Part shown: positions 1-57,923 of the stretch, in pieces
Layout: each line of letters begins with the position of its first letter
Numbering within the stretch: position 1 is the stretch's first letter
Assembly (NCBI GenBank): GCA_001464795.1
Contig: LNEB01000001.1
Coordinates: 1 to 57,923 of the forward strand
Source of the DNA: Bdellovibrionales bacterium Ga0074139
GTDB lineage: Bacteria > Bdellovibrionota > Bdellovibrionia > Bdellovibrionales > Bdellovibrionaceae
DNA length: 57,923 bases
Direction of reading: 5' to 3'
Position numbers and translations under genes: made by a program
The notes under the pieces: generated by a model
Told to the model about the DNA's origin: nothing
Databases searched by the model: none
The model's input: only the letters and a program-made list of their open reading frames with translations

Positions 1-273
1 GAGAAAAGAAGTAAAGCTGTGTATATGGTAGATTTACTTTCTGGGAAAATATTAAAACGCTTTCAAAGCCTACACGAAGCAGCAAAATGGCTGGTTGAAA
101 ATGGCAAAGCTAAGAATATGAACTGTGTGTCGTCGATAAGCTCTGTCTGTTTACGAAAGCCGTGCACGACAGGATATGGATACCGAAAAAAGGCTTTTGG
201 CTATGACTGGCGTTTTGTTGGCGAAGAGTCTGATTCTCATGGCCAATTAGTGTTCCCTAATTTAGATCTATAA
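1..273 (+). CDS. C-terminal fragment of a NUMOD1-type DNA-binding protein (truncated by the window edge)
   Basis: The reading frame is open to base 1, so the gene begins outside the window; an in-frame GTG at 19 is unlikely to be the true start. The visible part reads as the NUMOD1 fold: a short 'DLLSGKILKRF' strand pair, a helix-turn-helix-like segment 'SLHEAAKWLVENG', and a C-terminal 'GYGYRKKAFGYDWRF' strand. NUMOD1 is a small DNA-binding module, commonly attached to HNH or GIY-YIG homing endonucleases and sometimes standing alone. No nuclease motif lies in the visible part. It sits beside two tRNA genes on the opposite strand. The family call is moderately secure; whether this is an intact homing endonuclease cannot be seen. 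Confidence 0.55.
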   Translation, partial: EKRSKAVYMVDLLSGKILKRFQSLHEAAKWLVENGKAKNMNCVSSISSVCLRKPCTTGYGYRKKAFGYDWRFVGEESDSHGQLVFPNLDL

Positions 274-399
274 CTAGGACGCCCCCAAAGCCCCCATTTT
301 AAAAATAGTATAGTAGTGCCTTCTTCCCCAGGCGGATGTGAGAAGGAATGCTTTTTAAATTTTTCTGTTTGATTTCCGATGGTTCTACATCGGAGAAAT

Positions 400-475
400 T
401 GGCGTCCCCAAGGAGATTCGAACTCCTGTATCCTCCGTGAAAGGGAGGTGTCCTAGGCCACTAGACGATGGGGAC
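400..475 (-). tRNA. tRNA-Glu (UUC)
   Basis: On the minus strand a full cloverleaf can be drawn: acceptor GTCCCCA paired with TGGGGAC, a T arm with GGTTCGAATCTCC-type sequence, and an anticodon loop CTTTCAC giving UUC (Glu). Discriminator G and an encoded CCA end at 400-402. It lies 38 bp downstream of tRNA-Lys on the same strand, so the two are probably co-transcribed. A 7-bp hairpin follows (about 380-397) but has no clear T-run. Confidence 0.96.
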
Positions 476-513
476 CTGATGCATCTGCCCCTTTCGGAGA
501 CAAATGAGAAAAA

Positions 514-589
514 TGGTGGCTCGCGATGGATTCGAACCATCGACCCCTTCATTAAAAGTGAAGTGCTCTACCAGCTGAGCTAGCGAACC
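514..589 (-). tRNA. tRNA-Lys (UUU)
   Basis: Minus-strand cloverleaf with acceptor GGTTCGC / GCGAGCC (one G-T pair), D arm 'AGCTCAGCTGGTAGAGC', anticodon loop CTTTTAA giving UUU (Lys), T loop GGTTCGAATCC and an encoded ACCA. It is the first of a two-tRNA unit (Lys-Glu) downstream of purA. Confidence 0.96.
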
Positions 590-606
590 AGGAATCTGAG
601 TGGTCG

Positions 607-635
607 AAAATGCTCAAAATAAGTTCCAGTGTCAA
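607..635 (-). promoter_or_regulatory. Candidate sigma-70-type promoter for tRNA-Lys/tRNA-Glu
   Basis: On the minus strand TTGACA (630-635) is followed after exactly 17 bp by CATTTT (607-612). The mature tRNA-Lys 5' end lies 18 bp past the -10. The -35 is a perfect match; the -10 is weak. It lies in the 79-bp gap between purA and the tRNA pair. Confidence 0.5.
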
Positions 636-668
636 CCCTTCTTTTTTGAATGCCTAAACCTTAAGCGT

Positions 669-1967
669 TTAGGTGTTAAATAAGGGTTTCACCCACAGTG
701 TTTGCTCGCGGCCGGGGCCTACGGAAATCACATCAATCGGGGTTTTGACAAAGTCAGAAATAAAATCCAAGTACTGATTTACAGGGCGTGGAAGCTCGTT
801 CAGTTGATTAATCTTTGTCAGATCCTCTTTCCACCCCGGAAGTTCTGTTAGCACGGGCTCGGCACCTTCCAGTTCATTTAAAGTAGATGGCCATTCGGTC
901 ACAACGGTGCCATTGATTTTGTAACCTGTACAAATTTGCAAGCGATCAAGCCCCGACAGCACATCTAATTTCATCATGGCAAGAGAAGTGATCCCGTTCA
1001 GTCTTATGGCGTATTTTAAAGCCACAAGATCCAACCATCCACAACGGCGAGGACGACCTGTGGTGCTGCCGAATTCTTTACCAACAGATCTTAAAAATTC
1101 ACCGGTTGTGTCTAATAATTCAGTGGGGAAGGGGCCTGATCCCACACGGGTGGCATAGGCTTTAAAAACCCCGATCACTTGTTTGATATTCTGTGGCCCA
1201 ATTCCTGTGCTTGTTAGTGCACTGGAAGAAATGGTGGGACTTGAAGTCACATAGGGGTAGGTGCCGTGATGAATATCAAGCAAAGTGCCTTGAGCCCCTT
1301 CGAATAATACTTTTTTTCCACCCTTAATGGCTTTTAAAATAAGGTGAGAAGTGTCCTGGCAACGATGCGGGGCCAGCTTTTCAGCGGCCTGTAAAAGTTT
1401 TTCCACAAGTTCTGTGGTTTCAAAGGCTTTTTGTCCGTAGATTTTTTCAAACAAAACATTTTTTTCTTGAAGAGCGCGTTCAAGTTTTTCTTTTAAAGTG
1501 GCAGGTTGGAAAAGATCAGAAAAAATAAGACCCCTTCTGGATGTGCGGTCTTCATAAGCGGGACCAATGCCTTTACCGGTGGTGCCAATTTTTTCTTTGT
1601 TCAAATGGCTTTCGCGGGCCACGTCTAATATTTTATGATAGGGCATAAGTAACGAACAGTTGTCTGAGATCAAAAAGTTTTCCGCTTTTTTCATAAGCCC
1701 TTGAGCTTTTAATTTTTCGATTTCATCTAAAACTCCAAACACATCTAAAACAACACCTGAGGTGATCATGCATAATGTGTTGGGGTGTAGAATGCCCGAG
1801 GGAATTAAATGAAGAATTGTTTTAACACCGTTCACGACTAATGTATGGCCGGCGTTGGCTCCGCCTTGGAATCTGACAACAAGATCGGCTTTGCTGGCTA
1901 ATACGTCGACAAGTTTGCCTTTACCTTCATCGCCCCATTGAGCACCCACCACAATACTAGCTGACAT
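669..1967 (-). CDS. purA: Adenylosuccinate synthetase
   Basis: Catalyses GTP-dependent condensation of IMP with aspartate to adenylosuccinate, the first committed step of AMP synthesis, in the cytoplasm. The N-terminus carries the family signature GDEGKGK at residues 12-18, with catalytic D13 and H41 (GGANAGH) at the same numbers as in E. coli PurA. 'TTGRPRRCGWLD' and 'TSTGIGP' match the IMP- and Mg-binding loops. The ORF extends 11 codons further upstream, but the ATG at 1967 has a GGGGAT ribosome-binding site and places the motif correctly, so it is preferred. The protein is about 432 residues, full length for the family. It lies 70 bp downstream of the dehydrogenase gene and upstream of two tRNA genes, all on the minus strand. 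Confidence 0.97.
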   Translation of the reverse strand: MSASIVVGAQWGDEGKGKLVDVLASKADLVVRFQGGANAGHTLVVNGVKTILHLIPSGILHPNTLCMITSGVVLDVFGVLDEIEKLKAQGLMKKAENFLISDNCSLLMPYHKILDVARESHLNKEKIGTTGKGIGPAYEDRTSRRGLIFSDLFQPATLKEKLERALQEKNVLFEKIYGQKAFETTELVEKLLQAAEKLAPHRCQDTSHLILKAIKGGKKVLFEGAQGTLLDIHHGTYPYVTSSPTISSSALTSTGIGPQNIKQVIGVFKAYATRVGSGPFPTELLDTTGEFLRSVGKEFGSTTGRPRRCGWLDLVALKYAIRLNGITSLAMMKLDVLSGLDRLQICTGYKINGTVVTEWPSTLNELEGAEPVLTELPGWKEDLTKINQLNELPRPVNQYLDFISDFVKTPIDVISVGPGREQTLWVKPLFNT

Positions 1968-2037
1968 CGAGATCCCCTTTTTTAAAGACTGCGGGCCCAT
2001 AATAGCGAAATTTAAAGGCTTGTCGTCAAGATTTTGC

Positions 2038-3009
2038 TTAAGATTCTTGATACCAAGGGGCTTTGGGGGGCAGGGTGTCGGAGGTCATGCCGGATTCAAA
2101 AAAGCGTGCGATCTTTTCTGCCGCCATTTGAGAGGCTTTTTCTAAAGCCTCTTCGGTCTGAGATCCAATGTGAGGAGTCATAATCAGCCTGGGAGCCTGC
2201 CTGAGAGGGGATTCCTGAGGCAAGGGTTCGATTTCAAATACATCTTGAGCAGCTGCCAGTAGCCATTTTTTTTCTAAAGCTTCCAGTAGCAACGCTTCAT
2301 CGATCACGGAACCACGGCAGGTATTAATTAGCACCACAGGTTTTGGAAGATCTGATAAAATATGGCGGTGAATAAATTTATGAGTTTCCGGAGTTTTTGG
2401 AACATGCAGACTGATGACATCTGCCTGGTGAAAAACTTCTTCGAGCCCCAATCGTTCAATGCCTCGAGTTTGAAAGGTCTCTGCATCTTGATAAGGATCA
2501 AAAGCAACCACACGCATGCCAAAAGCTTTGGCAATTTCAGCGACCCTTGTGCCAATGCGGCCCAGACCCACAATGCCGTAGGTGCGGCCGAAAAGTTCAA
2601 AGCCTTTTAATTGTTCACGGGCCCATCTTTGTGAATTCATCTGCATTTGCGCTGGAATTATTTGTGTCGCAGTCGCCATGACCATTGACCATGTCAGCTG
2701 GGCGGCACTTTCCCTGTGGGCCCAAGGAGTGTGCATGACAGTGACACCCCACTTGGCTGCGGCCCCAAGATCGATGTGATCAAAGCCACTGGTCATGGTC
2801 ACGATCACTTGTAAGTTTCTGGCTTTTTCAAAAAGATCTTTTGTAATTTCTGTTTTAGAGCGAATCAAAAGTGCATGGCAACTGACCAAGGATTCCAAGG
2901 GAAGATCCATGGGGTGGGGGGCTTTTAAAATCTCAAAGGGCCCTTGGCGTTCAAGATAAAGTTGAGACTCAAAAGAAAAACGATCTGAAATCAAAATCTT
3001 TTTTTTCAT
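2038..3009 (-). CDS. D-isomer-specific 2-hydroxyacid dehydrogenase (SerA-like)
   Basis: NAD-dependent dehydrogenase of 323 residues, the short form without an ACT domain. The nucleotide-binding motif GLGRIG with a following 'RVVAFDPY' is present near residues 148-173. The catalytic triad of the family is visible: Arg in 'NTCRGSVID', Glu in 'DVFEIEPLP' and His in 'TPHIGS'. The start overlaps the upstream aminotransferase by 4 bp (ATGA), so the two are translationally coupled. Such a pair could carry out the first two steps of serine synthesis (3-phosphoglycerate oxidation, then transamination). A glyoxylate or hydroxypyruvate reductase paired with its transaminase is the main alternative. Family assignment is firm; substrate is inferred from the neighbour only. 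Confidence 0.88.
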   Translation of the reverse strand: MKKKILISDRFSFESQLYLERQGPFEILKAPHPMDLPLESLVSCHALLIRSKTEITKDLFEKARNLQVIVTMTSGFDHIDLGAAAKWGVTVMHTPWAHRESAAQLTWSMVMATATQIIPAQMQMNSQRWAREQLKGFELFGRTYGIVGLGRIGTRVAEIAKAFGMRVVAFDPYQDAETFQTRGIERLGLEEVFHQADVISLHVPKTPETHKFIHRHILSDLPKPVVLINTCRGSVIDEALLLEALEKKWLLAAAQDVFEIEPLPQESPLRQAPRLIMTPHIGSQTEEALEKASQMAAEKIARFFESGMTSDTLPPKAPWYQES

Positions 3010-4175
3010 GGAAGCTCTTTCAGGAATTTTTCACAGTCTTGAAAAAAAACATTTTCACCAATTGGTAGTTCGTAACCAAAATCTTTTAATGAATGAAACA
3101 GTCCACCGGCAAAGGCCATCAAGTCATCATCTAATAAATAACCCATGTGTCCTACTCGAAGAATTTTTCCTTTTAACTGATCTTGACCACCCATCACAGT
3201 GATTTGATATTTTTTTTCTAAATGTTCCCTGAGTTTTTGCCCGTCGATACTAGAAGGCAAGCAGCCTGCTGTCAGTGAAGGACTGGGGCTTTTTGAAAAC
3301 AATACTAGGTTTAATTTTTGAAAAACAAAGCGGGTAAAATCAGCACGCCTTTGCAAAGTTTTAAACCAAGCGGGGAGGCCTTTTTCAAGCATCACATCTA
3401 AGGCTTTATCCAAAGCTTTGATCAACGCCACAGAGGATGAAAAATAAGTTTCCCCTTTTTCATTGGCCTTTTTTTCCATTCTTAAATCCAAGGCAAAGCG
3501 GGGAGTTTTTGCATTTTCAAAACTTTTTTGCGCTTTTTTAGAAAAGGCCACAAAGCTAAGTCCTGTGGGCAGCATAAAAGCTTTTTGCGAGCCTGCCACA
3601 ACGGCATCTAAGCCCCATTCATCCATGGGTAAAGGTAAAGTGCCAGCGGCTGTGATGGCATCCACAAGCAATAAAACATGGGGGTATTTTTTTGTGATTT
3701 CCGATAATTTTTCAATGGGGTGCAAAACCGCTGTGGAAGTTTCACAGGCCTGAGTCAGCACCGCTTTAATATTTTTATTTTTGCTTAAAATTTCTTCAAC
3801 GGCCTGAGGCTGAACGGCCTGGCCCCATTCCACATCCACCGAATGAGTGATGTAGCCAAATGTTTTGGCCATATCTCGCCAACGCTCTCCAAATTTTCCA
3901 CTGACGATGCATAAAACTTCATCACCGGGGGAAAGTAAATTAACAAGGGCTGCTTCCATGCCAGTGGAACCTGTGCCGTTCACAATGAAAACAGGTTCTG
4001 AGGTTTGAAAAACTTTTTTTAAATTGCTTAAAACATTTTTTAAGATTTGATCAAAAAGTGGAGTTCGGTGATGCACCATCTGCGCTGAAAGTTCGCATAA
4101 GACCTCTGGGTGCAAGGCCACTGGGCCTGGCGCCATCAGTCGGTACTTTTGGAAGGAATTCGTTGTCCAGGTCAT
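3006..4175 (-). CDS. Class V aminotransferase (serine-pyruvate / alanine-glyoxylate type)
   Basis: PLP-dependent aminotransferase of the AGXT/SGAT branch. It begins with the typical 'MAPGPVALHPEV' substrate-site strand, and has 'NGTGSTGMEAALVNL' for phosphate binding, 'LVDAITAAGTLPL' for the PLP-aspartate, and the Schiff-base lysine in 'AGSQKAFMLPTG'. About 389 residues, full length. A GTG 9 bp upstream (4184) is also possible, but the ATG at 4175 is preferred with GAGAA just ahead. It overlaps the SerA-like gene by 4 bp. Known class V enzymes can act on phosphohydroxypyruvate in organisms with no classical SerC; that role here is inference. It is divergent from lptE with only 29 bp between the start codons. 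Confidence 0.88.
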   Translation of the reverse strand: MTWTTNSFQKYRLMAPGPVALHPEVLCELSAQMVHHRTPLFDQILKNVLSNLKKVFQTSEPVFIVNGTGSTGMEAALVNLLSPGDEVLCIVSGKFGERWRDMAKTFGYITHSVDVEWGQAVQPQAVEEILSKNKNIKAVLTQACETSTAVLHPIEKLSEITKKYPHVLLLVDAITAAGTLPLPMDEWGLDAVVAGSQKAFMLPTGLSFVAFSKKAQKSFENAKTPRFALDLRMEKKANEKGETYFSSSVALIKALDKALDVMLEKGLPAWFKTLQRRADFTRFVFQKLNLVLFSKSPSPSLTAGCLPSSIDGQKLREHLEKKYQITVMGGQDQLKGKILRVGHMGYLLDDDLMAFAGGLFHSLKDFGYELPIGENVFFQDCEKFLKELP

Positions 4176-4191
4176 GGTTCTCACTTATACT
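4163..4191 (+). promoter_or_regulatory. Candidate promoter for lptE, giving a near-leaderless transcript
   Basis: TTGTCC (4163-4168) and TATACT (4186-4191) are separated by 17 bp. A start site about 7 bp past the -10 would leave only about 6 nt before the lptE ATG at 4205, where no Shine-Dalgarno is seen. The -35 lies inside the 5' end of the divergent aminotransferase gene. Predicted only from motif and spacing. Confidence 0.4.
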
Positions 4192-4204
4192 TTGACTAAT
4201 TAAA

Positions 4205-4792
4205 ATGCTGAAAAAGAATTATTTCTATTTAACTGTGACTACGCTTTTTTGGGTAGTTTTATTTCAAACTTCCTGTGCTTACCGCCTAGGGGTCAAAGGT
4301 CGCTCTTTACCCGGTGGCCACTCGCAAGTGGAAGTTCCTGTGTTTGTGAATTCTAGCACCGAACCCGGCGTGGAAGTCTTATTTACAAATTCATTGATTC
4401 AGGAAATTGAAAAAAACAAAGTCGCTGCCGTGCAACACACGGGTGATGCCCCTGTGCAAATCAAAGGTGAAATTATTAATATTTCTTATAAACCCACGGG
4501 TCCCATTCAAAAAGGTGAAAAAGCACCTCTTTTGCCTGAAGGCACAGTTTTAGCGACAGGTTACCGCGTGATCGTGACCGCTCAAATCACGCTGATTGAA
4601 AAAGCCTCTGGTAAAAAACTCTGGAGCAGTCAATTCGACGGCGAAAGTTTTTATACTTCACCACAGGTGACCATTGCCCGAGTGAACAGTGTAAATCCGT
4701 TGTACAATTTGTCAGCAAGACGGCGTGTGATCGAATTTATTGCGCAAGACCTTATGGTTGAAGCTCATGACCGAATGACAGAAAATTTTTAA
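4205..4792 (+). CDS. lptE: LPS-assembly lipoprotein LptE
   Basis: Outer-membrane lipoprotein that plugs the LptD barrel during LPS insertion. The N-terminus is a lipoprotein signal: KK, a hydrophobic stretch (residues 6-20), then Q-T-S-C with the modified cysteine at 24. The -3 position is Gln instead of the usual Leu, so the lipobox is weak. After the cysteine comes the LptE pattern 'AYRLG...LPGG...EVPVFVNSSTEPGVEVLFTNSLIQEIEK', the edge strand and first helix of the fold. It is 195 residues, normal size. The next gene is holA, which also follows lptE in E. coli; that synteny supports both calls. Alanine at +2 fits outer-membrane sorting. Confidence 0.85.
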   Translation: MLKKNYFYLTVTTLFWVVLFQTSCAYRLGVKGRSLPGGHSQVEVPVFVNSSTEPGVEVLFTNSLIQEIEKNKVAAVQHTGDAPVQIKGEIINISYKPTGPIQKGEKAPLLPEGTVLATGYRVIVTAQITLIEKASGKKLWSSQFDGESFYTSPQVTIARVNSVNPLYNLSARRRVIEFIAQDLMVEAHDRMTENF

Positions 4793-4804
4793 AGGAAATT
4801 GAAA

Positions 4805-5812
4805 TTGGCTTGGCTTGAGGCACGTGAATTTTATGAACAACTGCAGGGACCTTCGTTAAGGCCTTTGGTGTTTCTGTTAGGTGAAGAGCCTTACCTCATT
4901 GAACAAGCCATGAAGCAAGTGGAAATCCAAAAAGTGGATGACTCCATGAGAGATTTTAATTTTACTCAGTACAGCGCATCTGATGCCCAGATCGATAAAG
5001 TCCGGGACAACATTGAAACCTTACCTAGCTTTGCCCATCAGCGAGTGATTTTTTTAAAAGACGTGCATGAATTGAAAGATTCCGACTGGGAAATTCTTGA
5101 ACCTCTAATTGCAAATCCAGTCGAGTCCACTTTATTAGTTATGACAGCCAGTCGTTTTGATAAAAGAAAAAAAGTTTTTAAATTATTATCTGAAAACGCT
5201 GTGTGTGTGGAATTTAAAAAGCTTTACGACAACCAAATTCCTTCTTGGATTTCCTATATGTGCCAGCAACAAGGTTTGCAAATTTCTGATGAAGCCAACC
5301 ACTTGCTTCACAGAAATGTGGGCTCTCATTTGCTTGAAATTGAGGGCGAAATTACGAAACTACAAAGTTACATTTCTCCTAGGCTTCGCATCGAAGAAGC
5401 TGATGTGAAAGCTGTGGTTTCAAAAGCCCGAGAAGAAAATGTTTTTCAATGGACAGAGGCTGTGGCCAGCCGTGACCGTGTTAAAGCCTTAGAAAGTCTT
5501 GCCACACTTTTAGATCAGGGACAAAACGAAGTGGGTGTGGTTTCCATGATGGCTAGACACGTTCGCTTGTTGATGAAAATAAAAAAGGGTCAACAACTGG
5601 GCTACAATGGCTCAAGGCTTGCGCAATTTGTGCAAGTCTCACCTTACTTTTTAGCCAACTACATCAAGCAGTCCAGTCTTTGGACCCACACTCAACTCGA
5701 GAACCTGATTTTGACTCTAAATGAAACAGATTTAGCTCTGAAAACTTCACCTGTTTCGGCCCCTTTGTGGTTAGAAAATATGGTCCTCAAAATGACCCAT
5801 CCTAAGGCCTAG
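4805..5812 (+). CDS. holA: DNA polymerase III subunit delta
   Basis: Clamp-loader delta subunit, which opens the beta sliding clamp. The sequence follows the family from 'LVFLLGEEPYLIEQAM' (degenerate P-loop region) through 'VIFLKDVHEL', 'STLLVMTASRFDKRKKVFKLL', the helical lid, and the C-terminal collar domain ('LESLATLLDQGQNEVGVVSMMARHVRLL'). About 335 residues, normal length. Two TTG codons can serve as start. The one at 4799 is only 2 nt from the AAGGA (4792-4796), whereas the one at 4805 has an 8-nt spacing, so 4805 is chosen. It lies directly after lptE and probably shares its transcript. Confidence 0.9.
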   Translation: MAWLEAREFYEQLQGPSLRPLVFLLGEEPYLIEQAMKQVEIQKVDDSMRDFNFTQYSASDAQIDKVRDNIETLPSFAHQRVIFLKDVHELKDSDWEILEPLIANPVESTLLVMTASRFDKRKKVFKLLSENAVCVEFKKLYDNQIPSWISYMCQQQGLQISDEANHLLHRNVGSHLLEIEGEITKLQSYISPRLRIEEADVKAVVSKAREENVFQWTEAVASRDRVKALESLATLLDQGQNEVGVVSMMARHVRLLMKIKKGQQLGYNGSRLAQFVQVSPYFLANYIKQSSLWTHTQLENLILTLNETDLALKTSPVSAPLWLENMVLKMTHPKA

Positions 5813-5853
5813 ATCTTTTTAAGTTTGCACAAGTAAATGACGAAAAGCTTACT

Positions 5854-6204
5854 ATGAATGCTCAAGCGCTGCAGGCTCCCTTATTTCGTCGAAGTTTTCC
5901 AAGAAGACTTTTTAAAAGAACTGTAAGTGTACTTTTTAAAGGTCAGTATTTTTTGGTGAATTCAGGTGAAATCGGTGAGGGCGGAATGTCACTGTATTCG
6001 GATATGGTGATGACCGAGGGTGAGCCCCTGGTGGTCAATTTTCAAATTCCTGGTGGGGTTTTCGTATCATTAAGGGCTGAGATTAAATCGACCGTGAAAG
6101 AAAATGTGCCGACTGGCTATGTTTTGCACGGGATTGCGTTTACTCAGATCGAATTTGCCTTAAAACGACAAATCCGATCATTTGTATCATCTAGAAAGTT
6201 CTAG
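5854..6204 (+). CDS. Single-domain PilZ protein
   Basis: A 116-residue protein made almost entirely of one PilZ-like beta-barrel. A basic N-terminal stretch 'RRSFPRRLFKR' supplies the arginine motif, followed by strands 'SVLFKGQYFLVNSGEIGEGGMSLYS' and 'EPLVVNFQIPGGVFVSLRAEIKS'. The second c-di-GMP motif, normally (D/N)xSxxG, reads G-x-x-x-E-G-G here, so binding may be weak or lost. The end 'HGIAFTQIEFALKRQIRSFV' matches the C-terminal strand and helix of PilZ proteins. It lies alone after holA and ends 2 bp before the 3' end of rpsT on the other strand. Fold fairly clear; ligand uncertain. Confidence 0.72.
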   Translation: MNAQALQAPLFRRSFPRRLFKRTVSVLFKGQYFLVNSGEIGEGGMSLYSDMVMTEGEPLVVNFQIPGGVFVSLRAEIKSTVKENVPTGYVLHGIAFTQIEFALKRQIRSFVSSRKF

Positions 6205-6206
6205 AA

Positions 6207-6476
6207 TTACTTAGCTAAAGTTTGGTGAACACGCGAAGAAAGGCGAGCGATTTTTCGTGAAGCTGCTTCTTTTTTGAAGATTCCACGTTGAGCCGCTTTC
6301 ATGATTTGGCTTGTGAAGTCTTTTAGTAGTTCAGGTAATGTTTTAGCGTCTTTAGCAGCTAAAGCTTTAACAAGACTTTTTTCAGAAGTACGAACCGTGT
6401 TTTTGCGGCTTGTGTTCACTTTGTTTTTACGAATCGTCTGACGAGCTCTTTTTTCAGCGGACTTATGAGTTGCCAA
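6207..6476 (-). CDS. rpsT: 30S ribosomal protein S20
   Basis: Small basic protein binding 16S rRNA in the 30S body. The sequence begins 'MATHKSAEKRARQTIRKNKVN', the standard S20 N-terminus, and is a helical, lysine-rich 89-residue protein as expected. The start codon is TTG (6474-6476) with a strong AAGGAG five bases ahead. E. coli rpsT also starts with UUG, where it contributes to autoregulation. The gene is monocistronic and divergent from murJ. It almost abuts the PilZ gene at its 3' end (2 bp gap). Confidence 0.97.
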   Translation of the reverse strand: MATHKSAEKRARQTIRKNKVNTSRKNTVRTSEKSLVKALAAKDAKTLPELLKDFTSQIMKAAQRGIFKKEAASRKIARLSSRVHQTLAK

Positions 6477-6581
6477 GGGATCTCCTTAAAAATAGTATTA
6501 CAATGACGGTTCAAAGTGTTAGCACACTTAGCCCGGTGCCGCAAGAGTCATCAGGGGGTTAGCATCAAAAATTCACAGGAA

Positions 6582-8150
6582 ATGCGAAAAAAGTCAGTGC
6601 TTTTTAAGGCTTTTTTGATGTCTCTAGGAACTCTAAGCAGCCGGTTTTTGGGACTTTTCCGTGAAATGCTGTTAGCAGCCCTCTTTGACCGAATGGTCAC
6701 CGATGCCTGGTCAGCGGCCTTTAAAATCCCCAATTTATTTCGAAGATTACTGGGTGAGGGCTCATTGTCGGTCAGCTTTCAGCCCGTTCTGATCGAAGCT
6801 CAAAATGAGGATCAAAAAAATTCCACCCAAAAAGCCACAGAGCTCAGTGATACTTTGCATGCTTTTTTAATAGGGCTGCTGCTACTACTCACTGTTTTAG
6901 GGGTTTTGTTTTCCCATGAAATTTTGGGCTTTATTTTAGATGCGGACTACGTGGCAAGAACTGAAGCTTTTGAGCTGACGGTGAGGCTTGCTAAAATCAT
7001 GTTTGGGTTTTTGTTTTTTATTTGTTTGTTCGCTTATTACATGGCGATTTTGAATGCGAATGGTTTTTTTGGCTGGGCGGCCGTTGCGCCGGTATTTTTT
7101 AATATCAGTTTAATTATCTCAACACTACTGCCACAAAATATTTTAAGCACTCGGGGAGATTTTCTAGCCTGGGGTGTTTTGCTGGGTGGCTTTTTACAAA
7201 TGGCTGTGATGATCCCCCCTTTATTGAAAGCAGGGTTATTTCCTAAATTTCAGTACCATTTTCGTAATCCTCAGTTTTTAAAAGTTTTAAGAAATATGAT
7301 CCCAGGCTTTTTTGGCTTGGGGCTTGCGCAAATCACAGTGCTGGTCAATATGGGTTTTGCAAGCTCCTTGGGTGAGGGTGTTATTTCTTATATCGCTTGG
7401 GCGGACCGATTGCTGGAGCTTCCGTTATCACTTATTTCTGTAAGCCTTGGCACAGCTTTGCTTCCTACCCTTTCCCAGTACTGGGCTCAAGGGGATCAAA
7501 AAGGCATGGCCGAGAATTCAGAGAGATTTTTATCGCTTAATTTATTTTTAAGTTCCATGGCAGCTGTGGGCTTATATGTTTTAGCCGAACCCATTGTCAG
7601 ACTTTTATTTGAGCGTGGGCAGTTTGATTATGAAGATTCAAAGGGTGTTATTTTAGTCGTGCAGATTTATGCTGTCGCTATGATTCCCATCAGCCTTGTC
7701 AGGGTTTTAGCCCCATCCTACTACGCTGTTAAAAACACTTGGTTTCCGGCCGTTGTCTCAGGAATTTGTTTAGTGGCGCATTTGTTATTAGCTCCACTTT
7801 TAATGAAAGACTTAGGCTTACAAGGGCTTCTTTATTCTAGTCTTATCAGTGCAGCTTTGAATTTTTTGTTGTTAATCATGGGCTATGGCTGGTTGATCAC
7901 AGGTTTTGAGTGGTCTTCTTTTTTAAAGAAATCAGTAAAAGTCATCGTGGCTGCACTGATTATGTTTGGGGTGATGACAGAGATTTTAAAATTCCTATCG
8001 GACTGGCCACAGTCGACACTAAGCTGGCTAGCTCAGGTTTTCAGCGTGGGAATTTTTGGAATTGTGATTTTCTTTTGTGTTTCAACGCTTCTAAAGCATC
8101 AAGAAACAAAGTTTATTCTAAATCAGTTCCTAAAACGTCTGAAGCGCTAG
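6582..8150 (+). CDS. murJ: Lipid II flippase MurJ
   Basis: Polytopic inner-membrane protein of the MOP superfamily that moves lipid II to the periplasmic face for peptidoglycan synthesis. The N-terminal 'LGTLSSRFLGLFREMLLAALF' and 'AWSAAFKIPNLFRRLLGEGSLSVSFQPV' are the MurJ signature, containing the essential arginines of the central cavity. About 14 hydrophobic segments follow over 523 residues, and 'LFERGQFD' is the conserved mid-protein motif. The ORF opens at a GTG at 6516, but the ATG at 6582 fits the family start; its AGGA is rather close (about 1 nt), so the exact start is uncertain. The next gene encodes an exported GATase-like hydrolase. Confidence 0.95.
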   Translation: MRKKSVLFKAFLMSLGTLSSRFLGLFREMLLAALFDRMVTDAWSAAFKIPNLFRRLLGEGSLSVSFQPVLIEAQNEDQKNSTQKATELSDTLHAFLIGLLLLLTVLGVLFSHEILGFILDADYVARTEAFELTVRLAKIMFGFLFFICLFAYYMAILNANGFFGWAAVAPVFFNISLIISTLLPQNILSTRGDFLAWGVLLGGFLQMAVMIPPLLKAGLFPKFQYHFRNPQFLKVLRNMIPGFFGLGLAQITVLVNMGFASSLGEGVISYIAWADRLLELPLSLISVSLGTALLPTLSQYWAQGDQKGMAENSERFLSLNLFLSSMAAVGLYVLAEPIVRLLFERGQFDYEDSKGVILVVQIYAVAMIPISLVRVLAPSYYAVKNTWFPAVVSGICLVAHLLLAPLLMKDLGLQGLLYSSLISAALNFLLLIMGYGWLITGFEWSSFLKKSVKVIVAALIMFGVMTEILKFLSDWPQSTLSWLAQVFSVGIFGIVIFFCVSTLLKHQETKFILNQFLKRLKR

Positions 8151-8187
8151 TTTTTTTCTGGCACAGGCTTTGTAAGTCATTTGTTTG

Positions 8188-9165
8188 ATGATCAGAACGT
8201 TACTTCTTTTTTTACTCATCAGCTGCCAGGTGTTCGCAAACCTGACCCTGTGGACCCCTGCGGGTTATGACCACACTTTCATTTTGCCTGAAAACGTCAC
8301 TCCCTCAGAGTTTTTGGAAGCCTCAAATAATCACCCCCAGCTATCAGGCTACCTTCAAGATCTTAAAACCAGTGGTCAGGATCAAGTGATTCATTGGAAA
8401 AAATTAGCCTCAGATAAAAAAATAAGCTTACTTATTGCCAATGAAAGAGCGGATCACAATAAAAGTCTTAAGCGAGTGAGAAATTTTTCAAAGCATTTGC
8501 CACAGTCTTTTATTTTACCTCTTGGTGCAGCTCATGGATTATCCCCAGAAGAAAAAGAAAAATTCTATTCTCAAATTGTCGAAAAATTTAAGCTTCTTGT
8601 GCCCATGGGAGGAGATGACGTCACACCTTCCACTTACAATGAAAAAGTCACTTGGGCTGAAGGCTATGATTTATTTCGGGATCGGTTAGAGATTGAACTG
8701 ATTCAGTATTTTTATAAAAATTCGGATGACGGTAAAGTCTTTGGAATTTGCAGAGGCATGCAACTGACTTGTGTGGCCATGGGTGGAAAACTTCACCAAG
8801 ATTTAATTCAAGATTTACAAATCAAAGAGGATCATAATGACGGGGCCTTTCACGAAATTTATTTAACAGGGCCTAAAAATCATCCAGGGACAAAATTTCT
8901 ATCAGGGTTTTCGCAGTGGAAGGGCCTTAGCTGGCATCATCAGGCCTTGGATAAAAGATCTCTTAAAAAAACAGGGCTATCAGTCATAGCCGAAAGTATC
9001 GAGGGCGTAGTGGAAGCTGCAGCCTCTGGTGATAACCGAATTTTACTGTTGCAGTCCCATCCAGAAAAATCCTCAAAAGCTTCTGTGTTTTTCAAAGCGC
9101 TCAATACTTGGGTGGATCAACCCACAGTTCAAGAATGTCGGCAGTCGCTTAAATCGTCACGCTGA
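8188..9165 (+). CDS. Exported class I glutamine-amidotransferase-like hydrolase (peptidase C26, PuuD-like)
   Basis: The mature part has the gamma-glutamyl hydrolase/PuuD layout: 'LLVPMGGDDVTPSTY' (oxyanion strand), nucleophile Cys in 'FGICRGMQL', 'SWHHQAL', and the catalytic His-x-Glu in 'LQSHPEKS'. Enzymes of this group cleave gamma-glutamyl amide bonds. Unlike cytosolic PuuD, this protein starts with a clear signal peptide ('IRTLLLFLLISCQVFA', residues 2-17), so it should act in the periplasm. A TTG precedes the ATG at 8188; the ATG is preferred. It sits 37 bp after murJ on the same strand. A role on the gamma-D-Glu bond of muropeptides is possible but is inference. Confidence 0.75.
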   Translation: MIRTLLLFLLISCQVFANLTLWTPAGYDHTFILPENVTPSEFLEASNNHPQLSGYLQDLKTSGQDQVIHWKKLASDKKISLLIANERADHNKSLKRVRNFSKHLPQSFILPLGAAHGLSPEEKEKFYSQIVEKFKLLVPMGGDDVTPSTYNEKVTWAEGYDLFRDRLEIELIQYFYKNSDDGKVFGICRGMQLTCVAMGGKLHQDLIQDLQIKEDHNDGAFHEIYLTGPKNHPGTKFLSGFSQWKGLSWHHQALDKRSLKKTGLSVIAESIEGVVEAAASGDNRILLLQSHPEKSSKASVFFKALNTWVDQPTVQECRQSLKSSR

Positions 9166-9191
9166 TCAAACTTTAGACAGTGTGAAAGTCT

Positions 9192-9235
9192 TATAATTGA
9201 TCAGTTCGTGCAGCGTGTTGGCCCAATCACTGCTT
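9192..9235 (+). promoter_or_regulatory. Candidate promoters for the 9263-11130 gene pair: perfect -10 box and a sigma-54-like -24/-12 element
   Basis: A consensus TATAAT lies at 9192-9197, with no convincing -35. Just downstream, TTGGCCC...CTGCTT (9218-9235) has the invariant GG (9220-9221) and GC (9232-9233) separated by exactly 10 bp, the spacing of sigma-54 promoters. It would start transcription about 18 bp before the ATG at 9263. The -12 is CTGC instead of TTGC. Neither is more than a sequence match. Confidence 0.33.
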
Positions 9236-9262
9236 AAGAACCATTATACGTAGAGGTGTCGA

Positions 9263-10276
9263 ATGAAAAAAATCCTAGTGCTTATCATCGCAGCGATTAT
9301 GGTGATCACAACTTTAACGGCAAATTTTGCAAGTGCCGCTTTATTTGACCACGAACCAAACCGCGTAGACGCTGGCCTTTGTGCCATTGGCGGTGCCGTG
9401 GTAGGTGGTGTGTTGGCCCATCAATTAATAGGAAAAGACCCTGCAACCGCTTTGTTGGGTATTCTGGGCGGTGTTATTGGCCACGATTATTGCACGAATT
9501 ACGTTAATAACCCACGTTACCAAGCCCTCAAAGATTTGATCCAAGATGGCTTCGGACGAAGACCGGGACCAAGCAGTTTTAAGGCTGTTTCTGATGAATT
9601 CGTAGCTGGCATTTCTATTCTTCGATATGGAGTTAAATCTGAATTTTTAAGTGAAAGAAATTGTGTACAGTTTGAAGCCAGCGTTTACAGACATGATGGG
9701 CGCTTCATGGGTCGTGTACAGCCCCTATGGGCTTGTGAAAGGCAAGCGGGATCCGGTGAGTATGAGATCATGCGAAATTCACACGGCATTTATATAGTTA
9801 ATTTTGATTCTGTTTCTCAAGGTGGATCTTACGGTTCAGGTTCTCAAGGATCTACGGCCGGAACTTACGCTAGACTTTCAAGAAACTGGAGAAAGCTGGA
9901 TTTCTCTCAATTAAATCCGAGGACAGCTATGGTGACTGAAGGCTCAAAAAAACGTGCCATTATATTTATGAACCGCCGTGGTGAATATGGATTTTTCGCT
10001 GGCCGTGCGATTGATTACCCAGGTATTAAATTAGTGACTGACATGGCTTTGATTGGTGCTGAAAACAACCATGCACCTGTTTCCAATGAACAAGATGTAG
10101 CAGTCGAGTGCCATCCACAACTTAACTATTGCCAAGAATTTCCAGTACGAAATTTAAGACTCGGCAATTTAGTTATTGACGGCGTTGCTCGCTACATTTT
10201 TCCCAACGGTGATATGTTTGTGGTGGATGAAAATAATGGCAACGGAACAGTTTACGTACCGAAAGAGTATTTATGA
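9263..10276 (+). CDS. Secreted protein of unknown function with a glycine-zipper-like segment
   Basis: Not recognised as a named family. It has an N-terminal signal peptide (residues 1-25, ending ANFASA). Next comes a glycine-rich hydrophobic stretch 'CAIGGAVVGGVLAHQLIG...LLGILGGVIGHDYC' (about residues 40-75) resembling glycine-zipper membrane segments. The remaining 260 residues are hydrophilic, beta-rich and contain several cysteines, so an envelope location is likely. The start has AGAGG six bases upstream. It overlaps the next gene by 4 bp. That protein has a similar plan (signal peptide, then 'CAIGGGLLGAEVY'), so the two are probably a functional pair in the envelope. Confidence 0.7.
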   Translation: MKKILVLIIAAIMVITTLTANFASAALFDHEPNRVDAGLCAIGGAVVGGVLAHQLIGKDPATALLGILGGVIGHDYCTNYVNNPRYQALKDLIQDGFGRRPGPSSFKAVSDEFVAGISILRYGVKSEFLSERNCVQFEASVYRHDGRFMGRVQPLWACERQAGSGEYEIMRNSHGIYIVNFDSVSQGGSYGSGSQGSTAGTYARLSRNWRKLDFSQLNPRTAMVTEGSKKRAIIFMNRRGEYGFFAGRAIDYPGIKLVTDMALIGAENNHAPVSNEQDVAVECHPQLNYCQEFPVRNLRLGNLVIDGVARYIFPNGDMFVVDENNGNGTVYVPKEYL

Positions 10277-11130
10277 TTATGAATATAACAATTTTTAATT
10301 TATCTGTTGTAATGTTATTAGCTTCGCCCTCTGCACATGCAATTAATATAGGTGAATTGATCGTGAGCCTTGGCACAGGGTTAATCTCAAAAGAGATCTG
10401 TAAAGATCTTGGAGCCAATAACAATTGGCAAGCGGCCTGTGCTATCGGAGGTGGACTTCTGGGTGCTGAAGTCTATAGACAAATCAATGCTCAAGACGCT
10501 TTGGAAATTGAGCGCGCTCAAGAAGAAGCGTTCCGAGGCCGTGTCAACTCGAGACATGAGTGGGATGGAAGTAGACGGGGATCGACATCTGGCTACCGTG
10601 GGGATCTTATCGTTGTCGAAGAGGGTTACCATTATCAGACCCGTGAGACCTGCCGAGTGATTCGTAATGAGGTCTACTATCCAAGAAATTACTCCAATAT
10701 TCCTTCTGAAGTAACGACTTCCACCATTTGTAGAAACTCAAGGGGAGTGACTTATAAGCTCACAGAAACTGATTATTTTAGAAATGGTCATTATTCAGGT
10801 TCCCAGTCTGTGGAAACAGTCCCCCAACAGCGCAGATGTGAGGGTTGGTCACCAAGAGGAATTAATCGTAATGATCAAGTGATTACTTCAAGAGGTCAGT
10901 TTGTTACTGTTATCAATTACATTGAAAATGAAGATGCTGTTGTTGTTCGTGAACATGGCAGACGAGTTTATTACAGTCTAAATGAAATTGCTTTGATCGG
11001 TTGCTTTTATGGAATCAAAACAGGTTCTAGAATCAATCACCGTGGTCAATCTGTTCAAGTTGTTGGGATCTTTAGATCAGGTGACTTAGCAGTAGATGAC
11101 GGATACGAAGTTTTTAGAATTAGAAAATAG
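10273..11130 (+). CDS. Secreted protein of unknown function, partner of the upstream glycine-zipper-like protein
   Basis: A 285-residue protein with a signal peptide (about residues 1-23, ending SAHA). A short glycine-containing segment 'WQAACAIGGGLLGAEVYRQIN' follows at about residues 52-72, parallel to the upstream protein. The rest is polar and strand-rich with paired cysteines. 'NRNDQVITSRGQFVTVINYIENEDAVVVREHGRRVYYSLNEIALIGC' and 'GSRINHRGQSVQVVGIFRSGDLAVDDG' look like two copies of an SH3-like barrel. The ATGA overlap with the preceding gene indicates translational coupling. An ATG two codons later is an alternative start. Function unknown. Confidence 0.68.
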   Translation: MIMNITIFNLSVVMLLASPSAHAINIGELIVSLGTGLISKEICKDLGANNNWQAACAIGGGLLGAEVYRQINAQDALEIERAQEEAFRGRVNSRHEWDGSRRGSTSGYRGDLIVVEEGYHYQTRETCRVIRNEVYYPRNYSNIPSEVTTSTICRNSRGVTYKLTETDYFRNGHYSGSQSVETVPQQRRCEGWSPRGINRNDQVITSRGQFVTVINYIENEDAVVVREHGRRVYYSLNEIALIGCFYGIKTGSRINHRGQSVQVVGIFRSGDLAVDDGYEVFRIRK

Positions 11131-11152
11131 CAAAGAAGATTATTTCTTTGCT
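11129..11152. terminator. Candidate bidirectional terminator between convergent genes
   Basis: Perfect 9-bp inverted repeat AGCAAAGAA (11129-11137) / TTCTTTGCT (11144-11152) with a 6-nt loop. It covers the 3' ends of the converging genes ending at 11130 (+) and 11140 (-). On the minus strand the stem is followed by ATTTTCTAATT, a modest U-rich tail that would end the long Glt-like operon. The stem is AT-rich, so strength is uncertain. Confidence 0.4.
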
Positions 11153-11781
11153 TCTGCTAAATCATTAAACTGCTTAAAGATCTTTTCCTGTTTGACTATT
11201 TCCTTTGACCATCTGGATACTTCACCGTCGTAGCCCACTTTTTTATTTTTCCATTCTTTTTCTTGGGCGTTAACGGTTTTAAGGCGTTCTGCTACTTGCT
11301 TTTCTTGTTCTTTCAAAGCAGCTGCACGTTGTTCCCACACTTTTCTTTCTTCTGTGGCCTGGGTCAGCTGCACTTTATAGCTTTCGAGATTTGTGTTTCT
11401 TTTTAGTTTATTTTCTTCTAATTTTGCTATCATGGCTTGAAGATCTTTAATCTTTTTATCATCAGCTAAAATTTGCGTCTCTTCTGTTTTGATAAGCTTT
11501 TGAACTTCAGCTTCACTTTTTTGAATTTTTGTTAAGCTCGAAGAGTTATCTTTTAATTGTGCAGCCACTTGTTTTTTTTGCTCTTCGACCTGTGACTTTG
11601 CTTTATTTACTTCTACAATATTAGCAGAAACAATTTTAAGATTATTTTTATACTCTTCCAAATTGGCTTTGGCATTGTCCAGATTGGCTTTTAATTTATC
11701 AAGTCCTGACTTAGCTGTGCTTTGAGAAAATGCAAAACTTGAAATCAAGATAAGGCTGGCTGTTAAAAGTGTTTTTTTCAT
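11140..11781 (-). CDS. Periplasmic coiled-coil protein, last gene of the Glt-like operon
   Basis: After a signal peptide (KKTLLTASLILISSFAFSQ, residues 2-20) nearly the whole protein is heptad-patterned: K-, E-, Q- and A-rich helices with 'LKANLDNAKANLEEYKNNL' and 'EVQKLIKTEETQ' type repeats and no cysteines. It should form a long periplasmic coiled coil. The ORF runs 16 codons further upstream, but the ATG at 11781 has AAAGGA about 9 bp ahead and begins the signal peptide. It lies 23 bp downstream of the TPR gene, whose own C-terminal part is also coiled coil. A scaffolding role across the periplasm is inferred from its shape and operon position. Confidence 0.75.
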   Translation of the reverse strand: MKKTLLTASLILISSFAFSQSTAKSGLDKLKANLDNAKANLEEYKNNLKIVSANIVEVNKAKSQVEEQKKQVAAQLKDNSSSLTKIQKSEAEVQKLIKTEETQILADDKKIKDLQAMIAKLEENKLKRNTNLESYKVQLTQATEERKVWEQRAAALKEQEKQVAERLKTVNAQEKEWKNKKVGYDGEVSRWSKEIVKQEKIFKQFNDLAEAKK

Positions 11782-11804
11782 GGCAAATTCCTTTATTAAA
11801 AGCA

Positions 11805-13850
11805 TTAATTTTTTTCTTCCGGAGGACAAGCACTTTTTAATGAAGAACGAAAGTGTCCAATTTCATCTTCCCATATTTCACCTTTGAAGCTCCACTTCAT
11901 GGCTTTGGCTTTTTCAACCTGTAGTTTTTCACCTTTTTCTTGGGTGACTTCGCCGCTAGCCGTTTGAAAGCGGATGTGCTCGCCTGCGCCAGAATAAATT
12001 TCGTACTGCAGAACCTCATTTTGGTCTAAGAGTTCTTTTAAGTCAGTGGTCATTTTAGTGAAGCGCTTTTTTAAGGTTTCTGAAGCTGCTTTTCTGAGTA
12101 CTAATTTTTCTTTATCAAGCCTAACAAACGCACCATCACGAATGGTTTTTACTTGATTACGTGCACGGTTGGTATTGGCAGACTCGTATTTAAGAGCAGA
12201 TAATTGAACCACAAGTTTTTCTTCTTCTTGCTTTAAAAGATCTTTATTAGCTTTAGGATCATTTTGTTTTTTTCGTGTTTCAGATATTTTTTTATCTGTT
12301 TCATCAATCAACTTCAGTAGATCTTTTTCACGCTGAATCAGGTTCAGTGTGACCTGGTTAAAGCTTGAGATCTCGTCTTCGTAGCTGTTCATGTTCCTTT
12401 GAATATTGACATACGAAGGATGCTTGGCCCATTCCACAATCACAGATCTTGGAACTCCGTCCACATCTTTCAAATTGGGATTTTGTAACCAGGCCCTAAC
12501 TGTATCATAGAACTCAGAAGCTTCTTTTCTGGCTTTTAAATAATTGTCCATTCGACCGTAGATAGGAGCGTATTTGCGACCTAAATTTTGTAATGAGCTA
12601 GCAGCATCTCCGAACTGGCATAAATTTAAATAAGCCACTGTGCGAACCACATAGGATTCAGCATTGTAGGCATTTTTAAAAAAGTCTGTGTGAAGAGGAA
12701 ACATATTTCCAGCGGCCCCTTCAAAGTCTTTGTTTAATATTTGTGTCCAAGCTTGCTCGACCATGGCTTGCATCCAGAAAGCATGGGACTTGTCCACTTC
12801 CAAGTAGGCGTTGAATGCCTCTTTAAATTTATTTTTTTGAAAATAAATTCTTGCTAATGTAATACCTGCCACCGAGCGAACAGGGCTTGATTTGTCAATA
12901 ACTGTTAGAATTTGCTCGAATATTTTTTCAGCTCGGTCCACTTGGCCTTGTCGGTATTGAAACAAGGCTTGAATCAATAATGAATCGGCATAGTATTTTG
13001 ATTTCTGGTCAATTAAAGCAATGGCATCTTCCACTTGTCCAAGATTACCTTGTTCAAGGTAGTATTTAGCGCGAAAGAAATTGTAGGCATCGTTTTTAGA
13101 GACATCCACTTCATTTTGCAAAACCAGCGGTTCTATATCTTTGATGTCAGCATAGTCTAAGATTTCTATATTTTTTGATAGCTCACTGGAAGCTTGTTTT
13201 TTAAGCCCAGCATCACTGGCGTTTTTAGAAACGTCCAGCATTGCATTGCGAAACTCTTTTGGAAGTTTTAAATTTCTTGCGGCATCGCCGTAAAAGTATT
13301 GAGCTTCTTGTTTAAGATCTTTATCTTTTAAAAGCTCTGAAAAAATCGCAAAGGACATTTCATAATTTTTGTGAAATTCAAGAAATATTTGCGCTTCAAT
13401 CATTTTGAATTCATTGGAAGAAAAGACTCGGATATCTTTCAACTGAGGGTCTGGATTTTTAAATTCAGGCTCTGCCACAACCTGCAGAACTTTAATATCA
13501 GGAACTTTGGCAATTTGTGCAGCTGAGAAAATAATCTGGGCTGGTTTAAAAATTTCAGCTTGTGTTGGTTTGGGGAGAATGACATCTGCAAGACTAGGAG
13601 CTTTCACAACACCTGAAAATTTTTGAGTAGGCAAGGGGAGCTGAGCCAAGTTCACGGTTTGAAAACTAACGGATCTTTCAGAACCCACTTTGAGTTTTGG
13701 AATGGGTTTATCAGGTACAAAGTCAAAGGTGGGAACACCTGAAGATTTCATCTTCAGGCCACTTGATTTTTGAGCCGCACTAGTGATTGTTAAATCACTA
13801 GCGAAGATCATACTTGGTGTTAGAATCAATAGCAGTGTCAGTTTTGTCAT
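11805..13850 (-). CDS. Periplasmic TPR and coiled-coil protein (Glt-like)
   Basis: Signal peptide at residues 1-17 ('TKLTLLLILTPSMIFA'), then a proline-rich linker to about residue 130. TPR-type helix pairs follow (for example 'DSLLIQALFQYRQGQVDRAEKIFEQIL' and 'ARIYFQKNKFKEAFNAYLEVDKSHAFW'), and a coiled coil occupies roughly residues 480-600. The C-terminus 'GEIWEDEIGHFRSSLKSACPP' is distinctive. About 681 residues. Start chosen at 13850, with AGGA 7 bp upstream; the stop of the beta-barrel gene is 8 bp away. In Myxococcus, Glt gliding complexes contain periplasmic and outer-membrane TPR proteins next to beta-barrels. This gene occupies that position, but I cannot match it to one Glt letter. 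Confidence 0.75.
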   Translation of the reverse strand: MTKLTLLLILTPSMIFASDLTITSAAQKSSGLKMKSSGVPTFDFVPDKPIPKLKVGSERSVSFQTVNLAQLPLPTQKFSGVVKAPSLADVILPKPTQAEIFKPAQIIFSAAQIAKVPDIKVLQVVAEPEFKNPDPQLKDIRVFSSNEFKMIEAQIFLEFHKNYEMSFAIFSELLKDKDLKQEAQYFYGDAARNLKLPKEFRNAMLDVSKNASDAGLKKQASSELSKNIEILDYADIKDIEPLVLQNEVDVSKNDAYNFFRAKYYLEQGNLGQVEDAIALIDQKSKYYADSLLIQALFQYRQGQVDRAEKIFEQILTVIDKSSPVRSVAGITLARIYFQKNKFKEAFNAYLEVDKSHAFWMQAMVEQAWTQILNKDFEGAAGNMFPLHTDFFKNAYNAESYVVRTVAYLNLCQFGDAASSLQNLGRKYAPIYGRMDNYLKARKEASEFYDTVRAWLQNPNLKDVDGVPRSVIVEWAKHPSYVNIQRNMNSYEDEISSFNQVTLNLIQREKDLLKLIDETDKKISETRKKQNDPKANKDLLKQEEEKLVVQLSALKYESANTNRARNQVKTIRDGAFVRLDKEKLVLRKAASETLKKRFTKMTTDLKELLDQNEVLQYEIYSGAGEHIRFQTASGEVTQEKGEKLQVEKAKAMKWSFKGEIWEDEIGHFRSSLKSACPPEEKN

Positions 13851-13858
13851 TTTATATC

Positions 13859-14614
13859 CTACTTGAACCAATCAAAGACTGTAAAACCAATGAATAAAGC
13901 TGTATCGTTGATCATTTTAGTTCCTGCTTTTGTTCCGGTCTGAGAGGTATAGGAAATTTGATCTTGGCTTGAAAAGCTGTTGGTGAAATCCACTCGAATG
14001 GCCATGTTTTCACGGAAATAAAACTGCTGCATGATTCCGATGGTGTAGCCTAAGCTTGAGCCTTTTTCGGAAGTTTCAGTGTAATTAGGTTGAGGTGTTG
14101 TCGAGTAAGGATTTTCGTAGCTAACTTGTTGTAGTCCTAATGTAAATCCCATATCAAAGTGTATAATCTTTTTATCAAACAAAGACATTTTGGCGTATAT
14201 AGGTGTCCAGATAACATTGAAACCCAATTTGCTTTTAAGCTCGTTAGCCTTGGGGCCTCCTCCACGGTCAAGAATATCTTTAAACGCGCGACTCTTATCA
14301 AAGCTTGTCATTAAATAATTAGCCTCAACACCCCAAGACTCATTAAAAAAATATCCGCCACTGGCTCCTAAATATGTACCCGAGTAGTAAGGATCATTAA
14401 TAGAAACTCCATAATGTAGGGTTCCAAAAAATCTTTGTTTTTTTGCAAATGATCGATTTTGAACAACACTAAAATCATCGTCTTTAGCTGTCCAGTATTT
14501 TTGCTCAAGAGCTTGTACATCAAGCTTGTCACTTCCAGCTTTGGGTGCTGTGGTTTGAGCAAAACTGATTTGTGTTGTTAATAGCAAGGCTACTAATGCA
14601 ATGGGTGTTTTCAT
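13859..14614 (-). CDS. Outer-membrane beta-barrel protein (GltA/GltB-like)
   Basis: Signal peptide (residues 2-20, 'KTPIALVALLLTTQISFAQ'), a short acidic linker, then alternating amphipathic strands separated by short turns. Examples are 'FGTLHYGVSINDPYYSGTYLGASGGYFFNESWGVEANYLM' and 'MAIRVDFTNSF'. It ends in 'FIGFTVFDWFK', an aromatic terminal strand as in outer-membrane barrels. The pattern resembles the myxobacterial 'OMP beta-barrel' domain family that includes GltA/GltB. About 251 residues. Start at 14614 is supported by GAGGA just upstream; the longer ORF reading is rejected. It lies between the FHA/TonB-like gene and the TPR gene, as expected for a trans-envelope complex. Confidence 0.78.
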   Translation of the reverse strand: MKTPIALVALLLTTQISFAQTTAPKAGSDKLDVQALEQKYWTAKDDDFSVVQNRSFAKKQRFFGTLHYGVSINDPYYSGTYLGASGGYFFNESWGVEANYLMTSFDKSRAFKDILDRGGGPKANELKSKLGFNVIWTPIYAKMSLFDKKIIHFDMGFTLGLQQVSYENPYSTTPQPNYTETSEKGSSLGYTIGIMQQFYFRENMAIRVDFTNSFSSQDQISYTSQTGTKAGTKMINDTALFIGFTVFDWFK

Positions 14615-14639
14615 ATTGTCCTCGTCCTTTTCTGCAGTA

Positions 14640-16064
14640 TTAATTCGTGCTCTTAAACAGGAAAGGGTAGGTGACAATCACCTTCGTTCCACCGTTCGGA
14701 GCAGGAAATGTCCATTTGGCTACACGGTTCAATATACATCCCTCGACCGTTGCGTCCTTCATGGTTGTTTCTGTAATATTTTGTGTTTCAACGGAACCGG
14801 ATCCGCTGATGGTAAACTTAACGGAAACTTTTCCGCCTAAATCTTTTTTAGCTGTCAGCTGTCTTTCGTAACAGGCTAAGATGTGACCGATTTGTCTTTT
14901 GATGTGCTCTGCGATGATGTCTCGGTCCAAACCACCACTGACTTCTGCTTCGTCTTCGATTAGACCCACGCCGCCGTCACCGGTTTTTCCTGCTTGCAGT
15001 CCACCCATACCAGAAAGAGATTTTCCACCGGCTTTACCAGCAGTGCTGACCGCTAAACCTAGACCATTGCCTTCAGAGCTCCAGTCCTTACCTTCTTTAT
15101 TACTTGAACCAAGGGCTGCGAGTGCACGACCTGTAGGGCCACTGCCAGCTTTAAGTCCGTTTTGTACGATGACGTTTTTGCTAGCGGCTTCACCAGCTGA
15201 AACTTTTCCAACTAAAGAAGAAATTCGGCCCACATTTAAATTTTTAAGTAAGCCAGAAACTTTTCCAGCACCACCAGCTTGCTTTTGTACGTCTTTTTTC
15301 TCGATTTCAACAGCCTGAGCTTTAGCTACTTTTCGTTTTTTTAAACTTTCCATATCAACAACGATTCTTTGAGCTTCTTTGGGCTGCCAAGTGGTCATCT
15401 CTTGTTTATGTTTAGGCAGAACCATTGCCATGAGTATAAGAAATAATGAAACACTTAATGCAATGACAATTGGTTTTTTAGTATCTTCATCAACCATGTT
15501 TTTGGTAGAAAAATGATTAAGTGCTGAGATATCATCGGTTTTAATTGTACGTTGTTGAACTGTGTAGTTTTCAAATTTTTCATAAATCCATGTTGCTGAA
15601 TTTTTGCTAGGAATTTGAATAACAGGGTGAACCTCAGAGAGTTTAAAATTTTTGCCTAATTCAACAATTTCGCTACGAATAAAGCGGGTGTTGTAGGTTA
15701 ACATGAACAACTGAGCTTCATGTTTGCCATTTTGTGAGGAGCTGAAATTTTTAAAAGATTCTAAATGATTATAATCTTTTTCTACCACTTCGAAGCTTAA
15801 AGTGCTTTTTTCAAAGTCCAGTTTTGATTTTTCATTTAGTTTTGTAGTTTTATGTTGATTGATATTAGATGGATTCAAATCCACATAGGACCAAAAATTG
15901 TCTGTTAACTGAAATACACCTTCGAAAGGAGTTAACGAATCATCAATCGAATTTAAATGACTGATTCTAGCCGTTCCAAAAGTACATGGGCTTTGACTAG
16001 GTTTGACTTTCCAAACCTTCACGACGCCATCGTTTCTTTTTTGTTTTACTATCAAAGTTTTCAT
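14640..16064 (-). CDS. FHA-like / single-TM / TonB-like (AgmX/PglI C-terminal) energy-transducing protein, GltG-like
   Basis: Three parts can be read. Residues 1-100 look like a divergent FHA domain: 'CTFGTARISHLNSIDDSLTPFEGVFQLTDNFWSYVDLNPSNIN', with the usual Arg/Ser core largely lost. One transmembrane helix follows at about 197-217 ('IVIALSVSLFLILMAMVLP'). A long Gly/Ala/Ser/Lys-rich periplasmic stretch (about 270-365) leads to a C-terminal TonB-like domain (about 375-474) with 'HILACYERQL', 'GKVSVKFTISGSG' and 'VAKWTFPAPNG', the AgmX/PglI signature. In Myxococcus, GltG and GltJ of this build couple the AglRQS motor to the outer membrane. A GAGGGG site precedes the ATG. Cytoplasmic partner unknown. 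Confidence 0.82.
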   Translation of the reverse strand: MKTLIVKQKRNDGVVKVWKVKPSQSPCTFGTARISHLNSIDDSLTPFEGVFQLTDNFWSYVDLNPSNINQHKTTKLNEKSKLDFEKSTLSFEVVEKDYNHLESFKNFSSSQNGKHEAQLFMLTYNTRFIRSEIVELGKNFKLSEVHPVIQIPSKNSATWIYEKFENYTVQQRTIKTDDISALNHFSTKNMVDEDTKKPIVIALSVSLFLILMAMVLPKHKQEMTTWQPKEAQRIVVDMESLKKRKVAKAQAVEIEKKDVQKQAGGAGKVSGLLKNLNVGRISSLVGKVSAGEAASKNVIVQNGLKAGSGPTGRALAALGSSNKEGKDWSSEGNGLGLAVSTAGKAGGKSLSGMGGLQAGKTGDGGVGLIEDEAEVSGGLDRDIIAEHIKRQIGHILACYERQLTAKKDLGGKVSVKFTISGSGSVETQNITETTMKDATVEGCILNRVAKWTFPAPNGGTKVIVTYPFLFKSTN

Positions 16065-16078
16065 ACGCCCCTCAAAAA

Positions 16079-16330
16079 TTATTTCACGTAAAAGCTGGCA
16101 TCACGGATTCGCTCGTCCATATCTTTTTTAACATCATAAAGAGGTAAAAATTTAAGACCTCTTTTTTGCACAAGATAGGCACCGTCTGGATTTCGAATGG
16201 TTCCCTTCACACTCATTTCAGCGAAGTTGACCTCTTGAACTTTTCGAATAGATCTTTTCTTAGATTGTGCAAATCCGAAAGAACTCGATAGTAAAAGGGC
16301 AAAAGCAATTAAAACAAATTTAGAAGTCAT
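16079..16330 (-). CDS. Small secreted protein of the Glt-like operon
   Basis: An 83-residue protein with a clear signal peptide (residues 1-21, 'TSKFVLIAFALLLSSSFGFAQ') and a short basic mature part. That part contains 'VNFAEMSVKGTIRNPDGAYLVQKRGLKFLPLYDVKKDMDERI'. No family recognised. The mature region looks like a small folded strand-turn motif and could be a periplasmic accessory of its neighbours. AGAGG lies 7 bp before the ATG. Its 139-bp upstream gap is one of the longest in the operon and holds the 15-bp repeat at 16403-16417, so it may start a second transcript (this gene, the FHA/TonB-like gene, the barrel and the TPR gene). Confidence 0.72.
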   Translation of the reverse strand: MTSKFVLIAFALLLSSSFGFAQSKKRSIRKVQEVNFAEMSVKGTIRNPDGAYLVQKRGLKFLPLYDVKKDMDERIRDASFYVK

Positions 16331-16402
16331 TTTCTTTACCTCTAGATTAGCTTACGGCAGAATTAAGCACAGACTCGAGGGAAAAACAGCCTGTGGATCA
16401 CA

Positions 16403-16417
16403 ATGAGGCAGGCTAAG
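16403..16417 (-). repeat. 15-bp repeat, copy A, upstream of the small secreted-protein gene
   Basis: Minus-strand CTTAGCCTGCCTCAT, identical to the copy at 23783-23797 ahead of the first gene of the operon. It lies 72 bp before the start codon at 16330. Directly upstream on the minus strand is CATAAT, which could be a -10 box, placing this copy at the transcription start. Confidence 0.6.
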
Positions 16418-16469
16418 ATTATGATATTTTTGAATTTTATTGAAAGTGTTAAACTTTTGATCGATTTTT

Positions 16470-19400
16470 TTAGCGCTTAAGACTATTAAGATACTCAAGC
16501 TTTTTTTCAATCCACATTTTTTGACTGCTATCACTTGTTAGACTGAGTGCTTTTTTGTAGTTTTCTTGCGCTAGAACAAGCTCAGGCTTCGAGCTTTCAA
16601 AAATTTTGGCAATAAATAAGGAACCTTCCAAAGTATTTTTAAGCGTTGATTTTTGAATGGATTTTACAGCCCCATCAAAATCACCTGTACGATTTTGAGC
16701 CTCAGCGATCAAAAGTGCCAACTGATGTTTTTCCTTGGTTTCCTTTGGTAAAGAATCCAGAAGATTTAATGCGGGAGTCCAGTCACCAAGATTGGCTAAG
16801 TGTGCTGCTTGCAAAGCTTGAAGATCTGGAGTTTTAAAATTCTTTGAATTGTAAAGACTTAATAATTCACCTGAAACAGAACTCAAATCTTCAATTCGAG
16901 ATAGTGTTCTTACTTTTTGAAATTGGAAAACTTCATTTTTAGGATCAAGTTTTAATGCCTTTTCAATCAGCCAGTAAGATTTTGTTAGCAATTTTGATCT
17001 TTCACTGGATAGTGACAGATAGAAGAGGCCCCAAGCTCTATTGGTGGGCGTATCCGTTAAAGCTAGGGCCTCATTTTCAAAAACTTGATTATTACTATAA
17101 TAACAGTTTCCGATCCATTTTGCGAGCTCTGCTTGTGAAATTTCCTTTTTGTTTTGTTTTGATTCACATTTGTTTTTTGATTTTATAATGGGATCAGGGT
17201 CAGTGTCTATCCATGAATCAGGTATAAACATATCAATGTTGATGGGTTTAATTCCTTCAAAGGCAATAGGTGCTGAATCTTGAGGCTTTAAGTCCAGCCA
17301 GCTGATTTTACCCAGTCCTGTGGACATTGTTTTAGATGCAACCTGAGATAGAATTTTTTTGTTATCTTCAAGTTTTTCTTGAATTGGAATTGTGATTTTA
17401 GCTATTTCGCTTCGCAGAGTTTTTTGATCCTCTTCTGATATTGTAGCGGGTAGGGGCATGGTATTCAAAGATGAAATATAGTGATTGTAACAACGATCAA
17501 GACCTTCCAATATTTCCACAGTCATTTTTGGATCTTGGGTCATTTTTGAAGCTGAATTGTAAGCGGTTAATGCTTTATCTAGTTTTTCAGTTTTAATATT
17601 AAGCACGATAGAAAGCCGGTCCTCTTGGCTTACCTTTACACTTTGACTTAAAAACTCTTGTTCAAGAATTCGGGCCTGAATGATTCTGGCCGGAGCTCTG
17701 TCATTCATGCTTGAATCTCTGGACATGGCTTTTGTGGCCGTTTGAAAGGCCTGTGAATATTGTTTTTTGTTGAATTGATCTTGAGCCAAATTGGTCCAAA
17801 ATTGAGTCGCATAGGGTTCTTGCCCAAGATCCACTAAGCTTTGAATGTATTTTTTAAATTCTGGGGATTGCTTTTCACTCTCTTCGAATGAATTCATATA
17901 CTGGCTTTGTAGTTGCTTTTTTTCTTCGCCTTTAGAGTTTTTCATTAAGTCTAAAATCATTTTTCGAGCTTCTGTTTTTTTGCCTTCCAGTAAATTCAGT
18001 TCAATTATAAGATCTTGAAGTTTTCGCAGATCTTTGGGGTTTGTTTTTACGATCTTTTGATAAGCGCTTAAAGCGTCTGGAATTCGGCCAATGGCAAAGT
18101 AAGAATTAGCACTTTCTCGAATGGCATCTAAGGATCTTTTGTCCTCTGGGTACAGGCTAGCAAATTCATTGGAAAGATCAGCGCCTTTCAATGTAAAACC
18201 ATCAGCATAGGCTAGTGACAGGGCCTGCCAAAGGGCTTCTTTAGAAAGTCCACTTTTCGGATGTGTTTTTCTAAAATCTAAAAGTTGTTCTGAAACTTGT
18301 ATTTTAGATTGTGTGTTTAAATTTCTTTGAACTTCAGAATAGTGAGCTTCTTCAAAAATTTTCTGTAAGTTCTCGGTCCTGGTAGGGACCTTAGATTCTT
18401 TTAAGAATTGAGAGGCTTGAATTTTTAAATTCGTAAAATCTTTTCTGAAGTTGAGAATATCAAGCATGAGATCCTGGGCTTTAAGCTTAATTTCTTGAGA
18501 TTTGCTTTGGGATAACAAGGGTTTTAAATAGTCTTCGGCGGCTTTGTCTTGATTGGATTCGTACTCAGAAATTGCCACTTGCAATTGCACAGGTAGGCTA
18601 TGAACACCTTGAGGGTGTTTTTGAATATATAGAAGTGATAGCTCTTTTATCTTTTTATGCTTTTCAGGAGTCTTTTTAATTTCAATGCTTTTTTGCATAC
18701 TAAAAAGGGCTGCGTAATTAGAATCATGGGTGATAGCTGCATCTGTAGAAGTTTTTCCCACAAGTTCGTACTCGGAGCTGGCCTCATCGTATTGTTTGAG
18801 TTGAAATAAAAGCTCTGCTAATGCAAAACGAGTTTTAAAATCTGGCTTTTCGGGATCATCACCCTTTAAAACCAGTCTTAGTGATTTCTCAGTTAGTTTT
18901 GAAAACTCTGTATGAGCTTTATTTTTAGTCCAGATGTCCCACCATTTTTTAGCGATCTCCAAACTCGTTTTTCTAAAATCTGATTGGCAAGTTTCTGTGG
19001 CAAATGCAGGCTCTAGTTTAGCTTTCCAAATGGAATTGGTTTCGCAAAGCTTCGAGGCTTTTTCTAGATTCAGCAAAACCTCATCCCGCTTTTTTAAGTT
19101 CTCATTGGCCGTAACAAGTGTCATGTAGGACTTAACTAGATAAGGATGGTTTTTTTCTTTATCAATGAATTCATTCAGAAAGATATGAATCTCTTTTTCC
19201 CGGTTGTAGGCTGAATACAGCTTTGCCAGTGAACTCATGGATTCACCAAGTTCTTCATTAGAAGTGATTTTCTTAAAAAAGCTGTAAACTTCATTGGGCT
19301 TGATGGTATCACCCACAAACAAAACAATATCTCGTAAAGCTTCTTTTCTTAAATTATAAGATCTGTTTTGCTCTAGCTTTAAAGGATTTTTTTCAATCAC

Positions 19401-20120
19401 TTCGACTAATTTTTGAATGGCTTCATCAGAAAGTTTAAGGTTATAAAGTGTCCATGCTAATTTATAAGAGCCGTAGGAATAAACACGGCTATTAGGAAAG
19501 CGTTCAATATTTTCAAAACTTGTTTTAGCTTCACGAAATCGGCCTTGTTCATACAGTAATTCACCAAGAGCAATCAGAGCATCAGGAATAAGACTAGAAT
19601 TGGGATACAAATCCAAAAGTTTTTTGTATAAAACTTCTGATCTTTTCATTTCATTTAATAATTGAGACGCAAAAGCATTATTAAATAGAACAGCATCCAT
19701 TTGATCAAATTTGGGAAATCGTTTTTCAATGTCGCTATAGGTTGCTGATGCTTTTCGAATCCAGTCTTTACCTTTTTGCGGAGGGATCGGCACCGATGAC
19801 AGCTGTTTGGTTTTTGCATCCTGAAACAAATCAAAAAATCGACCTGTCTTTGATTTTCGCATATAAAGTTCAGCTAAACGGTAAAGTAAATCAGGCTCCT
19901 GAGCCGTTCCTTTGTTTCGTTTAAGCAAAGATTGAAGGCTAACAAGGGCTTTATCCTCGGCTCTTGCAATCATGAGCTCTGAGGTCACTTGCTTTTTTTC
20001 ATTAATGGATTCATCAGTGCTGTTGATTTTGAGCTCTGGCAGTAGACCTTTTTTATCGTCAGACTGGGCAAAAGTAGAACTGCTAATAAAGAATGTAAGA
20101 AGTAGGGTGGTTTTCGTCAT
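16470..20120 (-). CDS. Giant periplasmic TPR protein (GltD/AgmU-like)
   Basis: A 1216-residue protein with a signal peptide (residues 1-18, 'TKTTLLLTFFISSSTFAQ'). After it come many TPR-type helical repeats through most of the length, such as 'PDLLYRLAELYMRKSK', 'PDALIALGELLYEQGRFREAKTSFENIERFPNS', 'SYGSYKLAWTLYNLKLSDEAIQKLVEVI' and 'ANSYFAIGRIPDALSAYQKIVKTNPKD'. No enzymatic motif was seen. The Myxococcus gliding complex includes a giant periplasmic TPR protein (GltD/AgmU), and the operon position behind TolQ-TolR-TolR supports that comparison. A general Tol-associated TPR protein is the alternative. The gene follows the second TolR gene after 27 bp. Structural scaffold role is inferred. Confidence 0.78.
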   Translation of the reverse strand: MTKTTLLLTFFISSSTFAQSDDKKGLLPELKINSTDESINEKKQVTSELMIARAEDKALVSLQSLLKRNKGTAQEPDLLYRLAELYMRKSKTGRFFDLFQDAKTKQLSSVPIPPQKGKDWIRKASATYSDIEKRFPKFDQMDAVLFNNAFASQLLNEMKRSEVLYKKLLDLYPNSSLIPDALIALGELLYEQGRFREAKTSFENIERFPNSRVYSYGSYKLAWTLYNLKLSDEAIQKLVEVIEKNPLKLEQNRSYNLRKEALRDIVLFVGDTIKPNEVYSFFKKITSNEELGESMSSLAKLYSAYNREKEIHIFLNEFIDKEKNHPYLVKSYMTLVTANENLKKRDEVLLNLEKASKLCETNSIWKAKLEPAFATETCQSDFRKTSLEIAKKWWDIWTKNKAHTEFSKLTEKSLRLVLKGDDPEKPDFKTRFALAELLFQLKQYDEASSEYELVGKTSTDAAITHDSNYAALFSMQKSIEIKKTPEKHKKIKELSLLYIQKHPQGVHSLPVQLQVAISEYESNQDKAAEDYLKPLLSQSKSQEIKLKAQDLMLDILNFRKDFTNLKIQASQFLKESKVPTRTENLQKIFEEAHYSEVQRNLNTQSKIQVSEQLLDFRKTHPKSGLSKEALWQALSLAYADGFTLKGADLSNEFASLYPEDKRSLDAIRESANSYFAIGRIPDALSAYQKIVKTNPKDLRKLQDLIIELNLLEGKKTEARKMILDLMKNSKGEEKKQLQSQYMNSFEESEKQSPEFKKYIQSLVDLGQEPYATQFWTNLAQDQFNKKQYSQAFQTATKAMSRDSSMNDRAPARIIQARILEQEFLSQSVKVSQEDRLSIVLNIKTEKLDKALTAYNSASKMTQDPKMTVEILEGLDRCYNHYISSLNTMPLPATISEEDQKTLRSEIAKITIPIQEKLEDNKKILSQVASKTMSTGLGKISWLDLKPQDSAPIAFEGIKPINIDMFIPDSWIDTDPDPIIKSKNKCESKQNKKEISQAELAKWIGNCYYSNNQVFENEALALTDTPTNRAWGLFYLSLSSERSKLLTKSYWLIEKALKLDPKNEVFQFQKVRTLSRIEDLSSVSGELLSLYNSKNFKTPDLQALQAAHLANLGDWTPALNLLDSLPKETKEKHQLALLIAEAQNRTGDFDGAVKSIQKSTLKNTLEGSLFIAKIFESSKPELVLAQENYKKALSLTSDSSQKMWIEKKLEYLNSLKR

Positions 20121-20147
20121 ATTGAAAGCAGTCCTTATCTATGTCAT

Positions 20148-20642
20148 TTAATTTCCTAAGACTGTTACAAGCTTGACTTGGGGAAATCCTGCCATACTAG
20201 CCGTGTACATAATTTTTCTTAAAGTTTGGTAGGGAAGGTCTTGATCGGCTTGTAACATAATTTGATTTTTTTCATCTTTTTTAATATTAGGATCTTGTGC
20301 AATGATTTGTAATTCTTTAAAAAGTGGCTGAATAAAGTTTGTGTCTTGAGGGTCAATGTCGGTAGATGCAATATCTCGGTTGTTAATAGTGGCCACTAAT
20401 TTTTCTCCCACCTTAATACCTGTTTTACTGACTGAAATTTGCAAAGACATAATAGGATTTTTATAACTATTGGATGTTGGTAGTGCTAAGTCTGCATCAG
20501 TTTTGATTTCTACTGATGTAGCGGCAAAATTTTGTAGTAAAAATACAAGCATCAGCGTGAACATGTCAGTCATTGATGTGATGTTTAATGTGAAAGACGA
20601 ATTGTTTTTAATATTCAGGTCTTTTTTTAATTTTCGTCCCAT
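20148..20642 (-). CDS. ExbD/TolR-family protein with intact proton-site aspartate (AglQ/AglS-like)
   Basis: Bitopic inner-membrane protein: basic N-terminus, one transmembrane helix (about residues 19-40), periplasmic domain to residue 164. The helix start 'LNITSMTDMFTLMLVFLLQNF' aligns with the ExbD/TolR signature and keeps the conserved aspartate (D26), which carries the proton in the stator pore. The periplasmic part contains 'ISVSKTGIKVGEKLV' and 'LQADQDLPYQTLRKIMYTASMAGFPQVKLVTV', the typical TolR fold end. It starts 1 bp after the stop of the first TolR-like gene, so the two are translationally coupled. With the TolQ-like protein it should form a proton-driven motor. Confidence 0.88.
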   Translation of the reverse strand: MGRKLKKDLNIKNNSSFTLNITSMTDMFTLMLVFLLQNFAATSVEIKTDADLALPTSNSYKNPIMSLQISVSKTGIKVGEKLVATINNRDIASTDIDPQDTNFIQPLFKELQIIAQDPNIKKDEKNQIMLQADQDLPYQTLRKIMYTASMAGFPQVKLVTVLGN

Positions 20643-20643
20643 C

Positions 20644-21177
20644 TTAACCTTCCATCATATTCACAAAGATAATTTCGGGAAACATGTAATCAGTCATAAT
20701 TTCTTGACCTGATTTTTCATCTTTAACAGGAAATCGAACATCAGAGCTTCGACTGCGACGAGCCTCATCCATCACGTGTACTACTTCTTTGTAAGTCACT
20801 TTTGCATCAGGTGAGAAATCAATTTTAAAAATATCGGGATTTTTTTTCTTTATTTCTTGAAGCAATCCATGAAGTTTGGGTCTATCAATTTTTGCCTCTA
20901 AAGGGTCAACAGTAAAGGTTGATTTAGCACCGTTGATGTCGATAGTAATTGTGACCTTACGATTACCATCAACCTCTAAAAGAAGATTTTTTTTATTCTC
21001 ATCAACTTGTTTTTGAATAGCTTGTGTCACGGCTTGAGGTAGCTCAGTGTCGATGACCATGGCTTGCATGAAGGCACTTGAAAGCAACAAGACAGGTATG
21101 AGCTTCATCATCACAGCAAGGAGTGACGCAAGATCAACTTCAAAATCTGATGTTCTTTGTATATTGAGTTTCTTCAT
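20644..21177 (-). CDS. ExbD/TolR-family protein lacking the conserved membrane aspartate
   Basis: Same plan as its neighbour: cytoplasmic N-terminus, one transmembrane helix (about residues 14-38), periplasmic domain ending in 'VTYKEVVHVMDEARR' and 'FPEIIFVNMMEG'. Aligning the helix start 'FEVDLASLLAVMMKLIPVLLL' with the family puts alanine (A21) where the proton-carrying aspartate belongs. An acidic residue is found six positions earlier (D15), and Lys25 and Pro28 sit within the helix. It may be a structural partner in a heteromeric TolR pair; Myxococcus also uses two TolR-like proteins (AglQ, AglS). It lies 16 bp after the TolQ-like gene. Function inferred from family and position. Confidence 0.82.
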   Translation of the reverse strand: MKKLNIQRTSDFEVDLASLLAVMMKLIPVLLLSSAFMQAMVIDTELPQAVTQAIQKQVDENKKNLLLEVDGNRKVTITIDINGAKSTFTVDPLEAKIDRPKLHGLLQEIKKKNPDIFKIDFSPDAKVTYKEVVHVMDEARRSRSSDVRFPVKDEKSGQEIMTDYMFPEIIFVNMMEG

Positions 21178-21193
21178 GCGTGCTCACACTTCT

Positions 21194-21910
21194 TTAAGAT
21201 ACTTTTGTGTTAGGAGAAGGAGGGGCTCCGGTGGATGAAACTTTTACGGGAGCATCCGGGAATATATTCGTGCGGTTCAAGGTTGGAATATGAGAGCCTG
21301 TTAAGATCTCAGTTAATTTTCCACATTTTTCCTGAAGCTGCTCAAGAAGTTCATTTTGTCTGGCAAATAAAAATGAGTAAGCGACCATGGCAGGAATCGC
21401 AACAGCTAAACCTAAGGCTGTCGTATAAAGAGAAACGGAAATACCAGTCGCAAGAAGTTGTTGCTTTGTAGCAGGATCGGCTTGAGCAACGGCTTGGAAG
21501 GAAAGAATCAATCCATAAATGGTACCTAATAGACCTAATTGTGTGGCCACGTTGGCGAGCATTGAAAGATAGTGAAGACGTCTTGTGTAAAGGGGCACAG
21601 CTTCGTTCAAAGCAATGTCATGGGATTGAAAAATTGTTTCATCATCCCGGTCCGCTTTTTCTAGAATTGTTTTAAAAGCTTTGGCCATGGGCTTTTTATC
21701 CATTTGGTTGCATACCACTATGGCTTCATCAATTTTTTTAGCAAGTATCAGGTTTTGGATTTTATTCATGAACTGATCGGCATCAATTCCATAGGAAATA
21801 TAAAGGGCCTTGGCTCGTTCAGCTACTAATGCAAATGAAACAACTCCGGTGATGAGAATCACCCATCCCATGAATCCAGCTTCTGTAATAAAACCTACAA
21901 ATCCGCCCAT
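21194..21910 (-). CDS. MotA/TolQ/ExbB-family proton-channel protein (AglR-like)
   Basis: Three-helix inner-membrane protein forming the pentameric ring around TolR/ExbD proteins. An N-terminal helix (residues 12-30) is followed by a cytoplasmic loop with 'ALYISYGIDADQFMNKIQNLI'. The conserved pair of helices contains 'LANVATQLGLLGTIYGLILSF' and 'GISVSLYTTALGLAVAIPAMVAYSFL', with the Thr and Gly/Pro pattern of the family. A disordered Pro/Ser tail ends the 238-residue protein. AGGAGG lies 4 bp ahead of the ATG, the strongest site in the operon, suggesting high expression. It is followed directly by two TolR-like genes, the AglR-Q-S order. Confidence 0.9.
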   Translation of the reverse strand: MGGFVGFITEAGFMGWVILITGVVSFALVAERAKALYISYGIDADQFMNKIQNLILAKKIDEAIVVCNQMDKKPMAKAFKTILEKADRDDETIFQSHDIALNEAVPLYTRRLHYLSMLANVATQLGLLGTIYGLILSFQAVAQADPATKQQLLATGISVSLYTTALGLAVAIPAMVAYSFLFARQNELLEQLQEKCGKLTEILTGSHIPTLNRTNIFPDAPVKVSSTGAPPSPNTKVS

Positions 21911-21943
21911 AATTCCTCCTCAAATTAGAATCATCAACTGTAA

Positions 21944-22516
21944 CTATGACTTGACCACTTTTGTAATCTGGTCGAGTCCATCTGGCTGCACTTGGAGAAA
22001 ACGTACGGCGTATTGCAAAGCAGATTTGGTATTTAACCTTTGTTTCGTAAAGTTTTTTCGGACAACCTGAGCCAAAACTTTAAAACCATTATGAAAAGTT
22101 GCACTTTCGTTGAAATGAATCACCACTTGGTCATCAGGTAGAAGCAGGGGGGTGTTGATCAGCACCAGGGCTCCATTTTCAGAAATGGATGTGCATTCAC
22201 CATCAAAGAAAACTGTCCCATTATGACCCAGGACTGGACTGCTGACATCTTTTCTAGCCGCTTCACGTTTTGAAAATTCATTTCTTAAAACTTCATTTTC
22301 ACGGATTAATAAAGCTAGGCGATCTTTTGAAAAGTCAGCACATTCGCCCAGCATTTGCCAAGCTTCTAAGTGCGGGGCCCAGACGTAATTGTAATCTTGG
22401 ATTTCGTGATTTTGGACCATACGAATCATCACTCCGTATTCGTAAGGTCCATATTGAGTTTCGCCTCTTAAGATGTACCAGTTCTTTAATTCTAAGTTTA
22501 CTTGTGAATAATTCAT
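21944..22516 (-). CDS. GYF_2-PilZ two-domain cytoplasmic protein
   Basis: No signal peptide or membrane segment. Residues 12-56 match the GYF_2 domain: 'WYILRGETQYGPYEYGVMIRMV...W.PHLEAWQML', a module that binds proline-rich peptides. After a helix (62-82) comes a PilZ domain with both c-di-GMP motifs: R84-x-x-x-R88, and S110-x-S112-x-x-G115 (Ser in place of Asp/Asn). The barrel ends at 'ALQYAVRFLQVQPDGLDQI'. The start at 22516 (third codon of the ORF) has GAGG upstream. In Myxococcus, GltJ carries a GYF domain that contacts cytosolic regulators. A GYF fused to PilZ inside this operon suggests c-di-GMP control of the motor, which is inference. Confidence 0.8.
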   Translation of the reverse strand: MNYSQVNLELKNWYILRGETQYGPYEYGVMIRMVQNHEIQDYNYVWAPHLEAWQMLGECADFSKDRLALLIRENEVLRNEFSKREAARKDVSSPVLGHNGTVFFDGECTSISENGALVLINTPLLLPDDQVVIHFNESATFHNGFKVLAQVVRKNFTKQRLNTKSALQYAVRFLQVQPDGLDQITKVVKS

Positions 22517-22534
22517 GCCCACCCTCTGATTGAA

Positions 22535-23638
22535 TTACAGTAATGTTTTAGGATCATATGTGATTGAGATACTTGAATCAGCTGACAATGAAGTTGCGTA
22601 CTCGGGTGCAAAGCGAACAACATTAGTTGCTGCTTCATAAGCCCAAGTTGTACTTCCACTGGCAACAACCGCACCGTCAATTTTAACGACTATGGAATTA
22701 GCAATGGGCTCACGGTCCAATTCAAACACGGCAGCCGCAGTTAATACTGAATCTTTAATGTTTTGTAATACAGTGCTGAAGTTCGCACACAAGCTGTTTT
22801 TCGATCCACCCGTTGCATCGGCTAAAGCATCATATCGCTGTTGAATTTTCTGTGAAGAGTCACCTAAAGCAGCCAAGCAAGCAGCATCACGAATTGAGAT
22901 ATTACTCACTTGGTATTTGTCTCTTCTGTTTTCACTTGTGGCGCCAGTTAAAGTATCCAGCTGAGTCACATAGCTACTAACAGGAATTAAATTAGGATTC
23001 GTGTAGGATTCATTGAGGCTTGAGCTTGTTGATGAAAAATCATCTTCATCGCTTACGATAATAATCGATAAAAACGCTGCACTTCTGCGAAAGTCAGAAT
23101 TCGTTCCCAAATTCAAAGACCGCATCATGCTCGAAAAAGCTCTCTCATCGCCGTAACCCTGGGTTCCCACTCTAATATTAGTGGTAAAAACTGAATTGAG
23201 TGACAATGTGTCTTTGTTCATCACAAAAACTCCACTGTCTGTATTTGCTCCCTGGGGATTATAGCTTGGGTTAAACTGAGCAGCTCGGTTACCTGTTCTC
23301 CAACGGGGGCTATAGAAAGCGTTACCGTTGTACTGTGTGTACCAAGTGTCTGAAGTGGTCACAGCCATTCTAAAATCGTAACGTAAAGTAACGAAGTCTT
23401 GGATGAATGAGTTAAAGTTAGAGGCTAAGTTATTTTGTGATGAATTCATGGATCCTGAATTATCGACCACCCATAAAATATCAATAGGACGGGGCTGAGT
23501 ACTTAAAGAAACTTTGAAGTTCTCTTCAGTGGCTGCAATGGATATTCCTCCACCGGACTTATCACATGCTGTGAGTCCCATAAGTAGAGTCGAGAATAAA
23601 GCGATCTTGCTTAATTGTCTCTTCATTGAGTTATCCAT
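22535..23638 (-). CDS. VWA-domain lipoprotein (CglB-like), first gene of the Glt-like operon
   Basis: Lipoprotein signal with a good lipobox L-T-A-C, modified cysteine C25, and aspartate at +2. A von Willebrand A domain follows, with the metal site D59-x-S61-x-S63 ('VVDNSGSM') and 'IIIVSDEDDFS' for the later MIDAS aspartate. A C-terminal beta-rich segment starts around 'EPIANSIVVKIDGAVV'. The ORF reads 30 codons further, but the ATG at 23638 has GGGAGG 6 bp ahead. In Myxococcus, CglB is a VWA lipoprotein adhesin of gliding focal adhesions, so this gene beside motor genes is a strong parallel. The +2 Asp would favour inner-membrane retention by E. coli rules, an oddity for an adhesin. Confidence 0.83.
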   Translation of the reverse strand: MDNSMKRQLSKIALFSTLLMGLTACDKSGGGISIAATEENFKVSLSTQPRPIDILWVVDNSGSMNSSQNNLASNFNSFIQDFVTLRYDFRMAVTTSDTWYTQYNGNAFYSPRWRTGNRAAQFNPSYNPQGANTDSGVFVMNKDTLSLNSVFTTNIRVGTQGYGDERAFSSMMRSLNLGTNSDFRRSAAFLSIIIVSDEDDFSSTSSSLNESYTNPNLIPVSSYVTQLDTLTGATSENRRDKYQVSNISIRDAACLAALGDSSQKIQQRYDALADATGGSKNSLCANFSTVLQNIKDSVLTAAAVFELDREPIANSIVVKIDGAVVASGSTTWAYEAATNVVRFAPEYATSLSADSSISITYDPKTLL

Positions 23639-23928
23639 TTTCTTCCTCCCGGTTTGAACTTCAGTAGTTAAGAGTGATTGAAGTTCGACGTGCTTTAAAC
23701 TAGTTTGTAGCCATTCAAGTGAAAGCAAAAGAAGAGGCGCTAAGTGTTTGAAATGATCTTTGTTTTTAAGGTTTTTCTCGGGATGAGGCAGGCTAAGTCA
23801 TTGAAATCTTTTAATGCAAAAAAAAAAGAGAAAAAAAACTTTTTTCAGTCGTCTAGGTTATGGTCAGAATATCAAGAATTGAACTTTCGAATTTGGAATT
23901 TTTCGCACAAGTCTTAGACACTTTCTAA
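23639..23928. other. 290-bp intergenic region: promoter region of the Glt-like operon
   Basis: No ORF of note. It holds homopolymer A/T tracts at about 23817-23846 (poly-A on the plus strand, poly-T on the minus), the 15-bp repeat at 23783-23797, and the Shine-Dalgarno GGGAGG before the VWA gene. The T-tract with a short AAAAAAG/CTTTTTT inverted repeat could end the SDR transcript. No convincing -35/-10 pair was identified. Confidence 0.5.
23783..23797 (-). repeat. 15-bp repeat, copy B, upstream of the VWA lipoprotein gene
   Basis: Minus-strand CTTAGCCTGCCTCAT, identical to copy A at 16403-16417. It lies 144 bp before the start codon at 23638 and just downstream of the A/T tracts. The flanks differ from copy A except for a shared TTTCAAT a short distance upstream. 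Confidence 0.6.
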
Positions 23929-24861
23929 CTAAGAGGCCTTCTTCTTTCGGTTTTGAAGCCCTACAGAGTCCCTGCGAAAGGTATGTCTCATCGCCCATTG
24001 ACTGGAGTTGGGTAAAAATAAAAATAAAAAAGGCATCAGCCAACGCCGTGGAATTAAGCGTCTCATAAAATAAAAAAGGATGGCATCAGGGGTGGCTGGA
24101 ATCCACAAAGGTGGATTTTCCAGCTGAATGGTTTGAATAATTTTTTTTGCTACATGCTCGGGTGTGGTCCAGGACATTTTCATGAGACGTTCAATAAAAG
24201 GTGTCATGGAATGGTAGTAATCCGAGTAGGGTAGGTTGGGATTATCTAAAACCTTTTCTGACTTTTCAGAATAGTAAACTTTTTCGAAAGACTGTGAATG
24301 AATAAAGCCCGGTTGGATAAGACTTATGTTAATTCCAAAGGGTTTCACTTCATACCAAAGAGCTTCAGAAGCGCCTTCTAGTGCATGTTTTGAAGCCGAG
24401 TAGCTGGCCATGGTAGGCATAGCCAGCATTCCACTAACACTTGAGACATTTATAATTTTGCCACGACCTTTTTCTCGCATCATAGGCAGTACGTTACGAA
24501 TTAAAGCCATGGGACCAAAATAATTGGTTTCCATTTGATGTTGCTCATCTTCACTTTCCATATGTTCAACCACTGAGCGGTAAGAAATGCCCGCATTATT
24601 CACTAAAATATCTACGGCTCCCCAATGAGTCATAATTTCGCTCATGCATCTCGCCCTAGATTTTTCATCTAATAAATCAAGATCCATAATTTTAAAATGG
24701 TCATTTTCTTGAAATGCAGTTCGCAGTCTTGCCAGCGAAAGCCTGCGAGCGGTGACAACTGTTCGGTACTGAGGAAGTTGATAAAGAAGATGCGCTAAAG
24801 CGAGACCCACGCCACTGCTGCATCCTGTGACTAAGATAATGGGTTTGTAGCGGTCTACCAT
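23929..24861 (-). CDS. Short-chain dehydrogenase/reductase
   Basis: Classical SDR with the cofactor motif TGCSSGVG at residues 12-19, 'NNAG' after the fourth strand, the serine in 'INVSSVSG', and the catalytic YxxxK as 'YSASK'. The residues after the second strand ('ARRLS') fit NADP(H). At 310 residues it is longer than the 250-residue core. The C-terminal extension ends with a hydrophobic patch 'RRWLMPFLFLFLP', suggesting membrane attachment. That build occurs in SDRs acting on lipids or retinol-like substrates. The substrate cannot be read from sequence. The gene stands alone, 69 bp downstream of the nucleoside transporter. Confidence 0.85.
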   Translation of the reverse strand: MVDRYKPIILVTGCSSGVGLALAHLLYQLPQYRTVVTARRLSLARLRTAFQENDHFKIMDLDLLDEKSRARCMSEIMTHWGAVDILVNNAGISYRSVVEHMESEDEQHQMETNYFGPMALIRNVLPMMREKGRGKIINVSSVSGMLAMPTMASYSASKHALEGASEALWYEVKPFGINISLIQPGFIHSQSFEKVYYSEKSEKVLDNPNLPYSDYYHSMTPFIERLMKMSWTTPEHVAKKIIQTIQLENPPLWIPATPDAILFYFMRRLIPRRWLMPFLFLFLPNSSQWAMRHTFRRDSVGLQNRKKKAS

Positions 24862-24930
24862 CGCACAATTATGGCATGACTTAACATAATAATTTATGAA
24901 TTATTTTTTTTCCTGTTTCAATTTGAGAAT

Positions 24931-26181
24931 CTATAAAATAATGGCTGCCATTGATGCAGTTAAAAAGCACGCCAATGTTCCACCTAGAAGGGCCCTCATA
25001 CCAAGAGTTGCCAGATCTTTTTTTCTTTCAGGAACCATGGCACCAATTCCACCCACTTGAATGGCAATTGAGGAAAAATTGGCAAATCCACAAAGCGCAT
25101 AAGATAAAATAATCACACTTCGGTCAGTCAAATTCACGGATTCCCTAGTTAAAGACAAGTAAGCAACGAATTCATTTAAAATTGTTTTCTCTCCGACAAG
25201 GGATCCTGCAATTTGTAAATCTTGAAAAGGAATTCCTAAAAAAATCATAAAGGGTGCAAAGATCCAGGAAAGAATTTTTTGAAAGGTAAAATCCTGTAGT
25301 CCTACAAGTTCACCCAATGAAGAAAGCAACCCATTGGCCATGGCAATAAGAGCAATAAAAGCTAAAAGTTGAGCAGCCACATTCAGGGCCAGTTTTAAAC
25401 CTTCAGAAGCTCCTTCGGTGGCGGCTTCTAAGGCATTTGTGTAGGGTTTCACCAAATATTCATCAGGGATGCGGCCTAAGGTGACTGGTTTTTCTGTTTC
25501 AGGTAATAAAATTTTTGCGAGCACCAAAGAAGCTGGTGCTGATAAAACACTGGCTGTGATGAGATGACCTGCTATATCGGGAATTCTATCTTTTAGAAGT
25601 GCCACGTAGGCGGCTAGAACTCCACCGGCCACATTAGCCATTCCACCCACCATTAAGGCAAGAAGTTCTGATTTCGTCATGCTTGATAAATAGGGCTTGA
25701 TCACAAGTGGTGCTTCCGTTTGACCTACAAAAATATTCGCTGAGGCCGCAAGAGTTTCAGCCCCTGAAGTTTTTAATATTTTAAAAAATATCCACGCAAA
25801 AAAGCCCACAATTTTTTGCATGATACCGATTTGATAAAGCACGCTCATTAAAGCTGATACGAAAATAATAGTGGGAAGAACTTGAAAGGCAAAAAGAAAT
25901 CCATACTTTTCAGTGTTGAGAAGCTCACCGAACAAAAACTTGGAACCTTCCATTGTATAATTCAATAGGGCAATGACACCGTCATTCAAACCTTTAAAAA
26001 TAAATTGTAAAGGGCCTGGAACACCAGCGGCAGGAATTCCTAAAACGATAAGGACTAAAAAGCCCTGTAGCAGAAGCCCTTTTTTAACTAAATTCCAGTT
26101 GATTTGCTTACGTTGATGAGAGAAGCACCAAGCTAAAAAAATCCAAACAATGATTCCAAATGCGGCAAGGCCTCTTTCCAC
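24931..26181 (-). CDS. nupC: Concentrative nucleoside transporter (NupC/CNT family)
   Basis: Cation-coupled nucleoside uptake across the inner membrane. The CNT core is clear: 'FAFQVLPTIIFVSALMSVLYQIGIMQKIV', the substrate loop 'AASANIFVGQTEAPLVIKPYL', 'MTKSELLALMVGGMANVAGGVLAAYV', and the C-terminal 'SYALCGFANFSSIAIQVGGIG'. The reading frame opens at TTG 26235, but the GTG at 26181 has GAGGAG 6 bp upstream and gives the usual 'ERGLAAFGIIVWIFLAWCFS' family start, so it is preferred (416 residues). It is divergent from the PilZ-like gene at 26287. Nucleoside salvage would suit a predator feeding on host nucleic acid; that is inference. Confidence 0.92.
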   Translation of the reverse strand: MERGLAAFGIIVWIFLAWCFSHQRKQINWNLVKKGLLLQGFLVLIVLGIPAAGVPGPLQFIFKGLNDGVIALLNYTMEGSKFLFGELLNTEKYGFLFAFQVLPTIIFVSALMSVLYQIGIMQKIVGFFAWIFFKILKTSGAETLAASANIFVGQTEAPLVIKPYLSSMTKSELLALMVGGMANVAGGVLAAYVALLKDRIPDIAGHLITASVLSAPASLVLAKILLPETEKPVTLGRIPDEYLVKPYTNALEAATEGASEGLKLALNVAAQLLAFIALIAMANGLLSSLGELVGLQDFTFQKILSWIFAPFMIFLGIPFQDLQIAGSLVGEKTILNEFVAYLSLTRESVNLTDRSVIILSYALCGFANFSSIAIQVGGIGAMVPERKKDLATLGMRALLGGTLACFLTASMAAIIL

Positions 26182-26286
26182 TTTGATCTCCTCGAAACTA
26201 CCTATATTAATCCAATTGGAAATTGTCCACGACAAAGGTCGGGGTATGATCGATTTCGCTGCAGAAGTTCAATACACTTAAGGCTG

Positions 26287-28212
26287 ATGAAATATATATA
26301 CGTTCTTGAAGATGAACCCAGGCTTCAGGAACAAATTTTTAAAGCCCTCAAAGTCTCAGAACCCGATGCAAAGATTCGCTATTTTAATTCCATTGAAGAG
26401 TTTCAAAGTTGGATTATTCAAGCCGTTAAACTGGGCAATCAGTCACTTGCTGTTGGTGGGCACTCTATTGGTTTAGATCCCGATCCTGATCCTGTGACCC
26501 AACCTGATGATCACTTGATGCTATTGATTTCTAAAGAAGAGTGGCTCGGTGGCCGCCATATGGCTCTGATTCGAAAAACCCAAGACATGTTGATACGAAA
26601 AAAAATCTGTTCTATCGAAGACCCCACAAGACTTGTACTCACAGCTTTTGAAAATCCTGATTTTGATATTAGGCTTGTAGAGGACCGGATCATTTGTAAT
26701 GTCATTTTTAAACCTTTTGATGATTTGATTCTTCAACAATTATTGCACTTTGCTTTAAAGGGTCATCACCCGGCCAGTGAGTCTTTTGTTCACTCAGTCA
26801 CCGGAGAGTACCAAGTTGAAATGACAAAAGAAGTCCAAATGGAAGCCGTAAGTGACATGGGTTTTGTGACCCGAAGTCCCAGACCCATAGACGTTGGCAA
26901 AATTTCTAAATACTACGGCGAAGTCTTCCGAGGGCGTGGGCGAATTCATGTGATGGCTCGATGTATTTCCTGTCAGCCTCATCCAGAGTTCAAAAATGAA
27001 TTTCAAATTTGTTTCTCTTATATGGGAATTCCCAGTCATCAAATTTCTGATATTCGAAAAAGCATGATCAAAAGAAATGAAACGGAGTACACCGGGGACC
27101 CTGTTCATCGTCCATCAAAAAGTAATGAAAAATGGATTTTGCTCGAGCCTGATACTCAGCGGGTGCAAAAATGGAAAGAGATCTTACAAAAAATTCCCAC
27201 CGAGGTCATCTCAAGTTTTGAAACGTTTCTATTTCAATTGGATCCAGCAGCCAGTCAAAAAAGTCAAAAAGAAAAGGCTTGGGCTGAGGGGCCTATGATG
27301 ACTCTGACTTTAAACGCACAAACTCAAACAGCATTAAAAGTTGAGCCCGAGTCTTTACAATCAAAAAAAATATTTGGACTTAGCTTCGAAGAATTTCAAA
27401 AGCAAAGTTTCCTTCAAATATTGCATCCCAGTTCACAGGCCAAAGGCTTAGCACTGTTAAAATCCGTATCACCCAAGCCCGAGCTCATACTTATCAGCGT
27501 ACAAAATCAGTTTTTTTTAGTTAAAATTTTGACTGAGCCCTATCAAAAAGATCAGAAAGAAAAAGTCTTACAAATCACTGAAGCCAGTGACGAAGAAAAA
27601 TCAGCTTGGTTTGACATCAATTTTCCAAATCCAATGAAATCCTTTTGCTTAGTGATCAGCTCGCAGTTTGCAAGTGAGGAAAGGCTGTCTTTTTGGAAAG
27701 AACTTTTTCGAGTGCAAGCTGAAAAAGGTATGAAGCCCCGAGTGATTTTACTTTTTGATCAAGTTCCTTCCGAAAAATACAGCCGTGAATTGGATTGGGT
27801 GGATGATCTTTATGAAGATAGTAATGAAAAGCCTTATATCGAAAGAAAGCTCAACTGGCTTTACTTTGATCAAGGGGCAGAAATGGTAAAAAGCACTCCC
27901 TACTTAAATGCCTGCAAGGAACTTATACGAGTGGCTAACCCTGTGGATGTGGCGGAACTTTCAGAAGCAGGGCTTGTCATTAATTACTACCGAGAAATCA
28001 GTCTTGGATCTTTTAGGTATTTTGTTTTACCAACCAATCAGCAAGACTCTTTGGCCGAGTACTTAGCCAATTGCAATTATTCAATGCCACACCCCACAGA
28101 GAAAAATCTATTTCAAGTACACTTCGTGTTTTTTGGTGTGACTGATGCTTTATTAAAACAAATCAGAGTTTGGATATTAGAAAATTATATTAAAGAAAAA
28201 CAAAAGGAATAA
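26287..28212 (+). CDS. Large protein with duplicated receiver-like and PilZ-like halves
   Basis: A 641-residue cytoplasmic protein, not a recognised named family. The N-terminus 'YIYVLEDEP' mimics the acidic pocket of a response-regulator receiver, but no clear phospho-aspartate follows. About residues 170-255 read as a PilZ-like barrel ('MEAVSDMGFVTRS...GKISKYYGEVFRGRG...QICFSYMGI'). The second half repeats the plan: a receiver-like stretch (about 455-520, 'FCLVISSQFASEERLSFWKELF...VILLFDQ'), then another PilZ-like segment near 545-635 ('AELSEAGLVINYY...FQVHFVFFGV') with an E-x-S-x-x-G motif. The N-terminal arginine motif of c-di-GMP binders is not seen. Single gene, divergent from nupC. Confidence 0.6.
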   Translation: MKYIYVLEDEPRLQEQIFKALKVSEPDAKIRYFNSIEEFQSWIIQAVKLGNQSLAVGGHSIGLDPDPDPVTQPDDHLMLLISKEEWLGGRHMALIRKTQDMLIRKKICSIEDPTRLVLTAFENPDFDIRLVEDRIICNVIFKPFDDLILQQLLHFALKGHHPASESFVHSVTGEYQVEMTKEVQMEAVSDMGFVTRSPRPIDVGKISKYYGEVFRGRGRIHVMARCISCQPHPEFKNEFQICFSYMGIPSHQISDIRKSMIKRNETEYTGDPVHRPSKSNEKWILLEPDTQRVQKWKEILQKIPTEVISSFETFLFQLDPAASQKSQKEKAWAEGPMMTLTLNAQTQTALKVEPESLQSKKIFGLSFEEFQKQSFLQILHPSSQAKGLALLKSVSPKPELILISVQNQFFLVKILTEPYQKDQKEKVLQITEASDEEKSAWFDINFPNPMKSFCLVISSQFASEERLSFWKELFRVQAEKGMKPRVILLFDQVPSEKYSRELDWVDDLYEDSNEKPYIERKLNWLYFDQGAEMVKSTPYLNACKELIRVANPVDVAELSEAGLVINYYREISLGSFRYFVLPTNQQDSLAEYLANCNYSMPHPTEKNLFQVHFVFFGVTDALLKQIRVWILENYIKEKQKE

Positions 28213-28217
28213 AAATT

Positions 28218-28697
28218 CTAAAAATGAATTTCACCTTTTTCAAATTTTAAAAGTTTTTCTTTGATTTGCATTCCACCTGCGTAGCCACCTAATGTTCCAT
28301 CGGATCTTGTCACTCGGTGGCAGGGAAGAATGAGGCATATGGGATTTTTTGCATTGGCACTACCCACGGCACGTACAGCATTGGTTTTCAAAGCTTTGGC
28401 CTGATCCGAGTACGACCATGTTTGGCCATAGGGAATCTTCTGTAACGCCTGCCAAGCTTTCATTTGAAAAGGCGTTCCTTTTAATGAAATCGGTAAAGCA
28501 AATTCTGTTCTTTTTCTTTGAAAAAATTCTTGAATTTGTTTTTGCAGTAAATTTAAGAAGGGGTGAGTTATAACTGGTGTGGCACTTTGTAAAGCATCAA
28601 AAGTATGAGCTTCGAAATCCCATAAACAGTACTGAAGTGAGTGCTGGTCATAGCCAACAACAAGGGTTCCAATGGGTGTTTGAATTTCAGACTTCAT
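28218..28697 (-). CDS. ogt: Methylated-DNA--[protein]-cysteine S-methyltransferase
   Basis: Suicide enzyme repairing O6-alkylguanine by transfer to a cysteine. The acceptor motif LPCHRV is followed by 'GTLGGYAGG', and 'FQMKAWQALQKIPYGQTWSYSDQA' is the DNA-binding winged-helix region with the arginine finger in 'AVRAVGSANAKNP'. The ATG at 28697 ('KSEIQTPIGTLVVG') gives about 159 residues, typical of Ogt/MGMT. The reading frame extends upstream into the MFS gene, but that gives a non-family N-terminus. It begins 10 bp after the stop of the MFS gene, so it is probably translated from the same message. No strong ribosome-binding site is visible. Confidence 0.92.
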   Translation of the reverse strand: MKSEIQTPIGTLVVGYDQHSLQYCLWDFEAHTFDALQSATPVITHPFLNLLQKQIQEFFQRKRTEFALPISLKGTPFQMKAWQALQKIPYGQTWSYSDQAKALKTNAVRAVGSANAKNPICLILPCHRVTRSDGTLGGYAGGMQIKEKLLKFEKGEIHF

Positions 28698-28707
28698 TAA
28701 CAAATTG

Positions 28708-29946
28708 TTAGACGTGAGCACTGGGGACCTCAAGTGGGGGCGTTGCGGGCGCTGTTTCATTGGGTTTTAACTTGTATGATAAATAGAGTGAAAAAAGGCT
28801 TAAGGCCACGGCGAAATAACCAACGTATTGAAAGTTATCAAGCTGTCCATCACTGGTTCTGACGATGATGTATCCTGCAAGCGAACTGGCAAGGGCAGAG
28901 GCCATTTGTTGAGCAGAAGAAACCAAGCTCATGAAGCTGCCTCGTCTTGATGGCTCAACGCTGGCAGAAACCATGGCCATGGCAGGATTCATACGGCCAC
29001 CTACAAAAATAAAAAATAAAGCAACAGCAATTAAAGTTAGTGGCAACGATTGCACTGATTTGATTTGTGTCAGCCACACCAAGGGCCCTAAACAAGCCAG
29101 GTTGGCAACAGCAAAAATAAGGTGCTTTCCAATTTTATCAGCTAAAAATCCTATTAAGGGTCCTGTGATAAGTGAAACAATTCCACCGACTAAATAAATC
29201 AAAGGCACTTGGGCCTGAGTCATGCCAGCATTAGATATCAGACTGGGAGTTAAAAAAGAAATAACTGCGAACTGACCCATCACTAGGAAAAATGAAAAAA
29301 GCAGAGGAGTTAAACTTTGCCGAGTGGTGAGGTGTTCCAAAATTGGGAGTATGGGATTTCGTGGGGGATCTTTTTTAATGTGATCCTTCATGCTAGGAAT
29401 GCGAAGCCAGATCATCACTAAATTAATCAAACAAAGACCACTTAAAAAGTAAAAAGGAGCGTTCCACGAATACTTGTTAGCTAAAAATAAACTAAAAGGA
29501 ACACCTGCAATGGAAGCAAAAGAAAAGGCTGTCATGAGTAAACCCATGGCCGTACCACGTTTAGCGTATGGTATTGAGTCGCTGATTATGGAAAGCACAA
29601 GCGAAGAAAGCACGCCTCCGAAGAAGCCAGCTAAAGATCTTGCAATTAATAAAAATTCAAAATTAGGGGCCACTGCGCAAGCAAAGGTCCCAGCTGTGAA
29701 ACCCACAAAAAATATCATCAGTATTTTTTTTCGGTCAAAGCGATCCACAAACAGGGCAGCTAACAAAGAGCTGATAGAAGCACAAAAGGTGTAGCTTGCG
29801 ACTAAAAGGGAAAACTGCTGGGGGGTGATGGCAAAAAGTTTCATCAATTGATCACCCAGCGGCATCAAAATCATAAAATCAACAATGTGATTGAATTGCA
29901 CGAGAGCCAAATTGGCGATTAAGAATTTTTGCTCGCGTGTTAGCAT
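28708..29946 (-). CDS. Major facilitator superfamily transporter (DHA1-like efflux family)
   Basis: Twelve hydrophobic segments over 412 residues, with the MFS motif A variant 'ALFVDRFDRKKILMI' between helices 2 and 3 and a second copy 'GFLADKIGKHLIF' between helices 8 and 9. The 'ISDSIPYAKRGTAMGLLMTAFSFASIAGVPFSLFLA' stretch fits helix 5 of drug/sugar efflux permeases of the AraJ/arabinose-efflux type. The substrate is unknown. It lies upstream of ogt on the same strand, and the two may be one operon. Nothing in the sequence indicates regulation. Confidence 0.88.
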   Translation of the reverse strand: MLTREQKFLIANLALVQFNHIVDFMILMPLGDQLMKLFAITPQQFSLLVASYTFCASISSLLAALFVDRFDRKKILMIFFVGFTAGTFACAVAPNFEFLLIARSLAGFFGGVLSSLVLSIISDSIPYAKRGTAMGLLMTAFSFASIAGVPFSLFLANKYSWNAPFYFLSGLCLINLVMIWLRIPSMKDHIKKDPPRNPILPILEHLTTRQSLTPLLFSFFLVMGQFAVISFLTPSLISNAGMTQAQVPLIYLVGGIVSLITGPLIGFLADKIGKHLIFAVANLACLGPLVWLTQIKSVQSLPLTLIAVALFFIFVGGRMNPAMAMVSASVEPSRRGSFMSLVSSAQQMASALASSLAGYIIVRTSDGQLDNFQYVGYFAVALSLFSLYLSYKLKPNETAPATPPLEVPSAHV

Positions 29947-30030
29947 GAAAACCTTTGTGCTGTTGGAAGTCAGGATTGCAATCTACAATAATATGTCTTA
30001 GGAATGTAGTGATTTTCCACCAGGAGCCCT

Positions 30031-30432
30031 ATGAAAAAAACTTTTGTTACACTTTTTGTTTTTATAATTTTAGTTTCCTCTTCCTATGGTCTTATCAAGT
30101 TTTGGCCCTACATCTTCTCTAAAGATATTGAAGGTCAAGTCATCAAAGTCGAGCGTCTTGTGGATCCCATGGCTGTGGCGGTGATGAACGGACAAGAAGG
30201 TCCCTCGACAAAGATGTTTTCCTTTGCAGTTGCTGTTAAAGATCAAACAACCGGAGAGATTTTCACAGGCTCCACAGAGGACAGGCAATGGGCGGCTGTG
30301 GAAGGTGACGGATTTTGTGGTGTGGCTCGATTTTTTCCTTATGCCCCATGGCAGCTGGAAAAAGCCGGAACCTACTTTGGGGTTCGCTTACTCAAATTGT
30401 GGGCCTGTACTGATAAAAAGCCAGAACAATAA
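30031..30432 (+). CDS. Small membrane-anchored protein of unknown function
   Basis: A 133-residue protein with one N-terminal hydrophobic helix (about residues 4-22), acting as signal anchor or signal peptide. A small periplasmic domain follows, including 'EGQVIKVERLVDP', 'FSFAVAVKDQTTGEIFTGSTEDRQWAAVEGDGFCGVARFFPYAPW'. No family recognised. AGGAG lies 5 bp before the ATG, a good site, so the start is secure. It stands between the divergent MFS gene and the initiator tRNA. The two cysteines (GFCGV and LWACT) might pair. Confidence 0.68.
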   Translation: MKKTFVTLFVFIILVSSSYGLIKFWPYIFSKDIEGQVIKVERLVDPMAVAVMNGQEGPSTKMFSFAVAVKDQTTGEIFTGSTEDRQWAAVEGDGFCGVARFFPYAPWQLEKAGTYFGVRLLKLWACTDKKPEQ

Positions 30433-30446
30433 CGCATATTGTCTTC

Positions 30447-30475
30447 TTGACCTCAAGCCGATCAAGGCATAGGTT
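30447..30475 (+). promoter_or_regulatory. Candidate sigma-70-type promoter of the initiator tRNA
   Basis: TTGACC (30447-30452), 17-bp spacer, TAGGTT (30470-30475). The predicted start lies about 9 bp before the mature tRNA end at 30491. Confidence 0.5.
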
Positions 30476-30490
30476 AGGGAACATTTTTAT

Positions 30491-30567
<77 letters not shown>

Positions 30568-30644
30568 TTTTTCTTTTAAAATTAATATTCATCCCCCCAT
30601 TTAGTTGCTAACTTTTTGATATCCATCACAGCAAGGGGACACCC

Positions 30645-31523
30645 ATGATCCAAATTATTTTTCTAGCCGTCTTCAGTTGGTCATCCCCCCAGCCCATTCA
30701 AGTTCCTGATGCTTTATCAAGCCGACTTAAATCCTTCGAGCCCTCTGCTTCGGTTTATTTACCAGATCTAGATCTTTTTTTGGTGGCCAGTGATGACACG
30801 ACAAAAAAGAATGATCCTTTTTTATTTTTAATGAATCATCAGGGGCAAGTTCATCCTGAACCTTTGGTGATCAACGGTCTTAAAGCCATCACAGATATTG
30901 AATCATTAAGTCTGGATCAAAATGGAAATTTATTAATCTTAAGTTCATTGGGTCTTAATAAAAACGGAAAAAATATTTATGAGAGAAATCTTTTAGTCCA
31001 AGCTCGAATCAAGGGAGCACAGATTCAACTTGTCAGGCAAGTTGAATTAAGACCGATTTTACTGAACGCACTTCGCACTAGGAATCAGTCTTTAGATGTC
31101 GAATCCCATTTTGTTATCAACGGAGAGCTTTATCTAGGACTTAAAGAGCCCCAAAGCCAATCTGGAGTTGCAACTGTGCTTAATGTTGGTTCTATTGATT
31201 TTCTTTTTCAAAATCAAAGACTAGAAAAGCTTCAAGTGGCCAAATCATTCACTTTCGAAAAAAATGATTTACTTTCTGATATGTTAGTTTTGGGTAACCA
31301 AATTTTTATGACGACCACATCAGAAGTGGGGCCGGGTCAACTTTGGGTTTACAATATAAAATCAGAATCACTTCAGTTGCTTCATAGTTATGGATCATTA
31401 AGGCCCGAGGCCCTAAGTTTTGACCCTATAAAGAAAGCACTTTTTGTGTTGTTCGATCAAGGATCAGAGCCTGCCTATTTCACAGCTCACAAATTCCAAT
31501 CACGCTTCTTTGCGCCTCACTAA
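30645..31523 (+). CDS. Secreted beta-propeller-like protein of unknown function
   Basis: A 292-residue protein with a short signal peptide (residues 1-13 or so, 'IQIIFLAVFSWSS') and a mature part of repeated strand pairs. These include 'SASVYLPDLDLFLVASDD', 'ITDIESLSLDQNGNLLILSSLG', 'ISGELYLGLKEP'-type blades, and 'RPEALSFDPIKKALFVLFDQG'. The 'DIESLSLDQNGNLLILSS' pattern is like esterase-like phytase/DUF3616 propellers, but no catalytic site was identified. AAGGGG lies ahead of the ATG. Its 3' end overlaps the convergent PqiA-like gene by 24 bp. Function unknown; an envelope or extracellular location is likely. Confidence 0.7.
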   Translation: MIQIIFLAVFSWSSPQPIQVPDALSSRLKSFEPSASVYLPDLDLFLVASDDTTKKNDPFLFLMNHQGQVHPEPLVINGLKAITDIESLSLDQNGNLLILSSLGLNKNGKNIYERNLLVQARIKGAQIQLVRQVELRPILLNALRTRNQSLDVESHFVINGELYLGLKEPQSQSGVATVLNVGSIDFLFQNQRLEKLQVAKSFTFEKNDLLSDMLVLGNQIFMTTTSEVGPGQLWVYNIKSESLQLLHSYGSLRPEALSFDPIKKALFVLFDQGSEPAYFTAHKFQSRFFAPH

Positions 31524-32744
31524 GTACTCGGATAAAAACATCGCAAGCACGGCATAGGTCATGAATAAATAAAATCCGGGTTGCAAAGAAGTTCCGTTCG
31601 TCGTTAGCAGCAGTCCCTCAGAGGCCGCCCCCTGAAGTTCATCAAATTGGCTTTCAATAACCCCGTTAAATCCAATGTAGGCCATAAATATGGCAATGAT
31701 CATCACATCGGTCATGGACCATTTCCCTGACTTTAAAACAAAAAACTGAATCCACTTGTTGTCCCTTAAATTGCGAGGGTTGTAATAATAGGCGACAGAG
31801 CTAATAAGTTTAACAACAGGAAATAAAACACTGAAGGTCACCATTAGAAGACCGACAATTTTCATTTGGATATCTTCATGCCGGATCATAAGCCAAAAAA
31901 CATCCATCACACTTTTTGTTTGAAAATAAAGAACCTGATTAGAAAATACAATGGGATGATCAAGCAGCATAAATTTCATCTCTGTGATTTTAGCTTCTAA
32001 GTCGATCATGGGAGTTGTTACCCCGGCTGCAAGAAGAAATAACAAAATAGCAACCAATGACAGATATTGAGAATTGGGCAGGTTTTTTTTGCTAATTGCA
32101 GCCACCAAAAAAGCTAAAACAGAAATAAAAATAAGGGACCATGAAAACATTTTTAGCGAATGGTACCTGGTTGCAATGGTTTCGTTAATAATCACTTTTG
32201 CAGATTCAATGTCAGAGGCACCCACACGTTTAGCAATGGCGTTGATGGAATTCTGATTTTGGTTTTCTTCAAAGGTTTGTGCAAAGTATTCACCCACTTT
32301 TTCCGAGAAAGCAGCTTTGATTTTTCTTTCATTTTTAGGCTTTTCTAAAACTTTTATAAGTTCTTCGGCATACTGGGGAACTCCTTCTTGAATATCTTTA
32401 ATATCTACAAACGAATTGATCATTGTCTGTTTAAAACGACCACCAAATGTTTTTTTATTTTTATCTTTCAATCTTTGATCGATGTTAGCTATGAGTGAAC
32501 GCAGTTGGGACTCAATGACAGGTTTTAAATTTTCTTTGTTGTCTTGTAGATTAAAATCACCAATTTCTTCTTCAATAATTTTTGTGAGCTGAAGCTTCCA
32601 TTCAAAAATACTAAACAGTCCATGTTTGATGTTGTTAATTTCTGCGTAGTTTCGTTTTTGTTCTTGAGTTTCGAGAGATACTGAAATGATTTGAATACTT
32701 AGAAGTCCTGTCATTATTGCAAAAATTAAAAATACATATTTCAT
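31500..32744 (-). CDS. PqiA-like inner-membrane protein with a large N-terminal periplasmic insert
   Basis: The C-terminal half shows the paraquat-inducible protein A pattern: 'TPMIDLEAKI', several transmembrane helices, and the motif 'SGKWSMTDVMIIAIFMAYIGF'. PqiA-type proteins work in lipid transport across the envelope. Here a first helix (residues 2-20) is followed by a helical, charged region of about 175 residues ('LQLTKIIEEEI...LIANIDQRLKDKN...'), which PqiA lacks. The cysteine zinc-ribbons of E. coli PqiA are not visible. The ATG at 32744 overlaps the ppk2 stop by 4 bp, so translation is coupled; the longer ORF start is rejected. No MCE-domain partner lies nearby. Confidence 0.72.
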   Translation of the reverse strand: MKYVFLIFAIMTGLLSIQIISVSLETQEQKRNYAEINNIKHGLFSIFEWKLQLTKIIEEEIGDFNLQDNKENLKPVIESQLRSLIANIDQRLKDKNKKTFGGRFKQTMINSFVDIKDIQEGVPQYAEELIKVLEKPKNERKIKAAFSEKVGEYFAQTFEENQNQNSINAIAKRVGASDIESAKVIINETIATRYHSLKMFSWSLIFISVLAFLVAAISKKNLPNSQYLSLVAILLFLLAAGVTTPMIDLEAKITEMKFMLLDHPIVFSNQVLYFQTKSVMDVFWLMIRHEDIQMKIVGLLMVTFSVLFPVVKLISSVAYYYNPRNLRDNKWIQFFVLKSGKWSMTDVMIIAIFMAYIGFNGVIESQFDELQGAASEGLLLTTNGTSLQPGFYLFMTYAVLAMFLSEYLVRRKEA

Positions 32745-33544
32745 ACTTCTTGTCCCAATTGTTTTAAAGCAAGTCGTAAACTTCTTTTGCCAAGTTTCAC
32801 AGCGTGTTCTTCCATCCAAGTTTCGCTGGAATTTAAATTGGCGGTCACAACTTTCAGAGTTTCTTTTCTGGCATGCAACTTATTGTCAGCAGATATCAAA
32901 TGCCACGGTGAAGAGGGTGGGCTTGTTTTTAAAAAGAATTCGTCGACGGCCAGTACATACTGATCCCACTTTTTTCTGGCTTCAATATCTTGTTCAGTCA
33001 GTTTCCATTGTTTGTAAGGGTCATTCAAGCGATCTTTGAATCTTTTGAGTTGTTCATCCTTACTTATCGCTAAGAATATTTTTACAATGTAGATGCCATC
33101 ATCTTGCAGCATTTTTTCAAACTGGTTGATTTCCTTGTAGGCCCTTTTCCAATCTGTTTTTTTTGCTAGTCCATCAACGCGTTCAACTAACACGCGGCCG
33201 TACCAACTACGGTCAAAAACGGCTATGCTACCCTTTTCTGGAAGCCTTGACCAAAATCGGTAAAGCCAATGTTTTCCTTGTTCTTCTTCAGAAGGGGGAC
33301 CCATAGGATGCACCCGAAAACTGCGGGGATCCAGGGCTTCAGTCAATTTTCGAATCGTACCACCTTTACCAGCGGCATCAAAACCTTCAAATAGGATCAC
33401 GACACGGTCTTTTTTGTGCCAAACCCCTTGTTGGATTCTAAGCATTTTTAGCTGCAGTTTTTTTATGTCTTTTTTGAATGTCTTTTCATTTAAGATTAGA
33501 TGAGTTTCAGATTTTAGTAGTTTTGAAAGTGAAGGTGTTCGCAT
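32741..33544 (-). CDS. ppk2: Polyphosphate kinase 2
   Basis: Transfers phosphate between polyphosphate and nucleoside diphosphates or monophosphates. Walker A 'FEGFDAAGKGGTI', the lid region 'PPSEEEQGKHWLYRFW' and Walker B 'AVFDRSWYGRVLVERV' are all intact, as is the basic 'KDEQLKRFKDRLNDPYKQWKLTEQD' region that binds polyphosphate. Single-domain class, about 267 residues. The reading frame opens at TTG 33568; the ATG at 33544 is preferred although its AAGG is very close. Its stop overlaps the PqiA-like gene. Whether it favours ADP/GDP or AMP cannot be decided from sequence. Polyphosphate would serve energy storage or nucleotide regeneration. Confidence 0.93.
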   Translation of the reverse strand: MRTPSLSKLLKSETHLILNEKTFKKDIKKLQLKMLRIQQGVWHKKDRVVILFEGFDAAGKGGTIRKLTEALDPRSFRVHPMGPPSEEEQGKHWLYRFWSRLPEKGSIAVFDRSWYGRVLVERVDGLAKKTDWKRAYKEINQFEKMLQDDGIYIVKIFLAISKDEQLKRFKDRLNDPYKQWKLTEQDIEARKKWDQYVLAVDEFFLKTSPPSSPWHLISADNKLHARKETLKVVTANLNSSETWMEEHAVKLGKRSLRLALKQLGQEV

Positions 33545-33591
33545 CCTTGATGCTTTCTCTTGAATCAATGTTTTTGTACATCAAAATCGGC

Positions 33592-34722
33592 TTATTTGAA
33601 ATAATAGGCATAACTAAAGCCAATAAAAAGTCTTGTTACTTTTCCAGGCTGAGCGTCACCAAAAAGTGCTATATCACCTTTGCCGCTGCTGTAATTAGCA
33701 AAACCACTGAATGTACTTCCACTTTTCGCTTTGAAACCTAGAAATCCTCCATAGGATAGGGTGGGATTAGAGCCTTCATTTTCTGTTAAAACACTGTCAA
33801 TGAAATAGCGATAATTGATATAGTTGCCCGTGGTTTGCACGACCGTTAGACCACCATTCATTCCAAATCGACTGGCCTCTAAAGACAAGCGTAAAAGTGA
33901 ATTGTTTTTCGGTGAACCTTGATAGGGAAATTTCATACTTGCCCAGGAAAGCTCTGTTCGAAATCCCTTGGATTTGGAGTCTCCGACTTGAAAAGCCAAA
34001 CCTCCGCCACTTTGAAACAGGGTTGAGGTTGTGCTAAAGTTTTGTGTAACTGTATCGTTTGTACCGTCTTTGTAATCGGATCGACCTTTTCGTTTTTCAG
34101 CAATATTTGTATAAAATCCACCAATAGCAAAATTTTTAGTGATCAAGAAAGTAACCCCACCACCTACGCCTGTTTCTGTGTAGGTAATATCACTTTTATA
34201 AGTTCTGACTGTGCTGTCGTCGAGTAAGTAGCGTTCGCTAAATTTATAGGCCATGGTGGGCTGAAAAAGTTTGAGGCCAATTTTAATACTGTCACTGACT
34301 GAATAGCCTAAGTTAATATGATTATTAAGCATGCTAACATCATTTTTTGCTTTTGTTGCAGAAGTGCTAATGTTTAATTCTTTAATGCCATAATTCTGTG
34401 AAATATAAAGTTCAGGAACAAACTTGGCTTTTTTTCCTGCATAGAGAGCTTCATAGCGTTGAATGGCAATTTTTCTCTTCCATAGTAAAGGCTCACTTGC
34501 CGTATCATCAGTAATTTTTTGGTCCACCTGTGTGTAAGAAATAAAAGGCGTTGCCACGCCGAAAACTCTTGTGGCGGCAGAAGCTGGATTTTCCCCCATG
34601 ACCGTTGTATCGAATGAAGAGGTAACAACTTGGGCCTGAGTGGCACAAAAGAAAGTAAGAATAAGCAGAAGACTAAGTGAAAACACTTTAGTTAGGGTCT
34701 GAGAATTCCAGTTGGTGGTCAA
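33592..34722 (-). CDS. Predicted outer-membrane beta-barrel protein
   Basis: N-terminal signal peptide (about residues 10-31, ending CATQAQ). Amphipathic strands follow with aromatic girdles: 'HINLGYSVSDSIKIGLKLFQPTMAYKF', 'TGVGGGVTFLITKNFAIGGFYTNIA', 'RTELSWASMKFPY'. The last strand is 'RLFIGFSYAYYFK', ending in an aromatic-Lys as barrels often do. Size (376 residues) and the early 'FDTTVMGENPASAA' segment, reminiscent of the N-terminus of FadL/OmpP1-like proteins, suggest a 12-14-strand barrel. The only start in frame before the signal peptide is a TTG without a good ribosome-binding site, so the exact start is uncertain. Located just upstream of ppk2 on the same strand. Confidence 0.72.
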   Translation of the reverse strand: MTTNWNSQTLTKVFSLSLLLILTFFCATQAQVVTSSFDTTVMGENPASAATRVFGVATPFISYTQVDQKITDDTASEPLLWKRKIAIQRYEALYAGKKAKFVPELYISQNYGIKELNISTSATKAKNDVSMLNNHINLGYSVSDSIKIGLKLFQPTMAYKFSERYLLDDSTVRTYKSDITYTETGVGGGVTFLITKNFAIGGFYTNIAEKRKGRSDYKDGTNDTVTQNFSTTSTLFQSGGGLAFQVGDSKSKGFRTELSWASMKFPYQGSPKNNSLLRLSLEASRFGMNGGLTVVQTTGNYINYRYFIDSVLTENEGSNPTLSYGGFLGFKAKSGSTFSGFANYSSGKGDIALFGDAQPGKVTRLFIGFSYAYYFK

Positions 34723-34778
34723 ATTATTTGATATTAAGATTTGATTTCTGCACTCTAAAAGTTGAATCTAGTTAAATT

Positions 34779-35876
34779 ATGCAAAAAAAATTAGCTTTAA
34801 TTGCTATTATGCAAATTGAAAAATCAGCGGCTGGTGCTGCACGTGTGGCTCACCATCAAATTCGCTATCTCAAAAAAAATGGTTTTGAAGTTCATGTTTT
34901 TGCAGACCGTGCGAACAAAGCTGCAGTGGAAAAAAGTGGCGCCCAATTACACAGGGCTTGGCTTTGGAAGGGCACTGGCTATTTAAGGCGTAAAATCTTT
35001 GCCTGGCAGGCTTCAAAATTAAAAAGCCGACTTAAGCCTGATCTGACCATTGGCCATGGAGATATTACTCAGCAAGATCTATTATTTCTGCACAACTGTG
35101 TGCATTTAGCTCATGAAATGATTGAAAATAAACCACTACCAGCCAGCCACGAAATGCATAAAGCTCATACTCCTATGCTTACATCCCACTCAGGATTGAT
35201 AGTGGCCAATTCCAATCTTATGAAGCTAGACATCATCAATCGATTTCAAAAAAGCGAACAGCAGGTCCAGGTTATTTACCCTGCTTTTAATGAAGCCAAG
35301 TTTTTCATTTCAACAGATCATAAAAAAGCAAATATCAGAACTGAACTCGGTATTCCTCAAAATAAATTTCTCATTGGCTTGGTGACTTCTGGTAATTTCA
35401 AAAAACGAGGTCTGGATTTCTTTGTGCTAGTGCTTGAAAAAATGAAACCTGAGCTCTTGGAAAAAATTCATGTGGTGTTTGTGGGAAAAGATCATTTCTC
35501 GACTCCAGCTCATTTACCCATTCAACAGCTTCCAGTCACAGAAGAGGTTGAGAAATACTACAGAATGCTTGATTTATTTGTACTTCCTGCGAGGATCGAA
35601 GAGTTTGGCCTGGTGGCCTCAGAAGCCATGGCCTGTGGGGCCCCTGTGTTACTATCGCCGCACGTGGGGGCTGCCGAGCTTTGGGATAATCCATGTGAAA
35701 TCACTTGCCCTTTGGATGTGGATTTGTGGGCTCAAAGAATCACAAAACTGATGAGCGATCCTGAACATTTAAAAAAGTTATCGCTTCAAGGCCCTGTTTT
35801 TGCAAAAAAAGCAGGCGAAGAAGCTATTAGTCTTGCCTATGAAAAATTATTTACAAAGACTTACCATTCTACTTGA
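34779..35876 (+). CDS. GT4-family glycosyltransferase (WaaG-like)
   Basis: GT-B fold retaining glycosyltransferase. N-terminal 'AAGAARVAHHQIRYLKKNGFEVHVFADR' binds the acceptor side. The C-terminal donor domain has 'IGLVTSGNFKKRGLDFFVLVLEKM', 'VVFVGKD', and the E-x7-E signature in 'EEFGLVASEAMACGAPVLLSP'. At 365 residues without signal peptide it should act on the cytoplasmic face of the inner membrane. WaaG, the LPS-core glucosyltransferase, is the nearest comparison by pattern ('NSNLMKLDIINRF' as in WaaG's 'NSQMVK' region), but substrate specificity is unproven. It is divergent from the beta-barrel gene and isolated from other LPS genes. Confidence 0.85.
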   Translation: MQKKLALIAIMQIEKSAAGAARVAHHQIRYLKKNGFEVHVFADRANKAAVEKSGAQLHRAWLWKGTGYLRRKIFAWQASKLKSRLKPDLTIGHGDITQQDLLFLHNCVHLAHEMIENKPLPASHEMHKAHTPMLTSHSGLIVANSNLMKLDIINRFQKSEQQVQVIYPAFNEAKFFISTDHKKANIRTELGIPQNKFLIGLVTSGNFKKRGLDFFVLVLEKMKPELLEKIHVVFVGKDHFSTPAHLPIQQLPVTEEVEKYYRMLDLFVLPARIEEFGLVASEAMACGAPVLLSPHVGAAELWDNPCEITCPLDVDLWAQRITKLMSDPEHLKKLSLQGPVFAKKAGEEAISLAYEKLFTKTYHST

Positions 35877-35901
35877 TCTTCTTATGTGTCAGATTTAACA
35901 G

Positions 35902-36084
35902 ATGGACATGGAAAACACTGAACCCAAACCCAACTTATTAGCTCTTTTTGCAAAAAACAAAAAAGAGGCCGCGAATAATTCGGGTCCAGCCAATTCGTCA
36001 CAAATCAGTCGATTTCCAAGGCCTGTGAACAGTCGTCCTTTAGCTAAGCGCGGTGGCCGAAACGGGCAGGGAAAACCCAGTTAA
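35902..36084 (+). CDS. Possible small basic protein overlapping the radical SAM gene
   Basis: A 60-residue ORF 25 bp after the glycosyltransferase gene. It is low in hydrophobic residues and rich in Asn, Lys, Arg and Pro. It starts 'MDMENTEPKPNLLALFAKNKKE' and ends 'RGGRNGQGKPS', and looks disordered. It overlaps the 3' end of the convergent radical SAM gene by 45 bp. No ribosome-binding site is evident. Disordered basic peptides of this kind exist in small RNA-binding proteins, and RiPP precursors can look like this too, but there is no positive evidence for either. Could be spurious. Confidence 0.35.
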   Translation: MDMENTEPKPNLLALFAKNKKEAANNSGPANSSQISRFPRPVNSRPLAKRGGRNGQGKPS

Positions 36085-37578
36085 CGAATTCTGTTTTAAA
36101 AGCATATCTTGATAATTTCCTAAAAATTCAGCCTGCCTTGAACGAATTAACTTTTGATAGTCCTTCACCTTGGATTCATTTTTGATTAAATCCACAATTT
36201 GTTCATGAGTAAGTCCCAAAGTTCTAAGGTGTGGATATTGAAAAACCGTAATAATACAGCTGGATGCTGCTCCGTTTTCAATTAACTTTTTTTGTAATCT
36301 TTCTGCTAATTTTATGGATTGAGCAGAGTTCATATGAGGGTGAGCCCATTCATTTTTGTTTACATTCACTTCTGTAAATCCATACTTTTTTGGATTTCTG
36401 GCGTAATCAGCATAGTCAAAAATGTATTTATCCAGTTTTTCTGAATAGGGCTTAATCGATAACGGTGATAGCCAAGTGATGTCGAGAGCTTGATTGGTGA
36501 TGATCCAATTCATGGTGTCTTCGATGCTTTGTTCAGATTCTCCTGGAAGGCCAATAATAAAAGAGCCCAACGAAATCACTTGATTGCCATAGGTTTTCTT
36601 TAAATTAAGAAGCATTTCTTTAATTTTTTCAGTGGGTGTACCTTTTCCTGCAGCTCTTGCCACTTCAAAGTTAAAGGACTCAAGCCCCCAAAACAATCCA
36701 CGAGCCCCTGATTGAACCATGAGATCCACTGTTTCTGGAAATTTACAAGCCACGTCCACGCGGGTGTAGCTGACCCATTCAATTTTAAAGGGAAGAGACA
36801 GAATGGCATTACAGTACTCTTCTACCTTTTGTCTTCGATCATTAAAGCAATCATCAGTAAAGTTATAAACAGTGGTGCCATTCAGTTCGTAGTTTTTAAT
36901 AAGTTCATTTTTAAACTGAGTGATTTCTTTTTTTTCTTCCCTTTGTTTATCAAAATTACAGAACTTACAGTTGTAAAGACAGCCTTTGGCAATTTCAATG
37001 GATAGGGATTCTTGTGGCACGAGGCCAGTGTTATTGAACCAATCGACTGGTGTGAAAACATCCGTATCTTCGGATTTAAAAAAATCCTTATAAAGAAAGG
37101 GTTGTTCTTTGTGAAAAAGAAAAGGCAAAGGTTCACCTTTCATAAGGGCTTGAATCATGGGGAAAAACGCATTTTCAAATTTTCCAACGATTGCAAAATC
37201 AAAGTAAGTGTTCATTTGGCCACTTTGCAAAGCATAAAGAGCCTTAGTTCCACCGATGGCAAAAGGAAGTTGCGGATTGATGGACTTTACGAAATCTTTG
37301 ATTTGTTTAATAATCATCATTGTTTTATTGGCAGTAACATCACATTCGAAATGAAGGCCTAAAAATGTGCTAGATAGGCCAACAAAAACAGTGTCGTGGG
37401 TTATATATTTTTTTAAGATTTCATCAAGGCTATCAATTTTTGTGAAATAATCAATAACTTGGCAGGTGATATTGTGGCTTCTAATTTTTGAGGCGAGTAG
37501 GTAAGGGGCAATATAGCGCCCCAACGGGACTTCTGATTTGCCAACCATAATATCACTAAAAAGCACGACTTGAGCCAT
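36040..37578 (-). CDS. Radical SAM enzyme with N-terminal B12-binding-like domain
   Basis: The iron-sulfur motif CxxxCxxC is clear as C-L-Y-N-C-K-F-C near residues 199-206. After it come 'FTDDCFNDRR', 'YTRVDVACKFPETVDLMVQSGARGLFWGLESF' and 'SLGSFIIGLPGESEQSIEDTM', the standard B12-type radical SAM barrel. The first 190 residues resemble the cobalamin-binding Rossmann region ('VFVGLSSTFLG...PFAIGGTKALY...'), although the DxHxxG cobalamin motif is not seen. A long C-terminal extension follows to residue 512. Such enzymes methylate or otherwise modify unactivated carbons. The gene is divergent from the 37662-39653 trio, with which it shares an 83-bp intergenic region. Substrate unknown. Confidence 0.85.
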   Translation of the reverse strand: MAQVVLFSDIMVGKSEVPLGRYIAPYLLASKIRSHNITCQVIDYFTKIDSLDEILKKYITHDTVFVGLSSTFLGLHFECDVTANKTMMIIKQIKDFVKSINPQLPFAIGGTKALYALQSGQMNTYFDFAIVGKFENAFFPMIQALMKGEPLPFLFHKEQPFLYKDFFKSEDTDVFTPVDWFNNTGLVPQESLSIEIAKGCLYNCKFCNFDKQREEKKEITQFKNELIKNYELNGTTVYNFTDDCFNDRRQKVEEYCNAILSLPFKIEWVSYTRVDVACKFPETVDLMVQSGARGLFWGLESFNFEVARAAGKGTPTEKIKEMLLNLKKTYGNQVISLGSFIIGLPGESEQSIEDTMNWIITNQALDITWLSPLSIKPYSEKLDKYIFDYADYARNPKKYGFTEVNVNKNEWAHPHMNSAQSIKLAERLQKKLIENGAASSCIITVFQYPHLRTLGLTHEQIVDLIKNESKVKDYQKLIRSRQAEFLGNYQDMLLKQNSLTGFSLPVSATALS

Positions 37579-37661
37579 GAATTTAAAGTAAATGAAGCCT
37601 ATGACTGTGTCACTTAAAAATAGGTTGAAGGTTGGACCATAATGCGTCTTTAATATCCTCT

Positions 37662-38054
37662 ATGGGACTAGGTCACAAAGTGCTATTTTTAATTTTTGTC
37701 ACTCTATCGCACCTTCTGATTCCATTTGTAAATTCGAACAAAGATTTTTTGATTTTCACCAATTGGAACTTTTTTTCACCACCGTCAACGGCTTTTGCGA
37801 AAGATATTGTTATGAATAATAACAAGTCTTTGTTTCGTGATTATTCAATGCAAATTCGTAAAATAGGGTTAAACCCTACTTCTTTGTTTCACAAAGTAGA
37901 GTCCTCAGGAATCAATTTAAGTGAAGATGAAATACAAAAAATTAAAACTTTGTGTCAATGTGAAGGTCTCAAAGTAGTGACTTATAATGCAACAAGGTTT
38001 GAGTATTTTGTACTCAAGAAAAACCCTGAAATCATCCAGAGTCTTTTGTTATGA
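37662..38054 (+). CDS. Small DUF5819-like membrane-anchored protein
   Basis: About 130 residues. An N-terminal transmembrane segment ('VLFLIFVTLSHLLIPFV') is followed by an extracytoplasmic part with 'FTNWNFFSPPSTAFAKDIVMNN'. That tryptophan-phenylalanine-proline pattern resembles the 'W-x-x-F-x-P' motif of DUF5819 proteins, which are often encoded next to HTTM genes. The frame opens at TTG 37632, but the ATG at 37662 is more likely; neither has a strong ribosome-binding site. It overlaps the HTTM-like gene by 4 bp (ATGA). Two cysteines ('LCQCEG') sit near the C-terminus. Family call is tentative. Confidence 0.55.
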   Translation: MGLGHKVLFLIFVTLSHLLIPFVNSNKDFLIFTNWNFFSPPSTAFAKDIVMNNNKSLFRDYSMQIRKIGLNPTSLFHKVESSGINLSEDEIQKIKTLCQCEGLKVVTYNATRFEYFVLKKNPEIIQSLLL

Positions 38055-38797
38055 CTGCTCGAGGTTTTTTTAGTTTTTTTATAATCATTCTTTTCTTTAT
38101 TCAAATAAGAATGATTTCTTTTGTCCAGTCCATGGATAAGCCTCAGGTACTGGATATTTTTTTGTTCATGGCTCCAATTCTATCGTTCATAACATTGATA
38201 GTTTTAATCAAAAAAAGAAGTGTTTTTTTTAATTCTATTTATGCTTTGTTATTTTTAATTACGATGTTTTGTGTGTTTCATGTTTTAGGAAAAATCTATC
38301 ACTCGAATCATATTTGGCTTTTATCGGTTGTGCTGATGTTATTTGTAAATTTTGAAAAGGATCTTTTTTCAGGGCGAAATCAATTTATTATCAGAAGTAT
38401 TCAGGTCTATACGTTAAGCACTTACTTTATTTCAGGACTTTGGAAGCTCAGAGATTATTTTACTTCACAAGCTGTCAGTTTTAATACTTTACCCCTCGAG
38501 TACTATGCCGTTACTTTTGTGACTGAAGGCAGGCCCGCATCCATAGTATCCAACTCAATGAATCAAATTTTTATGCAAAATTTAATAGTGGTGGGGTTTT
38601 ATATCATTATTTTATTTCAGTTAAGCTGCATAGTTCCTTTAATAAAAGTGAAGTGGATGTCTTTTTTCGGTGTGCTCATTGGATTTTTTCATATCTTTAA
38701 TGGCTTATTTTTTGGACATTGGTTCACTGAGGCTATTTTGGCATCTACTTTTTTCCTTATTTTTTATGAATCTATGAGGCCCCATGAAATTGAGTGA
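38051..38797 (+). CDS. HTTM-like polytopic membrane protein
   Basis: 248 residues with six or more hydrophobic helices, and 'TYFISGLWKLRDYF' in the middle. This resembles the 'aGl-K' helix of the HTTM (horizontally transferred transmembrane) domain found in vitamin-K-dependent carboxylase-like proteins. The late 'GFFHIFNGLFFGHWFTEAIL' provides histidines at the membrane surface as in HTTM proteins. It is shorter than most HTTM proteins and has no soluble C-terminal domain. Overlaps both neighbours (4 bp upstream, 14 bp downstream), so the three genes are a translational unit. Catalysis is unproven. Confidence 0.6.
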   Translation: MTARGFFSFFIIILFFIQIRMISFVQSMDKPQVLDIFLFMAPILSFITLIVLIKKRSVFFNSIYALLFLITMFCVFHVLGKIYHSNHIWLLSVVLMLFVNFEKDLFSGRNQFIIRSIQVYTLSTYFISGLWKLRDYFTSQAVSFNTLPLEYYAVTFVTEGRPASIVSNSMNQIFMQNLIVVGFYIIILFQLSCIVPLIKVKWMSFFGVLIGFFHIFNGLFFGHWFTEAILASTFFLIFYESMRPHEIE

Positions 38798-39653
38798 GGT
38801 TTTAAAAGTTCACAACTCAATTCAGAATCCAGTGGCTTTAAGGGACAATATAGGTGATGCCTATCTGCTTCATCACAACCTTATTTTTAAAAATATCCGT
38901 AAGCTTTCTTTGTCCTATGGGTTTAGTTTTAACCCAAATCCAACAACTGATTTTGTTGTTTTGCCATTTTCGCAATTAGATCTCATTTTCTCAAATCGAT
39001 CGATTCCCTATTTAAACAACGTAGATGTCCTAACAAAGCTGAATTCGAAGTGTCCCAACCTCATCGAATGGGATGAACTCAATGATGGTTTCCGAAGGAA
39101 TTTTATTTTTCATGAGTCTTGCCATGCAGTCGCAAGAAAGTGGGGATCTGAATTCTGGCAGCCAGAGCAAAAGTTGGTGCAAATTTTTTTCGAAGAATCT
39201 TTTGCTAATACCTGTGAGTTTTTTGCAGTGATGGAGGTAGATAATGCCTGTCATCAATTATTTTATGCCCTCAATTCTTACACCACTCTTTTTGAGGCTC
39301 GAAAGTATTTAATCAGGGCTTGTGCAGATGCTGGGGAAGTCCCTCTTTTTCAAATTTTATTGTTTTGTTATTTTTATGCCAATGCTTTAAAGAAAGAATT
39401 ATCCGATACGGAATTTGAAACTCTGGCACAGGCTTTTTTGCCTAAACTTACAAAACAAGCTAAAAATAATATTAAAAAGCTTTGTGAAGTGCCTTTTACT
39501 TTAGATCTTAATTTTAGAACCTTAACCACAGGCTTTTACCTTAAAACCCAGGGTCTTTCTTTGAAGCCTAAGCAGTTGCAGCAAGTGGTATCACCAGGGC
39601 TCCCTTTCCTAGAGTTTTCAAAGAATTTAGCATCTTTAGCATTGCAAAATTAA
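38784..39653 (+). CDS. Putative HExxH zinc metallopeptidase (unassigned family)
   Basis: A 289-residue soluble protein with no signal peptide. It contains 'NFIFHESCHAVARKW' (HESCH, about residues 110-114), followed about 30 residues later by 'FFEESFANTCEFFAVM', which could supply the third zinc ligand of a gluzincin. No further homology recognised. The lack of a leader suggests a cytosolic enzyme. The start overlaps the HTTM-like gene by 14 bp, and rarA begins 23 bp after its stop, so it may be co-transcribed with both. A role as a peptidase maturing something made by the radical SAM enzyme or the HTTM-like protein is speculation from proximity. Confidence 0.55.
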   Translation: MKLSEVLKVHNSIQNPVALRDNIGDAYLLHHNLIFKNIRKLSLSYGFSFNPNPTTDFVVLPFSQLDLIFSNRSIPYLNNVDVLTKLNSKCPNLIEWDELNDGFRRNFIFHESCHAVARKWGSEFWQPEQKLVQIFFEESFANTCEFFAVMEVDNACHQLFYALNSYTTLFEARKYLIRACADAGEVPLFQILLFCYFYANALKKELSDTEFETLAQAFLPKLTKQAKNNIKKLCEVPFTLDLNFRTLTTGFYLKTQGLSLKPKQLQQVVSPGLPFLEFSKNLASLALQN

Positions 39654-39676
39654 GGTGTTTTGCATACAGCTGGGGC

Positions 39677-40990
39677 ATGAATCTTTTTAGTCATAATAAT
39701 CAAAATTTTTTGCCTTTGGCTGAAAAATTACGGCCTCAGAAGCTCGATGAAATCCTAGGACAGAAAAATTTAGTGCATGATTCTAGGCTCGGTAAAATGA
39801 TTCGTGCCGGGCAAATTCCGTCCATGATTTTATGGGGGCCACCGGGAAGTGGTAAAACCAGTTTTGCGTTATCACTCGCCCAACAGCCACAAATTTTCTT
39901 TGAAAGTCTTAACGCTGTCGAGGCTGGGGTTAAACAATTAAAGGAAAAAGGTGAAGGGGCCAGGGATCGCAGGCTTCAGATGAACCAACGAACTTTATTA
40001 TTTGTGGACGAAATTCATCGATTTAATAAATCCCAACAAGATGTGCTTCTTCCTTTTGTCGAGCGTGGAGATCTGATTTTGGTTGGTGCCACCACTGAAA
40101 ACCCAAGCTATGAACTGAACCGTGCATTACTGAGTCGCTGCCGAGTGATTGTTTTTGAAGCTCTCGATCGAAATTCGTTACTCGCAACTTTAAAAAAAGT
40201 GGAAGATCACTATGGATTTATTGCCAGTGATTTTATTTCTGTTGCAGCCATTGAATATCTTTTTGACTCTTCGGATGGGGATGCCAGAAAACTTCTTAAT
40301 TCCTGTGAGCTTTTATTTGAGTACCATAAAGCTTACCTTGATGAAAAATTAGACTTAATCGAAATCCAAGAGATCTTACAAACATCCACTCGAAGTTATG
40401 ATAAGTCCTCTGAAAATCATTATGATGTGGTCTCTGCATTTATTAAAAGTGTTCGTGGTAGTGATCCAGATGCAGCCCTTTATTATTTAGCTAGAATGAT
40501 CGATGGCGGTGAGGATCCCATTTTTATAGCTAGAAGATTAATTATTTTGGCCTCAGAAGACATAGGAAATGCAGATCCCAGGGCCATCACTGTGGCAACG
40601 GCTGCAGCTCAGGCCATCCAAATGATAGGCTTACCCGAAGGACTCTGGAGCTTAGCTCAGGCCACGACCTATTTATCCTGTTGTCCAAAATCCAACGCTT
40701 CCTATAAGGCTATTAAAAAAGCCATGGAATGTGTGCAGACCACGGGATCTTTGCCAGTTCCACTGGATTTAAGATCATCAAAAACTGGGCTCGCTAAAGA
40801 ATTAGGTTATGGTGAAAACTACCTTTATCCCCATGATCAGCCCAGGGCATGGGTCAGCCAAAGTTATTTACCTGAAGCTTTAAAAGCCACAAAATTCTAT
40901 GAAAACAGTGGGCGAGGCTTTGAAAAAAACATGCAAGAGTATTTGGACTGGCTTAAGCAAAAGACCCGTGTTTCAGAACAAGACACTTAA
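39677..40990 (+). CDS. rarA: Replication-associated recombination protein A (RarA/MgsA)
   Basis: AAA+ ATPase related to clamp loaders and RuvB, acting at stalled replication forks. Walker A GPPGSGKT at residues 54-61, Walker B '[16 protein letters not shown]', sensor 1 '[21 protein letters not shown]', arginine finger region, and the RarA C-terminal tetramerisation domain ('[42 protein letters not shown]') are all in order. 437 residues, full length. It begins after GGGG a few bases upstream and lies immediately after the metallopeptidase-like gene, so it could be read through from the 37662 promoter. Confidence 0.95.
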
Positions 40991-41022
40991 TATGGCCTCA
41001 AATTAGCATCTAAAATACTTAG

Positions 41023-41676
41023 ATGTTTAGATTTCTAGTTCTTATTACATTCATTCTTATCGGCCCATTATTATGGGCTTCAGATCTGCCACAATTCGGC
41101 ACTGATGTGCCACACAGCTTGAAACATTTCCTGTCAAAAGCTTTACTAGAAATGTTCCAAATCGAAGATGCAAAACAATCGAGCTCCTTGCACCAAAAAG
41201 TTTTTTCTGGACCCGTCAGTGGCCTTGTGTACAAAAGATGGTTTCTTAAAAGGGTTAAAAAAATCTCCATGACTGATTCCTGTGCGGTGACTGCTAAAAT
41301 AGACTCTCAAGGCCCGCCCGGAGTGATTTACATTTCAAAGTGTGTGAACTTTGAACCTGAAGAAGAATTGAAATTTTATTGGCTCTCTGTCCTTTTTCAT
41401 GAGGCTAGACATTTAGAGTCTGAAAACAATCATTGGAAACATGATATTTGCCTGGATCATGGGGGTCATGTTCAAGCCTGTGATAGCAGTGCCATTGGGG
41501 CCTTTGGAATCGAAAAAATTCTAGCACTCAATGTGTCCCGATTTTGTCAGAGTTGCCACCCCGAATTTCTTCGTCAAGCCCAGGAAGTTTATGAAGATTC
41601 AAAGGTTTGGAACAAGTTAAATAGACAGGCCCTAGAGCCTTTACAATTGGACCTTGAAGTCTTAGAAAAAAAATGA
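41023..41676 (+). CDS. Secreted HExxH putative metallopeptidase
   Basis: Signal peptide (about residues 1-19, 'FRFLVLITFILIGPLLWAS'), then a 200-residue domain with 'LSVLFHEARHLESENNHWKHDICLDHGGHVQACD' around residues 121-155. HEARH (about 126-130) is an HExxH zinc motif, and the downstream His and Asp could complete the site. Several cysteines ('CLDHGGHVQACD', 'FCQSCHPEF') fit disulfides in the periplasm. Family not recognised. Start and stop are unambiguous; the protein ends 12 bp before the next gene. An envelope or secreted hydrolase is likely, substrate unknown. Confidence 0.68.
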   Translation: MFRFLVLITFILIGPLLWASDLPQFGTDVPHSLKHFLSKALLEMFQIEDAKQSSSLHQKVFSGPVSGLVYKRWFLKRVKKISMTDSCAVTAKIDSQGPPGVIYISKCVNFEPEEELKFYWLSVLFHEARHLESENNHWKHDICLDHGGHVQACDSSAIGAFGIEKILALNVSRFCQSCHPEFLRQAQEVYEDSKVWNKLNRQALEPLQLDLEVLEKK

Positions 41677-41688
41677 GATGGGATCCCA

Positions 41689-42162
41689 ATGAAACAATCT
41701 GAAATATTAAAAGTCTTATTTCTTGAAACAGGTGCAAACAACCAAGAAGCTGTGAACCAGGTTTTAAAATCTAAAAATTTTGAAACTAAATTTCGCATCA
41801 CGGGCCCTGGTGTTGTGCACTTTGGCTTCACGGGATTAATTAAATCCATCACCAATGAAGGGGTCAAAGTTTATAATGTGAATAAAGTCAGCCTCATCAA
41901 ATTTGAAGACATCGAAACTTTTGCTAAAGCAAAGCCCAAAACAAAAAGACCTGATCCCAAGCAAAAAACAGTGGTTGTTGACGATGAAGACGAAGAAGAT
42001 TTTGAAAATGATGACGATTTTGATGCCTATAAAGATGAAGATGATGACATCATTGAAAATGAAAAAACCAAGCCCCAATTCAGTGCAAGCAAAAAGAAAA
42101 AACCCAAGCTGACTGAACACAAGCCTGGGTCTGGAAGTTTGTTTATTCCTAAGAAAAAATAA
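41689..42162 (+). CDS. Protein of unknown function with a highly acidic, disordered C-terminal half
   Basis: 157 residues. The first 80 residues look folded ('FRITGPGVVHFGFTGLIKSITNEGVKVYNVNKVSLIKFEDI', probably a small beta-barrel). They are followed by 'DDEDEEDFENDD' and 'DAYKDEDDD' acidic runs (about residues 103-128) and a lysine-rich tail 'SKKKKPKLTE'. Acidic-then-basic tails of this kind occur in nucleic-acid- or ribosome-interacting proteins. No family recognised. It directly abuts the convergent BASS transporter gene. Start is the ATG 12 bp after the preceding gene; ATGGGA... upstream gives a GGGATCCC but no ideal ribosome-binding site. Confidence 0.6.
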   Translation: MKQSEILKVLFLETGANNQEAVNQVLKSKNFETKFRITGPGVVHFGFTGLIKSITNEGVKVYNVNKVSLIKFEDIETFAKAKPKTKRPDPKQKTVVVDDEDEEDFENDDDFDAYKDEDDDIIENEKTKPQFSASKKKKPKLTEHKPGSGSLFIPKKK

Positions 42163-43056
42163 TTAAAGCAAATCTGTTTTTAATTTTTGCATCTCAAGTC
42201 TAGTCATCCACTTTCTAAAGAAGTATGTGACACCAGCAGATGATAAAACGATAAATAGAGAGTAAAGAACAGGTACTATCAAAATAGCGTCTTGTAATTC
42301 CTTAGGAAAACTAAACAGAACAATGGCAATACCCAAAGGTCCATTTTGAATTCCAGTTTCTAAGCAAATGGTCATGGCCCTTTTGTTGGTTTGTTTTAAG
42401 ATTTTTGATATTCCAAAGCCTAGAATAAATCCACTTAATCCAAGGAACAAAGAAGCTATAAAAATCTCGTTTGGTGTGGTGGATAGTAAGCCGGCATTTC
42501 TTGGAATCCAAGTGACAATTAAAAACAAAATAACAACGACACCTAAAATGCCTCCGAAAAATTCAGCGACTGCACCCACGTTCGCATTCCATTTCCTAAC
42601 AAGCATTCCAAGAATCACTGGCACTAGCAGCACAAATAGGGTTAAAGAGACATCACCAAATGGAATTTGAAGCTCACCTTGCATAATTTTTGAGCCATAG
42701 AAATAAAGAAGAGCAGGTGTTGCAACGATAGCAAGTAAAGTCGAGGCCACAGTCATGATGATAGAAAGTGCAAGATCACCTTTGGAAAAATAAGTGAAGA
42801 TATTTGATGTCGTACCACCCGGGACACAGCCCATGATAAGTAGTCCTAATGCTGCAGGGGTCGAGAGATTAAAAAGCAGCCCAAGTCCATAGGCAATCAT
42901 AGGCATCAGTCCAAACTGACAAAGCATACCAACGCCGACTCCTTGGGGTTTTTTCATGGCTCGAAAAAAGTCTCTCCAGGTCAGACCACTTCCCATTCCA
43001 AACATGATAAGAATCATCATGATACCAAGTAATTTTTTTTCAACTTCTGAAATCAT
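42163..43056 (-). CDS. Bile acid:sodium symporter (BASS) family transporter
   Basis: Ten hydrophobic segments over 297 residues. Family features: 'KLLGIMMILIMFGMGSGLTWRDFFRAMKKPQGVGVGMLCQFGLMPMIAYGLG', then 'AALGLLIMGCVPGGTTSNIFTYFSKGDLALSIIMT' (the sodium/substrate crossover region with GGTTSN), and 'RAMTICLETGIQNGPLGIAIVLFSFP' in the second half. The substrate may be an organic anion such as a bile-acid-like steroid or pantoate. It starts on the last base of the acyl-CoA ligase stop (TAATG), so uptake and CoA activation of a carboxylic acid may be linked. That link is inference. Confidence 0.9.
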   Translation of the reverse strand: MISEVEKKLLGIMMILIMFGMGSGLTWRDFFRAMKKPQGVGVGMLCQFGLMPMIAYGLGLLFNLSTPAALGLLIMGCVPGGTTSNIFTYFSKGDLALSIIMTVASTLLAIVATPALLYFYGSKIMQGELQIPFGDVSLTLFVLLVPVILGMLVRKWNANVGAVAEFFGGILGVVVILFLIVTWIPRNAGLLSTTPNEIFIASLFLGLSGFILGFGISKILKQTNKRAMTICLETGIQNGPLGIAIVLFSFPKELQDAILIVPVLYSLFIVLSSAGVTYFFRKWMTRLEMQKLKTDLL

Positions 43057-44729
43057 TAAGCGCCCCCTGGAATTTCTTTACGTAATTCTTTTCTTAAAAT
43101 TTTTCCCACTGGTGATTTTGGTAGTTCTTTTCTGAATTCAAAATGCTGTGGAGTTTTGTAGGCGACTAATTTACTTTTGCAATGGGATCTTAAGTCTTCT
43201 TTTGAAGGTTCGGTGTCACCTTTTAGAACGATATAGGCTTTAACGGCTTCGCCACTGGCGCCGTCAGGGATGCCGATGACAGCGCACTCAAGAACTTGAG
43301 GGTGCTCTGATAAAACTTCTTCCACTTCGTTGGGGTAAACATTAAAACCACTGACCAAAATCATATCTTTTTTTCGATCCACAATTTTGTAGTAGCCATC
43401 AGAGTCACGAGTCGCAATGTCACCTGTGGCAAACCATCCATTTTTTATGGATTGGGCCGTCTCCTGGGGCTTTTTCCAGTAGCCTTGCATGACTTGCGGA
43501 CCCTTGATGAGTAGCTCACCAGGTTCACCATTATTCACTTCTTGTCCCGAATCATTAACGAGTTTCATCTCGGTTTGTGGGAGGGGCAGTCCGATGCTGC
43601 CCTCTTTGGGTTTAGCGAAAGGGTTAAAACAAATGGCCGGGCTTGTTTCTGTTAAGCCGTAGCCTTCAATGATGTCAATATTGGTAATTTTTTTGAAAGT
43701 TTGAGCCACCGAGAGATGCAGTGACATTCCACCGGCCACAGCCAATTTTAACTTAGCAGGTGGAGTTTCTTTGAACCAGTCCTCTAAATTGAGAGCATTA
43801 TACAGAGTGTTCACTCCAGAAATGGCAGTGACCGGGTAATTTTCCAGTGCTCGTTGCAGGTTAGAAATTGGACGGGGATTGGGGCATAAAAGATTACGTG
43901 CTCCAATAACGAAAAAACACCAGAAGTTAACAGTGAATGCAAAAATATGGTAAAGTGGCAAAGCTGTTAAAATGGTTTCTTCTTTTGTATTCAACTGATC
44001 TTTTAACATAACAAGAAGCTGATTCATGTTACTGATTAAATTCCCGTGGGTCAGTACGGCCCCTTTAGACACACCAGTCGTGCCGCCCGTGTATTGAAGA
44101 ACGGCTATGGACTGATGATTCAAGCCTTTTTCGAATTCTGAAACATTCAAGTTTTTTTCTTTTTTTAGCTGGGCCCCTTGGCGCAAACTTTCTTTCAAAG
44201 AAATGTAAGGCACGCTGACTTTTGGAACCTGTTTATTCCAATATTGAATCACAAGCTGAGCAATTTTCTTTGGAAAATAAGGTAAAAATTCAGGCAATTG
44301 AACAACTAATAATTTTTGAACTTTTGTTTTATCCAACATCACAGCCGCTTTATCTTTAAATATATCAACTGTGATCAGGGCAACGGCTTCTGAGTCATTC
44401 AGCTGATGAATCATTTCGGGTACTGTGTAAAGTGGATTCACGTTCACAACCACTAGCCCTGCCTTCAGAATAGCTAAGGCTGCGATAGGATAGGATAAAC
44501 AATTCGGCATTTGTATGGCGACTGAGGATCCAGCTGGAATTTTTAATTTTTCCCTTAAATAGATAGCCAGATGATCAGACTTTTCATCTAATTCTTTATA
44601 ACTTAAAGTTCCATTCATGCCATTGGCAAGAACCATAGTCACCGCTGGTAAATTGTGAAAATTTTCACAGGTTTTTTTTGCCAACCAAGCTAAATTGGGG
44701 GCATTTTGTAATGTCTCGACGTTTAGCAT
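43056..44729 (-). CDS. Long-chain acyl-CoA ligase (FadD-like)
   Basis: ANL-superfamily adenylating enzyme. P-loop 'LQYTGGTTGVSKGAVLTH', 'EGYGLTETSPAICF', the ATP-aspartate in 'GWFATGDIATRDSDGYYKIVDRKKDMILVSGFNVYPNEVEEVL', and the A10 lysine in 'PKSPVGKILRKELR'. About 557 residues, typical of FadD. The ATG at 44729 has GAGGT upstream and begins 'LNVETLQNAPNLAWLAKKTCENF'; the longer ORF start (44777) is rejected. It is coupled with the BASS transporter gene by a 1-bp stop-start overlap. Cytoplasmic or membrane-peripheral; activates fatty acids for degradation or lipid remodelling. Confidence 0.93.
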   Translation of the reverse strand: MLNVETLQNAPNLAWLAKKTCENFHNLPAVTMVLANGMNGTLSYKELDEKSDHLAIYLREKLKIPAGSSVAIQMPNCLSYPIAALAILKAGLVVVNVNPLYTVPEMIHQLNDSEAVALITVDIFKDKAAVMLDKTKVQKLLVVQLPEFLPYFPKKIAQLVIQYWNKQVPKVSVPYISLKESLRQGAQLKKEKNLNVSEFEKGLNHQSIAVLQYTGGTTGVSKGAVLTHGNLISNMNQLLVMLKDQLNTKEETILTALPLYHIFAFTVNFWCFFVIGARNLLCPNPRPISNLQRALENYPVTAISGVNTLYNALNLEDWFKETPPAKLKLAVAGGMSLHLSVAQTFKKITNIDIIEGYGLTETSPAICFNPFAKPKEGSIGLPLPQTEMKLVNDSGQEVNNGEPGELLIKGPQVMQGYWKKPQETAQSIKNGWFATGDIATRDSDGYYKIVDRKKDMILVSGFNVYPNEVEEVLSEHPQVLECAVIGIPDGASGEAVKAYIVLKGDTEPSKEDLRSHCKSKLVAYKTPQHFEFRKELPKSPVGKILRKELRKEIPGGA

Positions 44730-44836
44730 AAGCACCTCATGAATAATCATAAGCAAATAGGAACTAGGATCAATCAAAATCGGTAAGATTCAATTGCTGG
44801 ACAAAGTGACTTGACTCATGCAATCTTTGCGACATC

Positions 44837-45454
44837 ATGAATTGGGATCCTTTTTTTAAACCTGAAATACGCAACCGTGGACAAAAGCTTTTTCAGTTAC
44901 AAGCTGTTAAGGCCTCATCGCCTTCAGAAACTGAAATATCTGGCTTTGTAAAAGCCTATAAAGTCACATTTCGCTCAAAATCGATTTCAAGTCCGCAATT
45001 TTTAGTTCAGTGCAGTTGTGGAAAAAAACTGTGTCAGCATGCGTGGGCTTTGATGCTGGCTGCACAAAATAAATACCCTGATTTTTTTATTAATAAATCA
45101 GATCTGGAAATGAATGAACAGAAATCAGCTGCAGATTCAAAAAAGCAAGATCTCAAAGAGCGACAAAACCTTTATCGAAAAGTTCAGTATCAAAAGCAGA
45201 AGCTTAGGCAAAAACAAATAAAATTGGCAAAAGAAGAGCCCTTACCATCTTATCCACAGGATATTGTTGATGCGTTGAAATATTTTGCTGATAATGGTTT
45301 TGTTTTTGATAATCCCGAAGATCTTGAACAAATTCAAAGTGCCAAAAAAAAATTGGCCAGAGTTTTTCATCCTGACCGTGGAGGGCATCATGATGAATTC
45401 GTACTTCTTAATCAAAATGCTGAAATTTTAATTGATTTTTTTTCTTTATCTTAA
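44837..45454 (+). CDS. SWIM zinc finger - J domain fusion protein
   Basis: Two recognisable modules in 205 residues. Near residues 54-75, 'FLVQCSCGKKLCQHAWALML' gives the SWIM signature C59-x-C61-x4-C66-x-H68, a zinc-binding motif in nucleic-acid- or protein-binding proteins. After a charged helix rich in Lys, Gln and Arg (about 95-140), the C-terminus is a J domain: 'DIVDALKYFADNG...ARVFHPDRGGHHDEFVLLNQNAEIL', with the HPD tripeptide at about 177-179. J domains stimulate DnaK/Hsp70. I know of no standard family with this pairing. It overlaps the convergent gene by 9 bp. No ribosome-binding site is evident at the ATG. Confidence 0.7.
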   Translation: MNWDPFFKPEIRNRGQKLFQLQAVKASSPSETEISGFVKAYKVTFRSKSISSPQFLVQCSCGKKLCQHAWALMLAAQNKYPDFFINKSDLEMNEQKSAADSKKQDLKERQNLYRKVQYQKQKLRQKQIKLAKEEPLPSYPQDIVDALKYFADNGFVFDNPEDLEQIQSAKKKLARVFHPDRGGHHDEFVLLNQNAEILIDFFSLS

Positions 45455-45916
45455 AGTCTGCCATAACTTCAAAATCTCTTGTTTTTTTTCCTGACTGAAT
45501 GACTGGTAACTGCTTTGAATCAGTCCAATAGGTTCCGCATTGATAAATCCAACAATAGCTAATTTAAAGGCAGGACTTTGAGTTTTATTGGCATCAAAGC
45601 TTTCAAACAAACAAACAGGGCCTGTATGTCCATTTTTAAATTCAATTTTAATTAATTCACTGGGGCCAAAAAAGTGAGCTTTAATGGCCTGGCAATAATC
45701 TAAACTGACTTTTAGACTTCTGCTGGGGGCCAGTTTGTAGTATTCAAATAAGTCTTCAGAATCTAAAAATTTTAAAATGCCTTGATAGCTTTGAGCTTTT
45801 CCAATGGCAGAGAAAGGAATCTCTTCCTTTGCAATAAATTTGATTTTTTTTATAGAGCCTAGAGCGCTAACATCAATGGACAAAAATAAAATACATAGAA
45901 GAGTGATTGACTTCAT
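45446..45916 (-). CDS. Small secreted protein of unknown function (downstream of a pair)
   Basis: 156 residues with a signal peptide (residues 1-18, 'KSITLLCILFLSIDVSA') and a mixed alpha/beta mature part containing two cysteines ('DYCQAIK', 'PVCLFES'). No family recognised. It starts in a 4-bp overlap (ATGA) with the upstream secreted-protein gene, so they are coupled. It ends inside the 3' end of the SWIM-J gene on the other strand. Confidence 0.65.
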   Translation of the reverse strand: MKSITLLCILFLSIDVSALGSIKKIKFIAKEEIPFSAIGKAQSYQGILKFLDSEDLFEYYKLAPSRSLKVSLDYCQAIKAHFFGPSELIKIEFKNGHTGPVCLFESFDANKTQSPAFKLAIVGFINAEPIGLIQSSYQSFSQEKKQEILKLWQTLR

Positions 45917-46389
45917 TTGTAGGCCTTTCCTGGGTTTGAGGTCTTTGCTGAAGGGGTTTCAACTCTACTATTTTTTACAAAGCTGGATAATTTATCGAAG
46001 CGAGAATTTTCGACTTTTGTCATGTTGATTAAATTTCTAACAAAGACCTCATCAGGTTTTCGAACTTCTATGATTTCTTGGCTGCCGTTAGGAAAATGAA
46101 TTTCAATTTTTGTCTCACTAGCACAGACTCGCACAGTTTCCTCGACGGGCTCTTCGATTCCACGGGTTGCATTAAAAAAGAAGCGAATGCTGTCGGATTT
46201 GAGCTCTAATGAGGTAACAGCTTTCACCATAAAGTTATCTGTAACCAAGTAAGTTGGTAAATTATTAAGCAAAGGTGGCAATAGAGTTTGCTTCGCAGCA
46301 TATTCCTTGGGATTAGAAAAGCAATGCATCCCAGCCTGGCTGATCCCTGAAAAAAGGCTCAGTAGCAGAAAAACTTTAAAAATATCCAT
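45913..46389 (-). CDS. Small secreted protein of unknown function (first gene of a pair)
   Basis: 158 residues with a signal peptide (residues 1-19, 'DIFKVFLLLSLFSGISQA'). The mature part has two cysteines ('MHCFSN', 'RVCASE') and strand-rich segments such as 'MVKAVTSLELKSDSIRFFFNATRG'. The C-terminus looks disordered. No family recognised. It is transcribed divergently from the 46526 gene, with 136 bp between, and is coupled to the next gene by a 4-bp overlap. Confidence 0.65.
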   Translation of the reverse strand: MDIFKVFLLLSLFSGISQAGMHCFSNPKEYAAKQTLLPPLLNNLPTYLVTDNFMVKAVTSLELKSDSIRFFFNATRGIEEPVEETVRVCASETKIEIHFPNGSQEIIEVRKPDEVFVRNLINMTKVENSRFDKLSSFVKNSRVETPSAKTSNPGKAYK

Positions 46390-46525
46390 GATTTACAGTT
46401 TCTCACATATGGATCCAAGAATCGACTGACCTTTAGTGGTGAAAATTTCTCATAGAGTCGTTTAAATTATTCAGTGTTGAAAAAGATTAATTTACGGGGT
46501 CTTGGTTATGCACTAAGGTCTTGTA

Positions 46526-48013
46526 ATGTTTATGAATCATCCAATTATTATTCAAGGTGGCATGGGTATAGCGGTTTCCAATTGGAAACTGGCTAAAACA
46601 GTTTCTGAAGCGGGCCAGCTAGGCGTGGTTTCGGGTACTGCTATCAATTCAGTTCTTGTTCGTTATTTGCAAGACGGGGATCCAGCCGGAGACATGAGAC
46701 GAGCTTTAAAAGCCTTTCCCTTTCCTCATGTGGTTGCAAAAATTCTAGAAACTTATTTTATCGAAGGTGGAAAACCTAAAGACAAGCCTTACAAAAGAAT
46801 TCCGTTGTTTGCTGTTCAGCCGACTCAGTCTTGGTTACAGCTGAATGTGGTGGCCTCCTTTGTAGAAGTTTTTTTAGCCAAAGAAGGTCATCAATTTCCA
46901 GTTGGAATTAATTTGCTTGAAAAAGTAGTGATTCCCAATCTTTCAGCTTTGTATGGCGCCATGCTAGCCGGAGTTGATTATGTTTTGATGGGTGCAGGTA
47001 TTCCCAGAGAAATTCCAGGGGCGCTTGATTTATTAAGTGAAAATAAAACAGCCAGCCTCAAAGTTCCAGTGGATGGTGCAACCGGAGACAACACTCAAAC
47101 TTTGACGTCCTTCAATCCTCAAGAAGTGATGGAAGTTTCTGAGCTGCCAAAGCTTAAGCGTCCTTATTTTTTCCCCATCGTTTCTTCCAGCACATTGGCT
47201 GCTAATTTAAAGAAAAAAGCCACGGGTCGTGTGGATGGATTTATTGTGGAAGGGCCACTGGCAGGTGGACACAATGCTCCTCCGCGGGGACCCATGAAGT
47301 TAGACGCACTTGGTGAACCCATTTACGGCGAGCGTGACGAAGTGGATCTTTCTGAAATGAAAGCCTTGGGATTACCTTTTTGGATGGCAGGGTCATATGC
47401 CACTCCGCAAAAATTGCAAGAAGTCAGAAAGCTGGGGGCCCACGGTATTCAAGTGGGAACTTTGTTTGCATTTTGTAATGAGTCAGGCTTGAAGCCAGAA
47501 TTGCGACATCAAGTTGTTAAAAAAATAAGTCAGGGCATGGCCCCTGAAAACGGTTACATCTTTACAGACCCCGTTTCATCGCCCACAGGTTTTCCTTTCA
47601 AAGCGGTCCGAATGGAAGATTCATTATCAAACCAAATTTTGTATGAACAAAGAAACCGGATTTGTGATCTAGGTTACTTAAGGCATGCCTACCAGAAAGC
47701 TGATGGACAGGTGGCTCAGCGATGTCCTGCAGAACCTGTTCAAGATTACATAAAAAAAGGTGGCACGCTTGAAGAAACTGTGGGCAAAAAATGCCTTTGC
47801 AATGCTTTAATGGCTGACATTGGAATGCCCCAAGTTCAATTGGGTAATCAAGTTGAGAAGCATTTACTAACGGCTGGTAATGATCTGAACGACCTCAATA
47901 GGATATTGAAACAGGGGCAGACAGATTATTCTGCCACTGAAATTATTCGATATTTAACAGCAGACTTGGATTTACGTTCAGGCTCATTTGTAGAACCTGC
48001 GCATCTCGTCTAA
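46526..48013 (+). CDS. Nitronate monooxygenase-like / 2-nitropropane dioxygenase family flavoprotein
   Basis: FMN-dependent TIM-barrel enzyme. The start 'HPIIIQGGMGIAVSNWKLAKTVSEAGQLGVVSG' is the NMO/FabK/2-NPD family opening. 'DGFIVEGPLAGGHNAPPRG' carries the flavin/substrate glycine-histidine motif, and 'KLGAHGIQVGTLFAFCNESGLK' the phosphate-binding turn. At 495 residues it is longer than typical nitronate monooxygenases (about 330-350), mainly through the N-terminal half and a cysteine-containing C-terminus ('QRCPAEPVQDY', 'KKCLCNALMADIGM'). The exact reaction is unclear. It overlaps the convergent PbgA-like gene by 30 bp. Two ATGs six bases apart are possible starts. Confidence 0.82.
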   Translation: MFMNHPIIIQGGMGIAVSNWKLAKTVSEAGQLGVVSGTAINSVLVRYLQDGDPAGDMRRALKAFPFPHVVAKILETYFIEGGKPKDKPYKRIPLFAVQPTQSWLQLNVVASFVEVFLAKEGHQFPVGINLLEKVVIPNLSALYGAMLAGVDYVLMGAGIPREIPGALDLLSENKTASLKVPVDGATGDNTQTLTSFNPQEVMEVSELPKLKRPYFFPIVSSSTLAANLKKKATGRVDGFIVEGPLAGGHNAPPRGPMKLDALGEPIYGERDEVDLSEMKALGLPFWMAGSYATPQKLQEVRKLGAHGIQVGTLFAFCNESGLKPELRHQVVKKISQGMAPENGYIFTDPVSSPTGFPFKAVRMEDSLSNQILYEQRNRICDLGYLRHAYQKADGQVAQRCPAEPVQDYIKKGGTLEETVGKKCLCNALMADIGMPQVQLGNQVEKHLLTAGNDLNDLNRILKQGQTDYSATEIIRYLTADLDLRSGSFVEPAHLV

Positions 48014-49807
48014 GGCTTTTCTGTAGTGTGTTTGATCAAGTTCTGAATTTGATAGGGGTCGGTAATTAAGATCTAAGGTTTCATAATTACCGCTCAGTTT
48101 AACAAGTACGAAGTGATCTTTCAGGCGAATGGCAAAATCTCCGTAAGTTCCATGTATCATCCACTGATGTCCTTGATGACTTGTTAAATCTTCACCGCTA
48201 CTGAAGTCAGAACCAGGATTTTTACAATTCATGACCTGCTTCAAAATTGTTGGAGCCACATCATAATGGCTGGTCCAATGCTTAACACTTTTCTGTGATT
48301 GACCTGGCCAGTGAATAAAAAATGGAACCTGAGTCTGAGCACTCGTAAAATTAGAATTATGCCCCCAAAAATTCAATTTGTTGTCATTGAACTCTTGACC
48401 ATGATCGCTGGTAAAAATGACCACAGTGTTTTTTAGAAGCTGATTTTTTTGTAAATTTTGAAAAACCTGACCCAGTAAATGATCAACATAATAAACACTA
48501 TTTTTATGACGATTAATAAAGCCGGTGGGATCTGTTTTATTATTTAATTTAAAATAGTTGATATCATCAAGGCTAGGTTGAAATTTCTTGTAATCAGGAT
48601 GAACAGCGTACTCGTGGGGTGTATCATAGAATAAAAAGCCAAAAAATGGCTGATCTTTTTTTCTATTGTTTACAAAGTCTATCCAAAGATTGGTTATTTC
48701 TAAATCTCGGTCGAGTACGTTGTCAGCTTTTGATTTGAGTCTAAGATCTTGAATATCTGCAAAGACTGTTTGATTAAATTCTGGCATGGTTAAGGGAGCA
48801 CTGGAAAATAATCCCATTTGGTAATTATTTTTTATGAATTGCTCGATCAGAACGGGGCCTTTTTGAATTTCTCGGAATTTTTCGAAATAAAGTGGAGGTA
48901 GGCCATAAAAAAGACTGAAAATGCCTCCTCGTGTGGAATTGCTACCGCTGTAGTGATTTAAGTACTCTGTTGATTGCATTTTCAACTGATGGGTGAAGGG
49001 CATGACCTCAGGATTCAGTTGGTCGAAACGAGTGGAATCAAGAACGATAAGTAGAACATTGAGCTTTTCAATAGTGGGCTGACATTGAATTTCTTTGAGC
49101 GGATAATTGAGAAGGCTGTTTTTGCCAGCCATTGTGCCTAAATTAATTTTTTCAGATTCGTTGACCTCAAATCCCCATTTTTTTACCAGTTGATCATCCT
49201 TAAGAGGGGCTGCAAAAGGGGGTAAGAAACCTATCTGAGTGAGTTGTGAGTCTCGCTTGGCGTGGGCAAACAAGTGAACGACATGGGAAACTAAAACTGC
49301 AAAAATAAAAAAACCAAGATGAATTTTTTTTATTTTTAATAATTTAAAGTGCAAAGCCTTTGAAGATTTTGAAAGAATTAGGATTTGAAAAAAAAGCACT
49401 ATTGCAAAAAATAAAATTACGAGGGCCCACAAGAACCAAGGAAAGGAAATGACCTGACCTTCGCCTTTAAAAAAAAGTTCAAGAACAAAAAGATTAATAT
49501 GAAAGCGATACTGCTGATAGACAAACGTATCGATCATAAGTAGGGTTTGCAAAAAAGTGAGAATAACAACAGTCAAACTTATAATGATTTTTTTTATCGA
49601 GAGATGATTTGCTAAAAAGGCGAATGGTAAAATGATAAGTCCTAATAAAAGAGCGAAATGACCCCAAAAATAGATCAAGTAAAAAAAGCTAGGCCCAGCA
49701 CCCTGAGGCATCAAGTGGGGTGTTCTGAGGTACAAAAAGGATATGACAAGGCTTAAGAAGATATTAAAAATCCAAAGAATTGAATAGCGAGGAGTATGTG
49801 TAGTCAT
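47984..49807 (-). CDS. PbgA/YejM-like membrane protein with a periplasmic sulfatase-fold domain
   Basis: About five hydrophobic helices in the first 185 residues, then a long periplasmic alkaline-phosphatase-superfamily domain. 'NVLLIVLDSTRFDQLNPEVMPFTHQL' is followed by 'YLNHYSGSNSTRGGIFSLFYGLPPLYF', close in pattern to PbgA/YejM (LapC). 'VIFTSDHGQEFNDN' holds the DHG metal-ligand motif. E. coli PbgA senses periplasmic LPS and controls LpxC turnover through LapB, so an LPS-homeostasis role is plausible here. Phosphoethanolamine or phosphoglycerol transferase is the alternative. 607 residues, similar to PbgA. Its 3' end overlaps the flavoprotein gene by 30 bp. Confidence 0.75.
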   Translation of the reverse strand: MTTHTPRYSILWIFNIFLSLVISFLYLRTPHLMPQGAGPSFFYLIYFWGHFALLLGLIILPFAFLANHLSIKKIIISLTVVILTFLQTLLMIDTFVYQQYRFHINLFVLELFFKGEGQVISFPWFLWALVILFFAIVLFFQILILSKSSKALHFKLLKIKKIHLGFFIFAVLVSHVVHLFAHAKRDSQLTQIGFLPPFAAPLKDDQLVKKWGFEVNESEKINLGTMAGKNSLLNYPLKEIQCQPTIEKLNVLLIVLDSTRFDQLNPEVMPFTHQLKMQSTEYLNHYSGSNSTRGGIFSLFYGLPPLYFEKFREIQKGPVLIEQFIKNNYQMGLFSSAPLTMPEFNQTVFADIQDLRLKSKADNVLDRDLEITNLWIDFVNNRKKDQPFFGFLFYDTPHEYAVHPDYKKFQPSLDDINYFKLNNKTDPTGFINRHKNSVYYVDHLLGQVFQNLQKNQLLKNTVVIFTSDHGQEFNDNKLNFWGHNSNFTSAQTQVPFFIHWPGQSQKSVKHWTSHYDVAPTILKQVMNCKNPGSDFSSGEDLTSHQGHQWMIHGTYGDFAIRLKDHFVLVKLSGNYETLDLNYRPLSNSELDQTHYRKALDEMRRFYK

Positions 49808-49874
49808 AGACTAGAATTACCAAAGTCTTACAAAAATGAAAAGTTGTTTTCCTCTGTGCTCTTAAGTTAAGTTT

Positions 49875-51194
49875 ATGAATATGAAAACTTATGAACAAAG
49901 ACACCAAGCCCTTACTCAACTTAAAAATGTAATTCTAAAAAACCGCGAGGCCATCCAACTTGCCATTCAAAATGATTTTTCCAGATCACCTTTTGAAACA
50001 GATACGGTTGAAATCAATGTGGTCATCCACGAAATCAACTACTGTCTTAAAAATCTTAAAAAGTGGATGCAGCCCAAAAAGGTGAAAACCAACTTGGCCA
50101 ACTGGCCAGCCAAAAGTTATCAAATGGCTCAGCCCTATGGCCGAGTGCTTATTATCGGTGCTTGGAATTATCCCTTCCAGTTGACTGTGTTACCAGCCGT
50201 GGGGGCTTTAGCTGCTGGTAATTCAGTGGTTTTGAAACCCAGTGAGCTTGCCGCAAATACGGCTGAATTGATAGAAAAGTTGATCAATGAAAATTTTGAT
50301 CCTCAAACGATCAGTGTGAAAGTGGGGGGATTGCAAGTTTCAGAAAAACTTTTATCAGAGCGATGGGATAAAATATTTTTTACTGGCTCCACTCGAGTAG
50401 GACAAATTGTTTACCAAAAAGCAGCTGAAAATTTAACTCCTGTGACTCTTGAATTAGGCGGAAAAAGCCCTGCCATTTTTGATGAATCCTGTGAAATGGG
50501 TGTTTCAGTGAAACGAATGGTTTGGGCCAAATTTTTAAACGCAGGACAAACTTGTATTGCACCTGATTTTGTTTATGTGCATGAATCTCGAAAAGAAGAA
50601 TTTTTACAAATTTTGAAAAATGAAATTTCACAAGCTGATTACAGTATAAAAAATGAAAACTATGTCGAAATCATCAACGAGCAACACACTCAGCGATTAG
50701 TAAAGTTAATTAATAACCAGCAAGTGGTGCTGGGTGGAAAGTTTGACATTGCACAAAGATGGATTGAACCCACCGTTATGACTTCAGTCCGATGGTCAGA
50801 CCCGGTTATGCAAGAAGAAATTTTTGGCCCTCTGTTGCCGGTCCTCACATTTTCTAATTTGCAGGATGTGGTTCGGGATTTGAAACAAAGACCCGCTCCA
50901 CTTTCGCTTTATTTTTTCACTGAAAACAAAGATCGTTTGCAGCAAATGTCTGAATTTTCGTTCGGTGGTGGTGCCATCAACGAAGCAATTATGCACTTTG
51001 CAAATCCCCATCTTCCCTTTGGTGGAGTCGGGTCCAGTGGCATAGGACAGTATCACGGAGCCGAGAGTTTTCGCTGCTTCTCACATTTTAAAAGTGTATT
51101 AGTTAAAAGTACTTTAATTGAATTTCCATTTAAGTATTCTCCTATGACTCATTTTAAGAAGCGTATTATTAGTCTGATGCTCAGATTAGGTTAA
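49875..51194 (+). CDS. Aldehyde dehydrogenase (class 3-like)
   Basis: NAD(P)-dependent aldehyde oxidation. Signature parts are visible: 'PYGRVLIIGAWNYPFQL', 'PAVGALAAGNSVVLKPSELA', 'FFTGSTRVGQIV', the general-base glutamate in 'LELGGKSPAIF', the nucleophilic cysteine in 'NAGQTCIAPDFV', and 'QEEIFGPLLPV'. The 439-residue length and the C-terminal 'FPFKYSPMTHFKKRIISLMLRLG' suggest a class 3 (fatty aldehyde dehydrogenase-like) enzyme with a C-terminal amphipathic anchor. ATG at 49875, with a second in-frame ATG two codons later. Single gene, divergent from the PbgA-like gene. Confidence 0.93.
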   Translation: MNMKTYEQRHQALTQLKNVILKNREAIQLAIQNDFSRSPFETDTVEINVVIHEINYCLKNLKKWMQPKKVKTNLANWPAKSYQMAQPYGRVLIIGAWNYPFQLTVLPAVGALAAGNSVVLKPSELAANTAELIEKLINENFDPQTISVKVGGLQVSEKLLSERWDKIFFTGSTRVGQIVYQKAAENLTPVTLELGGKSPAIFDESCEMGVSVKRMVWAKFLNAGQTCIAPDFVYVHESRKEEFLQILKNEISQADYSIKNENYVEIINEQHTQRLVKLINNQQVVLGGKFDIAQRWIEPTVMTSVRWSDPVMQEEIFGPLLPVLTFSNLQDVVRDLKQRPAPLSLYFFTENKDRLQQMSEFSFGGGAINEAIMHFANPHLPFGGVGSSGIGQYHGAESFRCFSHFKSVLVKSTLIEFPFKYSPMTHFKKRIISLMLRLG

Positions 51195-51240
51195 AGCTTT
51201 TTTACTTGAGAAGATTTCCCATCTCTTCCATTGTTAAGTG

Positions 51241-52596
51241 ATGGGAGTTTGTGATTTCTTACTCATTTCAAAAGATCCAGCTTGGACCGATCGCTGCAGG
51301 AATATCAGCGCTGAATTTGGCTTTACATTTTCCAGTCTCAATACAGTGGATGAGCTCAGTGACCGAGAAGTGGAATTTAAAGATGCAAGTTTCGTTTTGT
51401 TGTCTGCTGAAAAAGTAGAAAACGAAGGTGAAATTGCAGGCACCGTACAGGTGGTCAGGCAAAGCGCTCCGAATTGTTATATTTTAGTAGTGATCAGTGG
51501 AAAGCTAAAACCCAGTGTTGCAGCATTTATAAAAAAATCTGGTGCCAATGCAGTATTGGTCGAGCGAGAATTTTTTCTATCTAGTAAGTTAGAATTTATT
51601 TCTTCACAAAAAATCAAATCTTCTTATTTACCTATTAAGGCCAGTGAACTTTTGCTGGGCTCTAAGCTCATTTTCCCACTGTTTCATATTCTTCCACTGA
51701 ATAAAAAATTTCTACCGGTCCTGCGTGCGGGAGATGAAATTACAAAAGATAAGCTAGAAAAGCTTTTGCAAATTAATGAAATCTACATCCGCCGTGATGA
51801 TGCAGCCGAGTATCAGAAGTATGTGGCTGGGCAGAATGATAAGTCAGCTGAGGGATTAGTAAAAAGATGCCGAGCTCAGTACTTAAGTCTTTTCGCTTCC
51901 TATGTGGATTTAGTGCTCATGATTTCGGATCAGTCAGAAGGTAGTTCTTTTAAATTAGGAGCTGACCTTTACATGAAGTGTAATCGTTTATCTAGTGAAC
52001 TGATGACTACGCTTGGGGCCACCGGAAATGCCTGGGCTGTGATCAGCAATTCCTCCATAGGCGAATTCGGATCTGTGCAAAGGGCACCAGCCAGAGCTGC
52101 CTATGCGGGCCTTTTAAGTCTTCACTCTGGAATTGGTCAACCCGTTGAGATCATGATCGCTTGCTTGCTAAGTGATGTGGGGCTTTTAGAAATACAGCCT
52201 GACGTCACTAGAAAGCTTAGAAAAAATGAAAGCCTTGAAGGTCTCCATCCAGCTGATCTTGCAGAGTATCAAGATCATCCCAATAAGAGCCTAAAAATGG
52301 TGCTATCTCGAAAGCTCTCACTTCCGGAAGAAGTCAAAAATATGATTCTTATGAGTCATGAGCGCTTGGACCAGAGGGGTTTTCCACAACGCGTCCAGCC
52401 GGACAAGATTACAATGGAAACCATGATTGTTCAGCTCTCTGAAATTCTTGATAATCGGGCACAGATTCGTATGGGTGAAGAGAGGCCTTTGATTGAAGAT
52501 GTTAAAAAGCAACTGTTCAACGAGCACATAGCGGACAGTCCCATTTTGAGTCGCTTATTTTTAGAGAAAATACGTAAGCCGTTTAACGAAATTTAG
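51241..52596 (+). CDS. Degenerate HD-GYP-like signalling protein with an N-terminal receiver-like region
   Basis: About 451 residues, cytoplasmic. The first 110 residues resemble a receiver ('DFLLISKDPAWTDRCRNISAEFGF...ASFVLLSAEKVENEG...YILVVISGKLKPSVAAFIKKSGANAVLVE') but lack a clear phospho-Asp pattern. The C-terminal half follows the HD-GYP layout: 'VEIMIACLLSDVGLLEI' where the HD should be (S-D here, histidine lost), 'YQDHPNKSLKMV', and 'MILMSHERLDQRGFPQRV' in place of HHExxDGxGYP. c-di-GMP hydrolysis is doubtful. A GTG three bases earlier (51238) is an alternative start. It lies just after the aldehyde dehydrogenase gene. Confidence 0.7.
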   Translation: MGVCDFLLISKDPAWTDRCRNISAEFGFTFSSLNTVDELSDREVEFKDASFVLLSAEKVENEGEIAGTVQVVRQSAPNCYILVVISGKLKPSVAAFIKKSGANAVLVEREFFLSSKLEFISSQKIKSSYLPIKASELLLGSKLIFPLFHILPLNKKFLPVLRAGDEITKDKLEKLLQINEIYIRRDDAAEYQKYVAGQNDKSAEGLVKRCRAQYLSLFASYVDLVLMISDQSEGSSFKLGADLYMKCNRLSSELMTTLGATGNAWAVISNSSIGEFGSVQRAPARAAYAGLLSLHSGIGQPVEIMIACLLSDVGLLEIQPDVTRKLRKNESLEGLHPADLAEYQDHPNKSLKMVLSRKLSLPEEVKNMILMSHERLDQRGFPQRVQPDKITMETMIVQLSEILDNRAQIRMGEERPLIEDVKKQLFNEHIADSPILSRLFLEKIRKPFNEI

Positions 52597-52644
52597 AGCA
52601 GCTTCTATTGACGCGTAGCCACCCTTCAGTTAATCCTATTAAAG

Positions 52645-53043
52645 ATGAAATCAGCTTCCACCCAGCCCATTAAAAAAGCTCTTTATGTAAGCGCAGGCTT
52701 TTTATCTTTGGGATTGGGTTTGGTGGGCCTGTTTGTTCCTTTGCTTCCAACCACTTGCTTTATTCTTCTGTCAGCCTATTGCTTTTCTAAAAGCTCTGAA
52801 AAATTCTACCAGAAACTGATCACCCACCCCAAATTCGGACCTGTTATTTTAAGCTGGCAAGCTTACCGGGTGATTCGTGTTCCTATCAAGTGCTGGGCTT
52901 CGACCATGATTTCCATTTCAGCTTTGATCATTTGGGTGATGAACATACCTTTGATGATTCAATTATTTTTAACAGTTTTCTTCCTAGGTCTTGTTTTATT
53001 TATTTGGTCTTGCCCGCATCTTCCTCCCGATGAGCGTCGTTAG
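52645..53043 (+). CDS. DUF454 (YbaN-like) small membrane protein
   Basis: 132 residues with three hydrophobic helices. Family features are visible at the N-terminus, 'LYVSAGFLSLGLGLVGLFVPLLPTTCFILLSAYCFSKSSEKFY'. The central 'KFGPVILSWQAYRVIRVPIKCWASTMISISALI' also matches YbaN/DUF454. Function unknown in the family. It overlaps the next gene by 14 bp, which suggests co-translation. Confidence 0.85.
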   Translation: MKSASTQPIKKALYVSAGFLSLGLGLVGLFVPLLPTTCFILLSAYCFSKSSEKFYQKLITHPKFGPVILSWQAYRVIRVPIKCWASTMISISALIIWVMNIPLMIQLFLTVFFLGLVLFIWSCPHLPPDERR

Positions 53044-53674
53044 TTACCTTTGGACTTTCTTATTAACGGCTTCGTTGCTCAGCCTGCCTCGGCTGCTGAA
53101 TTTAGTTTCATTATCTGAAAAGAATGATTCAGTGATGAATTTATTCATGGGGTTTCGCTTTGATTTATTAATTTTGAGTTTTCTGTCTTTACCTTTTCTG
53201 CTGATTTTTTTTGGTCTGAAATTGATGAAAGCGGACCAAATGACAAAGTCACTGCCTCTGATTCATTTCTACACTTTTTTATGTTGGTTGAGTTTAAGCA
53301 GTCTTTACTTTTTTAATCATCTTTCATTTCAAGTTCAGCAAGACTTGATGTGGAAACAAGATTGGATCAAGACCTTATCCATTTTATCCAAAGCCTCGCC
53401 ATTCGATTGGATCCTGGGTCTCATTCTTTTTTTTGCTTTGTTCTATTTGGGAAATTTTCTTTTTCATCGTTTACGAAAAAAAGCCATGGGATTATCGGTG
53501 TTTTCCGTTTTAATTTTAATCTTCATTCAAGCCTCTTTGGCTAGAGGATCTTGGGGGAAGGATCACTTAAGGCGTAATCACTGTGATGGTCGACCCAACA
53601 AAGCCATAAGAGCCATATGTTTAAGTCCTGCTTATGTTTTTTTAAAAACTAAGAACCAAGAGTTTGCTCCTTAA
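53030..53674 (+). CDS. LTA-synthase-like membrane region without the catalytic sulfatase domain
   Basis: 214 residues with about five transmembrane helices and the motif 'MGFRFDLLILSFLSLPFLLIFF', typical of the second membrane segment of LtaS-like phosphoglycerol transferases. The C-terminal end 'IQASLARGSWGKDHLRRNHCDG...IRAICLSPAYVFLK' resembles the juxtamembrane linker leading to the extracellular sulfatase domain. The protein stops there, and no sulfatase domain follows in any frame before mazG. Start at 53030 overlaps the DUF454 gene by 14 bp; an ORF start at 52991 would read the family 13 residues longer. Either a natural stub or the remnant of a larger enzyme. It overlaps mazG by 26 bp. 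Confidence 0.6.
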   Translation: MSVVSYLWTFLLTASLLSLPRLLNLVSLSEKNDSVMNLFMGFRFDLLILSFLSLPFLLIFFGLKLMKADQMTKSLPLIHFYTFLCWLSLSSLYFFNHLSFQVQQDLMWKQDWIKTLSILSKASPFDWILGLILFFALFYLGNFLFHRLRKKAMGLSVFSVLILIFIQASLARGSWGKDHLRRNHCDGRPNKAIRAICLSPAYVFLKTKNQEFAP

Positions 53675-54464
53675 CTTTTTTCCATAATTTTTCTTTTTCT
53701 TCGGGTACAAGTTTTTCAAATTCAAGACCTTCATTTTCTGCTATTTTCAGCATATGAAAATAACGAGTTTCAAATTTTTTATTGGCTTTCCTTAGAACTT
53801 GTTCTGGCTCTAGTTTTAAATGCCTTGCTAGTTGCGCTAAGCTAAAAAGCACGTCACCCAGTTCTTCCGCTGTTTTCTCCTGGTCTTGAGATTGGATTTC
53901 GACTTTGAGCTCTTCAATTTCTTCAAAAACTTTAGCCATAACATCAGAAGTGTTGCTCCAATCAAATCCTGATTTTTCACATTTCACTCCGATTTTGTAA
54001 GCTGTTTGTAAAGCAGGTAATTGTAGGGGAATGCCAAAGCCAGCGGCTTTTTGATTTTTTTCTGCTTTTTTTATTTTCTCCCAGTTTTGCCAAACCTCTT
54101 CCGAGTTTTTAACTTTCTGATCAGAAAAAACGTGGGGATGCCTGCGAATCATTTTTGTATTGAGATTTTCAAGCACATCGTCAATTTGGAAAGCTCCGCG
54201 CTCGTGAGCTAACTGGGAATGAAGAGCCACTTGAAATAAAACGTCTCCCAATTCATCTTTTAATGACTGATCATTTTGGCTTTCGATGGCTTCCACAAGT
54301 TCAAAGGATTCTTCAATGGTGTAAGGGGCCAATGTTTTATGATTTTGTTCAAGGTCCCAAGGGCAACCTTCGGGGCCACGCAGAGCCGAGACTAATTCAA
54401 TTAAAGCATCAAATGATTTTCGATTTTCTGGAGGTTTTGGCATACGCGTGATTAAATCACACAT
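53649..54464 (-). CDS. mazG: Nucleoside triphosphate pyrophosphohydrolase MazG
   Basis: Hydrolyses NTPs and dNTPs to monophosphates and pyrophosphate. 'GCPWDLEQNHKTLAPYTIEESFELVEAIE' is the first catalytic helix pair, with the metal-binding ExxE pattern and 'DELGDVLFQVALHSQLAHE'. The second MazG domain repeats it ('EIEELKVEIQSQDQEKTAEELGDVLFSLAQLARHL'). About 271 residues, the usual two-domain length. Start uncertain: the ATG at 54464 is preceded by AAGGG with no spacer, and an ATG seven codons later (54443) is possible. It lies between the convergent LtaS-like stub and the divergent ybeY gene. Confidence 0.93.
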   Translation of the reverse strand: MCDLITRMPKPPENRKSFDALIELVSALRGPEGCPWDLEQNHKTLAPYTIEESFELVEAIESQNDQSLKDELGDVLFQVALHSQLAHERGAFQIDDVLENLNTKMIRRHPHVFSDQKVKNSEEVWQNWEKIKKAEKNQKAAGFGIPLQLPALQTAYKIGVKCEKSGFDWSNTSDVMAKVFEEIEELKVEIQSQDQEKTAEELGDVLFSLAQLARHLKLEPEQVLRKANKKFETRYFHMLKIAENEGLEFEKLVPEEKEKLWKKVKEQTLGS

Positions 54465-54502
54465 CCCTTGACTGAGCGAACTTAAAAGTTTGAAAATCAG
54501 TC

Positions 54503-54988
54503 ATGAAGTTGATCATCATTAATCAGGCTCAGGTACCATCTGGACAAATCCTTTTTTTAAAAGGTTGGTGCAAGAAAGTCCACGCTCAATTGGGCCTTAA
54601 CGGTTATTCAAAAAGTTTAAAAGACAAAACTCTGACCCTTGCCTTTTTAGATATCAAGCCGGCTCGAAAGCTCAACTTGCAATTCCGTGGGCGTGATTAC
54701 GCCACCGATATCTTGAGTTTTGAATCTTCAGAAAGTCATTCATTGGGTGAGCTTGTGATGTGCTGGCCTGTGCTAAAAAAACAAGCAAAAAAACACGGAC
54801 TCACGCAAGGAAAAGAGCTGGGATATATGGTACTGCACGGCATTTTGCATTTGCTGGGATTTGATCACGAGACATCAAAGGCCGCAGAGAAGGAAATGTT
54901 CCTATTGCAAGATCAGATTTTTGAAGCTATTTCTTTAAGCTATGTCAATCGCCGCCGATCTACATCTCGTCAAAAGAAAAATCTCTGA
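54503..54988 (+). CDS. ybeY: Endoribonuclease YbeY
   Basis: Metal-dependent RNase acting in 16S rRNA 3'-end maturation and 70S quality control. The signature H-x3-H-x5-H is present in 'HGILHLLGFDHE', preceded by 'ELGYMVLH', and the family motif 'RGRDYATDILSFESSE' is intact. 161 residues, slightly longer than the usual 150 through a C-terminal tail. Its 3' end overlaps the start of prfB by 47 bp in another frame, linking two translation-related genes. Confidence 0.95.
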   Translation: MKLIIINQAQVPSGQILFLKGWCKKVHAQLGLNGYSKSLKDKTLTLAFLDIKPARKLNLQFRGRDYATDILSFESSESHSLGELVMCWPVLKKQAKKHGLTQGKELGYMVLHGILHLLGFDHETSKAAEKEMFLLQDQIFEAISLSYVNRRRSTSRQKKNL

Positions 54989-56070
54989 TCTGGATCAGCT
55001 TGCTGCTGAGATCCGGAGGTATCTTTGACTTACCTGGAAAAACAAAGCGTCTAGAAGAACTGGCTCTTCAAGCCGAAAATCCTGCCATTTGGTCCAAGCC
55101 CGCAGAAATGCAAAAGATGAACAAAGAAAAAGCTTTGTTGGAAAAGGCACTGGACGAATGGAAACAGTTTAATTCAAAATTAGAAGACGCCAAAGTTTTG
55201 CTTGAAATGGCTTCTGAGGCTGAAGATGAACCTTTGTTTCAAGAAGTGATCACAGAACTTGAATCAGCACTGAGGCTTGGAAAAAATCTAGAATTGCAAA
55301 GAGTTTTGAGCGGAGAGCTGGATGCCAATTCGGCTTATATTTCCATCAACTCAGGTGCGGGTGGTACTGAAGCCTGTGATTGGGCCGAGATGCTTTACCG
55401 CATGTATATGCGCTACGCTGAAAAGTTAGGCTTTAAAGTTTCAGAGCTTGAAAGAACGGACGGCGACGGAGCGGGAATTAAATCCGCCACGTTGTTAATT
55501 GAAGGACCCTATGCTTATGGCTATCTGAAAGCTGAAAGCGGAGTCCACAGACTTGTGCGTATTTCGCCCTTTGATTCCAATGCAAGAAGGCACACATCCT
55601 TTGCCTCTGTTTTTTCTTGGGCGGAGGTGGATGATGATATTAAAATTGAAATTAAACCCGATGATTTAAAAGTGGAAACCTATAGATCCAGCGGCGCAGG
55701 CGGCCAGCACGTGAACAAAACAGATTCCGCTGTTCGTATGTATCATTTGCCAACTGGAATTATTGTTCAGTGCCAAGTCGAGCGCTCGCAAATTCAGAAC
55801 CGTGAAAAAGCTTTGAAAATGTTAAAAGCCGCTTTGTATGAAAAAGAAGTCGAGCGAAAAAATGCCGAGCGTGATGCGGCCAATGCCACAAAAAAAGCCA
55901 ATGAATGGGGATCTCAGATTAGATCCTATGTGATGCATCCTTATCAGCTGGTAAAAGATCACAGAACCAATCATGAAACCAATCAAGTGCATGATGTGAT
56001 GGACGGTCAAATCTCAGAATTTATTATGGCCTATTTGAAGTCCACAGCTCAGGACTCACTCACAACATGA
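54942..56070 (+). CDS. prfB: Peptide chain release factor 2, made by programmed +1 frameshift
   Basis: Recognises UGA and UAA. The first part starts at ATG 54942, two codons after an in-frame stop, and encodes 28 residues ending 'AAEIRRYL' before an in-frame UGA at 55026-55028. Reading resumes +1 at GAC (55027), giving 'DLPGKTKRLEELALQ' and the rest of RF2, about 375 residues in all. The SPF anticodon-like tripeptide ('ISPFDSNARRH') and the GGQ motif ('GAGGQHVNKTDSAVRM') are present. Reading the downstream frame alone from 55000 gives a truncated N-terminus. The gene overlaps ybeY and, by 4 bp, the lolC/E gene downstream. The site is described separately. Confidence 0.96.
55015..55029 (+). 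promoter_or_regulatory. prfB autoregulatory +1 frameshift site
   Basis: CGG AGG TAT CTT TGA C in the zero frame. The internal Shine-Dalgarno-like GGAGG (55015-55019) stands 3 bases before the slippery CTT, which is followed by the UGA stop (55026-55028). E. coli prfB has the same arrangement (AGG GGG TAT CTT TGA C). Low RF2 slows reading of UGA and lets the ribosome slip +1 to GAC. This is a direct read of the sequence. Confidence 0.96.
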
Positions 56071-57293
56071 AAATCGAATGGCTTCTGATGAGGCGTTTTT
56101 TTTGGAACAAAGAGGCCCTTTCAACCAGGTCCACTTTGTTTGCTCTTCTTGGTCTATCACTTGGTGTAGCTGTATTATATGTGGCGCTCAGTGTGCTTTC
56201 AGGATTTGAAAAAACACTGAAAAATTCCTTGATCGACGTGGGAGGTCACTTAAAACTTGTCAAAAGATCGGGTCATCAAGAGCCCTGGCAAGAACTTTTC
56301 GCACAGGTCCAAGCTTTAGACCAAAAAGTTTTATTTGGAACTCCATTTTTAACTTTAGAAGGTGTCACAGCCACACAAGGGGTTGTGCAAGGAATCCTGA
56401 TTCAAGGTCTCGATGAAAAAACCTACTCAAAGGTTTTAAAAATTGAAGACCGTCTAGTTCAAGGAACTTTGGATTTAACTAAGAAAGATCGCTTGTTCGG
56501 TGCTGTGATTGGAACCGAGCTAGCATCGCGAATTGGAAAAACGGTGGGTGACAATATCACTTTGGTTGTTCCAAGATTCGGTGAACTGGAAACCACAGGA
56601 TATCGAAGATCCATGGGGCAGTTTCAAATCCGCGGAATTTTAGATATGGGAAAGTATGATTGGAATGAAAGACTGGTTGTGATCGAACTTTCTGAAGCGC
56701 AAAGATTAGCAGAAGTGAAAAACCGTTATGCGGGTCTTATGCTTAAAATCAGTGATGCAGACGCAGCAGAAAACATGGCTGTCGAACTTATAACTAAACT
56801 GGGTCCCCCTCACTGGGTCAGGGATTGGAAGTCTGAGCACGAAAACACTTTTGCAGCTGTGCAAATTGAAAGACGAATCATATTTTTTGTGGTGTTTATT
56901 ATTATAATTGTGGCGGCCTTTTCGTTGGTTTCAAATTTACTTTTGCAGTCCATGCAAAAAATATCAGAACTTTCAGTTCTAAAATCCTTTGGAATGCGCT
57001 CCAGGCAAGTGATTCGGTTGTTTTTCATTCAAGGGCTTGCCTTAGGCTTAGCGGGTGTTTCTTTAGGGCTTATATTAGGATGGTTGATTTCTGTGGGTTT
57101 GACTTTTTATCAAGCAAGGTTCGGACTCATTGCGGGCTCTGTCTATCAGATCAGCAACATTGATCTCAGCGTTAGGGCTTGGGATCTTTTAGCCATCATC
57201 ATAAGCACTTTGTTAATAAGCGTTTTGTCTGGTGCGATTCCAGCTCTCAGAGCGGCCAGATTACTACCTAGTGAAGGATTGAAAAATGATTGA
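56067..57293 (+). CDS. lolC: Lipoprotein-releasing ABC transporter permease (LolC/LolE)
   Basis: Inner-membrane permease that extracts outer-membrane lipoproteins. One N-terminal helix (about residues 22-45, 'TLFALLGLSLGVAVLYVALSVLSGFEKTLKNSL') leads to a large periplasmic domain with 'GVTATQGVVQGILIQGLD'. Three C-terminal helices (about 270-300, 320-345, 370-395) surround 'MQKISELSVLKSFGMRSRQV', the coupling region of the FtsX/LolC fold. 408 residues, standard. Only one permease gene is present ahead of lolD, so it may be the LolF-type homodimer found in many non-enteric bacteria, or a partner may be elsewhere. It overlaps prfB by 4 bp and lolD by 8 bp. Confidence 0.92.
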   Translation: MKIEWLLMRRFFWNKEALSTRSTLFALLGLSLGVAVLYVALSVLSGFEKTLKNSLIDVGGHLKLVKRSGHQEPWQELFAQVQALDQKVLFGTPFLTLEGVTATQGVVQGILIQGLDEKTYSKVLKIEDRLVQGTLDLTKKDRLFGAVIGTELASRIGKTVGDNITLVVPRFGELETTGYRRSMGQFQIRGILDMGKYDWNERLVVIELSEAQRLAEVKNRYAGLMLKISDADAAENMAVELITKLGPPHWVRDWKSEHENTFAAVQIERRIIFFVVFIIIIVAAFSLVSNLLLQSMQKISELSVLKSFGMRSRQVIRLFFIQGLALGLAGVSLGLILGWLISVGLTFYQARFGLIAGSVYQISNIDLSVRAWDLLAIIISTLLISVLSGAIPALRAARLLPSEGLKND

Positions 57294-57923
57294 GCCTCTT
57301 TTGAAAGCTGAGCATCTTTTTAAAAGCTTTCACAAAAATGATACGAAGCTTGAGATCTTGAAAGATGTTTCAATGGAAATTAATAGAAATGAATCTATTT
57401 GTATCATGGGCTCATCAGGTGCAGGGAAAAGCACCCTTTTACAAATTCTAGGAACTCTTGATACGGCTGACCAGGGCGAGCTTAAGTTTGAAGGTCAGTC
57501 CTTGCAAAATTTAAATGACGAAGAGCTTTCTCTTTTTCGAGCTGAAAAATTAGGCTTTATTTTCCAGTTTCATCATTTGCTGAATGAATTTAATGTGCTT
57601 GAAAATGTTTTGATGCCGTTTTGGATTCGCGGACTTGATCCAGATATCACTTATGCAAAAGCTTTGCTCGAGCAAGTGGGTCTTAGCAATAGAATCGATC
57701 ATTTTCCCACTCAGTTATCTGGTGGAGAGTGCCAAAGAGTGGCCCTCGCCAGAGCTCTTGTGAAAAAACCAGCTTTGATTTTAGCCGACGAACCCACAGG
57801 TAATTTGGACAGTCAAAATGGCTCTTTGATTCAGCAGCTTTTATTTGATTTACAAAAAGAATCCTCAGCGGCCCTTGTCGTAGTGACTCACGATGAAAAT
57901 ATGGCTCGTCGCTTTTCAAAAAA
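57286..57923 (+). CDS. lolD: Lipoprotein-releasing ABC ATPase LolD (truncated by the window edge)
   Basis: Starts at ATG 57286, overlapping the permease stop by 8 bp, and runs open to the last base, about 212 residues in view. Walker A GSSGAGKST, Q-loop 'FIFQFHHLLNEFN', signature 'LSGGECQRVALARAL', Walker B 'LILADEPTGNLDS' and the H-loop 'VVVTHDENMARRF' are intact. 'FQFHHLLNEFNVLENV' is characteristic of LolD. Only the last few residues should be missing, since the family is about 225-235 long. Confidence 0.93.
   Translation, partial: MIEPLLKAEHLFKSFHKNDTKLEILKDVSMEINRNESICIMGSSGAGKSTLLQILGTLDTADQGELKFEGQSLQNLNDEELSLFRAEKLGFIFQFHHLLNEFNVLENVLMPFWIRGLDPDITYAKALLEQVGLSNRIDHFPTQLSGGECQRVALARALVKKPALILADEPTGNLDSQNGSLIQQLLFDLQKESSAALVVVTHDENMARRFSK

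Follow-up and report, generated by a model that had tools for sequence, protein, structure and literature searches.

An operon of probable Agl-Glt type, conserved in Bdellovibrionaceae, encodes a TolR protein without the motor aspartate

We analyzed a 57,923-nucleotide stretch of DNA from Bdellovibrionales bacterium Ga0074139 (here called the window). It contains a conserved eleven-gene operon in which TolR1, one of two TolR-like proteins, lacks the transmembrane aspartate of the motor, and the loss is coupled to a second site in the same protein. The operon very probably encodes an Agl-Glt-type machine. We also lean, with somewhat less than firm conviction, toward a fuller reading of the sequences: a proton-driven trans-envelope machine orthologous to Bd1473-1483 of Bdellovibrio bacteriovorus HD100, with an asymmetric one-Asp motor and gliding as its output. 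The cluster itself is already known, and Bd1473-1483 has long been called a gliding operon. As far as the searchable literature shows, what is new is a conserved Agl-type motor with one TolR lacking the Asp, together with the second site coupled to it. Our search for a missing AglQ aspartate, in literature mostly from outside subscription journals, found no paper describing one.

Gene content of the operon

An earlier note, made from the DNA letters, had described a run of eleven minus-strand genes at 11140-23638. All of these open reading frames are present, consecutive and co-directional, and in the order that it gave: vwa, gyf-pilZ, tolQ, tolR1, tolR2, gltD, gltF, gltG, barrel, gltC, and coiled-coil. 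The intergenic gaps are -38 to +33 nt, with the sole exception of gltD-gltF (139 nt). The starts placed best are those of the coiled-coil protein (11781), GltC (13850), the barrel (14614), and the VWA protein (23638). A terminator-like hairpin at 11152-11129 follows the last gene of the operon; such hairpins are no commoner here than in shuffled sequence. Below the operon, genes on the plus strand point toward it. The genome containing the window is 2.9 Mb. The features are as follows.

22535..23638, minus strand: VWA/MIDAS lipoprotein with an LTAC lipobox and a DNSGS MIDAS motif, resembling CglD and the Bdellovibrio MIDAS adhesins; orthologue of HD100 Bd1483
21944..22522, minus strand: GYF_2-PilZ protein, Pfam matches over cut-off; orthologue of HD100 Bd1482
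21194..21910, minus strand: TolQ/AglR-type motor protein, MotA_ExbB 6.7e-26; orthologue of HD100 Bd1481 (aglR)
20644..21177, minus strand: TolR1 (AglQ position), ExbD 1.1e-15, without the transmembrane Asp; orthologue of HD100 Bd1480
21133..21135, minus strand: TolR1 codon 15, Asp at the -6 site (from the orthologue table and discriminating-column scan)
21115..21117, minus strand: TolR1 codon 21, Ala in place of the proton-carrying Asp of TolR/ExbD/AglQ (from the alignment)
20148..20642, minus strand: TolR2 (AglS position), ExbD 4.9e-14, transmembrane Asp26 kept
20565..20567, minus strand: TolR2 codon 26, motor Asp kept (from the orthologue table)
16470..20120, minus strand: giant periplasmic TPR protein of 1216 aa, GltD relative (from TPR families and synteny)
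16079..16330, minus strand: small secreted protein of 83 aa, GltF/CglF relative (from a weak CglF profile match and conserved position)
14640..16064, minus strand: GltG relative with an FHA-like cytoplasmic domain, one transmembrane segment, and a TonB-like C-terminus (NF033760 GltG, 6.8e-37)
13859..14614, minus strand: outer membrane beta-barrel of the myxobacterial OMP_myx_plus family (TIGR04565, 4.4e-25, over cut-off)
11805..13850, minus strand: periplasmic TPR/coiled-coil protein, GltC relative (NF033756 GltC)
11140..11781, minus strand: secreted coiled-coil protein, the last gene of the operon (generic coiled-coil matches only)

Pfam recovered the domains that the earlier note had read from the translations (MotA_ExbB, two ExbD, GYF_2 and PilZ, TonB_C, and TPR in both large proteins). 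The note's placement of the operon in the Agl-Glt kind was borne out by matches to profiles for GltC, GltG, GltF/CglF, the myxobacterial barrel, and CglD/MIDAS-type VWA proteins. The operon also has the broad hallmarks of that kind: a TolQ of the AglR clade, two adjacent TolRs after tolQ, and linked GltG, GltC, and GltD. The HD100 counterparts of the operon proteins received the same profile assignments.

Individual matches varied in strength. The VWA lipoprotein matched NCBIfam NF052240 (1.2e-16), CglD (1.1e-12), and CglB (4e-4), all below the curated cut-offs, and a PDB sequence search with the VWA proteins gave no match. The GYF-PilZ protein after it matched GYF_2 (6.4e-9) and PilZ (2.4e-8); a motif scan showed that of its c-di-GMP motifs RxxxR is kept and the second is degenerate (SxSxxG). 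We read the giant TPR protein as GltD because of its size, place, and TPR content, and it matches the TPR protein of another Glt cluster (on contig C14) of its own genome (BLASTP 7e-34). The CglF profile (NF033764) gave 8.7e-5 for the small secreted protein and 1.4e-4 for its HD100 counterpart, both below cut-off, and the GltC profile (NF033756) gave 4.8e-24 and 6.1e-30 for the window and HD100 proteins. In the GltG relative, the AgmX/PglI TonB-like C-terminus (NF033768) was over cut-off, and Pfam TonB_C scored 5.6e-4. A poor model of this protein (pLDDT 53) had fold matches to the FHA domains and TonB C-terminal domains of solved structures, which is suggestive of an FHA domain. Pfam and NCBIfam profiles identified no M. 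xanthus counterpart of the coiled-coil protein, giving generic coiled-coil matches only; the position of its gene is kept in 19 of 20 family loci.

The NCBIfam equivalog cut-offs for GltC, GltG, CglF, CglB, and CglD were not reached, all scores being far below, and we counted this against the Agl-Glt reading. GltE, the TPR lipoprotein in the seven-gene core of Luciano et al. (2011), was not found in the operon. The genome has a GltE-like gene (1.2e-10) in a different cluster (L022:14512-15384). No GltI, GltJ, or GltK was found in the operon either; the GltJ profile matches GltG (3.4e-4) through the shared C-terminal domain only.

Conservation and the HD100 orthologue

Among 20 other genomes of the family, 16 have the identical eleven-gene order, and in the others vwa is missing from the stretch (two loci), pilZ is missing (one locus), or everything after gltD is missing (one locus). 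This recurrence of gene order is far beyond chance. Other families of the order and class retain the core order; there pilZ is often before vwa, or there is no vwa, and gltD is usually split in two. Both tolR1 and tolR2 strictly adjoin tolQ in every resolved locus. A search with TolR1 matched 63 of 66 family genomes; each had a single strong orthologue, set off by a wide score gap from weaker paralogues.

We take one of the genomes (G003) to be that of HD100, for which we expected clusters at Bd0411-0421, Bd0828-0838, Bd1473-1483, and Bd2368-2377. Its Agl TolQ genes lie at 0.40, 0.79, 1.40, and 2.28 Mb, which fits the four published clusters, and the window operon corresponds to the third, Bd1473-1483. 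The orthologous locus (L093) has the eleven genes in identical order, and its published assignments are VWA/MIDAS for Bd1483, PilZ for Bd1482, aglR for Bd1481, and aglQ for Bd1480. Gliding may be the work of the other three HD100 Glt clusters, a point that we counted against a gliding role for this one. The genome of the window has three clusters with a GltG-type C-terminus above cut-off: the window operon, the cluster on C14, which is the orthologue of HD100 Bd0828-0838, and a cluster on C8, next to which a PilZ protein and a VWA lipoprotein are likewise encoded.

TolR1 lacks the transmembrane aspartate

ExbD, TolR, MotB, AglQ, and AglS have one proton-binding transmembrane Asp. In the window TolR1 this position is Ala21, with Asp15 six residues earlier and Lys25 four residues later. 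The earlier note had missed the absence. Among the TolR-like proteins compared, the Asp was present in 209 and absent in 64. Sixty-three of the Asp-less proteins are orthologues of the window TolR1, and the remaining one has Asn and is from a Paraliomyxa cluster.

The loss is uniform within the family and goes together with a second change. In family f1, all 62 TolR1 proteins lack the Asp (57 Ala, 5 Ser), and all 62 have Asp at -6 and Lys at +4. Elsewhere in the order and class, 24 TolR1 proteins without the Asp all have Asp at -6, and none has Lys at +4; the 29 with the Asp all have Asn or Ser at -6. Across 115 TolR1 orthologues, Asp is therefore at -6 in 86/86 that lost the canonical Asp and in 0/29 that keep it. 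TolR2 has its Asp in every resolved orthologue (112/112). We scanned every column of TolQ, TolR1, and TolR2, and the TolR1 Asp site and the -6 site were the only conserved columns that fully separate both states. One variable N-terminal TolR2 column was likewise without overlap between them. The TolR2 +11 site is Gln in 60/60 f1 proteins versus Lys in 50/52 outside, so Lys was lost there where TolR1 gained its +4 Lys. This swap is a single event on the tree.

A concatenated tree built without TolR1 places the Asp loss as three changes. One clade of losers (with L143 left out) was not rejected (AU p 0.35). The data fit one loss and one regain as well as two to three losses, and the -6 coupling rests on only two to three independent changes. 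Independent pairs agree on the coupling; there are two such pairs, too few for a sign test.

We rejected an alignment or start-site artefact as the source of the missing Asp, since the flanking motif (LAPLLAVMVKLVP versus LAPMMDMFVTIIP) aligns gap-free and 62 genomes agree in lacking the Asp. Decay to a pseudogene was ruled out as well. TolR1 is full length, with 25 invariant columns in 11 divergent orthologues, and because it is intact and conserved, it is under selection. TolQ keeps both pore threonines (ExbB T148 and T181). Its loss of ExbB Glu176 (Val in the window) was tried as a partner change and proved unlinked: orthologues with two Asp are without the Glu too, and two family members keep it.

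Both TolRs have the Asp in the Myxococcota loci that were found with the HD100 Bd0828-type TolQ (L210-L239). In the first TolR of the loci checked, it is at residues 25-29, fitting AglQ D28. The D28N substitution in M. xanthus aglQ abolished proton conductance and paralyzed gliding and sporulation (PMC3858216). Therefore, with Ala or Ser there, the TolR1 in the AglQ position is naturally without the acid whose loss stops its M. xanthus relative. Since AglQ D28N is inactive, the window-type motor, if it runs, cannot run like the M. xanthus motor.

A possible one-Asp motor

One TolR has been Asp-less for good and the other never, so either a motor can work with one Asp or one TolR has left the motor. 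Our tentative proposal, which we consider the likeliest reading, is that a TolQ pentamer holds one TolR1-TolR2 heterodimer. Protons would pass via the single Asp on TolR2. TolR1, the Asp-less partner, would shape the pore and the peptidoglycan contact, and the GYF-PilZ protein may tune the motor from the cytoplasm. In its most far-reaching form, to which we give a little short of an even chance, this would be a natural, obligately asymmetric 5:2 proton motor across a large Bdellovibrionales lineage, with the proton-binding Asp on one chain of the heterodimer only. The other acid would be shifted by six residues, and a Lys one turn away would be an addition of the Bdellovibrio family.

The main rival is that TolR2 homodimers form an ordinary two-Asp motor, with TolR1 as an accessory (a peptidoglycan anchor, plug, or assembly factor) beside the TolQ pentamer. 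We consider this unlikely but worth serious attention. A lost catalytic residue suits such a role, as does the conserved C-terminal tail of TolR1, which is absent from TolR2, and the folded part of a TolR1 model resembles the ExbD periplasmic domain. Homodimers are the rule for MotB, ExbD, and TolR. For AglQ and AglS, pairing as hetero- or homodimers is open (PMC9389320). However, sporulation is lost in M. xanthus when either aglQ or aglS is mutated, so both proteins are needed there (PMC3858216), and the strict adjacency of both tolR genes to tolQ also argues against an accessory.

A second rival, which we find distinctly improbable, is that the acid has merely moved. TolR1 Asp15 would then bind protons in a two-Asp motor with staggered acids. 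This would explain the perfect coupling at -6 and why no other conserved column separates the groups so cleanly, but that coupling comes from few independent changes. Furthermore, the -6 site lies ahead of the Pro with which the transmembrane helix begins in the ExbD motif. Helical rise would put it about 9 A toward the cytoplasm, and it may lie outside the pore.

The asymmetric heterodimer and its rivals bear on wider questions. Rotary models of MotAB and ExbBD have alternation between two essential Asp residues, with 36 degrees per proton (PMC12215075). The Asp-less lineage speaks to this alternation and to AglQ/AglS pairing. Because the models assume two-Asp alternation and the pairing is open, either outcome would be informative. 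Also, Bd1480 is in a genetically tractable predator of bacteria that is kept in the laboratory, and its expression has served as a marker of Bdellovibrio gliding.

Published HD100 data and the output of the machine

In the proposed machine, GltG (FHA-TM-TonB) would relay motion to periplasmic GltC, GltD, GltF, and the coiled coil. The force would then reach the outer membrane barrel and the surface VWA-MIDAS lipoprotein, which would grip the substrate. The output would be slow gliding on surfaces and through biofilm, and not prey entry as such.

Several published observations concern the HD100 orthologue. Bd1473-1483 is upregulated in host-independent growth and downregulated at 30 min of predation (PMC2797640). 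When Bd1481 or Bd1483 carried an insertion, thick biofilms were preyed on less, and halos on lawns were unaffected (PMC2277423). A Bd1483 deletion mutant invaded prey like the wild type (PMC11003981). Bd1480 is surface-induced in dependence on Bd0367, a gliding controller (PMC9140294), and Bd1482 has been proposed to receive the Bd0367 signal (PMC3271064). Proteomics linked two other clusters to the early bdelloplast and exit (PMC12546842). Because of these expression, biofilm, invasion, and proteomics data, Bd1473-1483 is, on present data, the one of the four HD100 clusters best tied to surface life outside prey. The Bdellovibrio gliding machinery is still termed unidentified (PMC13104615).

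The machine might instead move or compact surface material, or remodel the envelope like the Nfs spore-coat machine, and not serve gliding. In M. xanthus, spore-coat assembly is powered by this motor type (PMC3858216), and the near-universal presence of TolR1 in the family may be more than expected of a dedicated motility system. Even so, the tie between surface induction of Bd1480 and Bd0367 gliding control (PMC9140294) and the biofilm phenotypes of the orthologue insertions (PMC2277423) point away from an envelope role, which we judge rather unlikely.

TolQ kinship and comparison with known systems

The earlier note had named a grouping of TolQ/TolR with ordinary Tol-Pal or ExbBD as one finding that would speak against it. 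In a tree of 69 TolQ homologues, Tol-Pal/ExbB proteins, including those of E. coli, were on one side and all Agl-type proteins, the window TolQ among them, on the other, with support of 99 each. The tree came from a short search and has a few long branches; the main split should not hinge on these. The Agl-type side includes Myxococcota AglR-like proteins and HD100 Bd0828. Within it, the TolQ orthologues of the window cluster form a group of their own (support 98), apart from the AglR/Bd0828 group.

A Tol-Pal or ExbBD-TonB system of the ordinary kind beside unrelated genes would explain the TolQ, TolR, and TonB domains, but it is hardly credible and we rejected it, as TolQ is outside Tol/Exb in the tree, the operon has no TolA, TolB, Pal, or TonB-dependent receptor, its other genes match Glt profiles, and the genome encodes other TolQ homologues that are of the Tol/Exb type. 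E. coli TolQR-TolA and ExbBD-TonB have a proton channel and a TonB-type C-terminus in common with the window operon. However, their TolR or ExbD is homodimeric, with Asp in each chain, and their TolQ is in a separate clade.

The closest relative is HD100 Bd1473-1483. Its TolR1 (Bd1480) likewise has Ala for Asp, and it too has a GYF-PilZ protein (Bd1482). The sequences have diverged (the TolQ proteins are 71% identical), and we found no difference of kind. In the M. xanthus Agl-Nfs spore-coat machine, a Glt-like envelope complex is likewise driven by this type of motor (PMC3858216). That machine shares the AglRQS motor with gliding, and we liken it to the window operon by motor type.

The M. 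xanthus Agl-Glt gliding machine (AglRQS, GltA-K, and CglB), which acts at focal adhesions, has in common with the window operon a TolQ-TolR-TolR motor of one clade, relatives of GltC, GltD, GltF, and GltG, a barrel, and a VWA lipoprotein. The earlier note had proposed a distinct parts list. This holds for the GYF-PilZ protein and the last coiled coil, which are additions, but not for the giant TPR, TPR/coiled-coil, and small secreted proteins, which are GltD, GltC, and GltF relatives. The window genes are also in one compact operon. In the M. xanthus machine, both AglQ and AglS have the transmembrane Asp (PMC9389320), whereas the window TolR in the AglQ position is without this Asp, on which the M. 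xanthus motor depends.

PilZ and VWA proteins of the cluster

Two products of the eleven-gene Agl-Glt-type cluster have noteworthy motifs:
21944-22522, minus strand, PilZ domain
22535-23638, minus strand, VWA lipoprotein

The PilZ domain retains RxxxR, and its second c-di-GMP motif has Ser for Asp/Asn, a substitution common to many family members, including HD100 Bd1482. It is uncertain that this domain binds its ligand. In the VWA lipoprotein, the lipidated Cys is followed by Asp (LTAC-D). In E. coli, an Asp at this position would retain the protein in the inner membrane. The corresponding residue in orthologues is Ser, Asn, Ala, Gln, Glu, or Asp.

PilZ-VWA pairing is recurrent, being found in the window cluster and in a cluster on contig C8 of the same genome. 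There (locus L021:15679-18526), one PilZ gene and one VWA lipoprotein gene adjoin a second Glt cluster; a purK-like gene lies between, and a purE-like gene is beside them. The genome also has eleven stretches matching the Bdellovibrio MIDAS-adhesin family, in about seven genes on C3, C8, C10, and C13 (L013-L020). The strongest match was C10:1572-2672 (2.3e-93).

Layout and motor residues in related clusters

GltD is encoded by a single 1216-aa gene in the window and is of similar size in most of the window's family; elsewhere in the order and class, most families (L140-L159, L174-L177) split it into two genes, of ~1000 and ~300 aa. In one family member (L108, G030:C6), the cluster ends at gltD, and none of gltF, gltG, barrel, gltC, or coiled-coil genes adjoins it.

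The TolQ tree places the cluster of family f27, from the same phylum, as sister to the window-type cluster. At both f27 loci (L161 and L164), both TolRs have the motor Asp, tolQ is preceded by vwa, and the pilZ gene is divergent. Paraliomyxa miuraensis (L209, G369:C117, 2040-2615) has an Agl-like pair whose first TolR has Asn at the motor-Asp site and no Asp at -6. This was apparently an independent loss within Myxococcota.

In the Bd0828-type cluster, a gene for an LPS-transport-like periplasmic protein directly follows the TolQ-TolR-TolR genes, both on C14 of the window's genome (L022:7325-11518) and in the Bd0828 region of HD100 (L192:6753-9631). Further on in L022 are an LptB-like ABC protein and RpoN. 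Given this gene order, the LPS-transport operon may have an Agl motor wired into it.
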